The translations under genes were made by a program, and so were the position numbers. A model generated the notes under the pieces. The model saw only the letters and a program-made list of their open reading frames with translations, was not told the DNA's origin and did not search any database. From the NCBI GenBank assembly GCA_026991575.1, contig JALXBF010000191.1, positions 1 to 64,000 on the forward strand: 64,000 nucleotides of DNA. Reading direction: 5' to 3'. Below, one piece after another: positions 1-64,000 of the stretch. Source of the stretch: Planctomycetota bacterium (GTDB lineage: Bacteria; Planctomycetota; Planctomycetia; JALXBF01). How positions within the stretch are numbered: position 1 is the first letter of the stretch; each line of letters starts with the position of its first letter.

Positions 1-379
1 GGGCAGCGGTCATAAAGTCGCGAAGCCGCCGGAAGTAGGCAGGATCCCAACGAGTGAGGTCGAACTTGTTGCCGCCATCGTAATAGCCGGGCTGATTGCT
101 CCGAGCCCACGGGCACACGTAGCGACCGGGCTTGGGCGCGAGCGTGTTTCGCGTGATGCCGAAAGAGCCGGGCACTTCGCGATAGACGCCCGAGAACGTG
201 CGCGTATGATTCAGCCCGTGCCGAGCCAGCTCGCGGAAGTACCGCTCGTAGTCGAAGTCCAGATTCAGTAGCGCGCCGTAGTGCTCCCCGGAGGTAATCA
301 GCACGGTCGGCCTGCCGCGCCAGAGGAAGTAGTGCGGATTCTCAGGGTGAAGTCGGAGCGGTTCTGCTGAGCTAGTCAT
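1..379 (-). CDS. Glycoside-hydrolase-like protein (DUF4038/cellulase-fold), 3' part missing
   Basis: The reading frame is open from an ATG at 379 leftward to the window edge, giving about 126 N-terminal residues with no stop. An in-frame TAG lies two codons upstream of the ATG, so this is the first possible start. The N-terminus reads like TIM-barrel glycoside hydrolases of the DUF4038/DUF5060 type: HPENPHYFLWRGRPTVLI, then SGEHYGALLN, then a block containing HGLNHTRTFSG. Proteins of this kind act on plant or microbial polysaccharide, but the substrate cannot be told from this part and the catalytic acids lie outside the window. No signal peptide is visible. The family assignment comes from pattern recognition and is moderately sure. 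That it is a real gene is well supported by the protein-like sequence. Confidence 0.75.
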   Translation of the reverse strand, partial: MTSSAEPLRLHPENPHYFLWRGRPTVLITSGEHYGALLNLDFDYERYFRELARHGLNHTRTFSGVYREVPGSFGITRNTLAPKPGRYVCPWARSNQPGYYDGGNKFDLTRWDPAYFRRLRDFMTAA

Positions 380-945
380 GGCCCTATGCTCTGCGATACC
401 TCTCTCCACTCCCGGATGATCGTGCCATCGTAGCACGAATGGCCGCGCCGGATCGCCCGAATCCGTTCCTGGAGGTGCACTAACGCGAGGACGGCTGTTG
501 CGTACTACGGCATAGGGGGTGCTTAGGGGCCGACGATCCGCATGTAGGCTGTCTTGCGGCGAACAGTGCCGACAAGGGGGCCATGGCCATCGGGACGTGC
601 CCTCAGGTTGGGCTCGGGTTGAGACCGCTGGCCGTACTCTGCCTACATGCACACGAGCCCTTGCACCAGCCCGTCTTCCGCTTCGCCGCAGGCATTCTCC
701 ACGGTGCTGACTTGTGGGCAGCGGCAACCCTGTTCTGCTTTCGATTCGGACCGTTGCCTGCTTTCAACGGCAGAGTGGGGCCCTCTGCGTCGGCAGCTTG
801 CACGTTGGCAAGCTCATGGGGTAGACTGCCCATATCCCGCCGGCTCTCCGACTAACCGGGCTTCTCACCGCAGAGCCGTTTTGGCCCGGTTCTTCCCACT
901 CGTCCACCCATGACGAACAGGGCGTTCTTCCAGAGGAGCATGATC
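380..945. other. Gene-free stretch with inverted repeat upstream of the isomerase gene
   Basis: No reading frame here looks like a protein. The small frames are rich in Arg, Pro, Cys and Ser, as expected for GC-rich noncoding DNA. An 8-bp perfect inverted repeat (AACCGGGC at 854-861, GCCCGGTT at 884-891) and a competing one (GGCTCT at 842-847, AGAGCC at 872-877) lie 55-100 bases before the next gene. They could fold in its leader RNA. No clear promoter was found. Confidence 0.5.
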
Positions 946-1941
946 ATGCATACCAAACTGACACGCCGTGAGTTTATCCGTATCGGCACCATGGGTAGCG
1001 TTGCTGCTGCTGTTGCGCCGTTGAGGGCGGCTGCCCTGCGGGCGGGCGTACGCGCGGAACAGATCGGAACGAACCTCCCCTTTCTGGGGATGGACCTCTT
1101 TTCGGCGCTAGACGTCGTACACAGGATCGGCTTCCAGACAGTGGAGGCGATGACGCAGGGGGCGCTTCGCCCCGGGCCATCGGCAGCTCCGGGCGTTGTG
1201 CTGGCAGACTGGAGTGAGGAGGAGAAACGGCAGGTTAAGCGGTCGATCAAGCGGTTCAAGCATCGCAGCGTGCATCTGCCGTTTGGTGGGCTGGTGGTTG
1301 TCAGCAGCGACAAGGAGCTGCAAGCGCGGAGCCGACGGATCATGGAGGGGGCGCTGGAGACGGCTGCCTTCTTGGAAGTGGAATTCGCCGTGATCCACTG
1401 CATCCCCCCGCGTGGGGTGCCTCGGGAGAAGGCATGGCCGGAACTGATCGATCTGTACCGCAAATGGGGTGATCGAGCCGGCCAGTTGGGGTTCCGACTA
1501 GGCGTGGAAACTGGCTATCCCGGCAGTGTTGAGACGTTTGTCCAGTTCGTGCAGGACCTGGATCATCCCCACATCGGAGCGACGATCGACGTGGGCCACC
1601 AGATCAACTACCCTGAGTTTCGACGACAGTTCGGGAAGAAAATCCCCAACAGCCCGGATGCGTATCGCGCGTACAACGACGTGATTCACCTGCTCATCGA
1701 CCGGCTCGGGGAAAAGCTGTGGCACTTCCACATCCATGACATTGACCCGACCGTCTGGCGTGAGCACAAGCCTCTAGTCCATGGTGTCATCGACTATCCA
1801 CGGCTTTTTGCCAAACTCGCGCAAACCGGCTTCAGCGGTCTACTCGTCTTCGAGATCAACGGTCGGTATGCTCCGCCGGACCAGATGCCTGGCGTCGTGG
1901 AGGACAGCTACCGCAAGGTGCTGGCCTATCTGAGGCAGTAG
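946..1941 (+). CDS. Tat-exported sugar phosphate isomerase/epimerase family protein (AP endonuclease 2 TIM barrel)
   Basis: A 331-aa protein with a twin-arginine N-terminus (TRREFIRIG at residues 6-14, followed by an Ala-rich stretch), so it is probably exported folded. The rest is a xylose-isomerase-like TIM barrel. Visible metal or active-site motifs are GVETGYPGS near 186, DVGHQIN near 216, HFHIHDID near 260 and FEING near 305. Such planctomycete proteins are usually annotated as sugar phosphate isomerase/epimerase, and the true substrate is unknown. The start at 946 is chosen because GAGGAG at 933-938 sits 7 bases before it. Upstream ATGs at 910 and 940 have no well-placed ribosome binding site, and using 910 would bury the Tat motif. 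It converges with the sialate esterase gene and the two share a terminator. Confidence 0.85.
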   Translation: MHTKLTRREFIRIGTMGSVAAAVAPLRAAALRAGVRAEQIGTNLPFLGMDLFSALDVVHRIGFQTVEAMTQGALRPGPSAAPGVVLADWSEEEKRQVKRSIKRFKHRSVHLPFGGLVVVSSDKELQARSRRIMEGALETAAFLEVEFAVIHCIPPRGVPREKAWPELIDLYRKWGDRAGQLGFRLGVETGYPGSVETFVQFVQDLDHPHIGATIDVGHQINYPEFRRQFGKKIPNSPDAYRAYNDVIHLLIDRLGEKLWHFHIHDIDPTVWREHKPLVHGVIDYPRLFAKLAQTGFSGLLVFEINGRYAPPDQMPGVVEDSYRKVLAYLRQ

Positions 1942-1992
1942 CCGCATTGCGCGGCCGGCGGTGGTGTACCAGTCAGGTCGGCGCATGGAGCG

Positions 1993-2022
1993 AGCGGCGA
2001 CCGGTCGTTGCCGGTCGCCGCT
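1993..2022. terminator. Bidirectional stem-loop between convergent genes
   Basis: A perfect 12-bp stem (AGCGGCGACCGG at 1993-2004 and CCGGTCGCCGCT at 2011-2022) with a 6-base loop sits between the ends of two convergent genes (1941 and 2051). It is followed by only a short T-containing tract on the + strand, so termination is inferred from stem strength and position. Confidence 0.65.
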
Positions 2023-2050
2023 TCTGGCCAATTGTGATGCCCTGGGACTG

Positions 2051-3604
2051 CTACGGTTCCAGGCGGCCCTGGGTGATGCCCGGCCAGTCGTCCGTACGGA
2101 ACGGCGATGCCGGCAGTCCGGCCTTGTTGTACAGGGTGCACTCCGGGTTGTCGGCCCAGCCGTAGCGGACCGCGACCGGATTGGGGACCTGGTCGCTCCA
2201 GACGACGACTGTGTCGCCATCGATCGCGGCCTTGGCCCAGACGAACTTTCGGTCCGGTCCCGCAATAGCAAAGCCCTTCAGCTCACCTCCCCTGGCAACG
2301 AGCCCACCGTCGACGTGCGTGAAGAAGATCCGAACCTTGTTACCTTCGATCTTGTGGCTGTCGTACAGTGGCCCGGAGTAGACGATGTCCTTGCCGTAGG
2401 CGATGGCCAGAGCGGCCAGTGCCAACCGTCGGCCGACGTCCTGCTTGTTTTTCGGATGGATGTCGTTAGCCTCACCAATATCGATGGTTACGGCCATGCC
2501 CGTGTTCGGCTCTGCAAGCGCCATTGTCTGGGCTTCCCGCAACTCGGCCCAATCGCTTTCGCCCGGTTCAGCCTGCCGCTGGCGGAAGTTGGCAAGCTGC
2601 ACGAACAGGAACGGGAAGTTGCCCTGACGCCACGTGCGGCGCCAATCGCGGATCATGGTGCGAAACAGGGTGCGGTACTGGTAGGCCCGGGCGGCGTTGG
2701 ATTCGCCCTGATACCAGATGACGCCGCGGATGGCGAACGGGACGATCGGCTTGATCATGCCGTTGTAAAGGCCGGCGGGGCGATGTGGGTGATTGGGACC
2801 GCGAGGTGGGCGAGGCCGACGTGGCGGCCGTTTTCCGGCTGCCCGGGCCGCCTTGGCGTTCTGCTGCCAGGCCGCCATGCGTTTGCGGTAGCGTTCCAGC
2901 GCCTTCGGGTAGTTCTCAAGGATTTCATCCCACCGCTCGACGATCGGCTTCAGCTCCGGGTGGGCGTTCAACGCCTCCAGACTCGTCCAGGCTTCGGCCG
3001 GTGTGCCGCCCCAGGCCGACTGGATCAGGCCAACGGGCACTCCGAGCCGTTTATGTAGCTCCCGCCCGAAGAAATACCCGACTGCTGAGAACCCAGCCAC
3101 CGTTTGCGGCGAACAGACTTGCCACTGGCCGTCCGTGTCTTCCAGCGGTTTGGCCGCCACGATCTTGGCGACCTTGAAGAGGCGGATCTGTGGGTAGTTC
3201 GCTGAGGCGATCTCCTGCTCCGGATTCGCCGCACGGCTGACCGGCCATTCCATGTTGGACTGCCCAGAGCAGAGCCAGACCTCGCCGACCAGCACATTGC
3301 GCAACTCAATCCGGTTCTTGCCCTCAACGACGAACTTGACCGGGCCGCCGGGGGCGAGCGGTTCGAATTCAACCCGCCAGCGGCCGTTTGCGTCCGCTCT
3401 CGTCCTGCGAAGCTGTTCTCCGATCAAGACGTGCACTTCCTCGCCCGCATCGGCCCATCCCCAAACGGGAAGCCTGGCCCCTGCCTGCAGCACCATGTTG
3501 TCGCCAAAGATCGCGGGCAACCGGACCTCAGCACGAACTACGGTCGCAAGCCAGACCGAGGCAGAGATCGCGACCAGAGCGCGCAACAGCGTGCGTGGCT
3601 TCAT
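2051..3604 (-). CDS. Secreted sialate O-acetylesterase family protein
   Basis: A 517-aa SGNH-fold esterase. It starts with a signal peptide (about 1-25, ending near VVRAEV) and a beta domain typical of the family (LPAIFGDNMVLQ, then VPVWGW-like text). The nucleophile Ser is in GQSNMEWPV near residue 116, and the closing Asp/His pair is in NDIHPKNK near 380. Family members remove O-acetyl groups from sialic acids or other sugars. In planctomycetes they are abundant and probably serve polysaccharide breakdown. An insert rich in Pro and Arg (about 255-280) is unusual. The start is supported by GGGAGGT upstream. The gene stands alone on the minus strand. Confidence 0.9.
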   Translation of the reverse strand: MKPRTLLRALVAISASVWLATVVRAEVRLPAIFGDNMVLQAGARLPVWGWADAGEEVHVLIGEQLRRTRADANGRWRVEFEPLAPGGPVKFVVEGKNRIELRNVLVGEVWLCSGQSNMEWPVSRAANPEQEIASANYPQIRLFKVAKIVAAKPLEDTDGQWQVCSPQTVAGFSAVGYFFGRELHKRLGVPVGLIQSAWGGTPAEAWTSLEALNAHPELKPIVERWDEILENYPKALERYRKRMAAWQQNAKAARAAGKRPPRRPRPPRGPNHPHRPAGLYNGMIKPIVPFAIRGVIWYQGESNAARAYQYRTLFRTMIRDWRRTWRQGNFPFLFVQLANFRQRQAEPGESDWAELREAQTMALAEPNTGMAVTIDIGEANDIHPKNKQDVGRRLALAALAIAYGKDIVYSGPLYDSHKIEGNKVRIFFTHVDGGLVARGGELKGFAIAGPDRKFVWAKAAIDGDTVVVWSDQVPNPVAVRYGWADNPECTLYNKAGLPASPFRTDDWPGITQGRLEP

Positions 3605-3834
3605 AACGGTGAACCTCCCGAGGCGTCATCGATCGAACATCCGGGGGCGGGACGATCAGTATACACCGACAGGGCCGTGGCAAGCCGGACGTGTGGCCAC
3701 CAGGAACACGGCTACGAGAAGCGGCGAGCGACCAACAAGGACCTTCCACCGAATGCCGCACGCCCCCCTTCTAGCCGCGATGCGACGCTCTTTCGACGCA
3801 CCGCTGCGGGCTCTGATGCCGCGCCTCCCGCGGA

Positions 3835-4251
3835 TCAACCCGGGTGCCAGACACTCAGTGGACCGCGCGCAGTGGAGGGCAGCCGACGCGCATACTCATA
3901 AACCCAGGCGCGAAATCCCAGCTCGGTCATGACCGATAGCCGCCGGTACAGTCCGTCGGCCACATCCTCGAATTCGTCCAGCTCGGTCAACTCCTCTTCG
4001 GCAATCAACAGGGTGAAGCCGTCAGCACGGCACTCGGCGGGCTGGCCCGGCGGTGTCAACACCAGGGCCGGGTATGGACCGAGATCGTACAAGTGTCCGG
4101 CTACTCGGTCGGGGAAAGCTAGGGAGAAGGTTCGAGGCGGCCGCAGGCCGGGTTTGAGCAGACCGTACACAAACAGCCAGCACCTCCCCGTGCCCGCGTC
4201 GAGCCGCGATTGCTCCAGCCCCGATGGTTCGTGCCATCCGGCTGCAGCCAT
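3835..4251 (-). CDS. Gamma-glutamylcyclotransferase (AIG2/GGCT)-like protein
   Basis: A 138-aa cytosolic protein. The family hallmark LFVYGLLKPG (about 27-36) is followed by VAGHLYDLGPYPALV and by a C-terminal LDEFEDV with YRR, which together match the GGCT-like fold. A Glu within this block normally acts as the general base in true gamma-glutamylcyclotransferases, and the Glu-rich stretch near residues 87-96 could supply it. The start ATG lies one base after the stop codon of the large DUF1549/DUF1553 gene, so translation is probably coupled. The functional link between the two is unclear. The first 25 residues precede the fold and could be an over-long start. Confidence 0.8.
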   Translation of the reverse strand: MAAAGWHEPSGLEQSRLDAGTGRCWLFVYGLLKPGLRPPRTFSLAFPDRVAGHLYDLGPYPALVLTPPGQPAECRADGFTLLIAEEELTELDEFEDVADGLYRRLSVMTELGFRAWVYEYARRLPSTARGPLSVWHPG

Positions 4252-4252
4252 G

Positions 4253-6724
4253 CTAGTGCACGAAGAGGAATTCCTTCGTGTTGATCAGGGCCCAGAGCAG
4301 ATCTTCGTAGGCCTCTTTCTTGTTCTTCTTGCTGGCAATGTAATCGAGAGCTGTCTTGAGCTCATCGGCCCGTGGCTCCCGCGCGTAGCACCAGAGCCAG
4401 AGCTCGCGAACCTTCTCCTCGTCGGATCGGCTCTTGTCTGCTGCCAACCGGGCCGCTCGCCCTGAGCCGCTGGAGACCTTGCCCTGGATTTCCTGCGAGT
4501 TCAACAGGTGCAGGCTCTGGGCGAGGTTGGCATCGGCTACGCGTTCGCATTCGCAGGCGCTCTGGCGGGGGGGCTTGCCAAACACGGTCAGGAAGTAGGT
4601 GGTGACCGCTTCGTCAGGCAGCTGGATGGCCCGGGTACCTATGGGCATGCCGTTGAACCTGGTGGGGACGTCCGTCACCTGAGCAATTGCATCGTGCAAC
4701 ACCTCAGCCGGCAGACGCTTCGGGTAGTACCGCGCGAAGTTCTGAGTGTCGTGCTTGTTCCATTCGTTCGGCATGGCGCTCAACTGGTACGTGCGGCTCG
4801 TGCAGATGACGCGCACCAGATGCTTCAGACTGAAGCCGTGTTCGATGAAGTCGCGGGCAAGCGCATCGAGCAGCTCCGGATTGGACGGTGGGTTGGTGAC
4901 CCGCATGTCGTCCTCCGGATCGACGATGCCCTTGCTGAAGAAGTGGGCCCAGTAACGGTTGCAGACGGCCTTCGCAAAGAACGGGTTCTCCGGGGCTCTG
5001 AGCCATTGAACCAGGTACACGCGCGGATCTTCGTCAGGGGGTACGTCTAGCTCTGGACCGTCCAGCCCTTTGGGCTTCATGACGCGCCCGGTCTTTGGAT
5101 GGCGTACAACGCCGTTGGGGTTCACGTAGATGATCTCTTCCTGACGGATGCGGCCGGGCTTGCGGGCAACGCGCGCGAAGAATGCAGCAAAACCGTAGTA
5201 ATCATCCTGGCTCCATTTCTCGAACGGGTGGTGGTGGCAGCGAGCACACTGGATGCGCAGGCCGAGGAACACTTGAGCCGTGTCATCCACTGCCTGTTCC
5301 ACGGTGCGAACTTGACGGTACCAGGCCACGGGCGGGTGCGTGCGCATGTCACCTTGAGCCGCCAGGATGCCCAGCACGAACTGATCGTACGGGACGTCCC
5401 GGCGGATCTGCTCGCGGATCCAACGGTAGAACGCATACGTGCCATAGCGATTCTCCCGATCCCGCCCGCGTACGACACGGAGGATGTCGGCCCACTTCAG
5501 CGCGAAGTAATCGGCATACTCCGGTCGCTCCAGCAGCTCGTCTACCAACTTCTCCCGTTTCTTCGGATCGCGGTCGGCCACAAACTGACGGACTTCCTCC
5601 GGCGTCGGCAGCGTTCCGCAAATGTCGATCATAACACGCCGGATGAACTCCTCATCGCTGCATAGCTCCGACGGGACGATGCCGAGTTGCTGCCACTTCT
5701 TCAGGGTGTACCGGTCGATGAAGTTGTTGATCGGGAACTCGTAGTCGGGCACCGGCACCCCCAGCGGCACCGTGACACGAAAGACGGCTACATGACCCTG
5801 GTACCGGGCCATCACCGCTGCCTCACCACTCTGGTCCTGTGCGGTCACCAGGCCGCTCTCGTCAACTCGAGCCACCTCCTCGGCGTTGGTCTGGTACTGA
5901 GCGTGCCGTGTGACGTCTTCGACAGAGCCATCGCTATAGTGCGCCAGCACGCGGATCTGTTGCGTGCCGCCACGGCGCATGATGCGATGGGTCGGCTCGA
6001 CCGTGATCCGCTCGACCACCGGGTCGTCCGGACTGCCGTAGGGCATACCCGCCTCAATCCAGCGACGGATCAGACGGTACTCGTGACTGTTGGCGTCCAT
6101 TCGCTTGCCGCCGCCATGCGGCACGGCCGCGATTGCTTTGCGCAGCAGCAGGCTGGCGTCCGGCGCTGCCGGGAACAACCTCCTGCCTCTGGCCTCCTTG
6201 ACGAGTGCCTCGTAGTCGTAGGCCGGCTCAAAACCAAGCAACGACAGCTTGAAGCCGTTCTGGCCCGAGGCCTTGCCGTGGCAACCGCCGGAGTTGCACC
6301 CAAGTTTGGTGAAGATCGGCACGATCTGGTTGGCAAAGTTGATCGGCAACGGGTCGGCAATCCGGGTCACTTTCACCGGAACTGCCACCCGCCTTCCGTT
6401 GAATTCAACTACCAGTTCCGTCGCGCCGTCCTTCAGCGGACGCACCAGCCCGGTCTCGTCAACGACGGCGACGGCCGGATCGGTGATCCGATAGTTGGCT
6501 CGACGCGTTAGATCGATCAGCTCTTCGCCGTCCAGACGGCCGGTGACCAGCACCTGGACCGCGGCGTCGACGCCCCGTAGGGTTACCGGTGACGGGCTGA
6601 CGGTCAGCTCATCGACGCGGTTGAAGTCGACGGTCGCTGCCGTTTTCACAGCCGGCTCAGCGGACAGGGCGGTTGCGGTGAGCAGTGCGCCGATCAGGCA
6701 GGCAAACCAGCAAGCGCCTCGCAT
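4253..6724 (-). CDS. Secreted DUF1549/DUF1553 protein with Big-2 domains and haem-c motifs
   Basis: An 823-aa planctomycete hallmark protein. Order: signal peptide (1-22), first Big-2-like Ig domain (about 35-120), a segment with a CNSGGCH motif (near 143) that could bind haem c, second Big-2-like domain (about 245-325), DUF1549 (about 345-555, with a CARCHHHP haem-like motif), then DUF1553 (about 590-800, containing VCNRYWAHFFSKG). The substrate of this family is unknown. Relatives sit near sulfatases or DUF1501 genes in other planctomycetes, but no such partner is here. The start at 6724 is chosen over a further upstream ATG because GGAGG precedes it at good spacing and it opens the signal peptide (MRGACWFACLIGALL). 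The gene is followed at one base by the GGCT-like gene. Confidence 0.9.
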   Translation of the reverse strand: MRGACWFACLIGALLTATALSAEPAVKTAATVDFNRVDELTVSPSPVTLRGVDAAVQVLVTGRLDGEELIDLTRRANYRITDPAVAVVDETGLVRPLKDGATELVVEFNGRRVAVPVKVTRIADPLPINFANQIVPIFTKLGCNSGGCHGKASGQNGFKLSLLGFEPAYDYEALVKEARGRRLFPAAPDASLLLRKAIAAVPHGGGKRMDANSHEYRLIRRWIEAGMPYGSPDDPVVERITVEPTHRIMRRGGTQQIRVLAHYSDGSVEDVTRHAQYQTNAEEVARVDESGLVTAQDQSGEAAVMARYQGHVAVFRVTVPLGVPVPDYEFPINNFIDRYTLKKWQQLGIVPSELCSDEEFIRRVMIDICGTLPTPEEVRQFVADRDPKKREKLVDELLERPEYADYFALKWADILRVVRGRDRENRYGTYAFYRWIREQIRRDVPYDQFVLGILAAQGDMRTHPPVAWYRQVRTVEQAVDDTAQVFLGLRIQCARCHHHPFEKWSQDDYYGFAAFFARVARKPGRIRQEEIIYVNPNGVVRHPKTGRVMKPKGLDGPELDVPPDEDPRVYLVQWLRAPENPFFAKAVCNRYWAHFFSKGIVDPEDDMRVTNPPSNPELLDALARDFIEHGFSLKHLVRVICTSRTYQLSAMPNEWNKHDTQNFARYYPKRLPAEVLHDAIAQVTDVPTRFNGMPIGTRAIQLPDEAVTTYFLTVFGKPPRQSACECERVADANLAQSLHLLNSQEIQGKVSSGSGRAARLAADKSRSDEEKVRELWLWCYAREPRADELKTALDYIASKKNKKEAYEDLLWALINTKEFLFVH

Positions 6725-6826
6725 AGTAGGTCCTCCGGTGCCGAATCTGGCGGCCTCTGCGGTAGGCTCCATCGGTCAGATCGATCCTCAGTTTAACCTA
6801 TCTAGAGACGTTTATGCAACGGGGCT

Positions 6827-6851
6827 CCGAGCCTCCACGCGTGGGGCTCGG
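6827..6851. repeat. Inverted repeat / stem-loop
   Basis: CCGAGCC (6827-6833) pairs with GGCTCGG (6845-6851) around an inner palindrome CCACGCGTGG. It lies between the end of the SDR gene and the start of the DUF1549/DUF1553 gene on the minus strand. No T-run follows on either strand, so it may be a leader structure or processing site rather than a terminator. Confidence 0.45.
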
Positions 6852-6976
6852 TTCGTCCCGGGATGAGCCGCTCAGGCAGCTGCGCATCGCTTGAGGGCAT
6901 GGGCGGCATCGGGGAGACTGCCTGCAACGTCGAGGTATCTGGCGGGTTGCCAGGAGGGCAGGCCCTGCGCTGGGCT

Positions 6977-7732
6977 TCAGTAAGTTGCGCGACCGCCGCT
7001 AATGTCGTAGCACTGGCCCGTGCAGAAGCTGGCTTCTTCCGACACCAGGTAATGCACCAGAGCGGCGACTTCCTCGATCTTGCAGGTCCGTCCCAGGGGG
7101 ATACGCGAAACCATGTAGTCGATCGTCTCCTGCGATACTTGCTCGAGGATCTTCGTCTGGATTACCGCTGGCGAAATCGCGTTGATGGTGATGTCGCCCC
7201 GGCCCGCCACCTCCTTGGCTAATGCTTTGGTCATGCCGATGAGGGCCGCCTTCGACGACGAGTACGGGATCATTCGTGGGTTGCCTTCTTTTCCGGCGAT
7301 CGATGCGACGTTCACGATGCGGCCGTAGCCGCGCTCTAGCATGCGCGGGATCACGGCGCGGCAGAACAGGAACGGACCGATGAGGTTGACGGCCAGGACC
7401 TTTTCCATGTCCTCCTTGGTCACGTTCCAGATGTAGTCGTTCTTGCCCACGATCCCGGCGTTGTTGACGACGATGTCCACCGGCCCGAGCTGCTGCTCGG
7501 TTTCGCGCACACAGCGCTCCACGTCGGCCGGCACGCTGACGTCACCGGCGACGGCATGGCCGTTCAGTTCCGATGCGACGCGGCGCGCTGCCTCCGCGTT
7601 GATGTCGAAGATGCACACGCGGGCACCTGCTGCCGTCAGCCGGCGAGCAATCCCTTCACCGACCGACTGACCGCCCCCGGTGACGATGGCCACCCGCCCG
7701 TCCAGCCGGAAGAAGCCTCGTTCGTCAGCCAT
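6977..7732 (-). CDS. Short-chain dehydrogenase/reductase (FabG-like)
   Basis: A 251-aa classical SDR. The Rossmann motif TGGGQSVGEGIA is at about 16-27, NNAG at about 93, the catalytic Ser in VNVASIAGKEG, and the YSSSK active-site pair near 160. It ends with GQCYDISGGRATY, typical of the family. It should reduce a keto group or oxidise an alcohol using NAD(P)(H). The substrate cannot be read from the sequence. The frame stays open far upstream, but the ATG at 7732 is preceded by GGAGGG and matches the usual N-terminus. The extra upstream part reads as Arg/Pro-rich noise. It is transcribed after the glycosyltransferase gene with a 62-base gap, and may share its transcript. Confidence 0.92.
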   Translation of the reverse strand: MADERGFFRLDGRVAIVTGGGQSVGEGIARRLTAAGARVCIFDINAEAARRVASELNGHAVAGDVSVPADVERCVRETEQQLGPVDIVVNNAGIVGKNDYIWNVTKEDMEKVLAVNLIGPFLFCRAVIPRMLERGYGRIVNVASIAGKEGNPRMIPYSSSKAALIGMTKALAKEVAGRGDITINAISPAVIQTKILEQVSQETIDYMVSRIPLGRTCKIEEVAALVHYLVSEEASFCTGQCYDISGGRATY

Positions 7733-7794
7733 GGCTTGACCCTCCGCAGTCGGCGCGTACGCAACGGAATTGAAGTATAGCGCGACCGAGCGGG

Positions 7795-9387
7795 TCAGTG
7801 CCGGGGTGCGGTGACTGCGAGCACCTCGTAGACCCGGATTCGCTCGCCGTTGTGCTCGGCCACGAACGCCAGGCGGAAGTCTTCCGGCCGAAGCTTTGAC
7901 AGGAACTCGGGACAGTCCTTCAAAAAATGGTGATCGACGACCACGACTTCCACTTGGTGTGCTTTCAGAAACGCCAGCATCCGCTCGTAGCTGAACGGTT
8001 TCCCGAAGCCGTGGCCTGGCACGATGCCTTCGAATGGGTCCCACCGCTTGACCCGCTGGGCGCGGGCGTAGAACGCTTCGACCGTGAAGGCCAGCACACG
8101 CCGCCCGGGCCCGAATTCCGCGGCGATCTGCTCGCCAATCGCCCGTCGGTACGCTCGGCTTGCCTCCAGCGGCTCGTGGGCCTGTACGCTGGCGATGGCC
8201 AGATTCGCCGCGATAGCCACAGGTGCCAGCCACCATGCGCGGCGCCACTGCCAGAGGCGGCTCATGCCAACGGCGGCCAGAACGGCCACCAGCGGCACGA
8301 CCTGAAGGAAGTACCGCTCGTACGGGTAGAGGAGGGCAAAGGCGATTGTGGGGGGGAGGCACGCGGCCAGCAGAATGGCCACAGCCGGCCGGCGGAGCCG
8401 GAACCGGCGGCGTAGCAGCGATACGACGCCGAGCGTCGCCAGAAGCAGCGGCACGTAGCCAGCGGCTTTAGGGAGCTCAGTCACGGTTCGCTTTGCATGC
8501 ACCGGTAGCCACTGGATGAGGTCGTCCGGGTTCTGGCGGATGGCGCCCAGCGGGCCGGCGCGCAGCGCCCGCTCCGGGTGACGCTTGTCGGGCAAGTATT
8601 TCAGGCTCAGCGTCCGGTCCTTGCCGCTCAGCGTCCACCGCCCCAGACTATCGTGCAACCAGACTAGGTACGGACCTGCTACCAGAGTCGCAACGGCGAG
8701 GACCATGGCGGCTGCGGACCGTCGCAGGGCGACGGCGGCACGACCGCTGACGAGCAGGTAGCTGCAGACCACTGCAGCGACCAGCAGCCCTTCGGGGCGG
8801 ATCAGGTAGGCGGCTCCAAAGGCCAGCCCCGCCAGCAGAGCCGCGATCAGCTGGCCGCGGCGGCGCTGACATGCGGCGATGACCAGGTACAGCGCGAGCG
8901 TGAGCGCGGCAAGATACGGGAGGTCGATCTCGGCTGACGGGGCATGACGGATGAGTGCCGGGTGGGTGGCAGCCAGGGCGATGCCTAGGTTTGCCGTTTG
9001 GCGGTCGCTGACCCGCCGCAGCAGCAGCCACAGTCCTGCCAGCAGCAAGCCGGCGGCCACGATCCCGGCAACGCGACCGGCCAGTTCCAGCTGGCCGGTC
9101 CAGCGGTACAACGTGCCCACGATCACCGGCACGGCCGGGCCGGCATACCAGTCCAGTGCGGCACGAATGCCTCCGGTGGCATACGCTGCGGCAAGCTCAA
9201 GGTAGCGTGCCGCGTCGAAACTGACGGCGGCGGCGTGTCGCAGCGTGTACAGGGTCAGGACCAAGCCGCACACTGCTGCGCCGCACGCCAGCCATAGCGT
9301 GACGTCCCCGCACAGCGCCGTGATTGGCGAGCGGCGGGCTCGTCGGCTCGAGTGAGCCTCCTTGGGGGCACACGTCCATGTGTTCAT
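7795..9387 (-). CDS. GT39-like (ArnT/PMT) membrane glycosyltransferase
   Basis: A 530-aa polytopic membrane protein of the dolichyl-phosphate-mannosyl/ArnT superfamily. After the first membrane helix comes VSFDAARYLELAAAY, where the conserved acidic residue of these enzymes is expected in the first outer loop. About ten more hydrophobic segments follow, and the C-terminus is a soluble domain (about 430-530). Relatives transfer sugars from polyprenyl-phosphate carriers to lipids or proteins on the outer face of the membrane. The acceptor here is unknown. The start is uncertain: ATG at 9387 is used, and a TTG seven codons upstream is possible. The gene is divergent from the fumarate reductase operon. 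Confidence 0.8.
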   Translation of the reverse strand: MNTWTCAPKEAHSSRRARRSPITALCGDVTLWLACGAAVCGLVLTLYTLRHAAAVSFDAARYLELAAAYATGGIRAALDWYAGPAVPVIVGTLYRWTGQLELAGRVAGIVAAGLLLAGLWLLLRRVSDRQTANLGIALAATHPALIRHAPSAEIDLPYLAALTLALYLVIAACQRRRGQLIAALLAGLAFGAAYLIRPEGLLVAAVVCSYLLVSGRAAVALRRSAAAMVLAVATLVAGPYLVWLHDSLGRWTLSGKDRTLSLKYLPDKRHPERALRAGPLGAIRQNPDDLIQWLPVHAKRTVTELPKAAGYVPLLLATLGVVSLLRRRFRLRRPAVAILLAACLPPTIAFALLYPYERYFLQVVPLVAVLAAVGMSRLWQWRRAWWLAPVAIAANLAIASVQAHEPLEASRAYRRAIGEQIAAEFGPGRRVLAFTVEAFYARAQRVKRWDPFEGIVPGHGFGKPFSYERMLAFLKAHQVEVVVVDHHFLKDCPEFLSKLRPEDFRLAFVAEHNGERIRVYEVLAVTAPRH

Positions 9388-9623
9388 TGGTATTGGGTTC
9401 CGTGTCAACCGGTCCGGTATAGCGTTTGCTGGTCGGCCCGAGATCCTTGTACTTCAGTGCCGGGCCGGCCGCAAGACGGAGCTGCTTGATTCAGGAGGTG
9501 GTGCGGCAGTCTTGCGGTGAGGGGTGGTAGCAGGCTAGCTGGGGGCCGTAAACTATTAACTCATTTTGCCCCGTGCACAGGCGAGGCAAGGCTGAGCACA
9601 GGCGCACTCCGGGAGGCAAGACC

Positions 9624-11411
9624 TTGGCAGAGTTGCTCAAGCACGATGTGGTGATCGTGGGTGGCGGGGCCGCAGGGCTGCGCGCGGCCATCGCGGTGGC
9701 CGAACGGAATCCGAATCTTTCCGTAGCGGTCGTCTCAAAGATCTATCCGATGCGATCGCACACCGTTTCGGCGGAAGGGGGAGCGGCCGCGGTCATCAAA
9801 GCGAACGACTCATTCGAGCATCATATCTACGACACGATCTCAGGTGCTGACTGGTTGGCCGATCAAGACGCGGTGGAGCTTTTCGTGCACGAGGCGCCTA
9901 AGGAGCTAACTCTTCTGGAGCACTGGGGCTGTCCCTGGAGCCGCGATCCGGATGGCACCGTGGCGGTGCGCCCGTTCGGTGGTATGAAGATCGAGCGCAC
10001 CTGGTTTGCCGCGGACAAGACCGGCTTCCACATGCTGCACACGCTCTACCAGACCGCACTTCGCTACGTGGAACTGACCTGGTACGACGAGTGGTTTGCC
10101 ACGAAGCTGTTGGTGGACGGTGACCGCTGCTATGGGGTCGTGGCTTTGGAGCTGCGGACCGGGGCGATCCGCGGCATCACGGGCAAAGCGGTCATCCTGT
10201 GCACCGGCGGTGCCGGCCGCGTGTTCCCGTTTACCACGAACGCCATCACGAAGACCGGCGACGGCATGGCGTTGGCGCTGCGTGCCGGCGTGCCGCTGAA
10301 GGACATGGAGTTCATTCAGTACCATCCCACCGGCCTACCCGGAACGGGGATCCTGATCACTGAGGCGGCTCGGGGTGAAGGCGGCATCATGGTTAACAAG
10401 GACGGATATCGCTACCTGCAGGACTACGGCCTGGGCAAGCCACTGGACGTGAACGATCCGCGGCACCCGGTGAAGCGCACCATGGAACTTGGCCCGCGCG
10501 ACAAGCTGAGCCAGGCGTTCGTGATGGAGATGCGCAAGGGCCGCACGCTCAAAGGGCCGTACGGCGACTACGTGTTGCTGGACATCCGCCACTTGGGCGA
10601 GAAGAAGATCAACGAGAAACTGCCTTTCGTGCGCGAGCTGGCCAGGAACTATGCGGGCATTGACCCCGTCTACGAACCGATTCCGGTGCGGCCCGTCGTG
10701 CACTATGTGATGGGTGGCGTGGATACGGACGTCGATGGCAGGACAGTGTTGGATGGCCTGTACGCTGCCGGTGAGTGTGCCTGTGTGAGCATCAACGGCG
10801 CGAACCGGTTAGGGTCCAACTCACTGACCGAATGCCTCGTCTTTGGGGCCCGGGCTGGCCATCACGCTGCCGAGTACGTTGCCTCGGCACCCGACCCGAA
10901 CGACTCGGTCTTACAGAAACAGGTGGAGGAGGAGGCCGCCAGGATTCGCAAGCAGTTCTTGGAGAAGACCGAGGGCAAGGAACGGCTCGTAACCGTACGC
11001 AAGGACATGCAGAATGCCATGGAAGATGGCGTCGGCATCTACCGCACGGAGCAGAGCGTGCAGCAAGCGCTGGAGAAGGTGCTGGAATGCCGTGAACGGT
11101 TCAAGGAGGTGTACCTGGACGACCACACGGTCAGCTTCAACACGGAGCTGATCTCGGCACTGGAACTGGAATGCATGTTGGACGTGGCGCTGGCCATGTG
11201 TCACGCAGCGCTTGCGCGCCGGGAGTCTCGCGGGGCGCACCAGCGTGAGGATCATCCGAACCGGGACGACGAGAACTTCCTGAAGCACAGCCTGGTTGTG
11301 CTGCGCGACGGTCAGCCGAAGGTCGAATGGAAGGACGTCGTGATCACCAAGTGGCCGCCGGGCGAACGGAAGTACGGTGCTGATTCAGGCTTGCCCACGG
11401 ACCAGAAATAG
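9624..11411 (+). CDS. frdA: Fumarate reductase flavoprotein subunit
   Basis: A 595-aa flavoprotein, close in length to E. coli FrdA. The FAD dinucleotide motif [13 protein letters not shown] is at about 10-22. The His that binds FAD covalently is in [11 protein letters not shown]. Substrate-site motifs [19 protein letters not shown] and [10 protein letters not shown] are all present. Long stretches such as [19 protein letters not shown] read like the E. coli enzyme, so the frd label fits better than sdh. It catalyses fumarate reduction (or succinate oxidation) at the cytoplasmic face of the membrane. The start is called as TTG at 9624 because GGGAGG lies 7 bases upstream. A GTG at 9573 would add a non-conserved tail. 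First gene of frdABCD. Confidence 0.93.
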
Positions 11412-11469
11412 CCGAACCTGCCCGGACCACGCCGCACAACCGTAAGAAGACCACGCGTCGAGGGTCAAC

Positions 11470-12216
11470 ATGGCAGACGAAACGATCATCCTGCGGGTAC
11501 TTCGCTACCGCCCGGAACAAGATTCCGAACCGACGTTCCAGGAGTACGAAGTCCCCTACCGCAAGGACTGGGTGGTCCTGGACGCGCTGAACTGGATCAA
11601 GGAATACAAAGACGGCACCCTCTCGTTTCGATGGAGCTGCCGCATGGGCGTGTGCGGTTCATGCGGCATGATGGTCAACGGCCGCGCGCGGCTCACCTGC
11701 AACACGTTCCTACGCGAGTTCTACCCGAATCCGATCACCGTCGAGCCGCTGGTCAATTTCGATATCGAACGCGACCTGGTAATCTGCATGGACCCGTTCA
11801 TCGAAAAGCTCAAGCGCGTCAAGCCGTGGATCATTCGCGAGGATGTCAAGCCGGTCGAGGATGGACCGTACGAGCAATCGCCGGCAGAGCTGTACCGGTA
11901 CAAGCAGTTCTCCATGTGCATCAACTGCATGCTCTGCTATGCAGCCTGCCCTGTCGTAGGGCTACATCCGGAGTTCATCGGACCGGCTGCCCTTGCGCTT
12001 GGCATCCGTTACCTGCTGGATTCGCGTGACCAGGGCTGGGACGAGCGGATGGAAGAGGTCGCCAGCCACGACGGCGTCTGGGGTTGCACGTTCGTGGGCG
12101 AATGCAGCGAGGTGTGCCCCAAACACGTGGATCCGGCTGCGGCGATTCAGCAGGGCAAGGTGATGGCAACCCTGGACTGGTTCAAACGCTTGCTCATGCC
12201 GCGGGGACAGCGATGA
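11470..12216 (+). CDS. frdB: Fumarate reductase iron-sulfur subunit
   Basis: A 248-aa subunit carrying three iron-sulfur clusters. The 2Fe-2S motif is in SCRMGVCGSCGMMVNG (about 57-72). The cysteines of the 4Fe-4S and 3Fe-4S clusters are in CINCMLCYAACPVVG (about 152-166) and in CTFVGECSEVCPKHVDP (about 209-225). The final block AAIQQGKV matches E. coli FrdB. It passes electrons between the flavoprotein and the quinone-binding membrane anchor. It follows frdA by 58 bases and its stop overlaps the start of frdC. Confidence 0.95.
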   Translation: MADETIILRVLRYRPEQDSEPTFQEYEVPYRKDWVVLDALNWIKEYKDGTLSFRWSCRMGVCGSCGMMVNGRARLTCNTFLREFYPNPITVEPLVNFDIERDLVICMDPFIEKLKRVKPWIIREDVKPVEDGPYEQSPAELYRYKQFSMCINCMLCYAACPVVGLHPEFIGPAALALGIRYLLDSRDQGWDERMEEVASHDGVWGCTFVGECSEVCPKHVDPAAAIQQGKVMATLDWFKRLLMPRGQR

Positions 12217-12602
12217 GAAGACCTTACCGCCGACCAATGCCGAAGACCTGGTGGCTCAAGCACCCGCACTACACGCTATTCATGCTGCGGGAGCTGAGCG
12301 CCGTGTTCGTGATCTACTTCGCGCTCTGGACCGTGTGTCTGGTGCAGCGGGCCGGCCAGGGGGCTGAAGCGCTCAGTCGGTTTCTGCAGACCATGAAAGG
12401 CCCCGGTTGGATCCTGTGGCACCTGATCGGGTTGGCCTTCGTGCTGCTGCACACGTACACCTGGTTCGCCACCGCGCCGAAAGTGATGCCGGTGCGCCGC
12501 GGTGCCGAGAAGGTGCCCGATGGCGTGATCATTGCTGCCCAGTGGATCGTTCTGCTGATCGTCAGCGTCATCTTCGTGGTGCTGTTGGCTGCGACAACCT
12601 AG
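12213..12602 (+). CDS. frdC: Fumarate reductase membrane anchor subunit C
   Basis: A 129-aa protein with three hydrophobic helices. The N-terminal block TWWLKHPHYTLFMLREL matches the FrdC family, whose members help bind quinone and anchor FrdAB. The start ATG overlaps the frdB stop (ATGA), which indicates translational coupling. An open frame continues upstream, but only as a shadow of frdB. Length is close to E. coli FrdC (131 aa). Anchors of this type lack haem b in E. coli, and whether that holds here cannot be judged. Confidence 0.9.
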   Translation: MRRPYRRPMPKTWWLKHPHYTLFMLRELSAVFVIYFALWTVCLVQRAGQGAEALSRFLQTMKGPGWILWHLIGLAFVLLHTYTWFATAPKVMPVRRGAEKVPDGVIIAAQWIVLLIVSVIFVVLLAATT

Positions 12603-12622
12603 CGGACGGAGAAGCATAGACG

Positions 12623-12964
12623 ATGGCTCGCTCCAACGAACCTGCTGTCTGGTCGCTGTTTGCAGGAGGTGGGGCCCTGACCGCCCTGATCCTGCCGGTC
12701 CACGCTCTTGCGCTCACGATCCTGCTGCCTCTGGGCGTCATCGAGGCCGATTCCGAGAAGCTGGTCGCCTTTCTTGGTCACCCATTGTTCCGGCTGTACA
12801 TGTTCGTGCTTGCCCTGCTTGGCCTTTTCCATGGCGCGCATCGACTGCGTTTCACGCTCATCGACCTCGGTCTCCACGCACTGGCTACACCGATCACGTG
12901 GCTTTGCTACGGTGGAGCGACGATCGGATCGTTGGTCGCGCTGTGGGTGGCCGTTAGCTTCTGA
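12623..12964 (+). CDS. frdD: Fumarate reductase membrane anchor subunit D
   Basis: A 113-aa protein with three predicted membrane helices. It opens with NEPAVWSLFAGGGALTAL, the recognisable FrdD N-terminus, and keeps the central FHGAHRLRFTLID block with a His-Arg pair near the membrane surface. It completes the FrdABCD complex. It follows frdC by 20 bases and has a purine-rich ribosome binding region (GGACGGAGAAG). A strong terminator stands 135 bases downstream. Confidence 0.9.
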   Translation: MARSNEPAVWSLFAGGGALTALILPVHALALTILLPLGVIEADSEKLVAFLGHPLFRLYMFVLALLGLFHGAHRLRFTLIDLGLHALATPITWLCYGGATIGSLVALWVAVSF

Positions 12965-13098
12965 CCGACGGCCCGCTCACCGCATGCTGGTCGCGGACCG
13001 ACCCACGCGTGGTGGCGTGCCAGCACGTGTTGCCGAGGGCGACGCGCTATCGAGATGATTCAGTAGCCCCCTTTCCACGAGCTTTCCCGGTGGATTGC

Positions 13099-13137
13099 CG
13101 CGGTTGCGGACGTTTGCTCCGCAACCGCGTTTCTGTT
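13099..13137 (+). terminator. Terminator of the frdABCD operon
   Basis: A perfect 12-bp stem (CGCGGTTGCGGA at 13099-13110, TCCGCAACCGCG at 13118-13129) with a 7-base loop is followed by TTTCTGTT. It lies between frdD and gcvT and fits an intrinsic terminator on the + strand. Confidence 0.85.
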
Positions 13138-13250
13138 GGCCCCACTGCCGGGCTCGGAACCATGGCCGCTGGTGAACCAGACACCGTGCCACGGAGGCCG
13201 GCTCCGCCGCTACGATTGGGGGTGCACCTGACCTAGATTGGAGGACAGCA

Positions 13251-14372
13251 ATGTCCGAAGCACTGTTGCGCACGCCGTTGAACGCATGGCACCGGGAACA
13301 TGGCGCACGGATGGTGGCATTCGCTGGCTGGGAGATGCCCATCCAGTACAGATCCATTGTCGAGGAGCACCAGGCCACGCGGCAGGCGGTCGGCCTGTTT
13401 GACATCTCGCACATGGCCCGGATCTTCCTTTCAGGCCCGGACACGGCCGCTTTCCTTGACTACCTCGTGACCAACTCGGTTGGCAACCTCTCACCCGGCC
13501 GGATTCGCTACGCGCTGGTGACCAACCCTCAAGGCGGCACCAAGGACGACGTCCTCGTGTACCGCCTGCCGGACGGCGGGGACCATAGCCATCTGGTCGT
13601 AGCCAACGCTGCCAACCGGCAGAAGATCCTCGAGTGGCTCGAGCGGAACCGCGCCGGGCGGCGTGTCGCCTGGGTGGACCGCACGCTTCAGACAGCCATG
13701 ATCGCGGTTCAGGGACCACGTGCGATCGAATTGGTGGCTCGGATCGTGGCGTTATCGAGCGGCTCGCTTGCCGAGCTTCGCTATTACCGGGCGGCCACGT
13801 GTCGGGTCGTGGGAACCGAGGGGTTGGTCAGTCGCACGGGCTACACCGGGGAGGACGGCGTGGAGCTGATTGTGCCGGCGGAGAAGGCTGTCGAACTGTG
13901 GCGAACGCTGCTGGAAGGCGGGACGGCCGTGGGCGCAAGCCCGTGCGGCCTCGGGGCGCGTGACACGCTGCGGTTGGAGGCCGGGCTGCCGCTGTACGGG
14001 CACGAGCTGGCCGAGGACATCAGTCCACTGGAGGCCCGGCTGGAATTCGCGGTGAAGTTCGACAAGGGAGAATTCGTAGGCCGTGACGCGTTGTTGGCAC
14101 AGCAGCGGCAAGGACTGACACGGGTCAGGGTGGGCCTGGAGCTGGAGGGGAGGCGGATTGCCCGCGAGGGGGCGGAGATCCAAGCCGATGGCCGCACGAT
14201 CGGAAAGGTGACGTCCGGTACGTTTGCCCCGACCTTGCAAAAAGTCATCGCCATGGGATTCGTGCCGCCCGCTTACGCCGAGCCCGGGACGGCGGTGACT
14301 GTCCTGGTGCGCGGGCATGCGGTACCGGCGCGCGTCGTGGCGTTGCCCTTCTACCGCAGAGCGGGACGGTGA
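13251..14372 (+). CDS. gcvT: Glycine cleavage system aminomethyltransferase (T protein)
   Basis: A 373-aa folate-dependent enzyme that takes the aminomethyl group from the lipoyl arm of GcvH and makes methylene-tetrahydrofolate plus ammonia. Family landmarks: GARMVAFAGWEMPIQY near 17, GLFDISHMARI near 47, the folate-site stretch with RTGYTGEDGVEL near 192, and the C-terminal barrel with GKVTSGTFAPTL. The start is backed by GGAGG eight bases upstream. It opens the gcv gene group. No glycine riboswitch was recognised in the 280 bases upstream. Confidence 0.96.
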   Translation: MSEALLRTPLNAWHREHGARMVAFAGWEMPIQYRSIVEEHQATRQAVGLFDISHMARIFLSGPDTAAFLDYLVTNSVGNLSPGRIRYALVTNPQGGTKDDVLVYRLPDGGDHSHLVVANAANRQKILEWLERNRAGRRVAWVDRTLQTAMIAVQGPRAIELVARIVALSSGSLAELRYYRAATCRVVGTEGLVSRTGYTGEDGVELIVPAEKAVELWRTLLEGGTAVGASPCGLGARDTLRLEAGLPLYGHELAEDISPLEARLEFAVKFDKGEFVGRDALLAQQRQGLTRVRVGLELEGRRIAREGAEIQADGRTIGKVTSGTFAPTLQKVIAMGFVPPAYAEPGTAVTVLVRGHAVPARVVALPFYRRAGR

Positions 14373-14423
14373 GCTAGGCCGCTGGTGGAGCCAGTGTGAC
14401 GCACGCCGACCGCCCGCATGCTC

Positions 14424-14451
14424 CCGGCAGGCCGCTGAGGCCGGCTGCCGG
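14424..14451. repeat. Stem-loop between gcvT and gcvH
   Basis: CCGGCAG (14424-14430) pairs with CTGCCGG (14445-14451). No T-run follows, so it may lower read-through or protect the RNA rather than end transcription. Confidence 0.4.
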
Positions 14452-14463
14452 CGGACCGGCGGC

Positions 14464-14469
14464 TATAAT
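14464..14469 (+). promoter_or_regulatory. Candidate -10 box upstream of gcvH
   Basis: A consensus TATAAT stands 45 bases before the gcvH start. No -35 hexamer is recognisable at 16-18 bases upstream. It suggests gcvH-gcvPA-gcvPB may have an internal promoter apart from gcvT. Confidence 0.4.
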
Positions 14470-14513
14470 TCGCACTCAACCGTGTCTGGGATTGCTTCTG
14501 GTAGGAGACGACG

Positions 14514-14912
14514 ATGAGCCAGGCGGCATATGACCCGAGACAGCTGCGCTTCAGCGAATCACACGAATGGGCCCATCTAGAGGGGGATATTGTCACGGTG
14601 GGTATCACCGATTTCGCCGTGGATCAGCTCACCGACCTCGTGCACGTGGAGCTCCCGGCGGTGGGCACGGAGGTCGTCCAGGGGGAGCCGTTTGGCGAGA
14701 TCGAGTCGGTGAAGACGGTCAGTGATCTGATTGCACCGGTCAGTGGTACGGTTGCCGAAGTGAACCAGGCCGTGCAGCAGGATGTGACGATCATTTCGCA
14801 GGATCCTTACGGGCAGGGGTGGATGATCAAGGTGCGAGTGCCAGAAGGCACGACGCTGGATCATCTGATGACCTACGACGAGTACCAGCAACAGATCGGC
14901 GGCGGTGCGTGA
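14514..14912 (+). CDS. gcvH: Glycine cleavage system H protein (lipoyl carrier)
   Basis: A 132-aa lipoyl-domain protein that shuttles the aminomethyl intermediate between the P, T and L proteins. The lipoylated Lys is in GEIESVKTVSDL near residue 66. The N-terminal block FSESHEWAHLEGDIVTVGIT is typical. The start has AGGAGA upstream. It lies between gcvT and gcvPA, 12 bases before the latter. The lipoyl transferase encoded after gcvPB is the likely source of its cofactor. Confidence 0.97.
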   Translation: MSQAAYDPRQLRFSESHEWAHLEGDIVTVGITDFAVDQLTDLVHVELPAVGTEVVQGEPFGEIESVKTVSDLIAPVSGTVAEVNQAVQQDVTIISQDPYGQGWMIKVRVPEGTTLDHLMTYDEYQQQIGGGA

Positions 14913-14924
14913 CGGGAACAGACC

Positions 14925-16292
14925 ATGCCCTACATTGCCAACACCGAAGATGACCGTCGGCGGATGCTGGAGCGGATCGGTGTCGGTTCCGTGGATGAGC
15001 TGTTTGAGGTCATTCCGCCGTCGATCCGGCTGAACCGGCCGTTAGCCGTTCCGCCCGCGTTGAGCGAGCCGGAGCTGGTGCGGCACGTCCGTGAACTGGC
15101 GGGTTGCAACGATGTGGCTGGGATCTGCTTCCTGGGTGCGGGAGCCTACGACCATTTCATCCCCGCTGTGGTCGATGAGCTGGCATCTCGGAACGAGTTC
15201 TACACGGCGTACACGCCTTACCAGCCGGAGGCGAGCCAGGGCAGCCTGCAGGCATTCTTTGAGTTCCAGAGTCTGATCTGCGACCTGACCGGCATGGAGG
15301 TAGCCAACGCCAGCCTTTACGACGGTGCAACCGCCGCGGCCGAAGCGACCCTGATGGCACTGAGCGTTACGAAGCGGTACGGCAAGGTGCTGATCAGTAG
15401 CACGGTGCACCCGCATGTGCGGGCCGTGGTCCGGACGTATCTGCAGCACCTGGAGCCGGAGCTGGTGGAGGTGCCGGCCAGCGGCGGTGTCACTGATGTC
15501 GACGCGCTGGCCGACGCCGTGGACGATCAGACGGCTGCCGTCCTGGTGCAGCATCCAAACTTCTTCGGCGCGCTGGAACCGGTGACCGCGGTGGGGGAAG
15601 CGGCCCATCGCGCCGGTGCCTTGTTCATCGTAGCCTACGACCCGATCAGCCTGGGCATCCTGAAGCGGCCGGGCGACTATGGCGCGGACATTGCTGTGGC
15701 CGAAGGCCAACCGCTTGGCATTCCGCTGCAGTACGGAGGCCCGTACCTGGGGCTGCTTTCCTGCCGGCGGGCGTACGTACGGCGTATGCCGGGCCGGCTT
15801 GTGGGTGCCACGCTGGACCGCGACGGCCGCCGCTGCTTTGTGCTCACGTTGCAGACGCGCGAGCAGCACATTCGCCGGCAGAAGGCCACGTCGAACATCT
15901 GCACGAATCAGGGGCTGCTGGCCTTGCGAGCGACGATCTATCTGGCGGCGCTTGGCCCCCAGGGGCTGCGCGAAGCGGCGCTCGGCTGTGTGCGCAATGC
16001 CCATCGCCTTGCCGAGCTGCTGGCTGATGAAGGCCTTGCCGAGCTGGCCTTTCCGCACGCACCCTTCTTCAAAGAGTTTGCGTTGCGGATCCCCGGTGCC
16101 GACGTGCCCGCACTGGTCCGGCAGATGCGTCGAGCGGGGATCCATGCAGGCGTCCCGCTGGGTCGCTATGACCCGGCACTCGGCGATTGTCTGCTGGTAG
16201 CGGTCACCGAGAAGCGTACCGACGAAGAACTACACCGTTACGTGGCTGCCTTCCGCGCGGCGTTGAGGGGCAGGGGGGGGGCAGTGAGCTGA
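14925..16292 (+). CDS. gcvPA: Glycine dehydrogenase (decarboxylating) subunit 1
   Basis: A 455-aa N-terminal-type half of the P protein, as in bacteria with split GcvP. It forms a heterotetramer with GcvPB and decarboxylates glycine. Visible motifs are GAGAYDHFIPAVV, YTPYQPEASQGSLQ and the NASLYDGATAAAEA block. It lacks the PLP lysine, which is in GcvPB. A run of nine G at the 3' end (16272-16280) lies within the last codons, so a length error there would only change the extreme C-terminus. Confidence 0.96.
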   Translation: MPYIANTEDDRRRMLERIGVGSVDELFEVIPPSIRLNRPLAVPPALSEPELVRHVRELAGCNDVAGICFLGAGAYDHFIPAVVDELASRNEFYTAYTPYQPEASQGSLQAFFEFQSLICDLTGMEVANASLYDGATAAAEATLMALSVTKRYGKVLISSTVHPHVRAVVRTYLQHLEPELVEVPASGGVTDVDALADAVDDQTAAVLVQHPNFFGALEPVTAVGEAAHRAGALFIVAYDPISLGILKRPGDYGADIAVAEGQPLGIPLQYGGPYLGLLSCRRAYVRRMPGRLVGATLDRDGRRCFVLTLQTREQHIRRQKATSNICTNQGLLALRATIYLAALGPQGLREAALGCVRNAHRLAELLADEGLAELAFPHAPFFKEFALRIPGADVPALVRQMRRAGIHAGVPLGRYDPALGDCLLVAVTEKRTDEELHRYVAAFRAALRGRGGAVS

Positions 16293-16312
16293 TTGCCACA
16301 GGGGACCGGCTC

Positions 16313-17878
16313 ATGGCGACGAAGTCCACCAGATTTCCATTGCGCGATCAACGGTCGCTGGCGTTGCTGAAGGAACTGTCCAGGCCGCAGCGCAGGGCGG
16401 CCCGGCTGCCGGTTGCCGACGATGCCGCCGATGAACTCCAGCAGTGGCTACCGGAGGAGCATCGTTCAGACAGCCCCCCGCCGCTGCCCGAACTCAGCGA
16501 ACTCGACCTGGTGCGGCACTTCGTTAATCTCTCGGCGCTGAACATGTCGGTCGACTCGGCGTTCTATCCGCTGGGCTCGTGCACGATGAAGTACAACCCG
16601 AAGCGGCACGAATGGGCGGCCCGGTTGCCTGGTTTTCTGAACGTGCATCCCCAGCAGGATGACGAGAGTGTTCAGGGGATGTTAGCGCTGCTCTACGGCA
16701 TGCAGGAGCTGCTGGCGGAGATCAGCGGATTGCCGTGCGTTTCGCTTCAGCCGGCGGCCGGTGCGCAGGGGGAGCTGACCTGTCTGCTGATTGCCGCCGC
16801 GTACTACCGGGACCAGGGCCAACAGCGGACCAAGGTGTTGATTCCCGACAGCGCGCACGGCACGAACCCGGCCAGCGCGGCACTTGCCGGGTTCGACTGC
16901 GTGACGGTCGCCAGCAATGAGCGGGGCACGGTGGATCTGGCGGACCTGAAAGCCAAGCTTGACCCTCAGGTTGCCGTCTGCATGATCACCAACCCGAACA
17001 CGTTGGGGCTGTTCGAGACGGACATCGTGGAGGTGGCACAGGCGTTACATGAGAACGGTTCGCTGCTGTATATCGATGGCGCAAACCTGAATGCAATCCT
17101 GGGCAAATGCCGCCCGGGCGATTTCGGCGCGGACATGATGCACTTCAACGTGCACAAGACCTTCACCGGCCCGCACGGCTCAGGCGGGCCGGGTGCAGGG
17201 CCGATCGCCGTGCGCGAGGAGCTCGGAGCCTACTTGCCGACGCCGGTCATCGTGCGCGAGAGGGGGGAGGACGACAGGCCCCGCTACCGTCTGGACTACG
17301 ACCGGCCGCGGTCTGTCGGTCGCGTGCATGGCTTCTTCGGCAACGTAGGCATTCTGGTCCGTGGCTACTGTTACTTGCGTTCGTTGGGGCCGGAAGGGAT
17401 GCGCCGGGTCGCGGAGAATGCGGTGCTGAACGCCAACTACCTCTTGGCCAGGGTGCGTGAGGCGTACCCGGTGCCGTACGGCCAGCGGTGCATGCACGAG
17501 TTCGTGGCGACCACCGTCGACGGGGATGACCTCCAAGAGGTGGTCCGCTACTGGCAACAACGGCACCTGTTGCCCCGCAAGGTTGCGCTCACGGCGCAGG
17601 ACGTAGCCAAGCGGCTGCTCGATTACGGCTTCCATGCTCCTACCGTGTACTTCCCGCTGATCGTGCCGGAAGCCCTGATGATCGAGCCGACCGAGACGGA
17701 AGCGAAGGAGACGCTCGATGCGTTTGCAGACGCGCTGCTGGCGATCCGGCGCGAGGAGAGAGAGCTCGTGCGTGAGGCGCCGCACACGACGCCCGTGCGG
17801 CGACCCGACGAGGTGCGCGCTGCGCGGCACCCGGTGCTGACCTGGCATGAATTGGAGCAGATAACTCAGGACCGATGA
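16313..17878 (+). CDS. gcvPB: Glycine dehydrogenase (decarboxylating) subunit 2
   Basis: A 521-aa PLP-binding half of the P protein. The Schiff-base Lys is in HFNVHKTFTGPHGSGG near residue 283. Other landmarks are the N-terminal FYPLGSCTMKYNPK and SLQPAAGAQGE. The frame is open further upstream inside gcvPA, but ATG at 16313 matches the usual N-terminus and leaves a 20-base gap. The stop codon overlaps the ATG of the following lipoyl transferase gene (ATGA), so the two are translationally coupled. Confidence 0.96.
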   Translation: MATKSTRFPLRDQRSLALLKELSRPQRRAARLPVADDAADELQQWLPEEHRSDSPPPLPELSELDLVRHFVNLSALNMSVDSAFYPLGSCTMKYNPKRHEWAARLPGFLNVHPQQDDESVQGMLALLYGMQELLAEISGLPCVSLQPAAGAQGELTCLLIAAAYYRDQGQQRTKVLIPDSAHGTNPASAALAGFDCVTVASNERGTVDLADLKAKLDPQVAVCMITNPNTLGLFETDIVEVAQALHENGSLLYIDGANLNAILGKCRPGDFGADMMHFNVHKTFTGPHGSGGPGAGPIAVREELGAYLPTPVIVRERGEDDRPRYRLDYDRPRSVGRVHGFFGNVGILVRGYCYLRSLGPEGMRRVAENAVLNANYLLARVREAYPVPYGQRCMHEFVATTVDGDDLQEVVRYWQQRHLLPRKVALTAQDVAKRLLDYGFHAPTVYFPLIVPEALMIEPTETEAKETLDAFADALLAIRREERELVREAPHTTPVRRPDEVRAARHPVLTWHELEQITQDR

Positions 17879-18612
17879 CTCAGGCGTTCCTGCTGCCGGA
17901 AGCTGACGCCGATCGCTTCCTGAACATGGCTCTGGACGAGGCGATTTGGCGGTGGGTGTGCGCAGGGTGTGCCGATGCGGTCGCCCGGCTGTACGGCTGG
18001 TCCGACGCACCGGTGCTGAGCGTCGGCTACTTTCAGTCGGTGTTGCAGGAGGATTGCCAGCGGCAGCTTGCCCGCGTAGCTGGTCGTTTCGTGCGGCGTC
18101 CGACGGGGGGTGGCGCCATCCGCCATGAGCACCAGATCACTTTCGCGCTGGCGCTGCGTTGCCGGCAACGAGGGCTGCGCGGCATCGCGCCGCTGGTTCA
18201 TCGGGCGGTTGCCCGCGAGCTTTCGCTTGCAGGGATTCCGGTCCAGATGGGTGGAGTGGGCGCTGACGATTCGGCCTTCTACTGCTTCGACCGGCCCGAT
18301 CGCTATGCACTGTGCTGCTACGGCCGGCGCGTGCTCGGCAGCGCGCAGCGACGCCGGGGACAGGTGGTGCTGATCCACGGCGTACTTGACCCGGCCGGCG
18401 TGATGCCCCGTGAGCTGGCGAAAGTCGCGTTGGTGCGGGCGTTTGAGGCAGTCTGGGGGAGCAGGTTGCCAACCAGGGCTCCGGACGAACGACTCCTGGC
18501 CGTAGCCCGTGAACTGGCGCGTACCCGCTATCGGACGCGTCGGTGGAACCATCGCGGCCGCGGCCACCCGGCGGACAGCGACCGGCTAGTTCCCACCAGA
18601 CAGATGCGTTAG
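17875..18612 (+). CDS. Lipoyl/octanoyl protein transferase (LplA/LipM family)
   Basis: A 245-aa member of the biotin/lipoate A-B ligase fold. The lipoyl-site block RRPTGGGAIRHEHQITFAL is near 75-93, and the GRRVLGSAQRR signature near 155 is characteristic of LipM and LplA. The family either uses free lipoate with ATP or moves octanoate from acyl carrier protein to GcvH. The short length without a long C-terminal accessory domain favours a LipM-like octanoyltransferase. Its start overlaps the gcvPB stop, which ties it to lipoylation of GcvH. The last 30 residues are Arg-rich and less typical. The exact reaction is not settled by sequence. Confidence 0.85.
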   Translation: MTQAFLLPEADADRFLNMALDEAIWRWVCAGCADAVARLYGWSDAPVLSVGYFQSVLQEDCQRQLARVAGRFVRRPTGGGAIRHEHQITFALALRCRQRGLRGIAPLVHRAVARELSLAGIPVQMGGVGADDSAFYCFDRPDRYALCCYGRRVLGSAQRRRGQVVLIHGVLDPAGVMPRELAKVALVRAFEAVWGSRLPTRAPDERLLAVARELARTRYRTRRWNHRGRGHPADSDRLVPTRQMR

Positions 18613-18922
18613 AATACATAGCGGAACCCCACGGGGTACCGTGAGTGAAGCTGCCAGTGGCAGCGAACCGATCCTAGTAACGGGTGCCGGGCCGCTGCCG
18701 TTTGACTGCACGTGTGCTCGCGCAGCGGTGTCGCGGAAGGGGTTGACAGGCCCCAGAGGCAGTTTTTACAGTGTGTACGCCTGCAGGTCACGGACGGTTG
18801 CACGTGGCGCTTCAGCGGCAGTTTGAGGCTCTCTGGTCGCGGTGGGCGTTCACCCGCCTGCCCACGGAGGTGGCAGCAAGTCAGAACGCTACCGTGGTCA
18901 GTACAAACCGGCAGGTGGTGCT
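18613..18922. other. Intergenic region with palindrome and promoter
   Basis: No gene is seen. A near-perfect 15-base palindrome (GCTGCCAGTGGCAGC, 18650-18664) and a shorter one (ACCCC/GGGGT around 18625-18636) lie after the lipoyl transferase gene. A promoter for the FHA gene is listed separately. Confidence 0.5.
18743..18772 (+). promoter_or_regulatory. Sigma-70-like promoter for the FHA gene
   Basis: TTGACA (18743-18748) and TACAGT (18767-18772) are separated by 18 bases. The FHA gene starts about 150 bases downstream. This has the clearest -35 hexamer in the window. Confidence 0.6.
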
Positions 18923-19657
18923 GTGCTCGACGTAAGACTGGTCGTCGTTCAGGGTAAACCCATCGGGAAGGAAATACCGCTTCGGATCCCCAAGTTCCTT
19001 GTCGGTCGTGCATCGCACTGCCACCTCCGGCCCACCAGCGAACTGGTGAGCCGGCAGCATTGCGTGTTTCTGGTCAACGACAGTGAAGTGCGGCTGCGCG
19101 ATCTGGGCAGCACCAATGGCACGTGCGTCAACGGCCAGCGGATCACCGGAGAGGTTGTCCTCAAGCACGGCGACACGGTAACCATCGGCACGCTGGGCTT
19201 CCGGGTCGTGATTCGCCAGCCGGCCCAGAAGCAGCAAAGTACACCGCCGAAAGCTGCCGCCCGCCTCGGTAGCCAGGACACCGACGAGAACAAGATCGCC
19301 GAGTGGTTGTTGTCCGGCGCCGACGACGATCAGAGCGCAGCCGATATGCCCACCACGTTCGGTGTTCCAACGATGCCGGCCGCAGGCGAGGAGGAGACGA
19401 TTGCGGAGCGGGCGGAGCTGATGGAAACTCAGCTCGGTATCCCACAGGTCGCTGAGCCGAACCAGCAGAATCAGCCTGCCCAGGGGCAAGAGCAGGGAGC
19501 AGCGGCCGAGGAGGGCGAAGAGAAGGTCGTTGTCGTCGAAGGCGGCCTGAAGATTCGTCTGAAAGGCAAGAAGCAAAAAATCGAAAAGACTCGTGAAGAT
19601 ACTAGCCGCGCAGCCGACGAGATCCTTCGCAAGATGCTGGAACGGCGGCCGCGTTAG
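18923..19657 (+). CDS. FHA-domain protein with acidic/Gln-rich linker and basic tail
   Basis: A 244-aa cytosolic protein. The N-terminal FHA domain (about 1-95) shows GRASHCHLRP, SRQHC and DLGSTNGTCVNG, the loops that bind phosphothreonine. A Gln/Glu-rich linker (about 165-205) leads to a Lys/Arg-rich, probably helical tail. FHA proteins read out Ser/Thr kinase signalling, and a kinase is encoded at 44.0-45.2 kb in this window, though the link is only inferred. The start is GTG at 18923, just before the domain. The frame continues upstream without protein-like content. It is a single-gene unit between its own promoter and terminator. Confidence 0.85.
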   Translation: MLDVRLVVVQGKPIGKEIPLRIPKFLVGRASHCHLRPTSELVSRQHCVFLVNDSEVRLRDLGSTNGTCVNGQRITGEVVLKHGDTVTIGTLGFRVVIRQPAQKQQSTPPKAAARLGSQDTDENKIAEWLLSGADDDQSAADMPTTFGVPTMPAAGEEETIAERAELMETQLGIPQVAEPNQQNQPAQGQEQGAAAEEGEEKVVVVEGGLKIRLKGKKQKIEKTREDTSRAADEILRKMLERRPR

Positions 19658-19694
19658 CCGAGCCGACGAGAAGCAGCAATGCACCTCTTCCCCA

Positions 19695-19729
19695 TCGGCA
19701 CAGGGATTTTGTCCCTGTGCCGCTTTAGT
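19695..19729 (+). terminator. Terminator after the FHA gene
   Basis: A perfect 11-bp stem (CGGCACAGGGA at 19695-19705, TCCCTGTGCCG at 19711-19721), loop TTTTG, followed by CTTTAGTG. It separates the FHA gene from the MoxR cluster. Confidence 0.8.
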
Positions 19730-19802
19730 GTCTTAGAGAGCGGACGAACACGGGGCCGGCTGGGAAAATGAGTCGATACCCATCGGCGTCAAGCACGAAC
19801 CG

Positions 19803-20804
<1,002 letters not shown>

Positions 20805-20806
20805 CT

Positions 20807-21730
20807 GTGGCAAGAGCCGGGCAGACCGAGCGCCAGAAAGTGGCCATTCCAGCCGAGCTATTCCGCGCTGTGCGGCGGCTGGAGGTACGCGCGAAAAAAA
20901 CCGTCCGTGAACTGCTCGCTGGCCAGTATGCCAGTGTCTTCCGGGGCTCAGGCCTGCTGTTCGAGGAGGTTCGCGAGTACCTGCCCGGCGACGACATCCG
21001 ATCAATCGACTGGAACGTCACCGCACGCATGGGTATGCCCTATGTGAAGCGGTACCGGGAGGAGCGAGAGCGCACGCTGCTTTTACTTGTGGACGTGAGT
21101 GCGAGCGAAGGCTTTGGCACGGGGGGAGCGACCAAGTGGCAACGCGTGCTCGAGGTCACCGCCCTCATTGCTTTGAGTGCCGTCTTCAACAACGACAAGG
21201 TCGGACTGGTCTCGTTCGCCGCGGCGCCGGAGCACGTGGTGCCGCCGGGCAAGGGCACGCCTCACGCGCTTCGCTTATTGCGCGACCTGATGTGCTCGGC
21301 GCCCGTGGGCAGGGGCACCGATATCGCGGCCGCGCTACGCACCGTACGGACACTGGCGCGGCGTCACTCGATCGTCTTCCTCGTAAGCGACTTCTGCACC
21401 AGCGGCTATGAGAAGGAGTTTCGGATCGTTGCCCGATACAACGACCTCATTGCCGTCTGCGTCTACGATCCGCGTGAGCTCGAACTACCACCCGTCGCTG
21501 GGTTGATCCCGGTGCGCGATCCGGAAACCGGTCAGCGGGTTCTGGTCGACGCTACCTCGCCCAAGTCGCGCACCCGATGGGCTGCCCGACGCCGTGCGCA
21601 GCTTGAGATGTTGCGGCAGCTGGTGCGCCGTTGCGACGCGGACCTGATCGAGCTGGACACTGACACGCCCGCCGCCCATGCACTCGTGCGGTTCTTCCGC
21701 AGTCGTGAACGCCGAGCCGCGCTCGGTTGA
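20807..21730 (+). CDS. DUF58 domain protein
   Basis: A 307-aa cytosolic protein. The DUF58 core YLPGDDIRSIDWNVTARMG is near 66-84, followed by a VWA-like segment beginning RTLLLLVDVSAS near 99. DUF58 proteins occur next to MoxR in most bacteria and are thought to be its adaptors. The start is taken as GTG at 20807. The frame runs on upstream, but only as a shadow of the MoxR gene. The stop (TGA at 21728-21730) lies a few bases before the next start, so the genes are coupled. Confidence 0.92.
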   Translation: MARAGQTERQKVAIPAELFRAVRRLEVRAKKTVRELLAGQYASVFRGSGLLFEEVREYLPGDDIRSIDWNVTARMGMPYVKRYREERERTLLLLVDVSASEGFGTGGATKWQRVLEVTALIALSAVFNNDKVGLVSFAAAPEHVVPPGKGTPHALRLLRDLMCSAPVGRGTDIAAALRTVRTLARRHSIVFLVSDFCTSGYEKEFRIVARYNDLIAVCVYDPRELELPPVAGLIPVRDPETGQRVLVDATSPKSRTRWAARRRAQLEMLRQLVRRCDADLIELDTDTPAAHALVRFFRSRERRAALG

Positions 21731-21738
21731 ACAAGCGG

Positions 21739-22716
21739 ATGGCTGCGATCGGCCCCCACACAATCCGCTCTGCCTGCTACCTGGCCCTGGCAATGCTGAC
21801 GCTCAGCCAGGTCGCTGGCCGTGTGCTCCTGGAGCAGACCCGCGAAGAGCTCACCGTCCGTTGCGTTCTGGTGCCCGGCCGTCCTACCGTGGCCGACCGG
21901 TTCGTGCTCCGTATCGAGGCCGTGCCGTCGCGGACGGATCAGGAGGTACGCTTCCCACAGTCCATTGCCCTGGATGCCGGTCTGTCACTGGAACGTTCCG
22001 AGCAGCGGCTGGAGCTGAGCCATGACGGGCGGCCGCAGTTTGTGCTCGCGCTGCAGCTGCTGGCAGACACACCGGGCCAGTATGACGTGGGCCCGATCGA
22101 GTTGGTTCTTGTGTCCGATCGGCGGCCGCCGCGCACGTACCGCGTACCGGCGGTTACCGTCACGGTCGAATCGCGGCTGAATGAACCGTTCGACAGTCGC
22201 CAGATGAGGCCGCCACCCGGCCCTGCTCGCCTCGCCCGTTCTCCATGGCCGGCCGTGCTACTTGCTGTGGTAGTACTGCTGGCCGCCGGTGCCTGGTTGG
22301 GTCATCGGCACGTCCGCATCTGGTGGCAGCACACGCTGGACCGGTTCCATCGCAGACCGGCGGTGCCGGACGAGGCTGTACGGCTACTGCGTTGTTGCGG
22401 CCAGCTGATCGATCCCGTCCAGCGCCGCGAGGCGGCAGTGGAGGCGATCGACGTCGTGCTGTGTTGGCTCCGGCGAGAGCTGGGAATGCGTGAAACGGTC
22501 ACTGCCGAAGAGCTTGTCGAACGCCTCCGTGCCGAGGCGATCTGGCCGCGGGAACTGGTTGATGCACTGGCCGACGTCGTCTACCAGTGGGGTCGGTGGA
22601 AGTACGCACCGTGTCCGCAAGAGCCGACCGCGGAGGAAGCGGTCGCAGTGGTGCGGCAGTCGTTCGAAGTTGCGGAGCGGTACGTGGCGCTGCGCAAGGA
22701 TAGCGGTCGGCGATAA
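21739..22716 (+). CDS. Bat-cluster membrane protein with N-terminal export signal (unnamed)
   Basis: A 325-aa protein with a signal or anchor helix (about 8-28), an extracytoplasmic beta-rich domain (about 30-160), one membrane helix (about 170-195, PAVLLAVVVLLAAGAWLGH) and a helical cytosolic C-terminus with a WGRWKYAP block. This layout resembles the DUF4381/BatD-like proteins found between DUF58 and VWA genes. I cannot assign a precise family. A TTG four codons upstream overlaps the DUF58 stop and is an alternative start. Its place suggests a role in assembling the VWA complex. Confidence 0.75.
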   Translation: MAAIGPHTIRSACYLALAMLTLSQVAGRVLLEQTREELTVRCVLVPGRPTVADRFVLRIEAVPSRTDQEVRFPQSIALDAGLSLERSEQRLELSHDGRPQFVLALQLLADTPGQYDVGPIELVLVSDRRPPRTYRVPAVTVTVESRLNEPFDSRQMRPPPGPARLARSPWPAVLLAVVVLLAAGAWLGHRHVRIWWQHTLDRFHRRPAVPDEAVRLLRCCGQLIDPVQRREAAVEAIDVVLCWLRRELGMRETVTAEELVERLRAEAIWPRELVDALADVVYQWGRWKYAPCPQEPTAEEAVAVVRQSFEVAERYVALRKDSGRR

Positions 22717-22722
22717 ACTGAG

Positions 22723-23826
22723 ATGATGGACGGTCTTCAGTTCGCACACCCAATTTGGCTGCTTGGGCTCCTGCCTGTCGTCTACGGAGCCGTAAGGCAT
22801 GTGCGGGCCGCGATCCGCTGGAACCTGCCGCTGACGGTGGCCCCGGCGGAGACCGGCCGCGAGGCGCGGCCCGCCGCCCGGGTCGCGGTCTCCGCAGCTC
22901 CCGGGCTTTTCTGGTCGTTGCCCGTGCTGCTCCGTTGGTTCGCCATAGGTCTGCTTGTTGTCGGACTGGCCCGACCACGCCTGCCCGACGCCGAAACGAA
23001 GATCTATCCGAAAGGGATCGCCATCGTCCTGGTTGTGGACACGAGTCTGAGCATGGTGGTCCGGGATTTCCGCCTGGGCAACACCGATCTTTCCCGCCTG
23101 GACGCCGTCCGGCGGGTGGCACGGCGGTTTGTGGTGGGAGAGGGCGAATTCCGTGGTCGGGCGGCGGACCAGATCGGGGTCGTGTCGTTTGCAAACTTCC
23201 CTGACGTTCAGTGTCCGCTAACGTTGAGTCACAGCGCGGTCTTGCGCGCCCTCCGTCGCCTGCGCCCTTCTCCTGTCTACGAGCAGGGCACCAATATCGG
23301 TGACGCGCTGCTTGCGGGACTAGAGCTCCTGAAAGGCACCCAGGCTCGGTCGAAGGTGATGATTCTGCTGAGCGACGGTGTGAATGAGCCCGCGCCGGTG
23401 GTGAACGCCCCACCGCCGATCGAGCCGACCGAAGCAGCTGCCCTGGCCAAGTCCCTGGGGGTCAAGATCTACACCGTGGGCACCGGCACATGGAGTGGCC
23501 GGTTCTGGTACCGGGATCCCGACACCGGCAGGATCCATACACCGGAAGCAAAGCCCATGGACCGGGCGCTGTTGACGGCGCTGGCCGAACAGACCGGCGG
23601 CCGTTTCTGGGCAGCCGCGGAGCTGGAGGACCTGGAACGGATCTGGCGTGAGATCGACCGTCTAGAGCCCAGTTCGCTGGGAGCCGTGATCTACCGGGAT
23701 TACCGGGAGCTGTTTCCCTGGTTCGGCTGGGTTGCCCTGGGACTGCTGGTCCTGGAGCGGCTGTTGGTCCTGTGGCGCTGGCGATTGCTGGAGGGGTGGC
23801 CCGTTCATAGCCATGTTCGGGTTTGA
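22723..23826 (+). CDS. batA: VWA-domain membrane protein, BatA-like
   Basis: A 367-aa protein with an N-terminal hydrophobic segment (about 6-20), a second near 60-80, then a von Willebrand A domain (about 97-310), and a membrane helix near the C-terminus (about 330-350). The MIDAS metal site is VVDTSLSM (DxSxS) near 102. The architecture is that of BatA in Bacteroides-type aerotolerance clusters. The VWA domain should face the periplasm. It starts six bases after the preceding gene and its last 14 bases overlap batB. Confidence 0.88.
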   Translation: MMDGLQFAHPIWLLGLLPVVYGAVRHVRAAIRWNLPLTVAPAETGREARPAARVAVSAAPGLFWSLPVLLRWFAIGLLVVGLARPRLPDAETKIYPKGIAIVLVVDTSLSMVVRDFRLGNTDLSRLDAVRRVARRFVVGEGEFRGRAADQIGVVSFANFPDVQCPLTLSHSAVLRALRRLRPSPVYEQGTNIGDALLAGLELLKGTQARSKVMILLSDGVNEPAPVVNAPPPIEPTEAAALAKSLGVKIYTVGTGTWSGRFWYRDPDTGRIHTPEAKPMDRALLTALAEQTGGRFWAAAELEDLERIWREIDRLEPSSLGAVIYRDYRELFPWFGWVALGLLVLERLLVLWRWRLLEGWPVHSHVRV

Positions 23827-25813
23827 CGTTACCGATCCCAACCTGCTTGTTGCCCTGCCGGTGGTCGTGGGGCTGGTCGCCCTGCTGGCACTGGCGGCGG
23901 CACTGTGGAGCTGGCGAGCGGCTGCGGAATTCTGGCGTGTGCCGCTGCGCAGGCTTCCGCGGTTCAGGGTTGCGGCGATCGAGGCGGGGACTGCAGCGGC
24001 GATCGCCGCACTGTTGTCCGCAGCCCTTGCCATGCCTTACTGGGGCTATCAGCCTGGCCCTGTCGTGCACCGCGGCCGGGATCTGGTGCTCGTTGTGGAC
24101 GTGTCCCGGAGTATGCTCGCCGAGGACGTCATGCCGAGCCGGCTGGAGCGGGCAAAAGCAGATTTGGCGGACTTCGTCGCCGAGGCTGCCCGCCGCGGCG
24201 GAGCCCGCATCGGGCTGGTTGCCTTTGCGGGCGTGGGCCGCAGTCTGGCGCCACTTACCGAGTCGTACGACTACCTGCGTCAGCGGCTGGAACAACTAGA
24301 ACCAGGCAGCGTGTATCGCGGGGGGAGCTATTTGGAGACAGGTCTGCGCGAGGCGCTCAGTCTGTTCGACGAACGCACGCAGAACTACCGGGACATCCTC
24401 CTCGTTACCGACGGAGACGATTTCGGCAGCGACTGGCAGAAGCTGACCCGCGACCTGACGCGGGCAGGAGTCAGTGTGCACGTGATCGTGCGGGGCGACC
24501 CGGACTACCCGAGCGAGATCCCGATTTACGACCATCGCGGTGGCCGGCGTCTCCTCCGCTACCGAGGGCGCATCGTCCAGACGAAGGCTCATCCGGAGAA
24601 GCTCCGCGAGCTGGCCCAACGCACCGGGGGCCGGTTCGTGCCGGCGTTCACCGGACAGATCGATTCCGCCCAACTCTACGAGCAGCTTGTGCTGCGGCGC
24701 AAGCAGCGCCAGTGGGCTGAGAAGCTAAGAGCCAGGCCAATCTACCGCTTCCAGTGGTTCCTGGCACCCGCCCTGGCCTTGCTGCTCTGGCAGACGTGGC
24801 GCTGGTACTGCCGAACGACACAGATCACCAACCTGCTGCGCGTGCCCGCGTCCCTGGCCGTTCTCGTCGCAGCCGTTGCCGCGCTGGGCCTCGTCGGGGC
24901 CGGACCGGGCGAGGAAGGCCGTCAGCAGGACAGGCTAGCCAGCCGGCAGCAAGCCCGGCAGTTGGTGCAGCATGCCCTGGAACTGGCAAGGCGGGGGGCC
25001 GGGCGTGAGGCGGTGGCTGCCGCAGAGCAGGCGGCCCAGGCCGCGCCGGACTGGTGGCTGCCACACTATGAGCTGGCCACACTCCTGGCGGTGACCGGCG
25101 ATTGGCCCAGTGTGGCCCGCAGCTTCTTGGACGCGCGCACGGTCGCACCGTTGGCGGTTCACCCGCTGTTGAACTATGGCATCGGCACCGCTTTCCTTGA
25201 GCAGGCCGAACAGCTCATAGCCCTCGGCGAGCGTGATCGTGCCATCTCGGCTCTGACCCGCGCCGAGCAGTTCTTAGATGATGCACTCCGCATGCTGCCG
25301 GAACTTGGCCCAGAGCTCGATCGTTGGCTTTCTCGGCTCGTGCACCGTGGCCCGCGCACCCGTGCGGGACTCGATGAACAGATCCGAACCAACCTGGAGC
25401 TTGCTCGCCGCCTGCTGGCCCAGCTTCGGCAAGCGGCTCAGGCTGATAACCGCCAGGGCCAGGAGCGGCCACAACAGCAGCGAGGCGACGGTCCATCGAA
25501 CGACCGCAACGCCCTCCGCCAAGACGAGCGCTCTGAGAACCGAACGGATCAAAACCGGCGAAACGATCAACCCGAGAAGCCACAGCAGCAGTTACCGCCC
25601 CGGCAAGCAGACCCACAGCAGCGCCAGCGGTCGGATTCGCAGCAGCAGCAGCGGCAGCGACCTCCGCAGGATAAGCTCTCTGTCGAGGAGCTCGATCGCG
25701 TCGAGGCGCTCGAGCGGCTGCGGGCTGAAATGCAGCGGCTGCGCGAACGGGAGCGGCTACGGTTCCGCGAGCGCGCACAGGGCTATATCCCGCGCGCAGA
25801 ACGAGACTGGTAG
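23813..25813 (+). CDS. batB: VWA plus TPR protein, BatB/BatC-like fusion
   Basis: A 666-aa protein. Two membrane helices (about 8-35 and 52-72) precede a VWA domain with MIDAS motif VVDVSRSML near 93, a helix pair near 305-370, a TPR-like helical region (about 385-520), a low-complexity Gln/Arg/Asp-rich stretch (about 545-625) and a charged coiled coil to the end. In Bacteroides the VWA (BatB) and the TPR protein with a low-complexity tail (BatC) are separate genes. Here both appear in one chain. The start at 23813 overlaps batA by 14 bases. The frame extends upstream only as a batA shadow. Confidence 0.85.
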   Translation: MFGFDVTDPNLLVALPVVVGLVALLALAAALWSWRAAAEFWRVPLRRLPRFRVAAIEAGTAAAIAALLSAALAMPYWGYQPGPVVHRGRDLVLVVDVSRSMLAEDVMPSRLERAKADLADFVAEAARRGGARIGLVAFAGVGRSLAPLTESYDYLRQRLEQLEPGSVYRGGSYLETGLREALSLFDERTQNYRDILLVTDGDDFGSDWQKLTRDLTRAGVSVHVIVRGDPDYPSEIPIYDHRGGRRLLRYRGRIVQTKAHPEKLRELAQRTGGRFVPAFTGQIDSAQLYEQLVLRRKQRQWAEKLRARPIYRFQWFLAPALALLLWQTWRWYCRTTQITNLLRVPASLAVLVAAVAALGLVGAGPGEEGRQQDRLASRQQARQLVQHALELARRGAGREAVAAAEQAAQAAPDWWLPHYELATLLAVTGDWPSVARSFLDARTVAPLAVHPLLNYGIGTAFLEQAEQLIALGERDRAISALTRAEQFLDDALRMLPELGPELDRWLSRLVHRGPRTRAGLDEQIRTNLELARRLLAQLRQAAQADNRQGQERPQQQRGDGPSNDRNALRQDERSENRTDQNRRNDQPEKPQQQLPPRQADPQQRQRSDSQQQQRQRPPQDKLSVEELDRVEALERLRAEMQRLRERERLRFRERAQGYIPRAERDW

Positions 25814-25833
25814 CGCCGTCCGGATAGGGTTTC

Positions 25834-28203
25834 ATGTTCTGGTTGCAAAGCCTGGTACTAACCTGGTGGTCGATCGCTGCTGCGGAAGAGCTGCCGTCTG
25901 TGCAGGTCGAAGTGAGCACAGATCTGGATCGGGTGTACGTCGATCAACTTGTCCGCGTCCACGTCGACGTACTCGTGCGTCGGCTACGCACGGACGATCA
26001 CTGGCTTCGCGAGGATCCGATCCCGCGAGACGATCCACCCAAGCTGACGATCCCCTGGCTGAACGGTACCCCCTGGCTGCAGCCGGTGCGAGACCCGGTT
26101 GAGCTGTTGCGGGCCAGGCTGGGCAAGCCAGCAGCCGGCTTTCGGATCAATGATCTCTTCCAGGAAGAGCTGGCGGGACCGTTCTTGCCGCTGATCCGCC
26201 GCCGGCAGCTTCCCGTACCGTTCGATCGTTCCGAGGTTGCGTTGCCCGATGGAACGCTCGCGTACCGCTACCGGCTCACGTTGCCGTTCCGCACCACGCG
26301 TCCCGGCACGACGGTGCCGGTTACCGTGGAGCTGGAGGGAAGCGTGTACGTGGCGTTGCGGTTGATCGGGGATCGCCGCGTGGAGTTGATCGGCGCGTCC
26401 GTACAGGCACGCTCGAATCGCTTCTCACTGCACATCCAACCGCTGCCACTTCGCGGCCGGCCACGTTACTTCACCGGCGCGGTGGGGCGCTTTCGCATCC
26501 GGGCCGAAGTGGACCACAAACGGGTGCGACTGGGTGATCCGATCCGGCTGACGATCGAGATTACCGGGGAAGGGCTACTGGAGCGGATCGCACCACCGCG
26601 GCTCAGCATGCAGCCAGGCTGGCAGCTGTTCCGCGTGCACGATGAGCCGATCTCCAGCGAAGTCTCCGGAAACAGCAGGCGGTTTGTGTACCGGATCCGT
26701 CCTACCAGTACCCGGCTTGAGGCCATTCCTCCCGTGCTCTGGAGCTTCTTCGACCCGGTGCTGGGGCGGTATCAGACGGTAGCCACTGAAGCGATCCCGA
26801 TAGAGGTTCGGCCCGTGCAAGTGGTACGGCTCGAGGAGGAGCCCGCGCGGGCTGGTGTGGCCGAGCGCGACGGTCCCCTGGCTCAGCTGCACGGTGTGCG
26901 GACGGGTTCGATCTTGTTGCGAGACCACCGGCCACTGATCGCCTCGCTGCGTGCACAGCTCAGCATACTCATCCTGCCCGCGGTGCTGGTCCTGGCGTGG
27001 TACGGCGGAGCCTACGCTGTACGCCGTTGGGCCTCATCGCCACGCGTTCGCCGGCGGGAGTGTCGAAGACGGGTGCTCCGCACGCTGGATCAACTGACCG
27101 ACGCGCCACCGCAGGAAGTGGCGGCGAGACTGCCCGAACTCATTGCCGAGCTATTAAGCGACGGGGAACACCTGCCCGAAGGCCGGCGCACCGCTCCGGA
27201 GTTGATGGCGCTATTGGACGTGGTCGTGGTCGATGCCGGCTTGCGAAGGCGAGTGGCCGAGGTGCTTGGTGATTGCGAGCAGGCTCGCTTTGCAGCACGG
27301 CAGCCGGATCGCAAGGAAGTGGCCCGCTGGCAAGCCGCAGTGCGTGAACTGGCGGATTACCTTGCCGATAATCCCCCCCGTCTCCTGACCGCCGTTCTGC
27401 TGCTGGCGGCTACGGTACCGCTGCTGGGACGGGACCCGTCGTTGCCGGCGCAGCGGCGCGAGCAACTGGCCACCATGGCCTACCGGGCCTGGCAACAGGC
27501 TAAGACGGATAACGGCGAGCTCGCCAGCGGTTCATCGGGCTATCGGCTTGCCGCCGCCCGGTATCGGCTGTTGCTAGAGACGGGCCTGCGCAACGGCTAC
27601 GTCCTGTACAACATCGGCACGTGTTATCTGATGGCCGAGGACATGCCGCAAGCGCTCCGCTACTACCTGTGGGCCCGGCAATACATCCCGCGAGACCCGT
27701 GGTTGAACGAGAATCTGGCTGCCGTTCGTAGCCGACTGGCCGCTGTTGCTGCCGCTGGCACCGAGACGATCGAGCTGGAAGACGGCGACCCTGAGGTTGC
27801 TCCGGTCTTATCGGGGCGGGAGTACCAGGCGGGCTGGCTTACGCTGTGGGCGTTCGGCTGGTCGGCGTTCTTCTTAGCCAGCGGCATCGGCTGTGCAAGA
27901 CGTGCTAAGCTGTTTGCGGGGGCGATCCTTGTAGCAGCTGCCTGTGCCGCGGCGTTTCAGATCGTTCGCGAATGGGATCGCGTGCGTCGTCCGACTGCCG
28001 TGGTGCTGACCCAGACGGTGCCCCGGACCGGACCCGGCCTGAGCTATGAAGCGCTCGATGAGCCGCGTCGTCTGGCTGCGGGAATGGTCGCACGACAGAC
28101 GCGGTCGATTGCCGGCTGGGTGGAGCTAGAGTTGGCCGACGGCACCAAGGCGTGGTTGCCGTCGAGGGATGTCGGTGTCATCGAGCCGGCATTCCGCATC
28201 TGA
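25834..28203 (+). CDS. batD: BatD-BatE-like fusion protein
   Basis: A 789-aa protein. After a signal peptide (about 1-17) comes the BatD oxygen-tolerance domain with several beta-sandwich units (about 22-355), including RIRAEVDHKRVRLGDPIRLT near 222. A membrane helix (about 367-390) and a helical segment follow. A TPR unit (about 580-640, YNIGTCYLMAEDMPQALRYY) and an SH3b-like domain at the end (about 720-789, GWVELELADGTKAWLPSRDVG) are the hallmark of BatE, normally a separate protein. Four or more membrane helices are present in all. It ends the cluster. It probably scaffolds the VWA proteins in the periplasm, which is inferred from the family. Confidence 0.83.
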   Translation: MFWLQSLVLTWWSIAAAEELPSVQVEVSTDLDRVYVDQLVRVHVDVLVRRLRTDDHWLREDPIPRDDPPKLTIPWLNGTPWLQPVRDPVELLRARLGKPAAGFRINDLFQEELAGPFLPLIRRRQLPVPFDRSEVALPDGTLAYRYRLTLPFRTTRPGTTVPVTVELEGSVYVALRLIGDRRVELIGASVQARSNRFSLHIQPLPLRGRPRYFTGAVGRFRIRAEVDHKRVRLGDPIRLTIEITGEGLLERIAPPRLSMQPGWQLFRVHDEPISSEVSGNSRRFVYRIRPTSTRLEAIPPVLWSFFDPVLGRYQTVATEAIPIEVRPVQVVRLEEEPARAGVAERDGPLAQLHGVRTGSILLRDHRPLIASLRAQLSILILPAVLVLAWYGGAYAVRRWASSPRVRRRECRRRVLRTLDQLTDAPPQEVAARLPELIAELLSDGEHLPEGRRTAPELMALLDVVVVDAGLRRRVAEVLGDCEQARFAARQPDRKEVARWQAAVRELADYLADNPPRLLTAVLLLAATVPLLGRDPSLPAQRREQLATMAYRAWQQAKTDNGELASGSSGYRLAAARYRLLLETGLRNGYVLYNIGTCYLMAEDMPQALRYYLWARQYIPRDPWLNENLAAVRSRLAAVAAAGTETIELEDGDPEVAPVLSGREYQAGWLTLWAFGWSAFFLASGIGCARRAKLFAGAILVAAACAAAFQIVREWDRVRRPTAVVLTQTVPRTGPGLSYEALDEPRRLAAGMVARQTRSIAGWVELELADGTKAWLPSRDVGVIEPAFRI

Positions 28204-28223
28204 GTGGCCACGGCGGCCGCAGC

Positions 28224-29396
28224 TCACCACTGCTTGCCCGAAAGCTTCGTGATCACCTCCGGATCGCCGTCTGTGATGATCACCTCGTACTCGATGCTTG
28301 CCCCGCCCACACCCGGCAGGTGGAACTTCGGTTCGACGCACAGCACCATGCCGGGTTGCAGTTCCGTTGGATCGTCGGCCACGATGAAGGGCGGTTCAAC
28401 TGTCTCCAGCCCGATCCCGTGACCGGCGAAGCCGCCTAGTTGCTCGGCGCAGCCGTGGTGTTCTGCCACCCGGCGCATGGCGCGGTACAGGTCTCGGCAC
28501 CGGCGACCGGCTCGGGCTTCTGCCACCGCGGCCTGGAGTGCCTCGTATGTCACTTCAAACAGGCGGCGCACGGGATCCGGTGTCGCACCGGCGGTGGTGA
28601 CCCGCAGGACATCGAACTGATAGCCCCCCGCGGCGCCGATGACGTCCAGATACACGATGTCGCCCTCGGCCAGCCGTCGGGAGGTTGCCTGGGGCCAGCG
28701 GGAGCCAACCCGGCTCCACGGCCCGCTGTGGACACGCAGGTAGCGGACGAAATCTGCGCCGGCACGAAGTGCGGTGGCCGTTCCAACGGCGCACACGTGG
28801 GTCTCCGGAACCCCCGGCTCGGCAGCAGCAATGGCGGCCTCCAGCGCTACGTCGGCAATCCGCGCCGCATGCCGCAGGAGCTCCTGCTCTGCGGGGGACT
28901 TGATCATCCGCAGCTCCCACAGCTGGTCATCCACCACAACCAGCTCCCGGCCCAGCACCGTCTCAAATTCTTCCTCATGCAGGTCCGGCAAAATGTCCAG
29001 GCCGGCAACGGCCACGGTGTCTGAGGAGCGGAACAGCTCGGCTGCGCGCCGACCGAGATCACAACCAAGGTCCGTCGTGACGACCACCTCGTCGGCCACC
29101 ACGAGATCTTCTCGGTAGCTGCCGTCGCAGAACAGCAGGACCGGACGGCCTGGGTCGGCCGGTATGACGGTCGCCGCGTAGCCGAACGAACGGAACGACC
29201 GGTACGGGGCAACCGTGGGGAAGGGCGGGAAGTGGTTGCTCAAGTAGGCCGACGGGCCAGGGCGGTCGTAGAACGGGCCGCCAAAAGCGATCAGGCCAGC
29301 ACAATTCAGGCGTTGGCATAAGTCGCGTGCTGCCTGCTGACGACGGACCACTTCGGCACGGTCGATGGAAGGGGGCGTTGGTTGGGGGTCGCTCAT
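28224..29396 (-). CDS. M24 metallopeptidase (Xaa-Pro aminopeptidase-like)
   Basis: A 390-aa protein with a creatinase-type N-terminal domain (about 1-155) and an M24 pita-bread domain. The five metal ligands can be placed: Asp in VYLDVIG, Asp in YQFDVLR, His in GFAGHGIGLE, Glu in LCVEPKF and Glu in ASIEYEV. It should cleave an N-terminal residue before proline or act on a related C-N bond in the cytosol. The frame stays open upstream of 29396, but the ATG there has AGGAAG upstream and matches the family start. It converges with the Bat cluster, 20 bases apart. Confidence 0.9.
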   Translation of the reverse strand: MSDPQPTPPSIDRAEVVRRQQAARDLCQRLNCAGLIAFGGPFYDRPGPSAYLSNHFPPFPTVAPYRSFRSFGYAATVIPADPGRPVLLFCDGSYREDLVVADEVVVTTDLGCDLGRRAAELFRSSDTVAVAGLDILPDLHEEEFETVLGRELVVVDDQLWELRMIKSPAEQELLRHAARIADVALEAAIAAAEPGVPETHVCAVGTATALRAGADFVRYLRVHSGPWSRVGSRWPQATSRRLAEGDIVYLDVIGAAGGYQFDVLRVTTAGATPDPVRRLFEVTYEALQAAVAEARAGRRCRDLYRAMRRVAEHHGCAEQLGGFAGHGIGLETVEPPFIVADDPTELQPGMVLCVEPKFHLPGVGGASIEYEVIITDGDPEVITKLSGKQW

Positions 29397-29634
29397 TACG
29401 GTTGCTTCCTGAGCATCACCCTGGCTACCGGGAAACGCTCTTCGCCCGCTGCGGATCCATTCTAGGGGCATGGTCGTGAGTCCGGCCGGAAGCGCCTGGC
29501 CGGCAATAATGAACAGGTGCGCCGGGCGATGCCGCCGGGCGCAGCAGGGCCAGCGTGGCTGGATCAGCCCTGGTGTGGCCGACCGACAAACGCTGTGGCA
29601 CTGGACTAACTGAACCCGCGGAGGTGGCGATCCA

Positions 29635-29997
29635 ATGGGCGGGCCGATCGAGACGTTTCCGAACGCTTTCCCTGAGCGCGAGTACGAGATCGAGATCCGC
29701 TGCCCTGAGTACACGGCAGTGTGCCCCAGGACCGGACAGCCGGACTTCGGCGAGATCCGCATCATCTACGTGCCGGCCGCGGCGTGCATTGAGCTGAAGT
29801 CGTTGAAGTACTACCTGCAGTCGTATCGAAACCGCGGGATTTTCTACGAGACGGCGGTGAATCAGATTCTTGATGACGTTGTCGCAAGCTGTCAGCCACG
29901 TCGCTGCACGGTGATCGGATTGTTTCGGCCTCGTGGTGGCATGACGACGACCGTCACGGCAACTTATGTGTGCAAGAGAAACGGCGGCGATGACTGA
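29635..29997 (+). CDS. queF: NADPH-dependent 7-cyano-7-deazaguanine reductase
   Basis: A 120-aa type I QueF, the T-fold enzyme that reduces preQ0 to preQ1 in queuosine synthesis. The catalytic Cys is in AVCPRTGQPDFGE near residue 30, with the Asp seven residues later. The NADPH-site motif ELKSLKYYLQSYRN is near 58-71. The start has GGAGGT nine bases upstream. Its last eight bases overlap the next gene. queC, an earlier step of the same pathway, is at 38.2-38.9 kb on the other strand. No preQ1 riboswitch was recognised in the leader. Confidence 0.96.
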   Translation: MGGPIETFPNAFPEREYEIEIRCPEYTAVCPRTGQPDFGEIRIIYVPAAACIELKSLKYYLQSYRNRGIFYETAVNQILDDVVASCQPRRCTVIGLFRPRGGMTTTVTATYVCKRNGGDD

Positions 29998-31330
29998 ACC
30001 GGCGGCATTGGAACTTGAGCGCGAACCGGATGTGACCGAAGGTGCTGAGCCGACGCTGCTAGTGGCCACGCCTGAGGGGGATGTGTGCGATGTGCCCGGT
30101 CTGCCGGCCTTCGGTCGATCGGGCCGGTTAGTCCAGAAGCTTGATCCCGACGAATTGATTCCGATGCCGTATGGTACTCAGTTGTACCTACTGCCGGGTC
30201 GTCGTCCGGCGGTAGCCGCTGGGCAAGAGGAGCAGCTACCGGAGGGCGCTGTGGCTGTTGCCGCGTTCCTGCCCCCGCGGTACACCGCGCTGCGGTTGGC
30301 TGCGTACACGGTCCTGCCGGGCGCGCCGCAGCTGCCCTTGTACTGTTACGCCGCCGTGTGTTGGTATCGCGGCCAGTTCCACGTGGCGGCCATCGAGGTG
30401 GACCAGGACCCAAAGCACGACCCTCAGATGTTTCTGCCGCGGGTGTTGCGCCGATATGTGAAGCGGATGCGCAAGCAGTACCCGCGGAATCGGATTGTCG
30501 GGCATCTGGCTGACCGCTGCGCGCTGCGCTACGGCTGTGCCAACGCCATGAATTTCTTCTACCGCCGGTGGGAAATGCCGATTCCAGTGGCGGCTGCGTG
30601 CAATGCGGCCTGTGTCGGTTGCATTTCGGCCCAGCCGGACAGTCCGATTGAGCCGCCCCAGCAACGGCTGGACTTCACACCGGAGGTGAGCGAAATCGTT
30701 GAGATCGCGGTGCCACATCTGGAGCAAGCACCGGGGGCCATGGTGTCGTTCGGTCAGGGGTGTGAGGGGGAGCCGCTGATGCGCGCCGAACTGATCGAAG
30801 AAGCGATTCGTGCGATCCGCCGTCAAACCGCCCGCGGCACGATCCACCTCAACACGAATGGCAGCCGGCCGGATGCGCTGCGCCGCCTTTGCGCCGCCGG
30901 GCTCGACTCAGTGCGCATCAGCATGAACAGCGTGTACCGCCCCTGGTACGAACTCTACTACCGGCCGCGCGGCTACTGCTTCGAAGACGTGCTCGAATCG
31001 TTTCGGGTTGCGCGTGAGCATGGCTGTTTCGTGTCCCTGAACTACTTGACGTTTCCCGGAGTGACGGACTCGGTGGTGGAGACGGACGCGTTCCGCCGTT
31101 TCCTGAACGACGTTCGCCCGAACATGGTTCAGTGGCGGAACCTGAACATTGATCCTGACGTCTACGTCGAGCTGCTGGGCGTCGAGCAGGAGCTGGCCGC
31201 TGTGGGCCTAAAATGCTGGATCGAGCGGCTGCGTGAGGAGTTTCCGTGGCTGCGTCACGGTTACTTGAACCCCCCGCGCGAGTTGTGGTCCGGTGGGAGC
31301 TGGGCCGAGGTGTTTCGCGCGGGCCAATGA
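29990..31330 (+). CDS. Radical SAM protein of unknown function, coupled to queF
   Basis: A 446-aa protein. The SAM iron-sulfur cluster motif CNAACVGC (CxxxCxxC) is at residues 204-211, unusually far in, after a roughly 200-residue N-terminal domain that ends in CALRYGCANAMNFFYRRWE. The radical SAM barrel follows with FGQGCEGEPLM and LNTNGSRPDALRRL, the usual glycine-rich SAM site. It resembles an uncharacterised family of radical SAM proteins. The start ATG lies inside the end of queF (overlap 8 bases), which argues for co-translation. A role in deazapurine or RNA modification is possible from context only. The substrate is unknown. Confidence 0.85.
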   Translation: MTEPAALELEREPDVTEGAEPTLLVATPEGDVCDVPGLPAFGRSGRLVQKLDPDELIPMPYGTQLYLLPGRRPAVAAGQEEQLPEGAVAVAAFLPPRYTALRLAAYTVLPGAPQLPLYCYAAVCWYRGQFHVAAIEVDQDPKHDPQMFLPRVLRRYVKRMRKQYPRNRIVGHLADRCALRYGCANAMNFFYRRWEMPIPVAAACNAACVGCISAQPDSPIEPPQQRLDFTPEVSEIVEIAVPHLEQAPGAMVSFGQGCEGEPLMRAELIEEAIRAIRRQTARGTIHLNTNGSRPDALRRLCAAGLDSVRISMNSVYRPWYELYYRPRGYCFEDVLESFRVAREHGCFVSLNYLTFPGVTDSVVETDAFRRFLNDVRPNMVQWRNLNIDPDVYVELLGVEQELAAVGLKCWIERLREEFPWLRHGYLNPPRELWSGGSWAEVFRAGQ

Positions 31331-31387
31331 GTTAGGACGTGGCGCGGTGCACGGGAACGATCGTGGCTTGGGAAGGAGGGAAGTACA

Positions 31388-32239
31388 GTGGCCACCCCCT
31401 TGTTCTCGGTTCACGGCGGTCATTCTCGGTACGGAGACGGCACTGGCGACATCTGGCAGTTCGCTGAGGCAGCAGAGCGGGCCGGCCTGATCGCGTTCGG
31501 CTTCTCAGAGCATCTACCTGAGCCGAGCCACCGAACCTTCCGTTCCGAGCACCTCTTCCTGGGGCAGCGGGACCGTGCCTGGTATGTCGATTACATGGAC
31601 GACGTTGACACGGTCCGACATGGCTTTGCAGCGACGGTGGACATCCTCTGCAGCATCGAGGTGGACTACATACGCGGTGCGCGAGAGTGGGTCCTGAGCC
31701 AACTGGCGCGGCTCGACCTGGACTACGTCGTCGGATCGGTGCATTACGTGCGGCTCGAGGACGAGGACGTCTGCATCGACGCAGACCGCGAATCCGCCGA
31801 GGAGGCCGTGAGGCGCGCAGGCGGCGAGGAAGCTCTTTTCCTAACGTACCTCCAGCACGTTCGCGAGCTGCTGCAGTGGGGCCTGGTCGATGTTGTAGCC
31901 CATTTCGACCTGGTCAAGATGCACTTTGGCGCGTTTCCGGAGACCCCCCGGTTACGGGCCGCCGTGGAAGAGACACTGGAGGTGATGAGGACGGCGAAAG
32001 CCGTGATCGAAATCAACACACGCGGTCTTAAGAAACCATGCCGCCGCATGTACCCTGAACCGTGGATCCTCGCCCTGGCGTGCCGCATGGGGATCCCCGT
32101 GACCCTCTCCGATGACTCACACAGCCCCGAGGAGGTCGGCTTCAAACTCGAAGAAGCCGCCCGGATGGCATACGATGCCGGCTATCGCCGGTTGACCCGC
32201 TTCCACCAGGGGCGGAAGCGATCCACCATTCCGCTGTAA
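31388..32239 (+). CDS. PHP-domain histidinol-phosphatase family protein
   Basis: A 283-aa PHP protein. Metal-binding motifs are HGGHSR near residue 9, FGFSEHLPEP near 38, the IEVDYI block near 90, GSVHYV near 117, a HFDLVK segment near 175 and DDSHSPEEV near 242. HisK/HisJ-type enzymes of this size dephosphorylate L-histidinol phosphate, but other phosphoester substrates occur. The start is GTG at 31388 with a strong AAGGAGGG seven bases upstream. It follows the radical SAM gene by 57 bases. No other histidine biosynthesis gene is nearby, so the substrate is not certain. Confidence 0.88.
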   Translation: MATPLFSVHGGHSRYGDGTGDIWQFAEAAERAGLIAFGFSEHLPEPSHRTFRSEHLFLGQRDRAWYVDYMDDVDTVRHGFAATVDILCSIEVDYIRGAREWVLSQLARLDLDYVVGSVHYVRLEDEDVCIDADRESAEEAVRRAGGEEALFLTYLQHVRELLQWGLVDVVAHFDLVKMHFGAFPETPRLRAAVEETLEVMRTAKAVIEINTRGLKKPCRRMYPEPWILALACRMGIPVTLSDDSHSPEEVGFKLEEAARMAYDAGYRRLTRFHQGRKRSTIPL

Positions 32240-32424
32240 TCGCAGGAACAGCTTAGCCGCTATGGCCGCACGAGCGACCGGGCCAGGTCTAGCGCAGCTG
32301 GAACGACTGAGCAGCAGTATTCTGCGTGGGCAGCCCTGGCCGGCTCAGTTGGCTCGTGCTCGACAGCGTGTGGCGTTCTTGGCAGAATAGGCGGCGACTG
32401 CAAGAGCAAGGAGGCTGACGTGCG

Positions 32425-33540
32425 ATGTTCCGGCGTCGTGTGGACTGGCCAATCCTGGCGGCGGCTGCCCTGTTGGTTGCCATCGGACTGGATGCACTAC
32501 GAGCTACGGAACGGTCCGTTGCTGGCGTTCCGCTGATGCACCGGCAGCTTGCGTGGCTCGGGCTGGCGCTGGTTGCGGCTGCGGGCGTTGCAGCGGTACC
32601 GGCTCGCCTGATCAAGCTTGCCTGGCTTCCGGCTTGGGTTGCGACGGTTGCCGCGCTGAGTGTGGTCCTGATGCAGCCGCCGATCAACGGGGCTCGGAGT
32701 TGGTTTCGGCTGGGAGCGGTCAGCATGCAACCCTCCGAGCTGGCGAAGCTGACCGTGGGGCTATCACTGGCGGCCGTGGCCGGCAGCTATCGCAGGCTGA
32801 GGGCACGCCAGATCGCCCTCCTAGCCGGTCTGGTAGCAGTGCCGATGGCGTTGACGCTGCTTCAGCCGGACGTCGGGTCAGCCGCGGTGCTCGTTCCGAT
32901 GTGGCTGGGGGTGCTGTTTGCTGCGGGGGCCTCGTGGCGGTGGCTCACCCTGCACGCGGTCGTGATCGCTGCAGCGGCACTGGCCGCATGGCCGGCGTTG
33001 ACCCCCGAGCAAAAGGCTCGCTTTACGTCGTTCTTGCGTCAGCGCGACCTGGGACCGCCTGAACTGGACGAGGGCTATCAGCTGCACCAGTCCAAACGAA
33101 TCATCGTGCAAGCTGGCCTACTGGGCAGCCGATCCGCGCTTGAGGTCCACTTGCCCATGGCCCACAACGACTTTGTCTTTGCTCTCGTGGTCGGGCGGCG
33201 CGGCCTGGTAGGAGCCGTGGCTGTGATTGCGTCCGTGGTGGTCATCACGGTGCGCTTGCTGCGGCGAGCTGCCCGAGCGGACGACCGCAGCTCGGCACTC
33301 CTGGCGGTCGCGGTCGCATGCTGGCTGGCTGCCCAGGCGCTGACGAACGTTGCCATGACGGTGGGGCTAGCACCGATCACCGGCATCACGCTGCCACTGG
33401 TGAGCTACGGCGGGACAAGCTTGCTGAGCGTGGTTCTGGCTCTGACGCTTAGTATGAAACTTACGGCGCCGGCGGCGACGCCCAGTTGCGCCATGTCCGT
33501 GCGTGCTCCTCGGTGGGAGACCGCATGGATCGGCCGGTAG
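32425..33540 (+). CDS. SEDS-family peptidoglycan polymerase (RodA/FtsW type)
   Basis: A 371-aa protein with about ten membrane helices. INGARSWFRLGAVSMQPSEL near 93-112 is the SEDS signature, and LVSYGGTSLLSVVLAL near the end is the family closing block. SEDS proteins polymerise lipid II into glycan strands with a partner transpeptidase. The loop that carries the catalytic Asp (AHNDFVFALV) keeps the Asp, but neighbouring positions differ from the usual HTDFIF/GEE pattern: PM replaces PE and GRRGL replaces GEEXGL. No penicillin-binding protein, mreB or ftsZ is nearby. An AAGGAGG sits 10 bases before the ATG. Confidence 0.88.
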   Translation: MFRRRVDWPILAAAALLVAIGLDALRATERSVAGVPLMHRQLAWLGLALVAAAGVAAVPARLIKLAWLPAWVATVAALSVVLMQPPINGARSWFRLGAVSMQPSELAKLTVGLSLAAVAGSYRRLRARQIALLAGLVAVPMALTLLQPDVGSAAVLVPMWLGVLFAAGASWRWLTLHAVVIAAAALAAWPALTPEQKARFTSFLRQRDLGPPELDEGYQLHQSKRIIVQAGLLGSRSALEVHLPMAHNDFVFALVVGRRGLVGAVAVIASVVVITVRLLRRAARADDRSSALLAVAVACWLAAQALTNVAMTVGLAPITGITLPLVSYGGTSLLSVVLALTLSMKLTAPAATPSCAMSVRAPRWETAWIGR

Positions 33541-33597
33541 GGGAAGCGACCGTGGGGGGCGGCAGCAGGCAGCAACGGCGCGGCCCGGACTTCCAGA

Positions 33598-34260
33598 TCA
33601 GCTTCGGTGCTTGCTGACCGAGCCCGTTTCCTGCTCCATCATTCGCGGTGTCATCTCACTGGATCCGTCCTCTTGCTCGACAGCCCGCAACACGGCCGAG
33701 AAGAACGCATCCAGGCTGCGGCGGGTCGCTTTGCTGATCGGGACCACCGGCTGAACCAGATCGGCGGCGATCTCAGGAGCTTCTTGCGTCAGAAACCGTC
33801 TCACCGCTGCCTGTCCGGCCAAGGGCAGCCCGTCGCTGTCCGACGCCTCGGCAACGTCCGCGGCGATAGGTCGCCGGGGCGAGCCATCAAGCGTCTCAGT
33901 CGGGCCGCGGTTCGATGTGTGGACAAGCCAACCGACGATGGCCAGTAGCGCGGTCATGACGAGCAGGCCGAGGGTCGGTTGCGTCCAGCTGGAGCGGAAG
34001 GCTGGCTCGCTCACTGGAGCCGCAGGTAGACCGGCCGATACCGCGGCGGCTGCGGGACGCGACGCGTCCGGCCCCGTGGTGGTGGCAGCGGCCAGCCCGC
34101 GGAGGCCGACGGCCAAGGCCTGGTATCCAGCGTAGAGCCGTGCGCAGGAGGGGCACATGGCCCGGTGCTCGGCCGCCTCGGGCTGCTCCATTGCCTGAGC
34201 CGGTGGCCGGCCTTCATCGAGTAGTTCATTGAGCAGACGTTCGAATTCGTCGCAGAGCAT
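33598..34260 (-). CDS. Anti-sigma factor-like membrane protein
   Basis: A 220-aa protein. The N-terminus (1-60) has CDEFERLLNELLDEG and an HRAMCPSC zinc-binding motif, as in zinc-finger anti-sigma factors. One membrane helix lies near residues 97-115 (LGLLVMTALLAIVGWLV), and the C-terminus (about 115-220) is outside. It is encoded 33 bases after an ECF sigma factor gene on the same strand, the standard sigma/anti-sigma pair. It should hold the sigma factor until an envelope signal releases it. Confidence 0.82.
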   Translation of the reverse strand: MLCDEFERLLNELLDEGRPPAQAMEQPEAAEHRAMCPSCARLYAGYQALAVGLRGLAAATTTGPDASRPAAAAVSAGLPAAPVSEPAFRSSWTQPTLGLLVMTALLAIVGWLVHTSNRGPTETLDGSPRRPIAADVAEASDSDGLPLAGQAAVRRFLTQEAPEIAADLVQPVVPISKATRRSLDAFFSAVLRAVEQEDGSSEMTPRMMEQETGSVSKHRS

Positions 34261-34293
34261 AGCTCTTCCCCAGCGTGGCCCGGTCCACCGTTG

Positions 34294-34908
34294 CTAGCGA
34301 AGCAGGCGGTCCAGGCTTACGGTCGTGCCGCGGACCTTTTCTGCATTCCAGCCCTGCTGAGCCAACTTCCGTGCCAGCTCACCGCGAGCCCGATGCAGCC
34401 AGGTCTTAACCGTGCCGATGGGCCGGTCCAGAATCGCGGCGATCTCGTCGTAGCCCTTGCCCTCCAGATGGAAGAGCCGCACAACGGTTCGGTACTCCGG
34501 TCGGAGTTCGGCCAGCGCGTTGCGCAGCGCCTCCAGCAGCGCCTCATTCAGCTCCGGAGCCGGATCCACCGGCGACGGCGCTACCAGCTCCGCGTCGGCC
34601 GCCAGCACGGGACCGCGGCGGTGGTTGCGGGCCAGCGTCGTGCGGCAACGATTCACCGCGATCGATGCCACCCAACTGTGCAATGGCCGCCGTTGGTCCC
34701 AGCTCGCCAGGTGTTTGAATACCCGGAGAAAGACCTCCTGGATGGTATCTTCCGCGTCCGGCCCGTGGCCCAGCATACGGAAGCACACGCCGGAGACGAC
34801 CGGACCGAGCCGCGCGACGAGTTCGTCGCGTGCCGTCGCGTCGCCGGCCAGTGACCGTTGCACTAGCTGGACGTCAAGCTCGTGCTGATCCACGGTACAC
34901 GCGCCCAT
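34294..34908 (-). CDS. ECF RNA polymerase sigma factor
   Basis: A 204-aa sigma-70 family protein. Region 2 reads DAEDTIQEVFLRVFKHL (about 52-68) and then SWVASIAVNRCRT. Region 4 has the helix-turn-helix block GKGYDEIAAILDRPIGTVKTWLHRAR near 150-175. A long upstream extension of the frame is not protein-like, so ATG at 34908 is used. GTG at 34893 is also possible. The anti-sigma gene follows directly. Its target genes cannot be told from this window. Confidence 0.92.
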   Translation of the reverse strand: MGACTVDQHELDVQLVQRSLAGDATARDELVARLGPVVSGVCFRMLGHGPDAEDTIQEVFLRVFKHLASWDQRRPLHSWVASIAVNRCRTTLARNHRRGPVLAADAELVAPSPVDPAPELNEALLEALRNALAELRPEYRTVVRLFHLEGKGYDEIAAILDRPIGTVKTWLHRARGELARKLAQQGWNAEKVRGTTVSLDRLLR

Positions 34909-35069
34909 TCTGCAAGAGAATACCGCTGGCTGCGCTTTTGGTTTCAGCGAGGCCCGGCTGACCGCCGCCCCAGCCACAGAGGCGTGCCGGTCAGCCGCCG
35001 ACACAGCACAGCGGTGCTGGTGCGGGCTGGGTTGGCCGAGCGCGGTCGCCCGGCGGCGTTGCCGGTCTG

Positions 35070-35285
35070 CTAGCCGCGTGCGGCCGCGGCGGCTTGTTCG
35101 CAACATTCGCGGACAAGCTGAAGAGCTTTCTTGTAGGCCCGTTTGATGACCATCGCCCGCCCTTCGAGCTGGTCGTCTGTGAAGGACCGCTGTGCTTCAG
35201 CCGGGGGCAGGCCCGCAAGGGCCAGCGTCAGCGGCAGAAGATCGAGGAAACGGCGGTATTCCCGGTTCAGATCGGCCTGCGACAT
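35070..35285 (-). CDS. Small conserved-looking protein of 71 aa, unknown function
   Basis: A very good ribosome binding site (AAGGAGG, six bases before the ATG) and normal codon usage support this gene. The protein has no signal or membrane segment. It is mostly helical (REYRRFLDLLPLTLALAG and a C-terminal KRAYKKALQLVRECCEQ). I do not recognise a family. It is divergent from prs, with about 180 bases between the starts, and precedes the sigma factor gene on the same strand by 160 bases. Confidence 0.7.
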   Translation of the reverse strand: MSQADLNREYRRFLDLLPLTLALAGLPPAEAQRSFTDDQLEGRAMVIKRAYKKALQLVRECCEQAAAAARG

Positions 35286-35391
35286 GCCTCGCCTCCTTCG
35301 GTCGTGTCCGCAGCTATGACCTATCAACCACGATAGCGTTGGCAGTAGCCGGCTGGCAACTACCCCCGGACCGGGTGGCCCGGCGTGGTCG

Positions 35392-35420
35392 TTGACTTTT
35401 TGCGCTCGGTTGCAGAGAAT
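35392..35420 (+). promoter_or_regulatory. Promoter for prs
   Basis: TTGACT (35392-35397) and GAGAAT (35415-35420) with a 17-base spacer, ending 46 bases before the prs ATG. Confidence 0.55.
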
Positions 35421-35466
35421 CGACGCTTGGTGATGTATCCACCGACCCTTCGCGCGAGAGCCAGCG

Positions 35467-36474
35467 ATGAACGGTGAGCTGCGCGTGTTTTCTGGGCGAG
35501 CCAACCCGACTCTGGCCCGGGCCATTGCCGACTACCTCGGTATCGGCCTGGGGCAGATGCAGATTAGCGAGTTCCCGGACGGCGAGGTGATCTGTCGGAT
35601 CGAAGAGGATGTTCGTGGTCGGGACGTGTTCATCATCCAGCCGACCTGTCCGCCGGTGGCGCAGAACCTGGTCGAGCTGCTTGTGATGATCGACTGCTTC
35701 AAGAGGGCCTCGGCGGGCCGGATCACCGCGGTGATTCCCTACTACGGCTTCGCTCGCCAGGAGCGCAAGGACACCGGACGGGTGCCGATCACGGCCAAGC
35801 TTGTAGCGAACCTGATCGAACGGGCCGGCGCCAACCGCGTGCTTACCGTCGACCTGCATTCCAACGCGATTCAGGGCTTTTTCGACATCCCGGTTGATCA
35901 TCTGTACGCCGCGCCGGTTATCGATGCCTATTTCCTCCAGCTTGGGCTCCCGCGTGAAGAGGTCGTGGTGGTGGCACCTGATGAGGGGGCGATCAAGCGG
36001 TGCATCCCGCATCAGGAGCGGTTGGCGAACGGGTTTGCCATTGTGGACAAGCGGCGAGCAAGCGCGACGCGTACGGAGCAGGCGAATCTGATCGGTAGCA
36101 GTCTTGACGGCAAGATCGCCCTGCTGATCGACGACATGATCTCCACGGGCGGGTCGATCCTGGGTGCGGCCCGTATCTGTCGTGAGCACGGAGCTCGGCA
36201 GGTGATCGCCTGTGCGACCCACCCCGTTCTGTGCGGTGGTGCGGTGGAGAAGCTGCGGAACCCGGCGATTGATGAGGTGGTTGTCTGTGACACGATCCCG
36301 GTGCCGCCGCCGAAACGACTGGAGAAGATGGTCATCCTGTCGGTAGCCCCGCTACTTGGAGAAGCCATCAAGCGGATCTACCGGCACGAATCGGTGAGCA
36401 TGCTCTTTCAGTGGATGCCCCCGTTGGGACCGGTTGGCGAAGCTGGCCGGTCGGGTGTGATGGTGCGCACCTGA
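35467..36474 (+). CDS. prs: Ribose-phosphate pyrophosphokinase
   Basis: A 335-aa PRPP synthase that makes PRPP from ribose 5-phosphate and ATP for nucleotide, histidine and tryptophan synthesis. Motifs: FSGRANPTLARAIADYLG at the N-terminus, FARQERKDTGRVPITAKLVAN near 96, DLHSNAIQGFFDIPVDHLYA near 125-150, and the PRPP loop IDDMISTGGSI near 220. It is about 20 residues longer than the usual enzyme, at the C-terminus. It converges with comM, leaving 16 bases between the stop codons. Confidence 0.96.
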   Translation: MNGELRVFSGRANPTLARAIADYLGIGLGQMQISEFPDGEVICRIEEDVRGRDVFIIQPTCPPVAQNLVELLVMIDCFKRASAGRITAVIPYYGFARQERKDTGRVPITAKLVANLIERAGANRVLTVDLHSNAIQGFFDIPVDHLYAAPVIDAYFLQLGLPREEVVVVAPDEGAIKRCIPHQERLANGFAIVDKRRASATRTEQANLIGSSLDGKIALLIDDMISTGGSILGAARICREHGARQVIACATHPVLCGGAVEKLRNPAIDEVVVCDTIPVPPPKRLEKMVILSVAPLLGEAIKRIYRHESVSMLFQWMPPLGPVGEAGRSGVMVRT

Positions 36475-36490
36475 GCTAGCAGCTAACGGT

Positions 36491-38083
36491 TCATCCCTTC
36501 TGGGCAGCCCAGCGCCGAGCTGGTTGGGTCAACCAGTAGCTCCGATCCAGCGTCCGATAGTTGATGGCCTCAGAAACGTGGGGCAGGCGGATCGTGTCGG
36601 AGCCTTCCAGATCGGCGATCGTGCGAGCGACTCGCAGGATCCGATCGTGTGCTCGAGCGCTCAGCCCTAGCTGGTCCATGGCCTGGCGGAGAAGCTCGGT
36701 TGACTCGGCATCGAGCCGACAATGTTGCTTGATGTGGCGGGGGGACATCCGGCCGTTGACGTACGGGGGCTTGCCTCGGAAACGCGCCAGCTGGAGGCGG
36801 CGGGCGTGCAGCACTTGCTGACGCATCTGAGCGCTGTTGGGGCCGGCGGCCGATCGGGCCAGCTCACCAAAGGGCAGCGCGGCAACTTCGATGTGGATAT
36901 CAATCCGGTCCAGCAGCGGGCCGGAAACGCGCGACACGTACCGTTGGATGGCAGTCGGGCTGCACTCGCAGCGGCGACGTGGATCCCCGTAGTAGCCGCA
37001 TGGGCACGGGTTCATGGCTGCGACGAGGATGAAATCGGCCGGGAAGGTCATCGTGGCCTGGGCGCGGGCAATGGTGACGGCTCCTTCCTCCAGCGGTTGC
37101 CGGAGCACTTCGAGCGTGTGCCGGCTGAACTCGGGCAGCTCGTCCAGGAAGAGCACGCCGTTGTGTGCGAGACTGATCTCGCCGGGGGTCGGGGTCGAGC
37201 CGCCGCCGACCAACCCGGCATGGCTCACCGTGTGGTGAGGCGCTCGGAACGGGCGCCTGGTGATCAGACTGCGGCCGGGCGGTAGCAGACCGCAGCATGA
37301 GTAAACCGTGGTGGTCGCCAGGGCTTCGTCCGGTGTCATCGGGGGCAGGATGGTGGGCAATCGGCGAGCAAGCATCGTCTTGCCGGTGCCGGGGGGGCCG
37401 ATCATCAGGATGTTGTGTCCGCCGGCTGCTGCCAGCAGCAGGGCGCGCTTGGCCGCTTCTTGGCCCTTGACATCTGCGTAGTCCAGCTCGTCCGGTGCTT
37501 CGAGCGGCCGCCACACGTCCTCGTCGGCGACGGCCGGTTCGAACTCAACCTGACCCTGCACCAGGGCAGCAGCCTCGGCAAGCGAGCCGACGCCGTAGAC
37601 TTCCACACCCTCCACCACTGCCGCCTCGCGCGCGTTGGCTTCAGGCACGATCAGCGCCCGACGCGTCGGGTGCTTGCGGCAGGCCATCGCCATGGCGATC
37701 ACGCCGCGCACCGGCCGTGTTCTGCCATCCAGCGCCAACTCTCCGGTGGCCCAGAAGCGCTCCAGACGGTCCGGATCGATCTGGCCCATGGTAGCCAGGA
37801 ATGCCAAGGCCATCGGCAGGTCAAACGAGCCGGCATGCTTACGCAGCTCGGCTGGAGCCAGATTCACAATCCACCGCTCCGACGGGACATAGTAGTCAGA
37901 GTTGATCAACGATCGGAGCACCCGATGACGTGCTTCGCGCACCGTTGCTTCCGGCAGACCGACGATGATGATCTGGGCCTGATCGTCAGTCTTGGTCTGG
38001 CCTCGTTTGGACAGGTCAACCTCGACGGTGACCGGCAGGGCGTCGACGCCCATCAACGCGAACGTGTGTGCCCGAGCTAGCAT
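36491..38083 (-). CDS. comM: YifB/ComM family Mg-chelatase-like AAA ATPase
   Basis: A 530-aa protein with an N-terminal Lon-protease-like domain (about 1-175, including VEVDLSKRG and [12 protein letters not shown]) and an AAA Mg-chelatase domain. Walker A is [14 protein letters not shown] near 230. Walker B is in [16 protein letters not shown]. The Cys-rich [20 protein letters not shown] block near 360 is diagnostic. ComM helps branch migration during natural transformation in some bacteria. No other competence gene is in the window. It lies 132 bases after queC on the same strand. Confidence 0.95.
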
Positions 38084-38215
38084 GGGCTATGCCCCCGACA
38101 ACCTTGCCCAGCATGCGGCCTCGGTTGCGGGGGTCACCGGATTCTATGCACAGGGCGCCGCCGAAACCAAGCAGGCACTCATCGCCCGCGTGCCCGATGC
38201 ATGGCCACAGCAGCA

Positions 38216-38917
38216 CTACACCGCTTCGCGCTTGGCATAGCGGATCGGGTCCTCGACGCCGGCCGCTTCAAAGCCGCTTCGTCTGAGAATGCAACTGTCG
38301 CACTGGCCGCAGGCTAGCCCCTCGGGCGTCGGATCATAGCAGCTCCATGTCAGCGACAGGTCAACGCCCAGCTCTAACGCCCTCCGCACGATATCTTCCT
38401 TGCTGAGCGTTAACATCGGAGCTCGGATGTGGAATCGACCGCGGCCTTCAACGGCGGCCTTCGTGGCCAAGTTCGCCATGTATTCAAACGCACGAAGGTA
38501 CTCCGGGCGGCAGTCCGGGTAGCCGCTGTAGTCGATGCAGTTCGCGCCGATGAAGATGTCGAAAGCGTCGATCACTTCAGCCCAGGCCAGGGCATGGGCC
38601 AGGAAGATCGTGTTCCGCGCCGGCACGTAAGTCGGCGGGATCCCACGCCCGATCTCCTCAAGCTCACGACCCTTTGGCACTTCGATGTCTGCAGTCAGGG
38701 CCGACCCGCCGAACTGAGCGATGTCGAGTCGGACGATGCGATGGTCGCGAACGTTCAGCGCTTCGGCCACCCGGCGGGCCGCTTCCAATTCGCGCCGATG
38801 CCGCTGGCCATAGTCAAAGCTGAGCGCGTAACACTCGTAACCTTCGCTGCGAGCGATTGCCAGTGTCGTGCTGGAATCGAGCCCGCCGCTGAGCAGTACG
38901 ACTGCTCTACGATCCAT
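38216..38917 (-). CDS. queC: 7-cyano-7-deazaguanine synthase
   Basis: A 233-aa ATP-dependent enzyme that converts CDG to preQ0. The PP-loop [11 protein letters not shown] is at about 9-19. The structural zinc site is [14 protein letters not shown] near residue 208, with further Cys upstream. The ATG at 38917 with GAGG upstream is the start. The frame continues 16 codons further but only adds a non-conserved stretch. It works upstream of QueF, encoded at 29.6 kb. queD and queE are not in the window. Confidence 0.95.
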
Positions 38918-39260
38918 CTGCAGATCCTCGCCGCCCAGACAACACGCTCTGCTTTGTATTGCCACGTAACAGCAATTCTAGACCGGCGCCGCGCCACCCG
39001 ATCGCCACCGTCGCTTTTCGGCCAAGCTCCCACGGCGCCACCCAATCCCCGTACCCGGCCAGCGCCGGGCCCAAGCCGTGCGCCGGCTGGACCCACCGTG
39101 AAACTTGACGCCGTCGTCGTGGGTAAAACCCCACGAAGCTGACGGGGCCCGTCGGTTGAGCCGACCGGACCGAAGCCGGCATCTGCCGAGCCGGCCATCC
39201 GGTGCCGTGGGTCGAATGGTGGACGCCGTGGTTCGGGTACCGCTTGCGTGGAGGTACGCG
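38918..39260. other. Intergenic region with hairpin upstream of the secreted-protein gene
   Basis: No gene seen. A hairpin with TCGTGGG and CCCACGA arms around TAAAAC (about 39117-39136), flanked by CCGTC/GACGG, and a second short one (GTCGG, CCGAC near 39151-39165) lie 95-150 bases upstream of the next gene and could form in its leader RNA. Confidence 0.45.
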
Positions 39261-40880
39261 ATGCGTAAAGGAAGTCCGATTGTTGCAGCTCTTGTCCTCT
39301 TCGTTACGGCGGCCGCGCTCCAGGCCGAACAACCTCACGTTGTTGTCGGTGTGCGGTCGCTGGGTGAGGTGACCCGAGACTTGTCGCACGTCGCGGAACT
39401 GCTGCTTGGTCCTGTTGGCCAGGGCCTTGCTGCTGCCGCGTTGGAACGGATTGAAGCCCGGCATGTGTTCGACGCAATCGACCCGGAGCGGCCCGCGGGA
39501 GTGTACGCGACGCTGACCGCTAAGGGCGGCCTCGAGCCACCGGTGGCATTCATCCCGGTCCGCTCAGGCGAGGCTGCCCGTGCGTTCGCCAGCTCCTTCC
39601 CGGAAGTGCAGCTCGAGAAGATGGATGACGCCCTTTGGCGGCTCGCGGTACGTGGGCGGAACGCCTACGTTCGTTTCACCGATGGTTACGCATTCGTGTC
39701 GTGGACGCCGGAGGCGGTTGCCGATCCGATCGATCCCTCGACGCTGGCGATCCAGCAGGACTTCCAGATCATTGTTCACGTCGCTGCCCTGCCGAGAGGC
39801 GTGAAAGTAGCCATCGTCGACGGTATCCTCGCCCGCGGTGCCCGCTGCCACGGGAAGCTCTGTCGCGCTCCCGAGCGGTGCACCAAGATCCGCCAACGGT
39901 GCCGCGAGGCTGCATTGGAGTTGATCGAGCAGATTGATACGGTGAGCATTGCGCTGGCCACGGATCGGACCGACCGCAAGTTTGTCTGTGAGGTTGAAAT
40001 CGAAGCCAAGCCCGGGACGGAGCTCGCCGAGCGGATTGCCGATACGGGTGAGGTTCTGAGCAAGCTACCGATTCTGGCCGAGGGGGCAGAGCTCTACGTG
40101 CAGGGCGCCTACGTTGTTCCGGAAGAGTGCTTCGAGCTGCTGCGTGAGCGGCTGGAGCGTGCCGCGGACCAAATTGCCCAGCGGCTCCAGCAGAAAGGCC
40201 ACAAGGATCTGTCGGCCAAAGCGGTTCGCGACGTGCTGGAGGCGGTCTGCGGGCAGCCGACTGTGGATGCGGCTCTTGCGATTGACTACGCGGGCCAGAA
40301 GCGAATCTCAGCGATTGGCGTGGCCAGGGTTGCCGACGCCGATCAGCTGCGTGAGACGTTCGAAAGGTGCGCGGGCAAGGCTAAGCTCACCGTTAGCGAG
40401 GATGGCAAGCTGCAGGAGCGTCCCATCTACCGGATCGAGCACACTCTGCGGCACAAAGGCAAGGAGCGTTCGGTCAGCGTCTACGTCTGGTTTGGCCGAG
40501 ACTACATCTGGTGCGCGGCCGGCCACGAGGCACGAGATCGGCTCGTTGATGCGGTGGAGGCGGTCCGTGTGGCCGAGCCGCGCGAGCTGCGCGGCGTCTC
40601 GGTTCGCTTGGACCTGCGTGCCGTTGCCAGGGCAGTGGTCGAACATGGGCGCGACGGTCGGGCTCAGCGGGCTCTGTCAGCGATGGGGACCGAGCCGCTC
40701 ATCTGGCAGCTTGACGCTCACCCCATCGGGCACGCCATCGTACTGCGGGCCACGGTCGATGACCGAATCGCTGCAGCCGTCGCCGCTGCGTTCCTGGCGG
40801 ATATCAATCGTGACCGGTTCCAGCGGTACCTTCGCACGAAGCACCACCGCGGGCGGGCAGGACGGGCATCCGAGGATTGA
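39261..40880 (+). CDS. Large secreted protein of unknown function
   Basis: A 539-aa protein with a clear signal peptide (MRKGSPIVAALVLFVTAAALQ, cleavage near AEQ). A GGAGGT five bases upstream fixes the start at 39261. The body is made of mixed alpha/beta text with a Cys cluster (about 193-210, containing CHGKLCRAPERC) that could hold disulfides or metal. I do not recognise a family. Pairs of similar-length beta/helix blocks hint at two repeated halves (about 20-250 and 250-510), but this is only an impression. A strong terminator follows immediately, so it is its own transcript. Confidence 0.8.
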   Translation: MRKGSPIVAALVLFVTAAALQAEQPHVVVGVRSLGEVTRDLSHVAELLLGPVGQGLAAAALERIEARHVFDAIDPERPAGVYATLTAKGGLEPPVAFIPVRSGEAARAFASSFPEVQLEKMDDALWRLAVRGRNAYVRFTDGYAFVSWTPEAVADPIDPSTLAIQQDFQIIVHVAALPRGVKVAIVDGILARGARCHGKLCRAPERCTKIRQRCREAALELIEQIDTVSIALATDRTDRKFVCEVEIEAKPGTELAERIADTGEVLSKLPILAEGAELYVQGAYVVPEECFELLRERLERAADQIAQRLQQKGHKDLSAKAVRDVLEAVCGQPTVDAALAIDYAGQKRISAIGVARVADADQLRETFERCAGKAKLTVSEDGKLQERPIYRIEHTLRHKGKERSVSVYVWFGRDYIWCAAGHEARDRLVDAVEAVRVAEPRELRGVSVRLDLRAVARAVVEHGRDGRAQRALSAMGTEPLIWQLDAHPIGHAIVLRATVDDRIAAAVAAAFLADINRDRFQRYLRTKHHRGRAGRASED

Positions 40881-40906
40881 CGCCCTGACAGCCCGCTAGG
40901 ACCAGC

Positions 40907-40950
40907 GGACGCCCCGCGTCATTGCTTAGACGTCGGGGCGTCCCTTTTTT
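40907..40950 (+). terminator. Strong intrinsic terminator
   Basis: GGACGCCCCG (40907-40916) and CGGGGCGTCC (40934-40943) form a 10-bp perfect stem, extended inward by CGTC/GACG, and are followed by CTTTTTT. It ends the secreted-protein gene. Confidence 0.92.
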
Positions 40951-41048
40951 CGGGCTGCGATCCTGGGGAGCCACTCGTCGGATTGTTCCCGCCCTGGTCG
41001 TAGCCCTGCACGCGGGTCCAAGCGTGCTGGGCGGCACCTCGCCAGGAC

Positions 41049-42959
41049 TTAGCCCTGTGCCTCGCCGTGCTGGTTGCCTGGTGCGGCTGCCGCCATGACG
41101 GCCAGCTGGGCCCGCGAACGCTGCTGCTCCCGCTCCAAGAACGGTCGCCCTTTCTTGACCTTGACGTTGTCCCAGGGCAGGACCTCATCGAGCGGTCGTT
41201 CGCGGTGCACGAAGAAGTCGAAGTCGATACCGCAATCCTCGAACGCCTGCCACCACAGCTCCGGCCGGAAGTACTCGGTCCAAGCGTCGAACCGTGCGCC
41301 GCGGCGCCAGGCCAGTTCAATGGCCGGTGCAATCCTGCGGTCGCCCCGTGTGAGAATGCCCTCCAGCAGGCTGGTGTCGATGTCGTGGCACTTGATGCGC
41401 ACGCAGCGCAACGTCTTGCGACGGATCAGGTAGCGGTGTGCCCATTCGAAGTACTCGCGACGTGCCATCCCGTTCCACTGGTACGGCGTGTGGGGCTTGG
41501 GCACGAAGTTGGACACGGACGCGGTGACGGTCGGGTAGCGGCCCATTTCCTCCTTGCCGATACGGGCCACGGTCTCAGCCATCTCGACGATACCATCAAG
41601 GTCCACGGGGCGTTCGCCAGGCAGGCCGCACATGAAGTACAGCTTCACCCGCTGCCAGCCTTCGCGGAATGCCTGGCGGCAGCCTTCGTAAAGGTTTTCG
41701 TTCTTGATCTTCTTGCGGATCTGTTCGCGCATGTCGTCGCGGGCCACTTCTGGGGCCAAGGTCAGGCCACCTCGTTTGACGCCGGCCATCAGTTTCGGCA
41801 GGCTTCGGAACTGGTCGTTGACCCGGAGGCTTGGTACGGAGACATTGACGCCCAGCGGCCGGAACACCTCCGACATGCGGCGCACGAGTTCTTCGAAGTA
41901 CGGGTAGTCGCTGGAGCTGAGGCTCAGCAAGCCGATCTCGTCCAGACCTGTGTTGCGGTACGCCTCCAGGGCGGCCTGGACAAGTGATTCCACCGAGCGG
42001 ACGCGGAGCGGCCGCTTGATCACGGTCGACTGACAGAACCGGCAGCTCCACGGGCAGCCACGCATGATCTCGAAGGAGATGCGATCATGGGTGACGCTGA
42101 TGAACGGCACGATCGGCTTGGTCACCAGTGGTACGCTTTCCAGATCGCTGACGATGCTGGGGGCGATGATGGTGGGCAGCCCAGGACGGCTCGGATGGAT
42201 GCTACGGATGGTGCCGTCTTCGTTGTATTCGACTTCATAGAGACTGGGCACGTAGAGCCAGTCGAAGGAGGCGGCCAGCCTGGCCAGCGCCTCACGACGC
42301 CACTGACGCTGGTCGTCGCTAATCGGGCGGCGGACCTGCCACGGCGGAGATGGTTCGGGGCGTTCGTAGCGGCGGGTGCGCGGCGGCGCACCGAGTTCAC
42401 GGCGAATTTCGAGCCAGCGCTCACAGAGAGCCGGCAGGGCAGGTTCCCCGTCGCCGATGACCGCAGCGTCGACGAACGGTGCCAGCGGTTCGACATTCTG
42501 GGCACACGGTCCGCCAACGATGACTAGCGGGTCGTCCCAGCCGCGTTCAGCGACGTGCAGCGGGATCCCACCGAGGTCCAGCATCGTCAGCAGGTTGCTG
42601 TAGCAGATCTCATACTGCAGGCTAAAGCCGACAACGTCGAATTCACACAGCGGCGTGAAGGTCTCGAGGCTGTAGAGCGGAAGACCGTACTGGCGAAGCA
42701 GTTGCTCGCAGTCCGGCAGTGGCGTGAACGCCCGCTCGCACGCCCATTGCCGGTCATTCATCAACGTGTACAAGATCTGCAGACCGTGGTGGCTCATGCC
42801 AAGTTCATAGGCATCAGGAAAGGCCAGGCAGACCAGGCCGCGTACGGTGCGGTGGTCCTTACGGATGGCGTTCAATTCGCCGCCCATGTACCGGGCCGGC
42901 TTCTGCACCTTGGGCAGCACACGCGACGTGACCTGTTCAAATAGCCATTTGCGCAACAT
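41049..42959 (-). CDS. B12-binding-type radical SAM protein (TIGR03960-like)
   Basis: A 636-aa protein. The N-terminal part (about 1-190) is a Rossmann-like cobalamin-binding-type domain with LAFPDAYELGMSHHGLQILY near 45. The radical SAM core follows, with cluster motif CPWSCRFC (CxxxCxxC) near 304. The C-terminal region contains HTPYQWNGM. This matches the TIGR03960 family, which often sits before a DUF2344 (TIGR03936) gene. No such partner or tRNA-modification gene is nearby here. Its reaction is unknown. It is divergent from the aldolase gene. Confidence 0.9.
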   Translation of the reverse strand: MLRKWLFEQVTSRVLPKVQKPARYMGGELNAIRKDHRTVRGLVCLAFPDAYELGMSHHGLQILYTLMNDRQWACERAFTPLPDCEQLLRQYGLPLYSLETFTPLCEFDVVGFSLQYEICYSNLLTMLDLGGIPLHVAERGWDDPLVIVGGPCAQNVEPLAPFVDAAVIGDGEPALPALCERWLEIRRELGAPPRTRRYERPEPSPPWQVRRPISDDQRQWRREALARLAASFDWLYVPSLYEVEYNEDGTIRSIHPSRPGLPTIIAPSIVSDLESVPLVTKPIVPFISVTHDRISFEIMRGCPWSCRFCQSTVIKRPLRVRSVESLVQAALEAYRNTGLDEIGLLSLSSSDYPYFEELVRRMSEVFRPLGVNVSVPSLRVNDQFRSLPKLMAGVKRGGLTLAPEVARDDMREQIRKKIKNENLYEGCRQAFREGWQRVKLYFMCGLPGERPVDLDGIVEMAETVARIGKEEMGRYPTVTASVSNFVPKPHTPYQWNGMARREYFEWAHRYLIRRKTLRCVRIKCHDIDTSLLEGILTRGDRRIAPAIELAWRRGARFDAWTEYFRPELWWQAFEDCGIDFDFFVHRERPLDEVLPWDNVKVKKGRPFLEREQQRSRAQLAVMAAAAPGNQHGEAQG

Positions 42960-43140
42960 GTTCCTTCTCCTCGCGCCCGAATCACTCCCCTCTTTAGGTA
43001 AGTCTACGCACCGGTAGCTCAGCAGGCGTTCCGGGCGGTGGTTACCGGTTTGGATGCCGGGCTGGTTCGCGACATCTGCTAGGATTGGGTAATGCCATGC
43101 GGAGAGAGCGTGAGTCGTTCAGGTGCAATGGAGGTCAGTT

Positions 43141-43914
43141 GTGTCCGATCTGCGTCAGCGCCTGCTAGCGGGCGAGGTGATCCGGCTCTTTGGCGTCGGT
43201 CAGTTAGCCAGTGCCAAGCTGGTCGAGATGGTGGGCATTCTTGGCGGTTACGACGGCATCTGGATCGATATGGAACACGCCGGCTGTGATCTGAGGCAGG
43301 TGGAGCAGCTGACGTTGGCCTGTCGAGCGCGCGGGCTGGCTGCCATTGCCCGCGTGGAGCTGACCGACTATGCCCGGCTGATGCGGCCGCTGGAGGCCGG
43401 TGCCGTGGGGGTCATGGCGGCTCAGGTTCGTTCGCTGGACGATGGACGCAAGCTGGTGCGATGGACGAGGTTCTGGCCGCTCGGCCAGCGTGGCATCAAC
43501 GGCGGCGGCGTCGACGGCGACTACGGTATCACGCCGTTGGCCGAATATGCTGAGCGGGCGAACGGGCAAGTGGTCGTAGCCGCACAGGTCGAGACGATCG
43601 ATGCGATTGAGGCGTTGCCGGACCTGGTACGCCTGGACGGCATCGATCTGTTCTTCGTGGGACCGTCCGATCTTGCCCAGGCGCTGGGCGTGATCGGTCA
43701 GTTCGAACACCCGCGGTGCATGGACACGATCGACTACATCGCGCGGACGTGCCGGGAGGCTGGCAAACGGTGGGGCATTGTGGCCCGCACCCCCGAGTAT
43801 GCCGAACACTGGCGTCAGCGCGGCTGCAACGTGTTTCTGGTGGGTAACGATCTGATTGCCTTTCGTGAGGGGATCGGCCGGCTGCGTGAGCGGTTTAGCG
43901 GGCTGTTCCAGTAG
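43141..43914 (+). CDS. HpcH/HpaI-family aldolase
   Basis: A 257-aa class II, metal-dependent aldolase of the 2-keto-3-deoxy acid type. Landmarks are IWIDMEHAGCD near 41, ARVELTDYARLMRPLEAGAVGVMAAQV (Arg and phosphate region) near 70-96, QVETIDAIEALPDL near 150 with the metal Glu, and FFVGPSDLAQALG near 176 with the metal Asp. It should split a 2-oxo-hydroxy acid into pyruvate (or a related acid) and an aldehyde. The substrate is not predictable. The start is GTG at 43141, five bases after GGAGGT. Confidence 0.88.
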   Translation: MSDLRQRLLAGEVIRLFGVGQLASAKLVEMVGILGGYDGIWIDMEHAGCDLRQVEQLTLACRARGLAAIARVELTDYARLMRPLEAGAVGVMAAQVRSLDDGRKLVRWTRFWPLGQRGINGGGVDGDYGITPLAEYAERANGQVVVAAQVETIDAIEALPDLVRLDGIDLFFVGPSDLAQALGVIGQFEHPRCMDTIDYIARTCREAGKRWGIVARTPEYAEHWRQRGCNVFLVGNDLIAFREGIGRLRERFSGLFQ

Positions 43915-44042
43915 AATAGCAACGGGTTCATGGTCGCGGAACTCTCTGCGGGCTTACCTTTGGCGCTGTGCTCACGGGGGTGGTACCAGCAACGTACGGA
44001 CCGGGAACGCGCAGAGCTCGGTCATATCGGAGCAGTTGGCGC

Positions 44043-45158
44043 ATGAACCGAGAGATGGCACCTCGGGGCAACCGGCCACAGGTTAGCCCGGAGACGCTCG
44101 TTCGGCTCTTGCTGCAGAAAGACTTCGCGACACGCGCGGAACTGGAGGAGTGCCTGCGTGTCTATCAGGAGCGGCTCGAGCGGGGCGAACAGGTGGATTT
44201 CGCCACGGTGCTCATCGAGCGACAGGCCGTCACTCCCCGACAGCTCCAGCGTGTCTTGCACCAGGCCCGCGGCGGGAATCGCATCCCCGGCTATCAGCTG
44301 CTGGAGAAGATTGGCCAGGGCTCGATGGGCGTCGTCTACAAGGCCCGCCAGCTGAGTATGAACCGGTACGTGGCGATCAAGGTCCTGAACAGCAAGTTCG
44401 CCCGGAACCGGGAGTTCATCGAGCGGTTCTACCGTGAGGCCCATCTGGCCGCCCAGCTTTCCTCGGGTAACATCGTCCAGGCGATCGACGTGGGGGAAAC
44501 GGACGGCATCTACTACTTCGTAATGGAGTACGTTGACGGTCACACGGTGCAGGATGAGCTGGACGACGGGAAGATCTTTTCGCAGGACGAAGCGCTGAAG
44601 ATCGGGATTCAGATCGCCCACGCTCTTGAACATGCCTGGCAGCGTCGACTGGTGCATCGTGACATCAAGCCGGCCAACATCCTGATCGCTCGCGATGGCA
44701 CCGTGAAGTTGGCCGACCTGGGGCTGGCTCGTATGACGTCCGACTTGGCGGCGATCCGGAGCGAGCAGGGTCGCAGTGTCGGCACGGCCTACTATGTGTC
44801 GCCGGAGCAGATCCGAGGCCTGGATGACCTGGACGTGCGCTGCGACATCTACAGCCTCGGCGCTACGCTGTACCACATGACCACCGGTCGACCACCGTTC
44901 CCGGGTGACACGGTTCGTGAGCAGCTGCACGCTCACCTCCACGAGCCACTGACCCCGCCGCATGCGGTGAACCGTGAGCTGACCGAGACGTTCAGTGAGC
45001 TGATCGGATACATGATGGCCAAGGACCGGAATTTCCGGTACCGGGATCCGAAGGACGTGGCTGCCGACATGAAGAGCATCCTCCAGCACGGCGCCCCGTT
45101 CCTGGGCCGCGAGACGATTCCCCAGCCGCTGCGCCGCCGTAACCAAACCAGCTCCTGA
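44043..45158 (+). CDS. Ser/Thr protein kinase
   Basis: A 371-aa kinase. A short N-terminal helical segment (about 1-78, with LLLQKDFATRAELEECL) is followed by the catalytic domain. Visible motifs: glycine loop GQGSMGVVYKA near 92, lysine VAIKVL near 110, catalytic HRDIKPANIL near 207, metal DLGLAR near 225 in place of DFG, and GTAYYVSPEQIRG near 247. There is no membrane helix, so it is cytosolic. Such kinases signal to FHA proteins, and two FHA genes are in this window. It precedes the BpsA-like gene by 181 bases in the same direction. Confidence 0.93.
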   Translation: MNREMAPRGNRPQVSPETLVRLLLQKDFATRAELEECLRVYQERLERGEQVDFATVLIERQAVTPRQLQRVLHQARGGNRIPGYQLLEKIGQGSMGVVYKARQLSMNRYVAIKVLNSKFARNREFIERFYREAHLAAQLSSGNIVQAIDVGETDGIYYFVMEYVDGHTVQDELDDGKIFSQDEALKIGIQIAHALEHAWQRRLVHRDIKPANILIARDGTVKLADLGLARMTSDLAAIRSEQGRSVGTAYYVSPEQIRGLDDLDVRCDIYSLGATLYHMTTGRPPFPGDTVREQLHAHLHEPLTPPHAVNRELTETFSELIGYMMAKDRNFRYRDPKDVAADMKSILQHGAPFLGRETIPQPLRRRNQTSS

Positions 45159-45339
45159 TCTGGTCCGCCCACCTACCTCTTCCAGCTGCCCACTCCGGGG
45201 CCTGCCACATCCGCAGCCAGACTCCGCAGCGGCCACGGGCCGTAGGTCTCGCTTGACGTGCGCCGATAAGATTGGTTCGACGATCCTCGGCGGTTTGTGC
45301 GTGTTAGGCGGACCGTTGGCCGAGACGGAGACCGGACCG

Positions 45340-46461
45340 ATGACCACTGGGGGCGCCGACGTTTCTGGTCGTTACCCCTCCTGGCCGACCCACGGGCGGG
45401 AGGGGGCCAACACGGTGTTGCAGGAGCTGGCCGATGCGGTACGCACCGCCCAGTCGCTGTTCTGTACGGCCCGAGACGTGGAGCGGCTACTAGCCGCGTT
45501 GCAGGTCACGGGAAACGTCTGGGAGCTAGCGCAGCGGAGTGCCGTGCCACTGCTGGTCCTGTACCAGTTGCTGGAGTTGCTCCGGTCGCGCCGCTACGTG
45601 CGGTATGACGGCGAGCGGATCGAGCTTACCGAGCACGGCCAGCGGTTGTGCCAGGACGCGCACATCGCCCCTCAGCGGGTCATCCGGTGTCCGCGCTGTT
45701 CCGGTAGGGGCGTGGACCTGAGCGTGCTCGCCGACGTGCGCGAACGATTCGCTCGAATTGCCGCGAACCGGCCCACCGCCGTCCGTCGTTACGACCAGGC
45801 TTACATGGTTGAAGACGCCACGCTGGCACGCGTTGCGTTCCTGTGGGGCCAGGGTGACCTGACCGGCAAGGAGCTGCTCATCATCGGTGACGATGACCTG
45901 GTCAGCGTCGCTGCGGCCCTGACGCGTGAGCCGGCACGCGTGGTGGTGCTGGAGGTGGATCAACGCCTGATCGACTTCATCAACGACGTGGCACGGGCTC
46001 AGGATCTGGCAATCGAGGCAGTGGCATACGATGTCTGCCAACCGCTACCTGAGCCGTACCGGCATCGGTTCGACACGTTCGTGTGCGACCCATCCGAAAG
46101 TTTTGGCGGCCTGACGGCGTTCCTGGCACGATGCCTGCTGGGGCTCCGGGGGCAGGGGGCAGCGGGTGTGTTCGGGTTGAGCCGGCACGAGGCGTCGCTG
46201 CAGAAGTGGCACCGTTTGCAGCGCTGGCTGAACGAGCGAAGTGCCGTGATCACCGAGATTCGCAGCGACTTCAGCCAGTACCAGAACTGGCCCTACGTCG
46301 AGGAAATGAAAGCCTGGGCATTCCTTCCGATCCGCGTCCACCCGGAGAAACCCTGGTATCAGTCGAGCCTGATCCGTGTCGAACTGCTCGACCGGCCGCA
46401 AATTGCCAACGAGCCACTTTCGCCTGAGATCTTCATGGACGAAGAAGCTGCGACGTTCTGA
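45340..46461 (+). CDS. bpsA: BpsA-like branched-chain polyamine synthase (DUF43 family)
   Basis: A 373-aa protein. A winged-helix-like N-terminal domain (about 10-105) with a Cys pair (CPRCSGRG near 117) leads to an aminopropyltransferase-like catalytic domain. Signature blocks are GDDDLVSVAAA at about 183-193, AVAYDVCQPLPEP near 228 and FVCDPSESFGGL near 247, where the Asp residues would form the active site, as in the Thermococcus and Thermus enzymes. The family transfers aminopropyl groups from decarboxylated SAM to the inner nitrogen of spermidine, giving N4-branched polyamines used by thermophiles. The ATG at 45340 is the chosen start (GGAG nine bases upstream). The frame opens earlier at a TTG. 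metK is in this window. speD and speE are not. Confidence 0.82.
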   Translation: MTTGGADVSGRYPSWPTHGREGANTVLQELADAVRTAQSLFCTARDVERLLAALQVTGNVWELAQRSAVPLLVLYQLLELLRSRRYVRYDGERIELTEHGQRLCQDAHIAPQRVIRCPRCSGRGVDLSVLADVRERFARIAANRPTAVRRYDQAYMVEDATLARVAFLWGQGDLTGKELLIIGDDDLVSVAAALTREPARVVVLEVDQRLIDFINDVARAQDLAIEAVAYDVCQPLPEPYRHRFDTFVCDPSESFGGLTAFLARCLLGLRGQGAAGVFGLSRHEASLQKWHRLQRWLNERSAVITEIRSDFSQYQNWPYVEEMKAWAFLPIRVHPEKPWYQSSLIRVELLDRPQIANEPLSPEIFMDEEAATF

Positions 46462-46515
46462 GGGCAAGTGGCCACAACACTTGCAGTTCGGTCTGGCGGC
46501 TGTAGCGGAGGGGGG

Positions 46516-47484
46516 CTAGCGGGTGCTCAGATTGGGTTCCCAGCGCGTGTTGTCGGCCAGCGTGGTCCCGGGCGGCAAGTAGGCGAAGGGCCCAATCGTG
46601 CAGCCACGGCCGATCATGGCTGGCCCGTCGAGGTACGAGAAGGGCAAGATGACGGTGTCCGGCCCGATCTCGACTCTTGCATCGATGTAGACGGTGTGCG
46701 GGTCCAGGATGGTCACGCCCTGGTCGTGCCAGTGTCCTATGATCCGGTCCTGCATGATGCGATGGGCCCGAGCGAGTTCGCGGCGGCTGTTAACGCCAAG
46801 GGCTTCCAGTTCGGAGAAAGCGGCCACTGCAAGCACCGTCGCACCGTTATCCTGCAGGATGGCCGGACAGTCCGTCAGGTACAGCTCGCCTTGTTGGTTA
46901 TCGGGACGCAACTTCTCCAGCGCCCCCAGCAGCTGCCGCGCATCGAAAGCATAGATGCTTGTGTTGATCTCGCGGATCTTCTTCTCTTGCTCGTCTGCAT
47001 CCGCCTCCTCCACGATCCGCTCGAACCCGCCGCCGGCATCGCGCACAATACGACCCAGGCCTGACGGGTCGGTCACGTGGGCCGTGCCGATGGCGCAGGC
47101 AGCTGATGCCTGCTCAAATGATTGCATGAGCCGCTCGATGCTCCCAGCCGTGATCAGCGGCATGTCACCGGCAAGTACCAGCACGGGTCCATCATGCCGC
47201 GCAAGAAACTCCCCCGCGCACGCCACCGCGTGCCCGGTGCCAAGCTGTTGCTCCTGGTGCACGAACCGCAACCCGGGCCGGTGTGCAAGGTACCGCTTCA
47301 CCTGATCGGCCCCGAAGCCGACTACCAGGCAGATGTTCTCATCGGGTACACCGACCTGCGTGACCACGTCCAGCACATAGTCGATGAGCGCCCGGCCGCA
47401 GAGTCGGTGCAGGACCTTGGGCACCGACGTCTTCATCCGCTTGCTCTTTCCCGCAGCAAGGATCACCGCCCGCCACTGACTCAC
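46516..47484 (-). CDS. GlmU-like UDP-GlcNAc pyrophosphorylase, short form
   Basis: A 322-aa protein. The N-terminus carries the uridylyltransferase motif LAAGKSKRMKTSVPKVLH (about 9-26), then QEQQLGTGHAV near 80, LAGDMPLIT near 104 and the Asn/Gly-rich substrate loop. It ends soon after a few hexapeptide repeats (about 270-315, EIGPDTVILPFSYLDG). Full-length GlmU is about 450 aa with a long left-handed beta-helix acetyltransferase, so most of the acetyltransferase half is missing. The start is GTG at 47484 with GGAGG upstream. It probably makes UDP-GlcNAc from GlcNAc-1-phosphate. Confidence 0.87.
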   Translation of the reverse strand: MSQWRAVILAAGKSKRMKTSVPKVLHRLCGRALIDYVLDVVTQVGVPDENICLVVGFGADQVKRYLAHRPGLRFVHQEQQLGTGHAVACAGEFLARHDGPVLVLAGDMPLITAGSIERLMQSFEQASAACAIGTAHVTDPSGLGRIVRDAGGGFERIVEEADADEQEKKIREINTSIYAFDARQLLGALEKLRPDNQQGELYLTDCPAILQDNGATVLAVAAFSELEALGVNSRRELARAHRIMQDRIIGHWHDQGVTILDPHTVYIDARVEIGPDTVILPFSYLDGPAMIGRGCTIGPFAYLPPGTTLADNTRWEPNLSTR

Positions 47485-47632
47485 TCGCTTGCCTCCTGAG
47501 AAGACGTTCCCATCAGAATCTGCAAGGGGCTACCCGGTTACCCGGCCCGGTGGTCGTCGGTTGGCCAGGTTCCGGACTGCTCCCTGGGTTCGGAGAGATC
47601 ATTCTCGAGAACACAGTTGCCGCAGGGGCGGT

Positions 47633-49594
47633 TCAGCGACAGCCGGCGCGCGTGGTGCCGAGCCGGTCCGTTAGGTCCATGCCGGTCGTGCTGCCACAGC
47701 GTTCGCCGTAGTGTTCCCACCATAGCTGGAACATGATCAGCGTCCACAACTGCTTACGATAGTTGGCTCGACGTGCCCAGTGCAGTTTCAGTAGCTGTTG
47801 CACGTAGTCCGCGTTGAACAGGCCCTGGCGGCGTAACCGATCGGTGCTGAGCAGTTCCTCGGCCAGTGGCCGTAACTGTTCACAGAGCCACCGTGCCACC
47901 GGAATGCCAAACCCCTTCTTTTTTCGCTGCAGGACTGCATGCGGAAGCCGCTCGCGCAATGCCAGCTTCAGCAACCACTTCGTGCACCGACCACGCAGCT
48001 TGAACCGGCCCGGGAGGCGGTTGAGAAAGAGCACCAGTTCCGGATCGAGGAACGGGGCACGCACCTCGAGGCTGGTGGCCATGCTTGCCCGATCGGCCTT
48101 GGTAAGAATGTCCTCGGCCAGGTACGTGTCCTGATACAGAGCCAGCAACTGATTGGTCGGGTCGTCTCCCCGCGCCAGCGTGCGTGCCACGTGTCGGATT
48201 TCGCGTTCCGGCAGTGCCGGATCTAACTCTGCCAGGAGATCCGGCGTCAGCAGCTTCAGACGGTCAACCAGCCGGAACGATCCCAGCCACCAGAGGTGGG
48301 TCACGGCGGTATCGTTGTCCAGGCCGCGGAAGAACTGCTTGATCACAAAGTCGGTGCTGAAGTTGGCATGGCTGACGGGCAGAAGGCCGGCTGCCTGCGC
48401 GCAAAGCCGCCGCAGGACAGCGGGCGCGCGCCGCGCCACTCTAGCAGCCTGCTCGGCGACGAACGTCGGATAGCCGGCCAGTAGCTCATCGCCACCGTCG
48501 CCCGCCAGACACACGGTGACGTGTTCGCGGGCGAACCGGCTCAAGAGGTGTGTGGGCAGCACGGACGCGTCACCGAACGGCTCATCCAGATAGGCTGCCA
48601 TGGCCGGGAGCACGCGGAGGAGCTCGTCGATGTCGAAAATCCGTTCGTGGTGGCTTGTGCCGAAATGGTTTGCCACGGTCCTTGCCCATGCCGACTCATC
48701 GTACGACGGGTCCGTGAACCCGATCGTGAAGGTTTTCAGCTGGGTTTGCGGGGCGACCTCGGCCATTGCGGCAATGACCGCGGCCGAGTCGATGCCTCCG
48801 CTGAGAAATGCGCCCAGAGGGACATCGCTCATGAGGCGGCGGCGCACAGACGCGGTGAGCCGGTGCCAGAGTTCCTCGGCAAGCTCCTCATCGCTCGCGG
48901 TAGGCTCGTTTCCAGTGTGCTCGGGCCAGGCTGCTACGTACGGCCGGATCTGTGCGTCCCCGCCGTGCCAGCGGAGCACGTGTCCGCGGCGCAGCTTGTA
49001 CACGCCGCGAAAGATCGTCCACGGTGCCGGCACGTACTCGAACGCCAGGTAGCGGAGCAGACCGGCCGGATCGAGCGTCGTTACCAACTCGGGGTGTCGC
49101 AGCAGCGCTTTGATTTCCGAACCGAAGACGATACCACTGCCAAGGCGGGCCCAGTACAGTGGCTTCTGGCCCATACGGTCGCGAGCCAGCAGGAGCTGCT
49201 GACGTTGGCTGTCCCAGACGGCCAGGGCGAACATGCCGTTGAGCCGTTCAACGAACTCGGCCCCTTCTTCCTCATAGAGGTGTGGGATCACTTCCGCGTC
49301 GCTTCCGCTGCGCAGCCGGTGCCCGCGCCGCTGCAGCCACGCGCGCAGTTCGAGATGGTTGTACAGCTCCCCATTACAGAGCGCGATGACCGAGCCAGTC
49401 TCGTTTTGCACCGGCTGCCGGCCTCCCGCGACGTCGACGATAGCCAGCCGGCGCATGGCAAGTGCCGCCGGGCCGCCGCACCATATGCCTTCCTGGTCGG
49501 GACCACGGGCCCGCAAGGTCTCGTTCATCGAACGGACCACCACCGGGCTGGCTCGTTCGCCGCCGGCGAGAACGTAGCCGCAGATGCCGCACAT
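47633..49594 (-). CDS. asnB: Asparagine synthase (glutamine-hydrolysing)
   Basis: A 653-aa protein with an N-terminal class II glutaminase domain (Cys2 nucleophile in MCGICGYVLAG, then LCNGELYNH near 71-79) and a C-terminal ATP-pyrophosphatase synthetase domain (SGGIDSAAVIAAMAE near 270, CLAGDGGDELLAGYPTF near 365, KADRASMATSLEVRAPFLD near 500). It makes asparagine from aspartate, or in capsule clusters amidates sugars or peptides. Here the gene is next to the GlmU-like gene, same strand, and a housekeeping role is likeliest. It is longer than E. coli AsnB (554 aa). Confidence 0.92.
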   Translation of the reverse strand: MCGICGYVLAGGERASPVVVRSMNETLRARGPDQEGIWCGGPAALAMRRLAIVDVAGGRQPVQNETGSVIALCNGELYNHLELRAWLQRRGHRLRSGSDAEVIPHLYEEEGAEFVERLNGMFALAVWDSQRQQLLLARDRMGQKPLYWARLGSGIVFGSEIKALLRHPELVTTLDPAGLLRYLAFEYVPAPWTIFRGVYKLRRGHVLRWHGGDAQIRPYVAAWPEHTGNEPTASDEELAEELWHRLTASVRRRLMSDVPLGAFLSGGIDSAAVIAAMAEVAPQTQLKTFTIGFTDPSYDESAWARTVANHFGTSHHERIFDIDELLRVLPAMAAYLDEPFGDASVLPTHLLSRFAREHVTVCLAGDGGDELLAGYPTFVAEQAARVARRAPAVLRRLCAQAAGLLPVSHANFSTDFVIKQFFRGLDNDTAVTHLWWLGSFRLVDRLKLLTPDLLAELDPALPEREIRHVARTLARGDDPTNQLLALYQDTYLAEDILTKADRASMATSLEVRAPFLDPELVLFLNRLPGRFKLRGRCTKWLLKLALRERLPHAVLQRKKKGFGIPVARWLCEQLRPLAEELLSTDRLRRQGLFNADYVQQLLKLHWARRANYRKQLWTLIMFQLWWEHYGERCGSTTGMDLTDRLGTTRAGCR

Positions 49595-49761
49595 AGGCCG
49601 TTGGGAAGCCGAAACGTGTGGTTAAGTCTGCTGTTTTTATGATTGCTGTCGCCGCTAAGTTCTCCGTACCGGAGTGGCCCGGCTGCACCGGTGAGGCGCA
49701 GAGCCGGGTAGAATGAGTGCGTACGGCTCTGCCGGGCTCGAGCGCGATTCGGGTGGCGTCC

Positions 49762-50484
49762 ATGCGCATCTTGGTCATCGCCGACATCCACGGGAACTGG
49801 CCTGCACTGGAGGCGATCGTCTCGAAAGAGTCGTTCGATTGCTGCTGGTGCCTGGGGGACTTGGTCGACTACGGTCCGTTTGGTGCCGAGTGCGTCGATT
49901 GGGCGCGTGAACACTGCACCTATGTGGTCCGTGGCAATCACGACCACGCGGTTGCACAGTTCGTGAACGGCCGCGGCGAAGACGGGTACCGGTACCTGGC
50001 GCGGGTAACGCGGGAGCTGATGTGGCAGCAGCTTTCTGGCGACCAGATCCGCTATCTGGCGCGTCTGCCCGTTTCGCTCGACGTCACCCTGAACCAGCGC
50101 ATCGTCCACCTCTACCACGCCACGCCACGCGACGCCATGGACGAGTATCTCGGCCCGGATGAGCAGACCTGGCAGGAGCGGGTCAGTGCCCTGCGCGGCC
50201 AGCTGCTGTGCGTCGGCCATACTCACTTGCCCTTCCTGTTGCGGGTGGGTGAACGGATGGTGCTGAATCCCGGCAGCGTCGGTCAGCCGCGTGACGGCGA
50301 TCCACGCGCGTCGTATGCCATCATCGAAGATGGACGGATCGAGTTGCACCGCGTGGAATACCGGGTCGATCTCATGGTCGATGCCATCCGTGCGACCGAC
50401 TGGCCCGAGCGCGCCAAGGAGTGGCTGGCTGCGGTCTTGCAGCACGGCGGCCTGAGGCCGGCCTTGAGCCAGCTGCGCCCGTGA
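49762..50484 (+). CDS. Calcineurin-like phosphoesterase (YfcE/MJ0936-like)
   Basis: A 240-aa metallophosphoesterase. Motifs are IADIHGNWPAL at about 6-16, GDLVDYGP at about 34, GNHDHAV near 56, and the C-terminal GHTHLPF near 155 followed by NPGSVGQPRDGDP. The metal ligands are all in place. It hydrolyses phosphoesters, possibly cyclic nucleotides or ADP-ribose-like molecules, in the cytosol. The ATG at 49762 is chosen over an earlier one because the conserved domain starts right there. Divergent from asnB, convergent with the cvpA-like gene. Confidence 0.88.
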   Translation: MRILVIADIHGNWPALEAIVSKESFDCCWCLGDLVDYGPFGAECVDWAREHCTYVVRGNHDHAVAQFVNGRGEDGYRYLARVTRELMWQQLSGDQIRYLARLPVSLDVTLNQRIVHLYHATPRDAMDEYLGPDEQTWQERVSALRGQLLCVGHTHLPFLLRVGERMVLNPGSVGQPRDGDPRASYAIIEDGRIELHRVEYRVDLMVDAIRATDWPERAKEWLAAVLQHGGLRPALSQLRP

Positions 50485-50509
50485 CCGGCGCAGCGCGACC
50501 GGACCGCTT

Positions 50510-51079
50510 TCACCTGCCGCGCAGGAACAGACCCGGTGCTGGGGGAGCCAGACGCGCATGGTCCGGGTGCTGGGTCGCGGCGGACCGGACCATCCGCACA
50601 GCCAGCATAAACCGCTGCACAGTGCGTTCCGGCAGGTAGGGCATCGCCGCTGCAGCGGCCCGATACGCGACCCGACTTGTCAACGTCTGACGCACTGGAG
50701 CGGATGGGTCGGTGGATGCGTAGCAAATGATGAGCGTGATGGCCAGCGCAAGCAGCGTCCCTTCGCACAACCCCCACACAAAGCCCAGATGACGGTCAAA
50801 ACTTTCCAGGCCGGCGCGCCGCAGCAGACGGCGACATGCATTGGCTGCCACGTACGTGAACAACGCACCGATCGCGTACAACACAACACCCGCAACCAGC
50901 TTATTCCAGGGGGGCGTCAGACTGACGGTCGCTGCCGCCGTGTCCAGATACAGGTACACGAGCATGCCACCCACGAGGAAGGCGCCCAGGTGCGCAAGCT
51001 GCCACAACAGACCGCGCCAGCTGCTGAAGATCGCCACGCCCAGAACCAGGGCTAGCATGGACCAGTCGTATCCGACCAT
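50510..51079 (-). CDS. CvpA-family membrane protein
   Basis: A 189-aa protein with four predicted membrane helices in the first 130 residues (WSMLALVLGVAIFSSW, AHLGAFLVGGMLVYLY, LVAGVVLYAIGALFTYVAA, GTLLALAITLIICYA) and a soluble C-terminal part. The layout, with a Gly-rich FVWGLCEGTLLAL block, matches CvpA. Members affect envelope properties or protein secretion in other bacteria, and their role here is unclear. The ATG at 51079 has GGGGAAA upstream. Divergent from the second FHA gene. Confidence 0.78.
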   Translation of the reverse strand: MVGYDWSMLALVLGVAIFSSWRGLLWQLAHLGAFLVGGMLVYLYLDTAAATVSLTPPWNKLVAGVVLYAIGALFTYVAANACRRLLRRAGLESFDRHLGFVWGLCEGTLLALAITLIICYASTDPSAPVRQTLTSRVAYRAAAAAMPYLPERTVQRFMLAVRMVRSAATQHPDHARLAPPAPGLFLRGR

Positions 51080-51260
51080 TCTGTTTCCCCGATTGGCCCG
51101 CAGACAGGGGGAGATGACCACCGTCTGCGACACCACCATGCTGACATGTGCTCAGAAACCCCCGTCACACGGCATCGACGTGCCTCTCAACCATAGGGCC
51201 CGGCGCGAATCGGGGCAAGTCGTGCGTGGACCTCGGCCGGGTCCGTTCTGTGCAACTCGT

Positions 51261-51266
51261 TATAAT
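51261..51266 (+). promoter_or_regulatory. Candidate -10 box of the second FHA gene
   Basis: TATAAT stands 35 bases before the start codon. A matching -35 hexamer is not evident. Confidence 0.45.
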
Positions 51267-51300
51267 CCAAAGGGATGGCTCCTCTGGGGAGGACGGCGCC

Positions 51301-51810
51301 ATGAACGTTTCACTGACCGTCATGGGAGGCAAGCACAACGGGCGGGTGATTCCGGTCAACGTGCCGGAGTTTCGCATCGGACGCGATCGGCAGTGTCATC
51401 TTCGGCCGAACAGTCCGGACGTCAGCCGGTTTCACTGTGCCATTGTCCGTCGACCTGGTGGCGTATTCATCAAGGACTTTGGCAGCAAGAACGGCACGAT
51501 TGTTAATCAGCGCGTGCTCGTCGGCGGTGAGCTCCAGCTACAGGACGGCGACGTCATCGAAGTTGGTCGACTGGCATTTCTGGTTACGATCGAGCTGCCG
51601 GCGGCGGTTGCCGAAGAGCCTGCCGCTGAGGCGGCGGACGTCACGCCGGTTGCGCCGGGCGAGTCCCAGGTGATCGATGTGCTGGGCAGCGCAAGCGAAC
51701 CGACTGGCGAAGAGACGGTGATGATTCAGACGGAGGCAATCACCGGCGCGCCACCGGCCACGCAGCGCCCGCCGGACTCGGGCCCCATCTGGCTGGAAAC
51801 CACGCCGTGA
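51301..51810 (+). CDS. FHA-domain protein (second)
   Basis: A 169-aa protein whose first 100 residues are one FHA domain (GRDRQCHLRPNSPDVSRFHC near 27-46, DFGSKNGTIVNQRVL near 60-74). The acidic, Ala/Glu/Pro-rich C-terminus (about 102-169) looks disordered. The fold closely resembles the first FHA protein (same GKxxGxxIPxxxPxFxxGR opening), so the two are likely paralogues. The start at ATG 51301 follows GGGGAGG by eight bases. The N-terminal open frame further upstream is not protein-like. Confidence 0.88.
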   Translation: MNVSLTVMGGKHNGRVIPVNVPEFRIGRDRQCHLRPNSPDVSRFHCAIVRRPGGVFIKDFGSKNGTIVNQRVLVGGELQLQDGDVIEVGRLAFLVTIELPAAVAEEPAAEAADVTPVAPGESQVIDVLGSASEPTGEETVMIQTEAITGAPPATQRPPDSGPIWLETTP

Positions 51811-51896
51811 GTGGCTACTGGACGCCGGGCAGAGGTGCTGAGCACCGATGCTCGGGGGGCCGGTCGTCGGTTGGCCGGCGGCAGCAGCAGCCGGTC

Positions 51897-53711
51897 TCAG
51901 AACGGCCAGATCATAGGGATCAGCACGACGGCGGCCAGCCACAGCAACACGTTCAGCGGTAGGCCGACGATGAGGAAATCGCGGAACTTGTACCCGCCCG
52001 GACCGTAGACGATCATGTTCGTCTGGTAGCCCACAGGGGAGGCGAAGCTGGCCGAGGCGGCCACCGCCAGAGCGATCAGGAACGGCTTGACGTCAACCCC
52101 TAGCTCAAGGGCGGCGTGGACGTAGATCGGGAACATCAGCGCTGCTGCCGCCGTGTTGGTGATCAACTCCGTGGCGACGACCGTCAGCGCGTACAGGGCG
52201 GCAAGCGTTACACGGGGCCCGAGCTGGCTGGTCACCGAGACGACGGCCGTGGCAGCGCGGTGGGCGAGGTGGCTCTGCTCTAGGGCAGCGGCTACGCCCA
52301 GAGCGGCCGCCACGGCAACGAGCATTTGCCAGTCGACGCTATAGCGAGCGTCCGTCAGCGAAATGCACCGCAGCGCGACCATGGCGCCCGCCGCCAGGAA
52401 CGCTGCCAACACCGGTGGCAGCAGGCCGGTGGTCATGGCGATGACCATGAGCGCGAACACGGCCAGCGCATGCGCGGTGCGATCGTAGCGGAACGGCCGG
52501 CTGCCGGCTACGTCACTGACCAGGTAGAAGTCAGGGTTGTTGCGGTGTGCCCGGGAGAAACCGGCGCCGACCTGCAGTAGCAGCGTGTCGCCGGGTCGGA
52601 GCACGATGTCACCGATCTTGGCCCGAATGCGCTCCCCGCTTCGGTGCACCGCTACAACGGCTGCGTTGTAAAGGGCGCGGAAGTTCGCCTCTCGGATCGT
52701 TAGCCCCACCAGCGGTGACGTCGGCGAGACTACCACCTCGCAAAGGCGACGGCCGCGTTGCGCTTGCGGCGTGACCACGTAGGACGAGTCTGCGGCGGGA
52801 GTCAGACCGGGGATCTTCTCAAGGTCCACGATCGTGCTGACAATGCCGGTGAACACCAGCCGATCGCCCGCTCGGATCGTCTCATCCGGACTGACCGGGG
52901 CGATGATCTTGCCTTCGCGTTCGATTTCGATCAGGAACAACCCGGGCAGGTGTCTTAGACCGGCTTCTTCGACTGTGGACCCTACCAGGTGGCAGTGGGG
53001 TTCGACGAGCATTTCGACCAGGTACTCGCGGCGCTGCTCACCGAGTTGTTCCATCAGCTCCTTTCGGCGCGGCAGCAGGCGGACACCAATGGTCAGAAGG
53101 TAGATGGTGCCAAGTAGCGCAAGCGGCACGCCGACCCATGTGATCTCGAACAAGCCCATGCCGCGTTCCATCTCGCCAAGGACCGCTTGAGGAAGTTGAT
53201 GGCTATCACCTGCACGGCGCATGAGGCCGTCCACGATCAGGTTGGTGCTCGTGCCGATCAGAGTGCAGATGCCGCCGAGAATCGCGAAGTACGAGACCGG
53301 AAGCAGCAGCCGCGATGGGCTGATGTGCCAGCGACGGCACCACTCCAGCACCATGGGCACGGTGAGCGAGACGACGGGGGTGTTGTTCACGAACGCAGAC
53401 GCCGGCAGCACGGCTAGGGCCAGTCGGAGCAGAGCGCGCCGTTCGCTGCGCACCGTGCCCAGCAGTCTGCGGCCAAGGTAGCTGAGAACACCGGTTTCCC
53501 GGAGCCCAGCAGCCACGACGAACAGGGCTCCGACCGTCAAGACGCCCGGGTTGGCAAAGCCACGGAACGCTTCGGACACGGTGATGACCCCGCAGGCCGC
53601 CAGCAGTACGGCCGTGCCCAGGAAAACGACGTCCGGGGGGGCCAGGTTTGCCAGCAGGCCCACGAGTCCGAAGGCCAGTACGACGATCGTTGTCACAGTC
53701 TCCCAGTCCAT
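51897..53711 (-). CDS. SLC13/DASS-family anion transporter with TrkA-C domains
   Basis: A 604-aa polytopic membrane protein. The N-terminal half has about six helices with ASAFVNNTPVVSLTVPMV near 100-117 and IGTSTNLIVDGLM near 155-167, which is the SLC13 motif. Two TrkA-C (RCK_C) domains occupy the middle (about 210-300 and 320-400). More helices follow, with the second NNT-like motif ITNTAAAALMFPI near 520-535. It probably takes up dicarboxylates, sulfate or citrate with sodium. TrkA-C insertion suggests control by nucleotides. It is convergent with the FHA gene. Confidence 0.9.
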   Translation of the reverse strand: MDWETVTTIVVLAFGLVGLLANLAPPDVVFLGTAVLLAACGVITVSEAFRGFANPGVLTVGALFVVAAGLRETGVLSYLGRRLLGTVRSERRALLRLALAVLPASAFVNNTPVVSLTVPMVLEWCRRWHISPSRLLLPVSYFAILGGICTLIGTSTNLIVDGLMRRAGDSHQLPQAVLGEMERGMGLFEITWVGVPLALLGTIYLLTIGVRLLPRRKELMEQLGEQRREYLVEMLVEPHCHLVGSTVEEAGLRHLPGLFLIEIEREGKIIAPVSPDETIRAGDRLVFTGIVSTIVDLEKIPGLTPAADSSYVVTPQAQRGRRLCEVVVSPTSPLVGLTIREANFRALYNAAVVAVHRSGERIRAKIGDIVLRPGDTLLLQVGAGFSRAHRNNPDFYLVSDVAGSRPFRYDRTAHALAVFALMVIAMTTGLLPPVLAAFLAAGAMVALRCISLTDARYSVDWQMLVAVAAALGVAAALEQSHLAHRAATAVVSVTSQLGPRVTLAALYALTVVATELITNTAAAALMFPIYVHAALELGVDVKPFLIALAVAASASFASPVGYQTNMIVYGPGGYKFRDFLIVGLPLNVLLWLAAVVLIPMIWPF

Positions 53712-54625
53712 GGTCGCTCTTGTCGCGGGCGCTCGTGGACGTGCCGACGTTCTCCTTTGCTAACCGCGCCCACTGGCCCGACGAGCGAAACGAGCTTGGT
53801 TCGACGGTTGCCCAGTGGGACGCTTGGATGCTAGCGCGGGCTGAGGCTGTGAGTCAACGTGTAGTCCAGGGAAGGTGTTGGCGTCAAGGGCGCGCCATCC
53901 CGCCGGTGCGGTTCGGCTCTAAGCCTGGGTGGGGGGCTGCGGCAGCGGTGGATGCTTGCGGTGAGCTCCAGCACTCCGGTGGCGGCCGCCGGCCTGGAGA
54001 AGACGAGAAGGTGGTTCCATGTGGTGGCTTGGGTCAACGTGCGGGCGGTGGGGCCTTACGACCACCCGGCAGGGTTGATCCGAGAGTCGCCACAATGACG
54101 GGAAAGGTAGCCTTTGCCCGTGTCGCGGGCGGCTTAGCTCGTCCGCGGCACGGGCAGCGTGGGCTAGCGGAGTTTGTGGGCCAGCAGGCATTCTGACAGC
54201 TGTTCCCACGGGTGATGTGCCGTGCGTGGCGAAAGCCGTCCTTGACGGTTCGTGGACTGGTGCTCAGGCCCGGACAACGGAAGCAAAGCACCTTGTCTGG
54301 CGATGCCGGTGCTATTCATCAGTCAACGTTGCTCGCGGTGCAGGTGAACCCTTGGTCGCTGGCCTACCGGGCCAGCGCGGGCGGAGTCTGCATGGGTCTT
54401 CCTGGTCGGAAGGTCCTGTGTCGACCCGCTCCCCGCTCGCTCCCGCAGCAACCCGGCCCAGGGTACGTCCCCAAGAGCGCAACTGCCCTCGACCCACGAG
54501 GGGGGAGCTCCGCGCTACGTGCAACCGGCTCGAGCGGGCAGGCAGTTGTGGCGGCCGATGATCTCCGCGTGGTCGATTCACGTTGCCGGAGACGATCGGG
54601 CGTAGGATAGCTGCTGTGGTCGCTG
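53712..54625. other. Gene-free region with several hairpins
   Basis: No protein-like frame was found on either strand over about 1 kb (with the terminator next door). The frames are Arg/Pro/Gly-rich noise. Compact hairpins occur: GCCCGTG/CACGGGC extended by CGCGG/CCGCG (54116-54155), GCTGGCC/GGCCAGC (54358-54376) and CCCTCG/CGAGGG (54486-54502). RNase P, tmRNA and SRP RNA signatures were looked for and not seen. It may hold a noncoding RNA or a decayed gene. Confidence 0.5.
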
Positions 54626-54667
54626 GATTGGAAGAGAAAAGCCGTACCGACCACAGGGCGGTACGGC
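54626..54667 (-). terminator. Terminator of the DUF1559/lipoprotein transcript
   Basis: On the minus strand a perfect 9-bp stem (GCCGTACCG/CGGTACGGC, 54641-54649 and 54659-54667) is followed by TTTTCTCTTCC. It lies about 80 bases after the lipoprotein stop and closes that operon. A second hairpin (ACGCGCC/GGCGCGT, 54684-54705) lies between. Confidence 0.85.
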
Positions 54668-54745
54668 CAAACGTACTCGTTCCACGCGCCACCTGGAAGG
54701 CGCGTCGGCCAGAGGAACTTCACGCGAAGCGTCGTGAGCGACAAC

Positions 54746-55039
54746 TTATCTGTTCTGTTGTGGAGCTTGATTCATTCCGGGATACCCCTCGTAGAGCTTG
54801 CGCTGCGCCTTCTCGAAGACTTCGGCGTTAGCATCGGGGCCACCCTGGTAGAGGGCTTCAAAGTCGACCTGGCCGGGCTCGACGCCTGGGTACGGCCCAC
54901 TGGAGATCGACTCCTGCAGCACGCGCTTTTCGTCTTGGACGGGCGAGGGTTCAGGGTTGCTGCTGCATCCCGTTGCCCACACATACGTTAGAACGATAGC
55001 ACCCGTAGCAGTCAGACGATAAATCGTCGTTCGTCCCAT
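54746..55039 (-). CDS. Small lipoprotein (paired with DUF1559 protein)
   Basis: A 97-aa protein with a lipoprotein signal peptide: after RLTATGAIVLTYVWA comes the lipobox ending in TGC, so the Cys near residue 24 would be lipidated. The mature part is short, hydrophilic and Gly/Pro-rich, with EVFEKAQRKLYEGYPG near 75-90. Small lipoproteins downstream of DUF1559 genes are common in planctomycetes, and their function is unknown. The ATG at 55039 is chosen since the ribosome binding region (AGAAGGAAAGG) and signal fit. The frame runs 19 codons further without sense. Confidence 0.78.
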   Translation of the reverse strand: MGRTTIYRLTATGAIVLTYVWATGCSSNPEPSPVQDEKRVLQESISSGPYPGVEPGQVDFEALYQGGPDANAEVFEKAQRKLYEGYPGMNQAPQQNR

Positions 55040-55080
55040 CGTAGCTTGCCTTTCCTTCTGGAGGCGCGGAGAGAGGAGGT

Positions 55081-55110
55081 GGCCGGGGCGAGACACAACT
55101 CGCCCCGGCC
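55081..55110. repeat. Stem-loop between DUF1559 gene and lipoprotein gene
   Basis: A perfect 12-bp GC stem (GGCCGGGGCGAG at 55081-55092, CTCGCCCCGGCC at 55099-55110) with loop ACACAA lies between the two genes of this operon. There is no T-run on the minus strand. It could stabilise the upstream mRNA or partly end transcription, so that DUF1559 is made in excess over the lipoprotein. Confidence 0.75.
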
Positions 55111-55126
55111 GGCCATGCGTTCGCCG

Positions 55127-56191
55127 CTAGTACGTCAGATCCCTTTCGCTGATCGGCTCCTGGCCGTCACGAGTGCCAATGGCGAACCAGATATTCTGGT
55201 CGATGTCCTCACTAATGAACCGGACGCGGCCGTCAGCAAACAGCACGTTTACGCCACCCGGATGCAGGCTCGCTGGAGCCATGCCGTGGTCGAACGGATC
55301 CCATCCGTGGTTGCAGGACTTACGGTTGGGCCGCATCGTGAAGCCGATGCCTGAGCCGCGACCGCCATTACCCCACCACCAGATTTCACCTTTGAAGTCC
55401 CAATCGTAGGTGGTCGATTCCTGGCAGCGCTGTTCGTACCACTTGTCACCCTCGCGCTGGGCCCGTAGCGCGGCACCCAGACCGCCTGGGTAAGCTCGAG
55501 CGTAGTCAGCGGTTTTCCAGGTCACGGCAAGATCGTCGCCGAATTCGGCAGTACGTGGTCCCTGCATGCCACCACGGATCCATTCGGTGAACGCTGCCGT
55601 GAACGACGTCCCGTCGATGATGTCTCGGATGCCGATCGGCTTGTTAATGGCCCAGTCCCAGCCGGGGGCGTACGTCACGCCGTTGGTGCGCCAGTTGTTG
55701 TACACGCGGGCCGTGCCAATGTTCATCGCATAGTTTTGCGACGTAGCTGGCGGACGCGAGTGGTCAAAATGCGGGTCGGATGGGCAGAGGAACACTTCGA
55801 TCCGAGCCCGTTTGAGCGTGTCGTTCGGGTCGTTGTTCCGCCACATGGCCCAGGGTGGTTGGCCGGGACCGAACTCCATGTTGGCCGAGTTGTAGATGTC
55901 GGCCCGATCCAGATAAGGCAGCAGATGCACCTTGGCGGACCATCGCGGCTCATACTTCATTCGGTCGGTCCAGCTCCAGTGCGTGCGTGCACCGTCTGGA
56001 GGGAAGTAGCCGTGTGTTTGGTGGTAGTTGTGCAGCGCAAGACCGATCTGCTTCAGGTTGTTCGCGCACTGCGCCCGACGAGCTGCTTCACGCGCCATCT
56101 GCACAGCGGGCAGCAACAACGCGATGAGCACAGCGATGATCGCAATGACGACCAAGAGCTCAATAAGCGTGAACCCGACTCTTCGTTTCAT
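55127..56191 (-). CDS. DUF1559 prepilin-like protein
   Basis: A 354-aa planctomycete hallmark protein. The N-terminus is a type IV prepilin-like segment with [20 protein letters not shown] (about 6-25), where processing would occur after the Gly. The block [20 protein letters not shown] follows, then the DUF1559 body, ending with [21 protein letters not shown]. Members are highly multiplied in planctomycetes and may form surface or pseudopilus structures. The ATG at 56191 follows GGAGGAG by eight bases. A GTG three codons upstream is less likely. Confidence 0.95.
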
Positions 56192-56751
56192 CACGCTCAC
56201 TCCTCCAATGCCGATTTGCGATCAATGATCTCCACATAACCACATCGTCATCGTCCTTTGCTGGTACCAGTTCGCGGCATATTCCAGGCGCGCACACCTG
56301 CGCTGCGGTACCGTAACGGCGGTGGACGCGGCCCCCAGCCGCAGGTAGGCCGTTGGGACAAGGGACGGACAGGAGTGATCCAGCAGCACCGGCTAGTCCC
56401 GCGCTGACTCGTGACGGCGCACGCGACATATGCGGCCGCCGGCGAACGACTGGCCCGGAGGTGTCGCACAGATTGTGGCACGTCCGTCTGGCCGCTGTGG
56501 TCCGGTGGCATACCCAGCCTGAAGAAACGATGAACCTGCGTTACCAGACTCGGCGCACGAGCGCCACGGCCTCATACTCTGCTTCGGACGTGCCTCACTC
56601 TGTTTCGGAAGGATGGGCCAAGCGCCGGGCTGCGTAACCAGGATACCACACGTTGGGCGCTCCTGTCAACTACCACGCACGCCGTTTCTTGACCCCTGGC
56701 TCCCGCCGCCGGTTTGCTTTCTGCGGCGCGCCCAGTTGCCGGCGCCGCGTT

Positions 56752-56767
56752 CTGACCCCGGGGTCAG
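56752..56767. repeat. Perfect 16-base palindrome
   Basis: CTGACCCCGGGGTCAG is a perfect palindrome, and flanking GCGTT and AACGC arms extend it (56747-56774). It could be a dimeric protein binding site or a cruciform-forming repeat. Single TTGACCC-type half sites recur near 56692 and 56847. Confidence 0.6.
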
Positions 56768-56846
56768 GCAACGCTGGGTATGCCTCTGCGATGCGTCTGG
56801 CACCGGCCTCTGGATCAACCGGCATCGGAGGGGCAGCTCGGGCGAC

Positions 56847-56874
56847 TTGACCCGCGGCCCGCCCGGCCTATGAT
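56847..56874 (+). promoter_or_regulatory. Candidate promoter of the TPR/UnbV gene pair
   Basis: TTGACC (56847-56852) and TATGAT (56869-56874) with a 16-base spacer, leaving a leader of about 200 bases before the TPR gene start. Confidence 0.5.
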
Positions 56875-57078
56875 CGCCGTAACCGCCGGGCTGGCGATGC
56901 GAGCTCGAACGGCAGGGAAAGGGCCCACGACGGTCCGTTTACGCCGTGCGCGTTGACGCCATAACCGTGACCGGCTGAGGACGAAACCGCTGAGGCAACG
57001 GCGGCGTAGTCCCGGTTGGACGATCGCTTACGTTTGCGCTCCGTTACCGGCGCCTTCCGCAAGTTCCAAGGAGCTACC

Positions 57079-58209
57079 GTGCCACGATCGTCGCTGCGGG
57101 TTCGTCTGATCCGTTCCCTGGTGTGTGCTCTGCTCGGCGTGTTGTGCGGCGTATGGCTGCACGAGGCGCTACAGTCGGAGTCGGCCACCGGCGCGTTTCA
57201 GCGGGCACGGACCCTGTATGCTCAGGGGCAGGTTGACGATGCCCTTCGCGTCCTGGCCCGGCTCAGGGATGACCCGCAGTCGGGCCCGGAGGCGCTCTAC
57301 TGGATGGGCAGGATCCACTGGGAGCAAGGTCGTTGGCTGCGGGCCGAGCAAGCTTGGGAGCTCGTGCTTGAGCGACAGCCGAACTATGCAGAAGCTATCT
57401 GGGGGCTGTTGGACCTTTATGAAGCAGAGTCTCGAGTGGCCGAAGCAGAGGAGCTCGTTCTGCGGTCTTGGTCCGCGGAGCCCGATCCGGCGAATCGCAA
57501 GATACTCTTGGTTCGCCTCCTGGTGATGCACTGCGAAGAGCCCGGACCAGAGCAACTCATCCCGAAGCTGACCAAGGTGGTCGAACGCGAACCCGCCAAT
57601 ACGGCGGCGGTCCGGGTGCTGGCATTAAGCTATGCCCGCCTGGGCCAGTCCGGCGTCGCGCAACGGCTGCTGCACCGCGCACTGAGCGCCGTGTCTGGGC
57701 GGGCGGAACTCGAGTTGAGGCTGCAGTTGGCAGAGACCCTGCTTGATGCGGGCGAAAGCGAACAGGCAGCCGCCGAACTGGACCGGGTTCAGCCGTTGAT
57801 CCGTGATTCGAGCGGCGAGTTGAGCCGCCAACTGCTTGCGTGGTACTGGTGGCTGCGGGGGCGTAGCGTCGAGGTTTGTTCGGGCATAGCCGCTGCGGTA
57901 GCTGCGTACGAGCGGGCGGTCCAGGCGGTCCCGAGCGAAGCCCGGTACCGCTTCAGCTATGCCCGGGCGCTGCAGGCGATCGTTCGCGTGAGGGATGCCC
58001 AGGAGCAGTTTGCCGTGGCTCGCAAAATGCGCGACGCTCGTCAGGAACTGGTTCGGATTTTCCGTCGGATCTACGCAAAGGGGGGGCCAACCCCGTCGCT
58101 GTGCGCAGAGGTAGCGGACGTCTATCGCACGCTGGGGAAGGCGGAGCTGGCGAAACTCTGGCAGCGGCTGGCCGACGAGCTAAGCGCAGGCGGCGAGCGC
58201 ATGAGGTAG
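57079..58209 (+). CDS. TPR-repeat protein with N-terminal anchor
   Basis: A 376-aa protein. A single hydrophobic segment near the N-terminus (about 10-27, SLVCALLGVLCGVWLH) would anchor it, with the rest made of TPR helices. Repeats can be followed: AFQRARTLYAQGQVDDAL, then YWMGRIHWEQGRWLRAEQAW, ALSYARLGQSGVAQRLLHRAL and YRFSYARALQAIVRVRDA. The start is GTG at 57079, five bases after AAGGAG. The next gene starts four bases after its stop, so the two act together. It is a likely protein-interaction scaffold at the outer face. Confidence 0.85.
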   Translation: MPRSSLRVRLIRSLVCALLGVLCGVWLHEALQSESATGAFQRARTLYAQGQVDDALRVLARLRDDPQSGPEALYWMGRIHWEQGRWLRAEQAWELVLERQPNYAEAIWGLLDLYEAESRVAEAEELVLRSWSAEPDPANRKILLVRLLVMHCEEPGPEQLIPKLTKVVEREPANTAAVRVLALSYARLGQSGVAQRLLHRALSAVSGRAELELRLQLAETLLDAGESEQAAAELDRVQPLIRDSSGELSRQLLAWYWWLRGRSVEVCSGIAAAVAAYERAVQAVPSEARYRFSYARALQAIVRVRDAQEQFAVARKMRDARQELVRIFRRIYAKGGPTPSLCAEVADVYRTLGKAELAKLWQRLADELSAGGERMR

Positions 58210-58213
58210 TGGC

Positions 58214-60100
58214 ATGTGGGGGGTGAACGTCAAAGAGTTTGTCCTCACATTCCTGCCGGGCGTCGTGGCGGGTTACGTCCTCGCAGCCAGCTATGCACGC
58301 TTGGGTGCGCCGATCACTGCCGAACCACGCCGGCTGGCCGCTACGGCCCGCAGCGCACACGGTTCCTCGCTTCATCGTGCCGCGGCTGACGGCAAGCACG
58401 TAGCGGCAACGCGGCCCCGGTTCATCGACCTTACGAAAGCCGTGGGGCTTGATTTCCGCTACCGGCAGTTCATCACCGGCGAATTCTGGCTTCCGGAAGC
58501 GATGGGGGGTGGCGTGGCTTGGTTGGACTATGACGGCGATGGCTGGCTCGACCTGTTCTTCACACAGGGGGCTCCGATCGGACCGCGGGCAGGCGAGCCG
58601 GCTCCGACCGACGTGCTCTACCGGAACCTGTGCGGCGAGCGGCTTGCTCGTGTGCCCACCGATTCGGCCCCCGCAGATCGTGCGTACGGGATGGGGGTAG
58701 CGGTGGGTGATGTCGACAACGACGGCTTCCCCGACCTGTACATCACCAACTATGGTCCTGACGCACTCTATCTGAACAACGGCGACGGAACGTTTTGCCG
58801 GGTCGAGAGCTGGGGCACTGCTGACAACGCTCTGTGGGGGGCAAGTGCCGCTTTGGCCGACCTCGACCTGGATGGAGACCTGGACCTGTACGTCACCAAC
58901 TACCTGTCTTTCGACCCGAAGCAGCGGTGCTATCGACCGCCGCAGCACCAGCTCGGCTATTGCGGTCCCACGTTGTTTCCGCCGCAGAGGGACGTGCTGT
59001 TGGAGAACGACGGCCGTGGTCGCTTTGTGGACCGATCCGAAGCCAGCGGCATTGCTTACCATGCCGGCCGGGGGCTGGGCGTGGTGGTCGCAGACTTGGT
59101 CGGAGACGAGTTCCCGGAAATCTTCGTGGGCAACGACATGATGGAAAACTTCCTCTTTGTTCGCCAACACAACAGCCGCCTGCGCTACGAGGAGCAGGCG
59201 TTACTGCTCGGGTTGGCGTACGATGCGAACGGGCAAGCCCAGGCGGACATGGGGATCGCTTGTGGCGACATCGATAACGACGGCGACCTGGACCTGTACG
59301 CTACGCACTTCTACCTGGAATACAACACGCTCTGGATCAACGAAGGCGGGACCATGTTCTCGGACCGCACAGCTGCTGCCGGACTAGCGTTGCCGACGAT
59401 GCAGCCGCTAAGCTGGGGCACACACATGCTCGATTACGACGGCGACGGCTGGTTGGACCTGCTGGTCGTCTCGGGGCATATCAATGACTTCCGCCAGCAC
59501 GGCATTCCCTATGCAATGCCCTGCCAGCTGTTCGCAAATGTCGCAGGCCGTTTGAACCGGAAGCTACGCTTCGTGGAGGTTACGGACAGGGCAGGTGATT
59601 ACTTCGCCCGCTTGCATGTGGGCCGCGCCAGCGCGATCGGTGACTTCGACCGCGACGGACGGGTCGATGTCGCCATTGTGCACTACCATGAGCCGGCGGT
59701 CCTGTTGCGGAACGAGACCGAGTTAGTCGGCCGGTTCATCGGTCTGGTGCCGGTTGGTATCAGAAGCAACCGATCCGGTGTCGGCGTCGGCGTGCGACTC
59801 AACGGTACACGGCGGGGCCGCCGCTACAGCGTCTATCGGTATATTCCGGGGGGCGGTAGCTACCAGGCAGCGGATGCTCAAGAGATCCGTCTGTACCTGC
59901 CACCGGATCTTGTTCCCGAGGAGCTGGTGGTTCGCTTCCCGGGTGGCCGCATTGTGAGGGTTCCAGCGCCGCAAGCCGGCCACTATTACCGGCTGAGCGA
60001 GGCAGGGGACGTGCAGATTCTTGCTACGTTTCACCGCAGCCGAATACCATCAGCGGCAGGACAAATCGGCGGCCCTTCCGCGGGCGGAACTTCAGACTGA
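58214..60100 (+). CDS. FG-GAP/VCBS repeat protein with ASPIC/UnbV domain
   Basis: A 628-aa secreted or anchored protein. An N-terminal hydrophobic segment (about 8-26) precedes FG-GAP repeats with calcium-binding DxDxDG motifs (WLDYDGDGWLDLFF near 110, DVDNDGFPDLYITN near 172, DLDGDLDLYVTNY near 220, DIDNDGDLDLYATH near 353, DYDGDGWLDLLVV near 410). The ASPIC/UnbV domain closes the protein (about 510-600, with VRLNGTRRGRRYSVYRYIPGG). Such CRTAC1-like proteins are common in planctomycetes. Their ligands are unknown. It is coupled to the TPR gene. Confidence 0.9.
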   Translation: MWGVNVKEFVLTFLPGVVAGYVLAASYARLGAPITAEPRRLAATARSAHGSSLHRAAADGKHVAATRPRFIDLTKAVGLDFRYRQFITGEFWLPEAMGGGVAWLDYDGDGWLDLFFTQGAPIGPRAGEPAPTDVLYRNLCGERLARVPTDSAPADRAYGMGVAVGDVDNDGFPDLYITNYGPDALYLNNGDGTFCRVESWGTADNALWGASAALADLDLDGDLDLYVTNYLSFDPKQRCYRPPQHQLGYCGPTLFPPQRDVLLENDGRGRFVDRSEASGIAYHAGRGLGVVVADLVGDEFPEIFVGNDMMENFLFVRQHNSRLRYEEQALLLGLAYDANGQAQADMGIACGDIDNDGDLDLYATHFYLEYNTLWINEGGTMFSDRTAAAGLALPTMQPLSWGTHMLDYDGDGWLDLLVVSGHINDFRQHGIPYAMPCQLFANVAGRLNRKLRFVEVTDRAGDYFARLHVGRASAIGDFDRDGRVDVAIVHYHEPAVLLRNETELVGRFIGLVPVGIRSNRSGVGVGVRLNGTRRGRRYSVYRYIPGGGSYQAADAQEIRLYLPPDLVPEELVVRFPGGRIVRVPAPQAGHYYRLSEAGDVQILATFHRSRIPSAAGQIGGPSAGGTSD

Positions 60101-60163
60101 CACCATAGAGGATACCCGTTGGGCAGGGCAGTCGGCCAGGGAATGTACTGGGGACCCGATCGC

Positions 60164-60180
60164 AGAAGCGGGCCGCTTCT
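60164..60180. terminator. Possible terminator between convergent genes
   Basis: The 17-base inverted repeat AGAAGCGGGCCGCTTCT, followed by TAATG, lies between the convergent UnbV and metK genes. No long T-run is present, so the call is tentative. Confidence 0.4.
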
Positions 60181-60298
60181 TAATGACCGCGTGAACTCGG
60201 GGGCCGGGTGGGCGCCGCGTCGGATGCGATGGCCTGAGGCGAACGATCCATGCCCGGCCTACGCGAACCGACTACCGCGCTCGTGACCGTTGCGCTTG

Positions 60299-61450
60299 TT
60301 AGCTCAAGCCGGCAGCCTCTTGCAGTTCCTGCACGCGGTCTGTGCGTTCCCAGGTGAATTCCGGTTCGTTGCGGCCGAAGTGACCGCCGGCCGCGGTCTT
60401 GCGGTAGATGGGCCGCAGCAGGCCGAGGTGTTCGATGATGCCGCGTGGCGATAGCGGAAAGACTTCACGGACGATCTCCGCGAGCCGCTCGTCGGGTACC
60501 GCACCGGTGCCGAACGTGTTGACGGCAATGCTGACCGGATCGGCCACACCGATGGCGTAGGCCAGCTGGACTTCGCACCTTCGGGCTAGTTTGGCCGCTA
60601 CCAGGTTCTTGGCGATGTAGCGGGCCATGTACGTGGCGGACCGGTCCACCTTGGTTGGGTCTTTTCCGCTGAATGCGCCTCCCCCATGCCGTGCGCTGCC
60701 GCCGTAGGTGTCCACGATGATCTTGCGGCCGGTGACTCCGGTGTCCCCCTGCGGACCGCCGATGACGAACCGGCCAGTGGGGTTGATGTGCCAGATGATG
60801 TCCCCATTGACCAGGTCGTCTGGCAGGACGGGCCGCACGACCTGTTCGATCACCGTGTCACGAATCTCGCGGTCGCTGACATCCGGTGCGTGCTGCGTGG
60901 AGACGACCACCGTATGCACGCGGACCGGCTGGAAGCCCTCGTACTCAATGGTCACCTGGCTCTTGCCGTCCGGGCGAAGCCAGGGGATGGTGCCATTCTC
61001 GCGCAGTTCTGCCAACCGGTTCACGATCCGGTGAGCCAGGGCGATGGCCATCGGCATCAGCTCGTCGGTTTCGTCGCAGGCGAACCCGAACATCAGGCCC
61101 TGGTCGCCCGCACCGCCGGGATCCACCCCCCGCGCAATGTCCGGACTCTGCCGGTTCAGTGCCACCAGCACAGCGCATTGGTCACCGCTGAAGCCGTACG
61201 CAGGATCGGTGTAGCCGATCTCGTTGATGATCTGCCGCACCAGAGCGGTGTAGTTCACAGACGCGCTCGTGGTCACCTCGCCAGCGATCATTGCCAAGCC
61301 GGTGGTGACCAGCGTTTCGCAAGCCACACGGCCCGTGGGATCTTGTTCGAGGATTGCGTCCAAGACACCGTCGGAGATCTGGTCGGCGATCTTGTCCGGG
61401 TGGCCCTTCGTCACCGACTCGCTCGTGAACAGATAACGGTGGCTGCTCAC
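60299..61450 (-). CDS. metK: S-adenosylmethionine synthase
   Basis: A 383-aa enzyme that makes SAM from methionine and ATP. Landmarks: [20 protein letters not shown] near 6-25, [16 protein letters not shown] near 116-131, and the [17 protein letters not shown] phosphate loop near 250-266. Length is normal (about 384 aa). The start is taken as GTG at 61450, with GGGAGC upstream. The frame continues upstream through a non-conserved stretch. It feeds methylation and, through decarboxylated SAM, polyamine synthesis, so it may connect with the BpsA-like enzyme. A dedicated promoter lies upstream. Confidence 0.96.
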
Positions 61451-61516
61451 CGGTATTGCTCCCGAATCGCATGCACCAGAGAACCGGCCGGAATGGCGTG
61501 CTGCTTTAGGTCGCAA

Positions 61517-61545
61517 ATTATAGAAGTGCTCTCCGGGACCCTCAA
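61517..61545 (-). promoter_or_regulatory. Sigma-70-like promoter of metK
   Basis: On the minus strand TTGAGG (61545-61540) and TATAAT (61522-61517) have a 17-base spacer. The metK start is about 70 bases downstream. This has the clearest -10 hexamer with a proper -35 partner in the window, and sits directly after the stop of the preceding TPR gene. Confidence 0.7.
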
Positions 61546-62493
61546 TCAACGGCGCCCCGATAGGGCGAACCGGCGGCCGAGTCGGCAGAGCTGCTCGATG
61601 CCCTCGGCCAGTCTGGCCTGCGCCCGGTCGATTCGATCCATTGCATCTCGGTACTCACGCACACGGAGTTCCAGTTCCGTCGTCCCTGCCTGGGAGTGCA
61701 CGAGCGAATGCGACAGGGCGCGAATGGCCGGCTGGACCACGTCGTCGATCACTTTGAGCATCTCTCCGACAAGCTTCTCTTGCGCGAGGGCCAATTCGTG
61801 AGTCTGAACCAGTGCTTCGGCGCGTTCTGCTACATTGGCAAATGGCCGAATCAGGCCCTCGGCAGGAATCGCTTCCTCCGCAAGTCCCGCGGTGCTTGCG
61901 GCCGGCTGCTCTTGTTGCGCTGCGGTTTGGGCGGCGAGAATCTTCTGGGCGGCCTGCAACCCGTGACGTAACGACTCGTTGGCTGGGTCCACCTTGAGCC
62001 CTTCCTCGTAAGCAGCGGCGGCTTCGCGGAAGCGGGCCAGGTCGAAGAGGACGTTGCCGAGGTTCAGGTGTGCCGCGACAAGCTTCGGGTCTTTGCGAAT
62101 GGCTTCACGGAACGCCTCGGCCGCCAGGTCCAGGATCCCCTTTGCACGGTATGCCACCCCGAGGTTGTAATAGGCGTAGGCAGACTGCGGCGCAAGCTGC
62201 AGGCCCTTACGCAGGGCAGGGATGGCATCGTCGGGCTTGCCCATCAGCACATAGGCTACTCCCAGATTGATATGCGCCGCCGCGTTGCGCGGATCAAGCT
62301 CGGTGCAGGCCTGGAAATGATCCACCGCTGTCTGGTAATCGCCCAGCTTGCCCGACGCCAGCGCCAGGCCAAAGTAGGCGTCGGCGGAGCGAGGGTTTTG
62401 GGCGACTACTTGGGCGAACAACGCCTGCGCTGTGCGGAATGCGCCTTCGGCTAGTGCCTGCTGCGCGCGCTGGAGCAGAGCACCTTCGGTCAC
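61546..62493 (-). CDS. TPR protein with C-terminal coiled coil
   Basis: A 315-aa cytosolic protein. Five or six TPR units fill about 1-180 ([29 protein letters not shown] is split across the first two, then [20 protein letters not shown] and [16 protein letters not shown]). A linker and a long amphipathic helix region (about 220-315) end the protein. No enzymatic motif. The start is GTG at 62493. It lies between the DUF2582 gene and metK on the same strand and may share the promoter of the DUF2582 gene. Confidence 0.85.
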
Positions 62494-62552
62494 AACGGCC
62501 CCCTATGACCCCGTGCAACTCGCACGTAGTCGCGCGGTTCACAACGACGCCG

Positions 62553-62774
62553 TCACTTCAGGCTGATCAGCCGTGCCCGGCCATCTTCGATAATCTCGAC
62601 TTTGTCCTCCCGGGCAAGCCAGCCGATTGCCAGCATAACCAGGTCGCGCGGCTCACCCAGCTCTAACGCCAGTTTGGTCAGACTCCGTGGCCCATGGTCG
62701 TGCAAGTGGTGCCAGACCTTGCCGGCCGTCTCACCAATGCGACCAATGAACGAAGTCATCGCTCCGGTGCTCAT
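62553..62774 (-). CDS. Winged-helix DUF2582-type protein
   Basis: A 73-aa protein with the pattern IGETAGKVWHHLHDHGPRSL, then LALELGEPRDLVMLAIGWLAREDKVEI and a short beta tail. This is the compact winged-helix fold of the DUF2582 group. These proteins may bind nucleic acid, but no target is known. ATG at 62774 has GGAGAAGG upstream. A second ATG at 62759 could also serve. It is the first of a three-gene run with the TPR gene and metK. Confidence 0.8.
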   Translation of the reverse strand: MSTGAMTSFIGRIGETAGKVWHHLHDHGPRSLTKLALELGEPRDLVMLAIGWLAREDKVEIIEDGRARLISLK

Positions 62775-62873
62775 CGGACCTTCTCCCTGTTCTCCTCAGC
62801 CAAACCTCCCTGGCCCGCGCATCGCCTGCGGCGCGTACCACGCTCCGGGCCGAGCGAGCCTGGTCCAAACCCC

Positions 62874-62879
62874 ATTATA
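62874..62879 (-). promoter_or_regulatory. Candidate -10 box upstream of the DUF2582 gene
   Basis: TATAAT on the minus strand, about 100 bases before the start codon, in an otherwise GC-rich gap of 265 bases. No -35 hexamer is clear. Confidence 0.45.
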
Positions 62880-63040
62880 GCGGGCCCGGGCGGTAATACC
62901 AGCCGAAACGGGAGCCCGGACGTCCACGCTAACGCCAGCGATCCGAGCATCTTGCGCGCAAGCCCCTTCGGCTCGGCGCGGCTCGTGACGATGCCCTGGC
63001 TTGGCCCCAACGTTCCGAAATGCCCGCATGCAACGGTCGC

Positions 63041-64000
63041 TCAGGCAGTGCTTCCGTCCTGGTCTGCCGGCTCAGCCAACGCCAGATTGTCTCGATGGAT
63101 GACCTCCTCATACGCGGTGCGGCCCAGTAAGGCGCGTACCTTCGCGCTGCGGAGCCCTCGGATGCGGGCAAGCTCCACTGCACTGTAGTTGGTCAGCCCG
63201 CGCGCGATTTCTCGGCCCGACGGGTCACAGATCGCCACCGGGTCACCGGCTCGAAAGTCGCCTTCCACGCGGCGTACTCCGACAGGCAGCAGGCTCCGTC
63301 CCTGACGGAGCAGGGCGCGTGCCGCGCCTTCGTCAACGTACACACGCCCGCGCGGCCGCACTGAAAACGCCAGCCACCGCTTTCGGGCACTGAGTGTTCG
63401 CCCGTGGGGCAGGAACAATGTCCCCACCGGCTCGCCGGCGAGGATCCGCTGGATGATTCCCCGCCGCAGGCCGTTGGCCAGGATCACCGATTCCCCGGCA
63501 GCCATACAGATCCGCGCAGCTTCCAGCTTGGTCTGCATGCCCCCGGTGCCAAAGCGCGATGAGCTCGGGCCAGCCAGCGCGCGAATCGCCGAATTGATCC
63601 GTGGCACAAGACGGATGACGTTGCCAGCTCCAGTCGACCGAGCTGCCTTCCCGGGCGGCGTGGCGAGCAGGCCGTCGACCGTGGAGAGCATGATCAGCAG
63701 CGGGGCTCGAATGAGCGTGGTCACAAGCGCAGCCAACCGATCGTTGTCTCCGAAGCGCAGCTCCTCGACGCTAACCGTGTCGTTCTCGTTGATGATCGGG
63801 ATGGTTCCCCAATCCAGCAACGTGCAGATCGTGTTGCGGATGTTCAGGTAGCGGGTGCGGTTGGCGAAGTCGGCTGCCGTCAGCAGGAGCTGGGCCACGT
63901 GATAGCCCTGCCGGCCAAAGGCCCGCTCGTATGCCTGGATCAGGTGGCTCTGGCCCACGGCAGCCGCCGCTTGCAGCCGTGCCAGGTCTGTTGGCCGCTG
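63041..64000 (-). CDS. proB: Glutamate 5-kinase, N-terminal part cut by the window edge
   Basis: The open frame continues to base 64000, so the true start lies beyond the window. About 319 residues are visible. The kinase domain carries INENDTVSVEELRFGDNDRLAALV, then STVDGLL and the GTGGMQTKLEAA sugar/nucleotide loop. The C-terminal PUA domain (about last 80 residues) ends in a normal stop. The enzyme phosphorylates glutamate, the first step of proline synthesis. A GTG at 63958 could mimic a start, but sequence matching the family (AAAAVGQSH) continues upstream of it. Confidence 0.93.
   Translation of the reverse strand, partial: QRPTDLARLQAAAAVGQSHLIQAYERAFGRQGYHVAQLLLTAADFANRTRYLNIRNTICTLLDWGTIPIINENDTVSVEELRFGDNDRLAALVTTLIRAPLLIMLSTVDGLLATPPGKAARSTGAGNVIRLVPRINSAIRALAGPSSSRFGTGGMQTKLEAARICMAAGESVILANGLRRGIIQRILAGEPVGTLFLPHGRTLSARKRWLAFSVRPRGRVYVDEGAARALLRQGRSLLPVGVRRVEGDFRAGDPVAICDPSGREIARGLTNYSAVELARIRGLRSAKVRALLGRTAYEEVIHRDNLALAEPADQDGSTA

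Follow-up and report, generated by a model that had tools for sequence, protein, structure and literature searches.

A Putative Thermus-Type Branched-Chain Polyamine Synthase in a Planctomycete

A gene in the window (the whole stretch of DNA analysed, 64 kb in length) almost certainly encodes, as judged from its sequence, the branched-chain polyamine synthase BpsA (EC 2.5.1.128). The enzyme is very probably of the Thermus type, making N4-branched polyamines from spermidine and being fed by a SpeD–SpeE fusion protein and a putrescine route. BpsA has been reported to be confined to thermophiles (PMC12979288), and its occurrence in a probably heat-loving planctomycete fits this distribution. The enzyme family is already known; the novelty lies in the host lineage, which adds Planctomycetota to the lineages with canonical BpsA, and not in the kind of enzyme. 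The combination of a SpeD–SpeE fusion, a Thermus-type BpsA, and an agmatine deiminase route is not described in the literature found.

Gene and Family Assignment

The open reading frame runs from an ATG codon to a stop codon at 46459–46461 (Table 1). Initiation at a TTG codon at 45253 would lengthen the protein by 29 residues, but the ATG start is adequate, since homology begins only near residue 25. In the Pfam search, BpsA_C (PF01861) was the sole family matched, with an E-value of 5.9e-81 and a score (271.7 bits; cut-off 27) well above what chance would give, and the profile was covered nearly whole (positions 1–242 of 243); no NCBIfam model matched the 373-residue protein. All PDB entries matched by phmmer are BpsA or an orthologue, among them the Thermus thermophilus enzyme (6j27) and its C-terminal mutein (6j28), the Thermococcus kodakarensis enzyme (5xnc, and others), and the Pyrococcus furiosus orthologue (2qm3).

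A structure model with a mean pLDDT of 76.9 was built on an alignment of four rows. When it was searched against the PDB, the nine best matches were BpsA structures (top E-value 1e-35), and the next fold followed at 4.5e-12; methyltransferases are numerous among the Rossmann fold matches. The TM score to the BpsA structures is about 0.6 (0.61) with a large rmsd, and the domains of the model are likely misoriented. Pfam match, PDB alignments, tree, and fold match thus agree with the earlier note, which had identified the protein as BpsA-like from the letters of the DNA, and the profile search did not place it in a different methyltransferase family.

Table 1. Coordinates of bpsA, of its domains and motifs, and of other genes mentioned in the text (positions in the window unless a locus is named).
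Feature	Position	Strand	Basis
bpsA, branched-chain polyamine synthase, 373 aa	45340..46461	+	PF01861, PDB relatives, tree, fold match
N-terminal winged-helix-like domain, residues about 19–106	45394..45657	+	alignment to Thermus/Thermococcus N-terminal domain; helices and beta wing in model
CPRC (CxxC), residues 117–120, inter-domain linker	45688..45699	+	alignment
GDDD, G183 D184 D185 D186 (= Tk-BpsA G157–D160)	45886..45897	+	alignment
DPSE, residues 250–253 (= Tk DPPE, D225–E228); D250 = acceptor-site D225	46087..46098	+	alignment
C-terminal acidic cluster EIFMDEE, residues 363–369	46426..46446	+	alignment; pattern match to Tk tail
PSCyt2 and PSD1 protein	4253–6772	-	
Serine/threonine protein kinase	43968–45158	+	
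Short GlmU-like protein, 322 aa	46516–47484	-	
AdoMet synthetase	60299–61549		
Fused SpeD–SpeE, 513 aa (contig C39)	L002, 301–1842	-	
BpsA-like protein, other family of the class	L010, 1423–2445	-	
BpsA-like protein, other family of the class	L064, 1426–2445	-	

The gene directly preceding bpsA, in the same orientation, is that of the protein kinase. In the GlmU-like protein, the nucleotidyltransferase part is complete and the hexapeptide-repeat acetyltransferase part is shortened. Proteins with PSCyt2 and PSD1 domains are typical of planctomycetes; the one found in the window also carries an Ig-like domain, and its presence supports the assignment of the host to this phylum.

Domains and Active-Site Residues

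The winged-helix N-terminus claimed in the earlier note is consistent with a predicted arrangement of helices and a short beta wing, and the segment aligns with both solved enzymes. The signature blocks GDDDL (residues 183–187), YDVCQPLP, and CDPSES are present and align residue by residue with the solved BpsA enzymes. The CxxC of the linker is also found in the Thermus, Thermococcus, and Pyrococcus enzymes. The GDDD motif is known to position, through two of its Asp residues, the aminopropyl group of decarboxylated AdoMet (dcAdoMet; PMC12979288).

All catalytic residues named for the Thermococcus enzyme are identical in the planctomycete protein; in the pairwise alignment with T. kodakarensis BpsA (Tk-BpsA), this includes the acceptor site (D225 = D250, E259 = E284, Y290 = Y314, Y316 = Y340). 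In the Thermococcus enzyme, the acidic C-terminal cluster has been assigned the role of aminopropyl carrier (PMC12979288). Tk residues were mapped as chain number minus 20, while the published carrier numbers fit minus 22; because carrier and GDDD numbers thus differ in offset in that review, the tail was matched by the pattern E-L-Y-D-D-E-E. Four of the five acidic carrier positions are kept, including DEE, and one D is replaced by M (EIFMDEEAATF, as compared with ELYDDEESST in Tk and DLQDEEATTY in Thermus).

The proposal that CDPSES could shift specificity did not hold. The aligned motif reads TDPPET in Tk, TDPVEG in Thermus, TDPVES in a Bipolaricaulota protein (L006), ADPSET in L008, and MDPVET in L010, so that the variable residue is P in the archaeal enzymes and V in Thermus, whereas the homologue L008 shares the S. 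On both sides of it, D and E are invariant among the closest full-length BpsA proteins, and the one full-length exception is the long-branched L011 (TEPPDT). Since bona fide BpsA enzymes and their relatives keep D and E but differ freely in the third residue, there is no ground to expect a shift in specificity from CDPSES, and its use as a marker of altered specificity was rejected.

Supply of Polyamine Precursors

The host genome (4.96 Mb, 97.8% complete) encodes one AdoMet decarboxylase and one clear spermidine synthase, both within the same fused open reading frame, which exceeds the NCBIfam cut-offs for SAM_DCase_Bsu and PRK00811. Genes for the supply of dcAdoMet and spermidine are therefore present in this fused form, whereas the earlier note had named an absence of dcAdoMet synthesis as evidence against its proposal. 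A fusion of SpeD with an aminopropyltransferase is functional in Pelagibacter (PMC11107197). In the SpeD half, the processing Ser, a His at +5, and a Cys at +20 match S63, H68, and C83 of the Thermotoga maritima enzyme (PMC10407285). The Pro of HTWPE appears to be the one that, according to the same paper, marks bona fide AdoMet decarboxylases. Immediately ahead of the processing Ser, the protein has Gln and not Glu. The SpeE half carries GGGEGA, and its best PDB matches are the Thermus aminopropyltransferase 1uir and the plant thermospermine synthase 6bq2.

Two proteins in the genome match PF02784, one being SpeA (biosynthetic arginine decarboxylase) and the other LysA. An agmatine deiminase is present, as is an AguB-like amidase, which scores 286 bits and lies under its family's curated cut-off of 410. 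A Thermus-like agmatinase route was considered and rejected: no ureohydrolase of the agmatinase family PF00491, which the Thermus N1-aminopropylagmatine route to spermidine requires, was matched in the 97.8% complete genome. Given this and the presence of agmatine deiminase and the AguB-like amidase, spermidine is most likely formed via putrescine, and the likely overall sequence is arginine to agmatine, putrescine, spermidine, and N4-branched products. The bpsA gene does not adjoin other polyamine genes; an AdoMet synthetase gene lies elsewhere in the window.

BpsA would take aminopropyl groups from the dcAdoMet supplied, together with spermidine, by the fused SpeD–SpeE encoded elsewhere in the genome, while SpeA, agmatine deiminase, and the AguB-like amidase would provide putrescine from arginine. 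The acidic C-terminal tail may briefly carry the aminopropyl groups, one or two of which would then be attached to spermidine at its inner N4 nitrogen. The predicted products are N4-aminopropylspermidine and N4-bis(aminopropyl)spermidine. We infer this reaction and its products, and also, from characterised relatives, that the products may shield nucleic acids where the host lives hot.

Phylogeny and Distribution

In a tree of 13 sequences, the planctomycete BpsA pairs with Thermus BpsA (88/90) and then with the Bipolaricaulota protein (88/92), and the archaeal enzymes stand apart; the value of 88/90 is below the strict support threshold, so that support is moderate, and the branches are long.

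BpsA is rare in Planctomycetota. The BpsA_C cut-off was passed by 3 of 392 genomes sampled across the phylum and by 6 of 398 genomes of the class, half of the latter (3 of 6) owing to short divergent proteins (L065, L066, and L067). These short PF01861 proteins have GDGD and NPPWG motifs, lack the N-terminal domain, and fall outside BpsA on a fully supported branch; they are probably not BpsA and more like amino-methyltransferases. The host order is represented by the host genome alone in the genome set. Besides the host enzyme, the remaining two are the BpsA-like proteins of G167 and G526 (loci L010 and L064), both from another family of the class, which have GDDD and DPVE but no acidic tail; such tail-less proteins make the carrier mechanism testable by comparison. 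It is plausible from the sequences that the host bpsA was acquired separately from these BpsA-like genes, so that one bacterial class may have gained such genes on two or more occasions.

A scan of named genomes returned four loci only, and one of these, in Vibrio (L009), was discarded as a threonine-synthase-like open reading frame. A search of plasmids for BpsA homologues gave a single weak Pseudomonas match and nothing else.

Alternative Functions and Host Thermophily

The occurrence of the short GDGD/NPPWG proteins in the same class means that a Pfam match alone is no proof of BpsA, and many of the Rossmann fold matches are methyltransferases; the protein might then be one of those members of the wider PF01861 family that methylate with AdoMet, and not an aminopropyltransferase. 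This is highly improbable, as the planctomycete protein combines the GDDD and DPSE motifs and the residues of the acceptor site with an N-terminal domain and an acidic tail, all of which the short proteins lack, and the latter branch outside with full support. A generic methyltransferase behind the Pfam match was discarded on the grounds of motifs, tail, and tree. It is rather unlikely that this is an enzyme of the BpsA fold acting mainly on a linear polyamine other than spermidine, for instance thermospermine or norspermidine. In favour of this reading, the partner SpeE resembles the thermospermine type in both motif and best PDB matches, and Thermus BpsA is itself a generalist (PMC12979288). 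However, GGGEGA, although linked to thermospermine synthases, does not separate them from spermidine synthases (PMC11107197), and only one clear SpeE is encoded in the genome. A related and equally tentative idea is that a thermospermine-like SpeD–SpeE fusion and the agmatine deiminase route feed a separately acquired Thermus-type BpsA, whose products might be built on a different backbone. Branching of spermidine by a Thermus-type BpsA remains the preferred reading.

The suggestion that the host grows hot found indirect support in composition. The 16S rRNA has a G+C content of 61.6%, as compared with 59.4% in G167 and 56.3% in G274. Over 16 aligned homologous open reading frames, the IVYWREL fraction is 0.418 in the host versus 0.380 in other class members (difference 0.038, bootstrap 95% 0.023–0.053). 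With G291, which has a similar genome G+C, two aligned pairs showed no difference, so that a bias in G+C may account for some of the IVYWREL excess; of the two signs, the rRNA G+C is the stronger. Absolute temperature estimates based on the composition of few genes are unreliable, and the host could be a non-thermophile in which BpsA serves against some other stress. Since the 16S G+C and the paired protein composition both point to thermophily, this is quite improbable, and the host is probably heat-loving.

Comparison with Known Systems

Within the same class, the BpsA-like proteins of G167 and G526, which belong to another family, share GDDD, DPVE, and the N-terminal domain with BpsA, but they are only 32–33% identical to the planctomycete enzyme, lack both CxxC and the C-terminal acidic cluster, and form a separate clade. 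The "specialist" archaeal type, represented by Thermococcus kodakarensis BpsA (5xnc), is 37% identical and has all of the named active-site residues in common with the planctomycete enzyme, which differs in having EIFMDEE in place of ELYDDEE and DPSE in place of DPPE. From the "generalist" bacterial type of Thermus thermophilus (6j27), it differs by DPSE in place of DPVE and by one extra residue before DEE; unlike Thermus, the host is predicted to make putrescine via agmatine deiminase, without an agmatinase-family gene. The Thermus enzyme is its sister in the tree, with about 46% identity over 339 positions, the same motifs, and a common C-terminus of the form xDEEAxT-aromatic.
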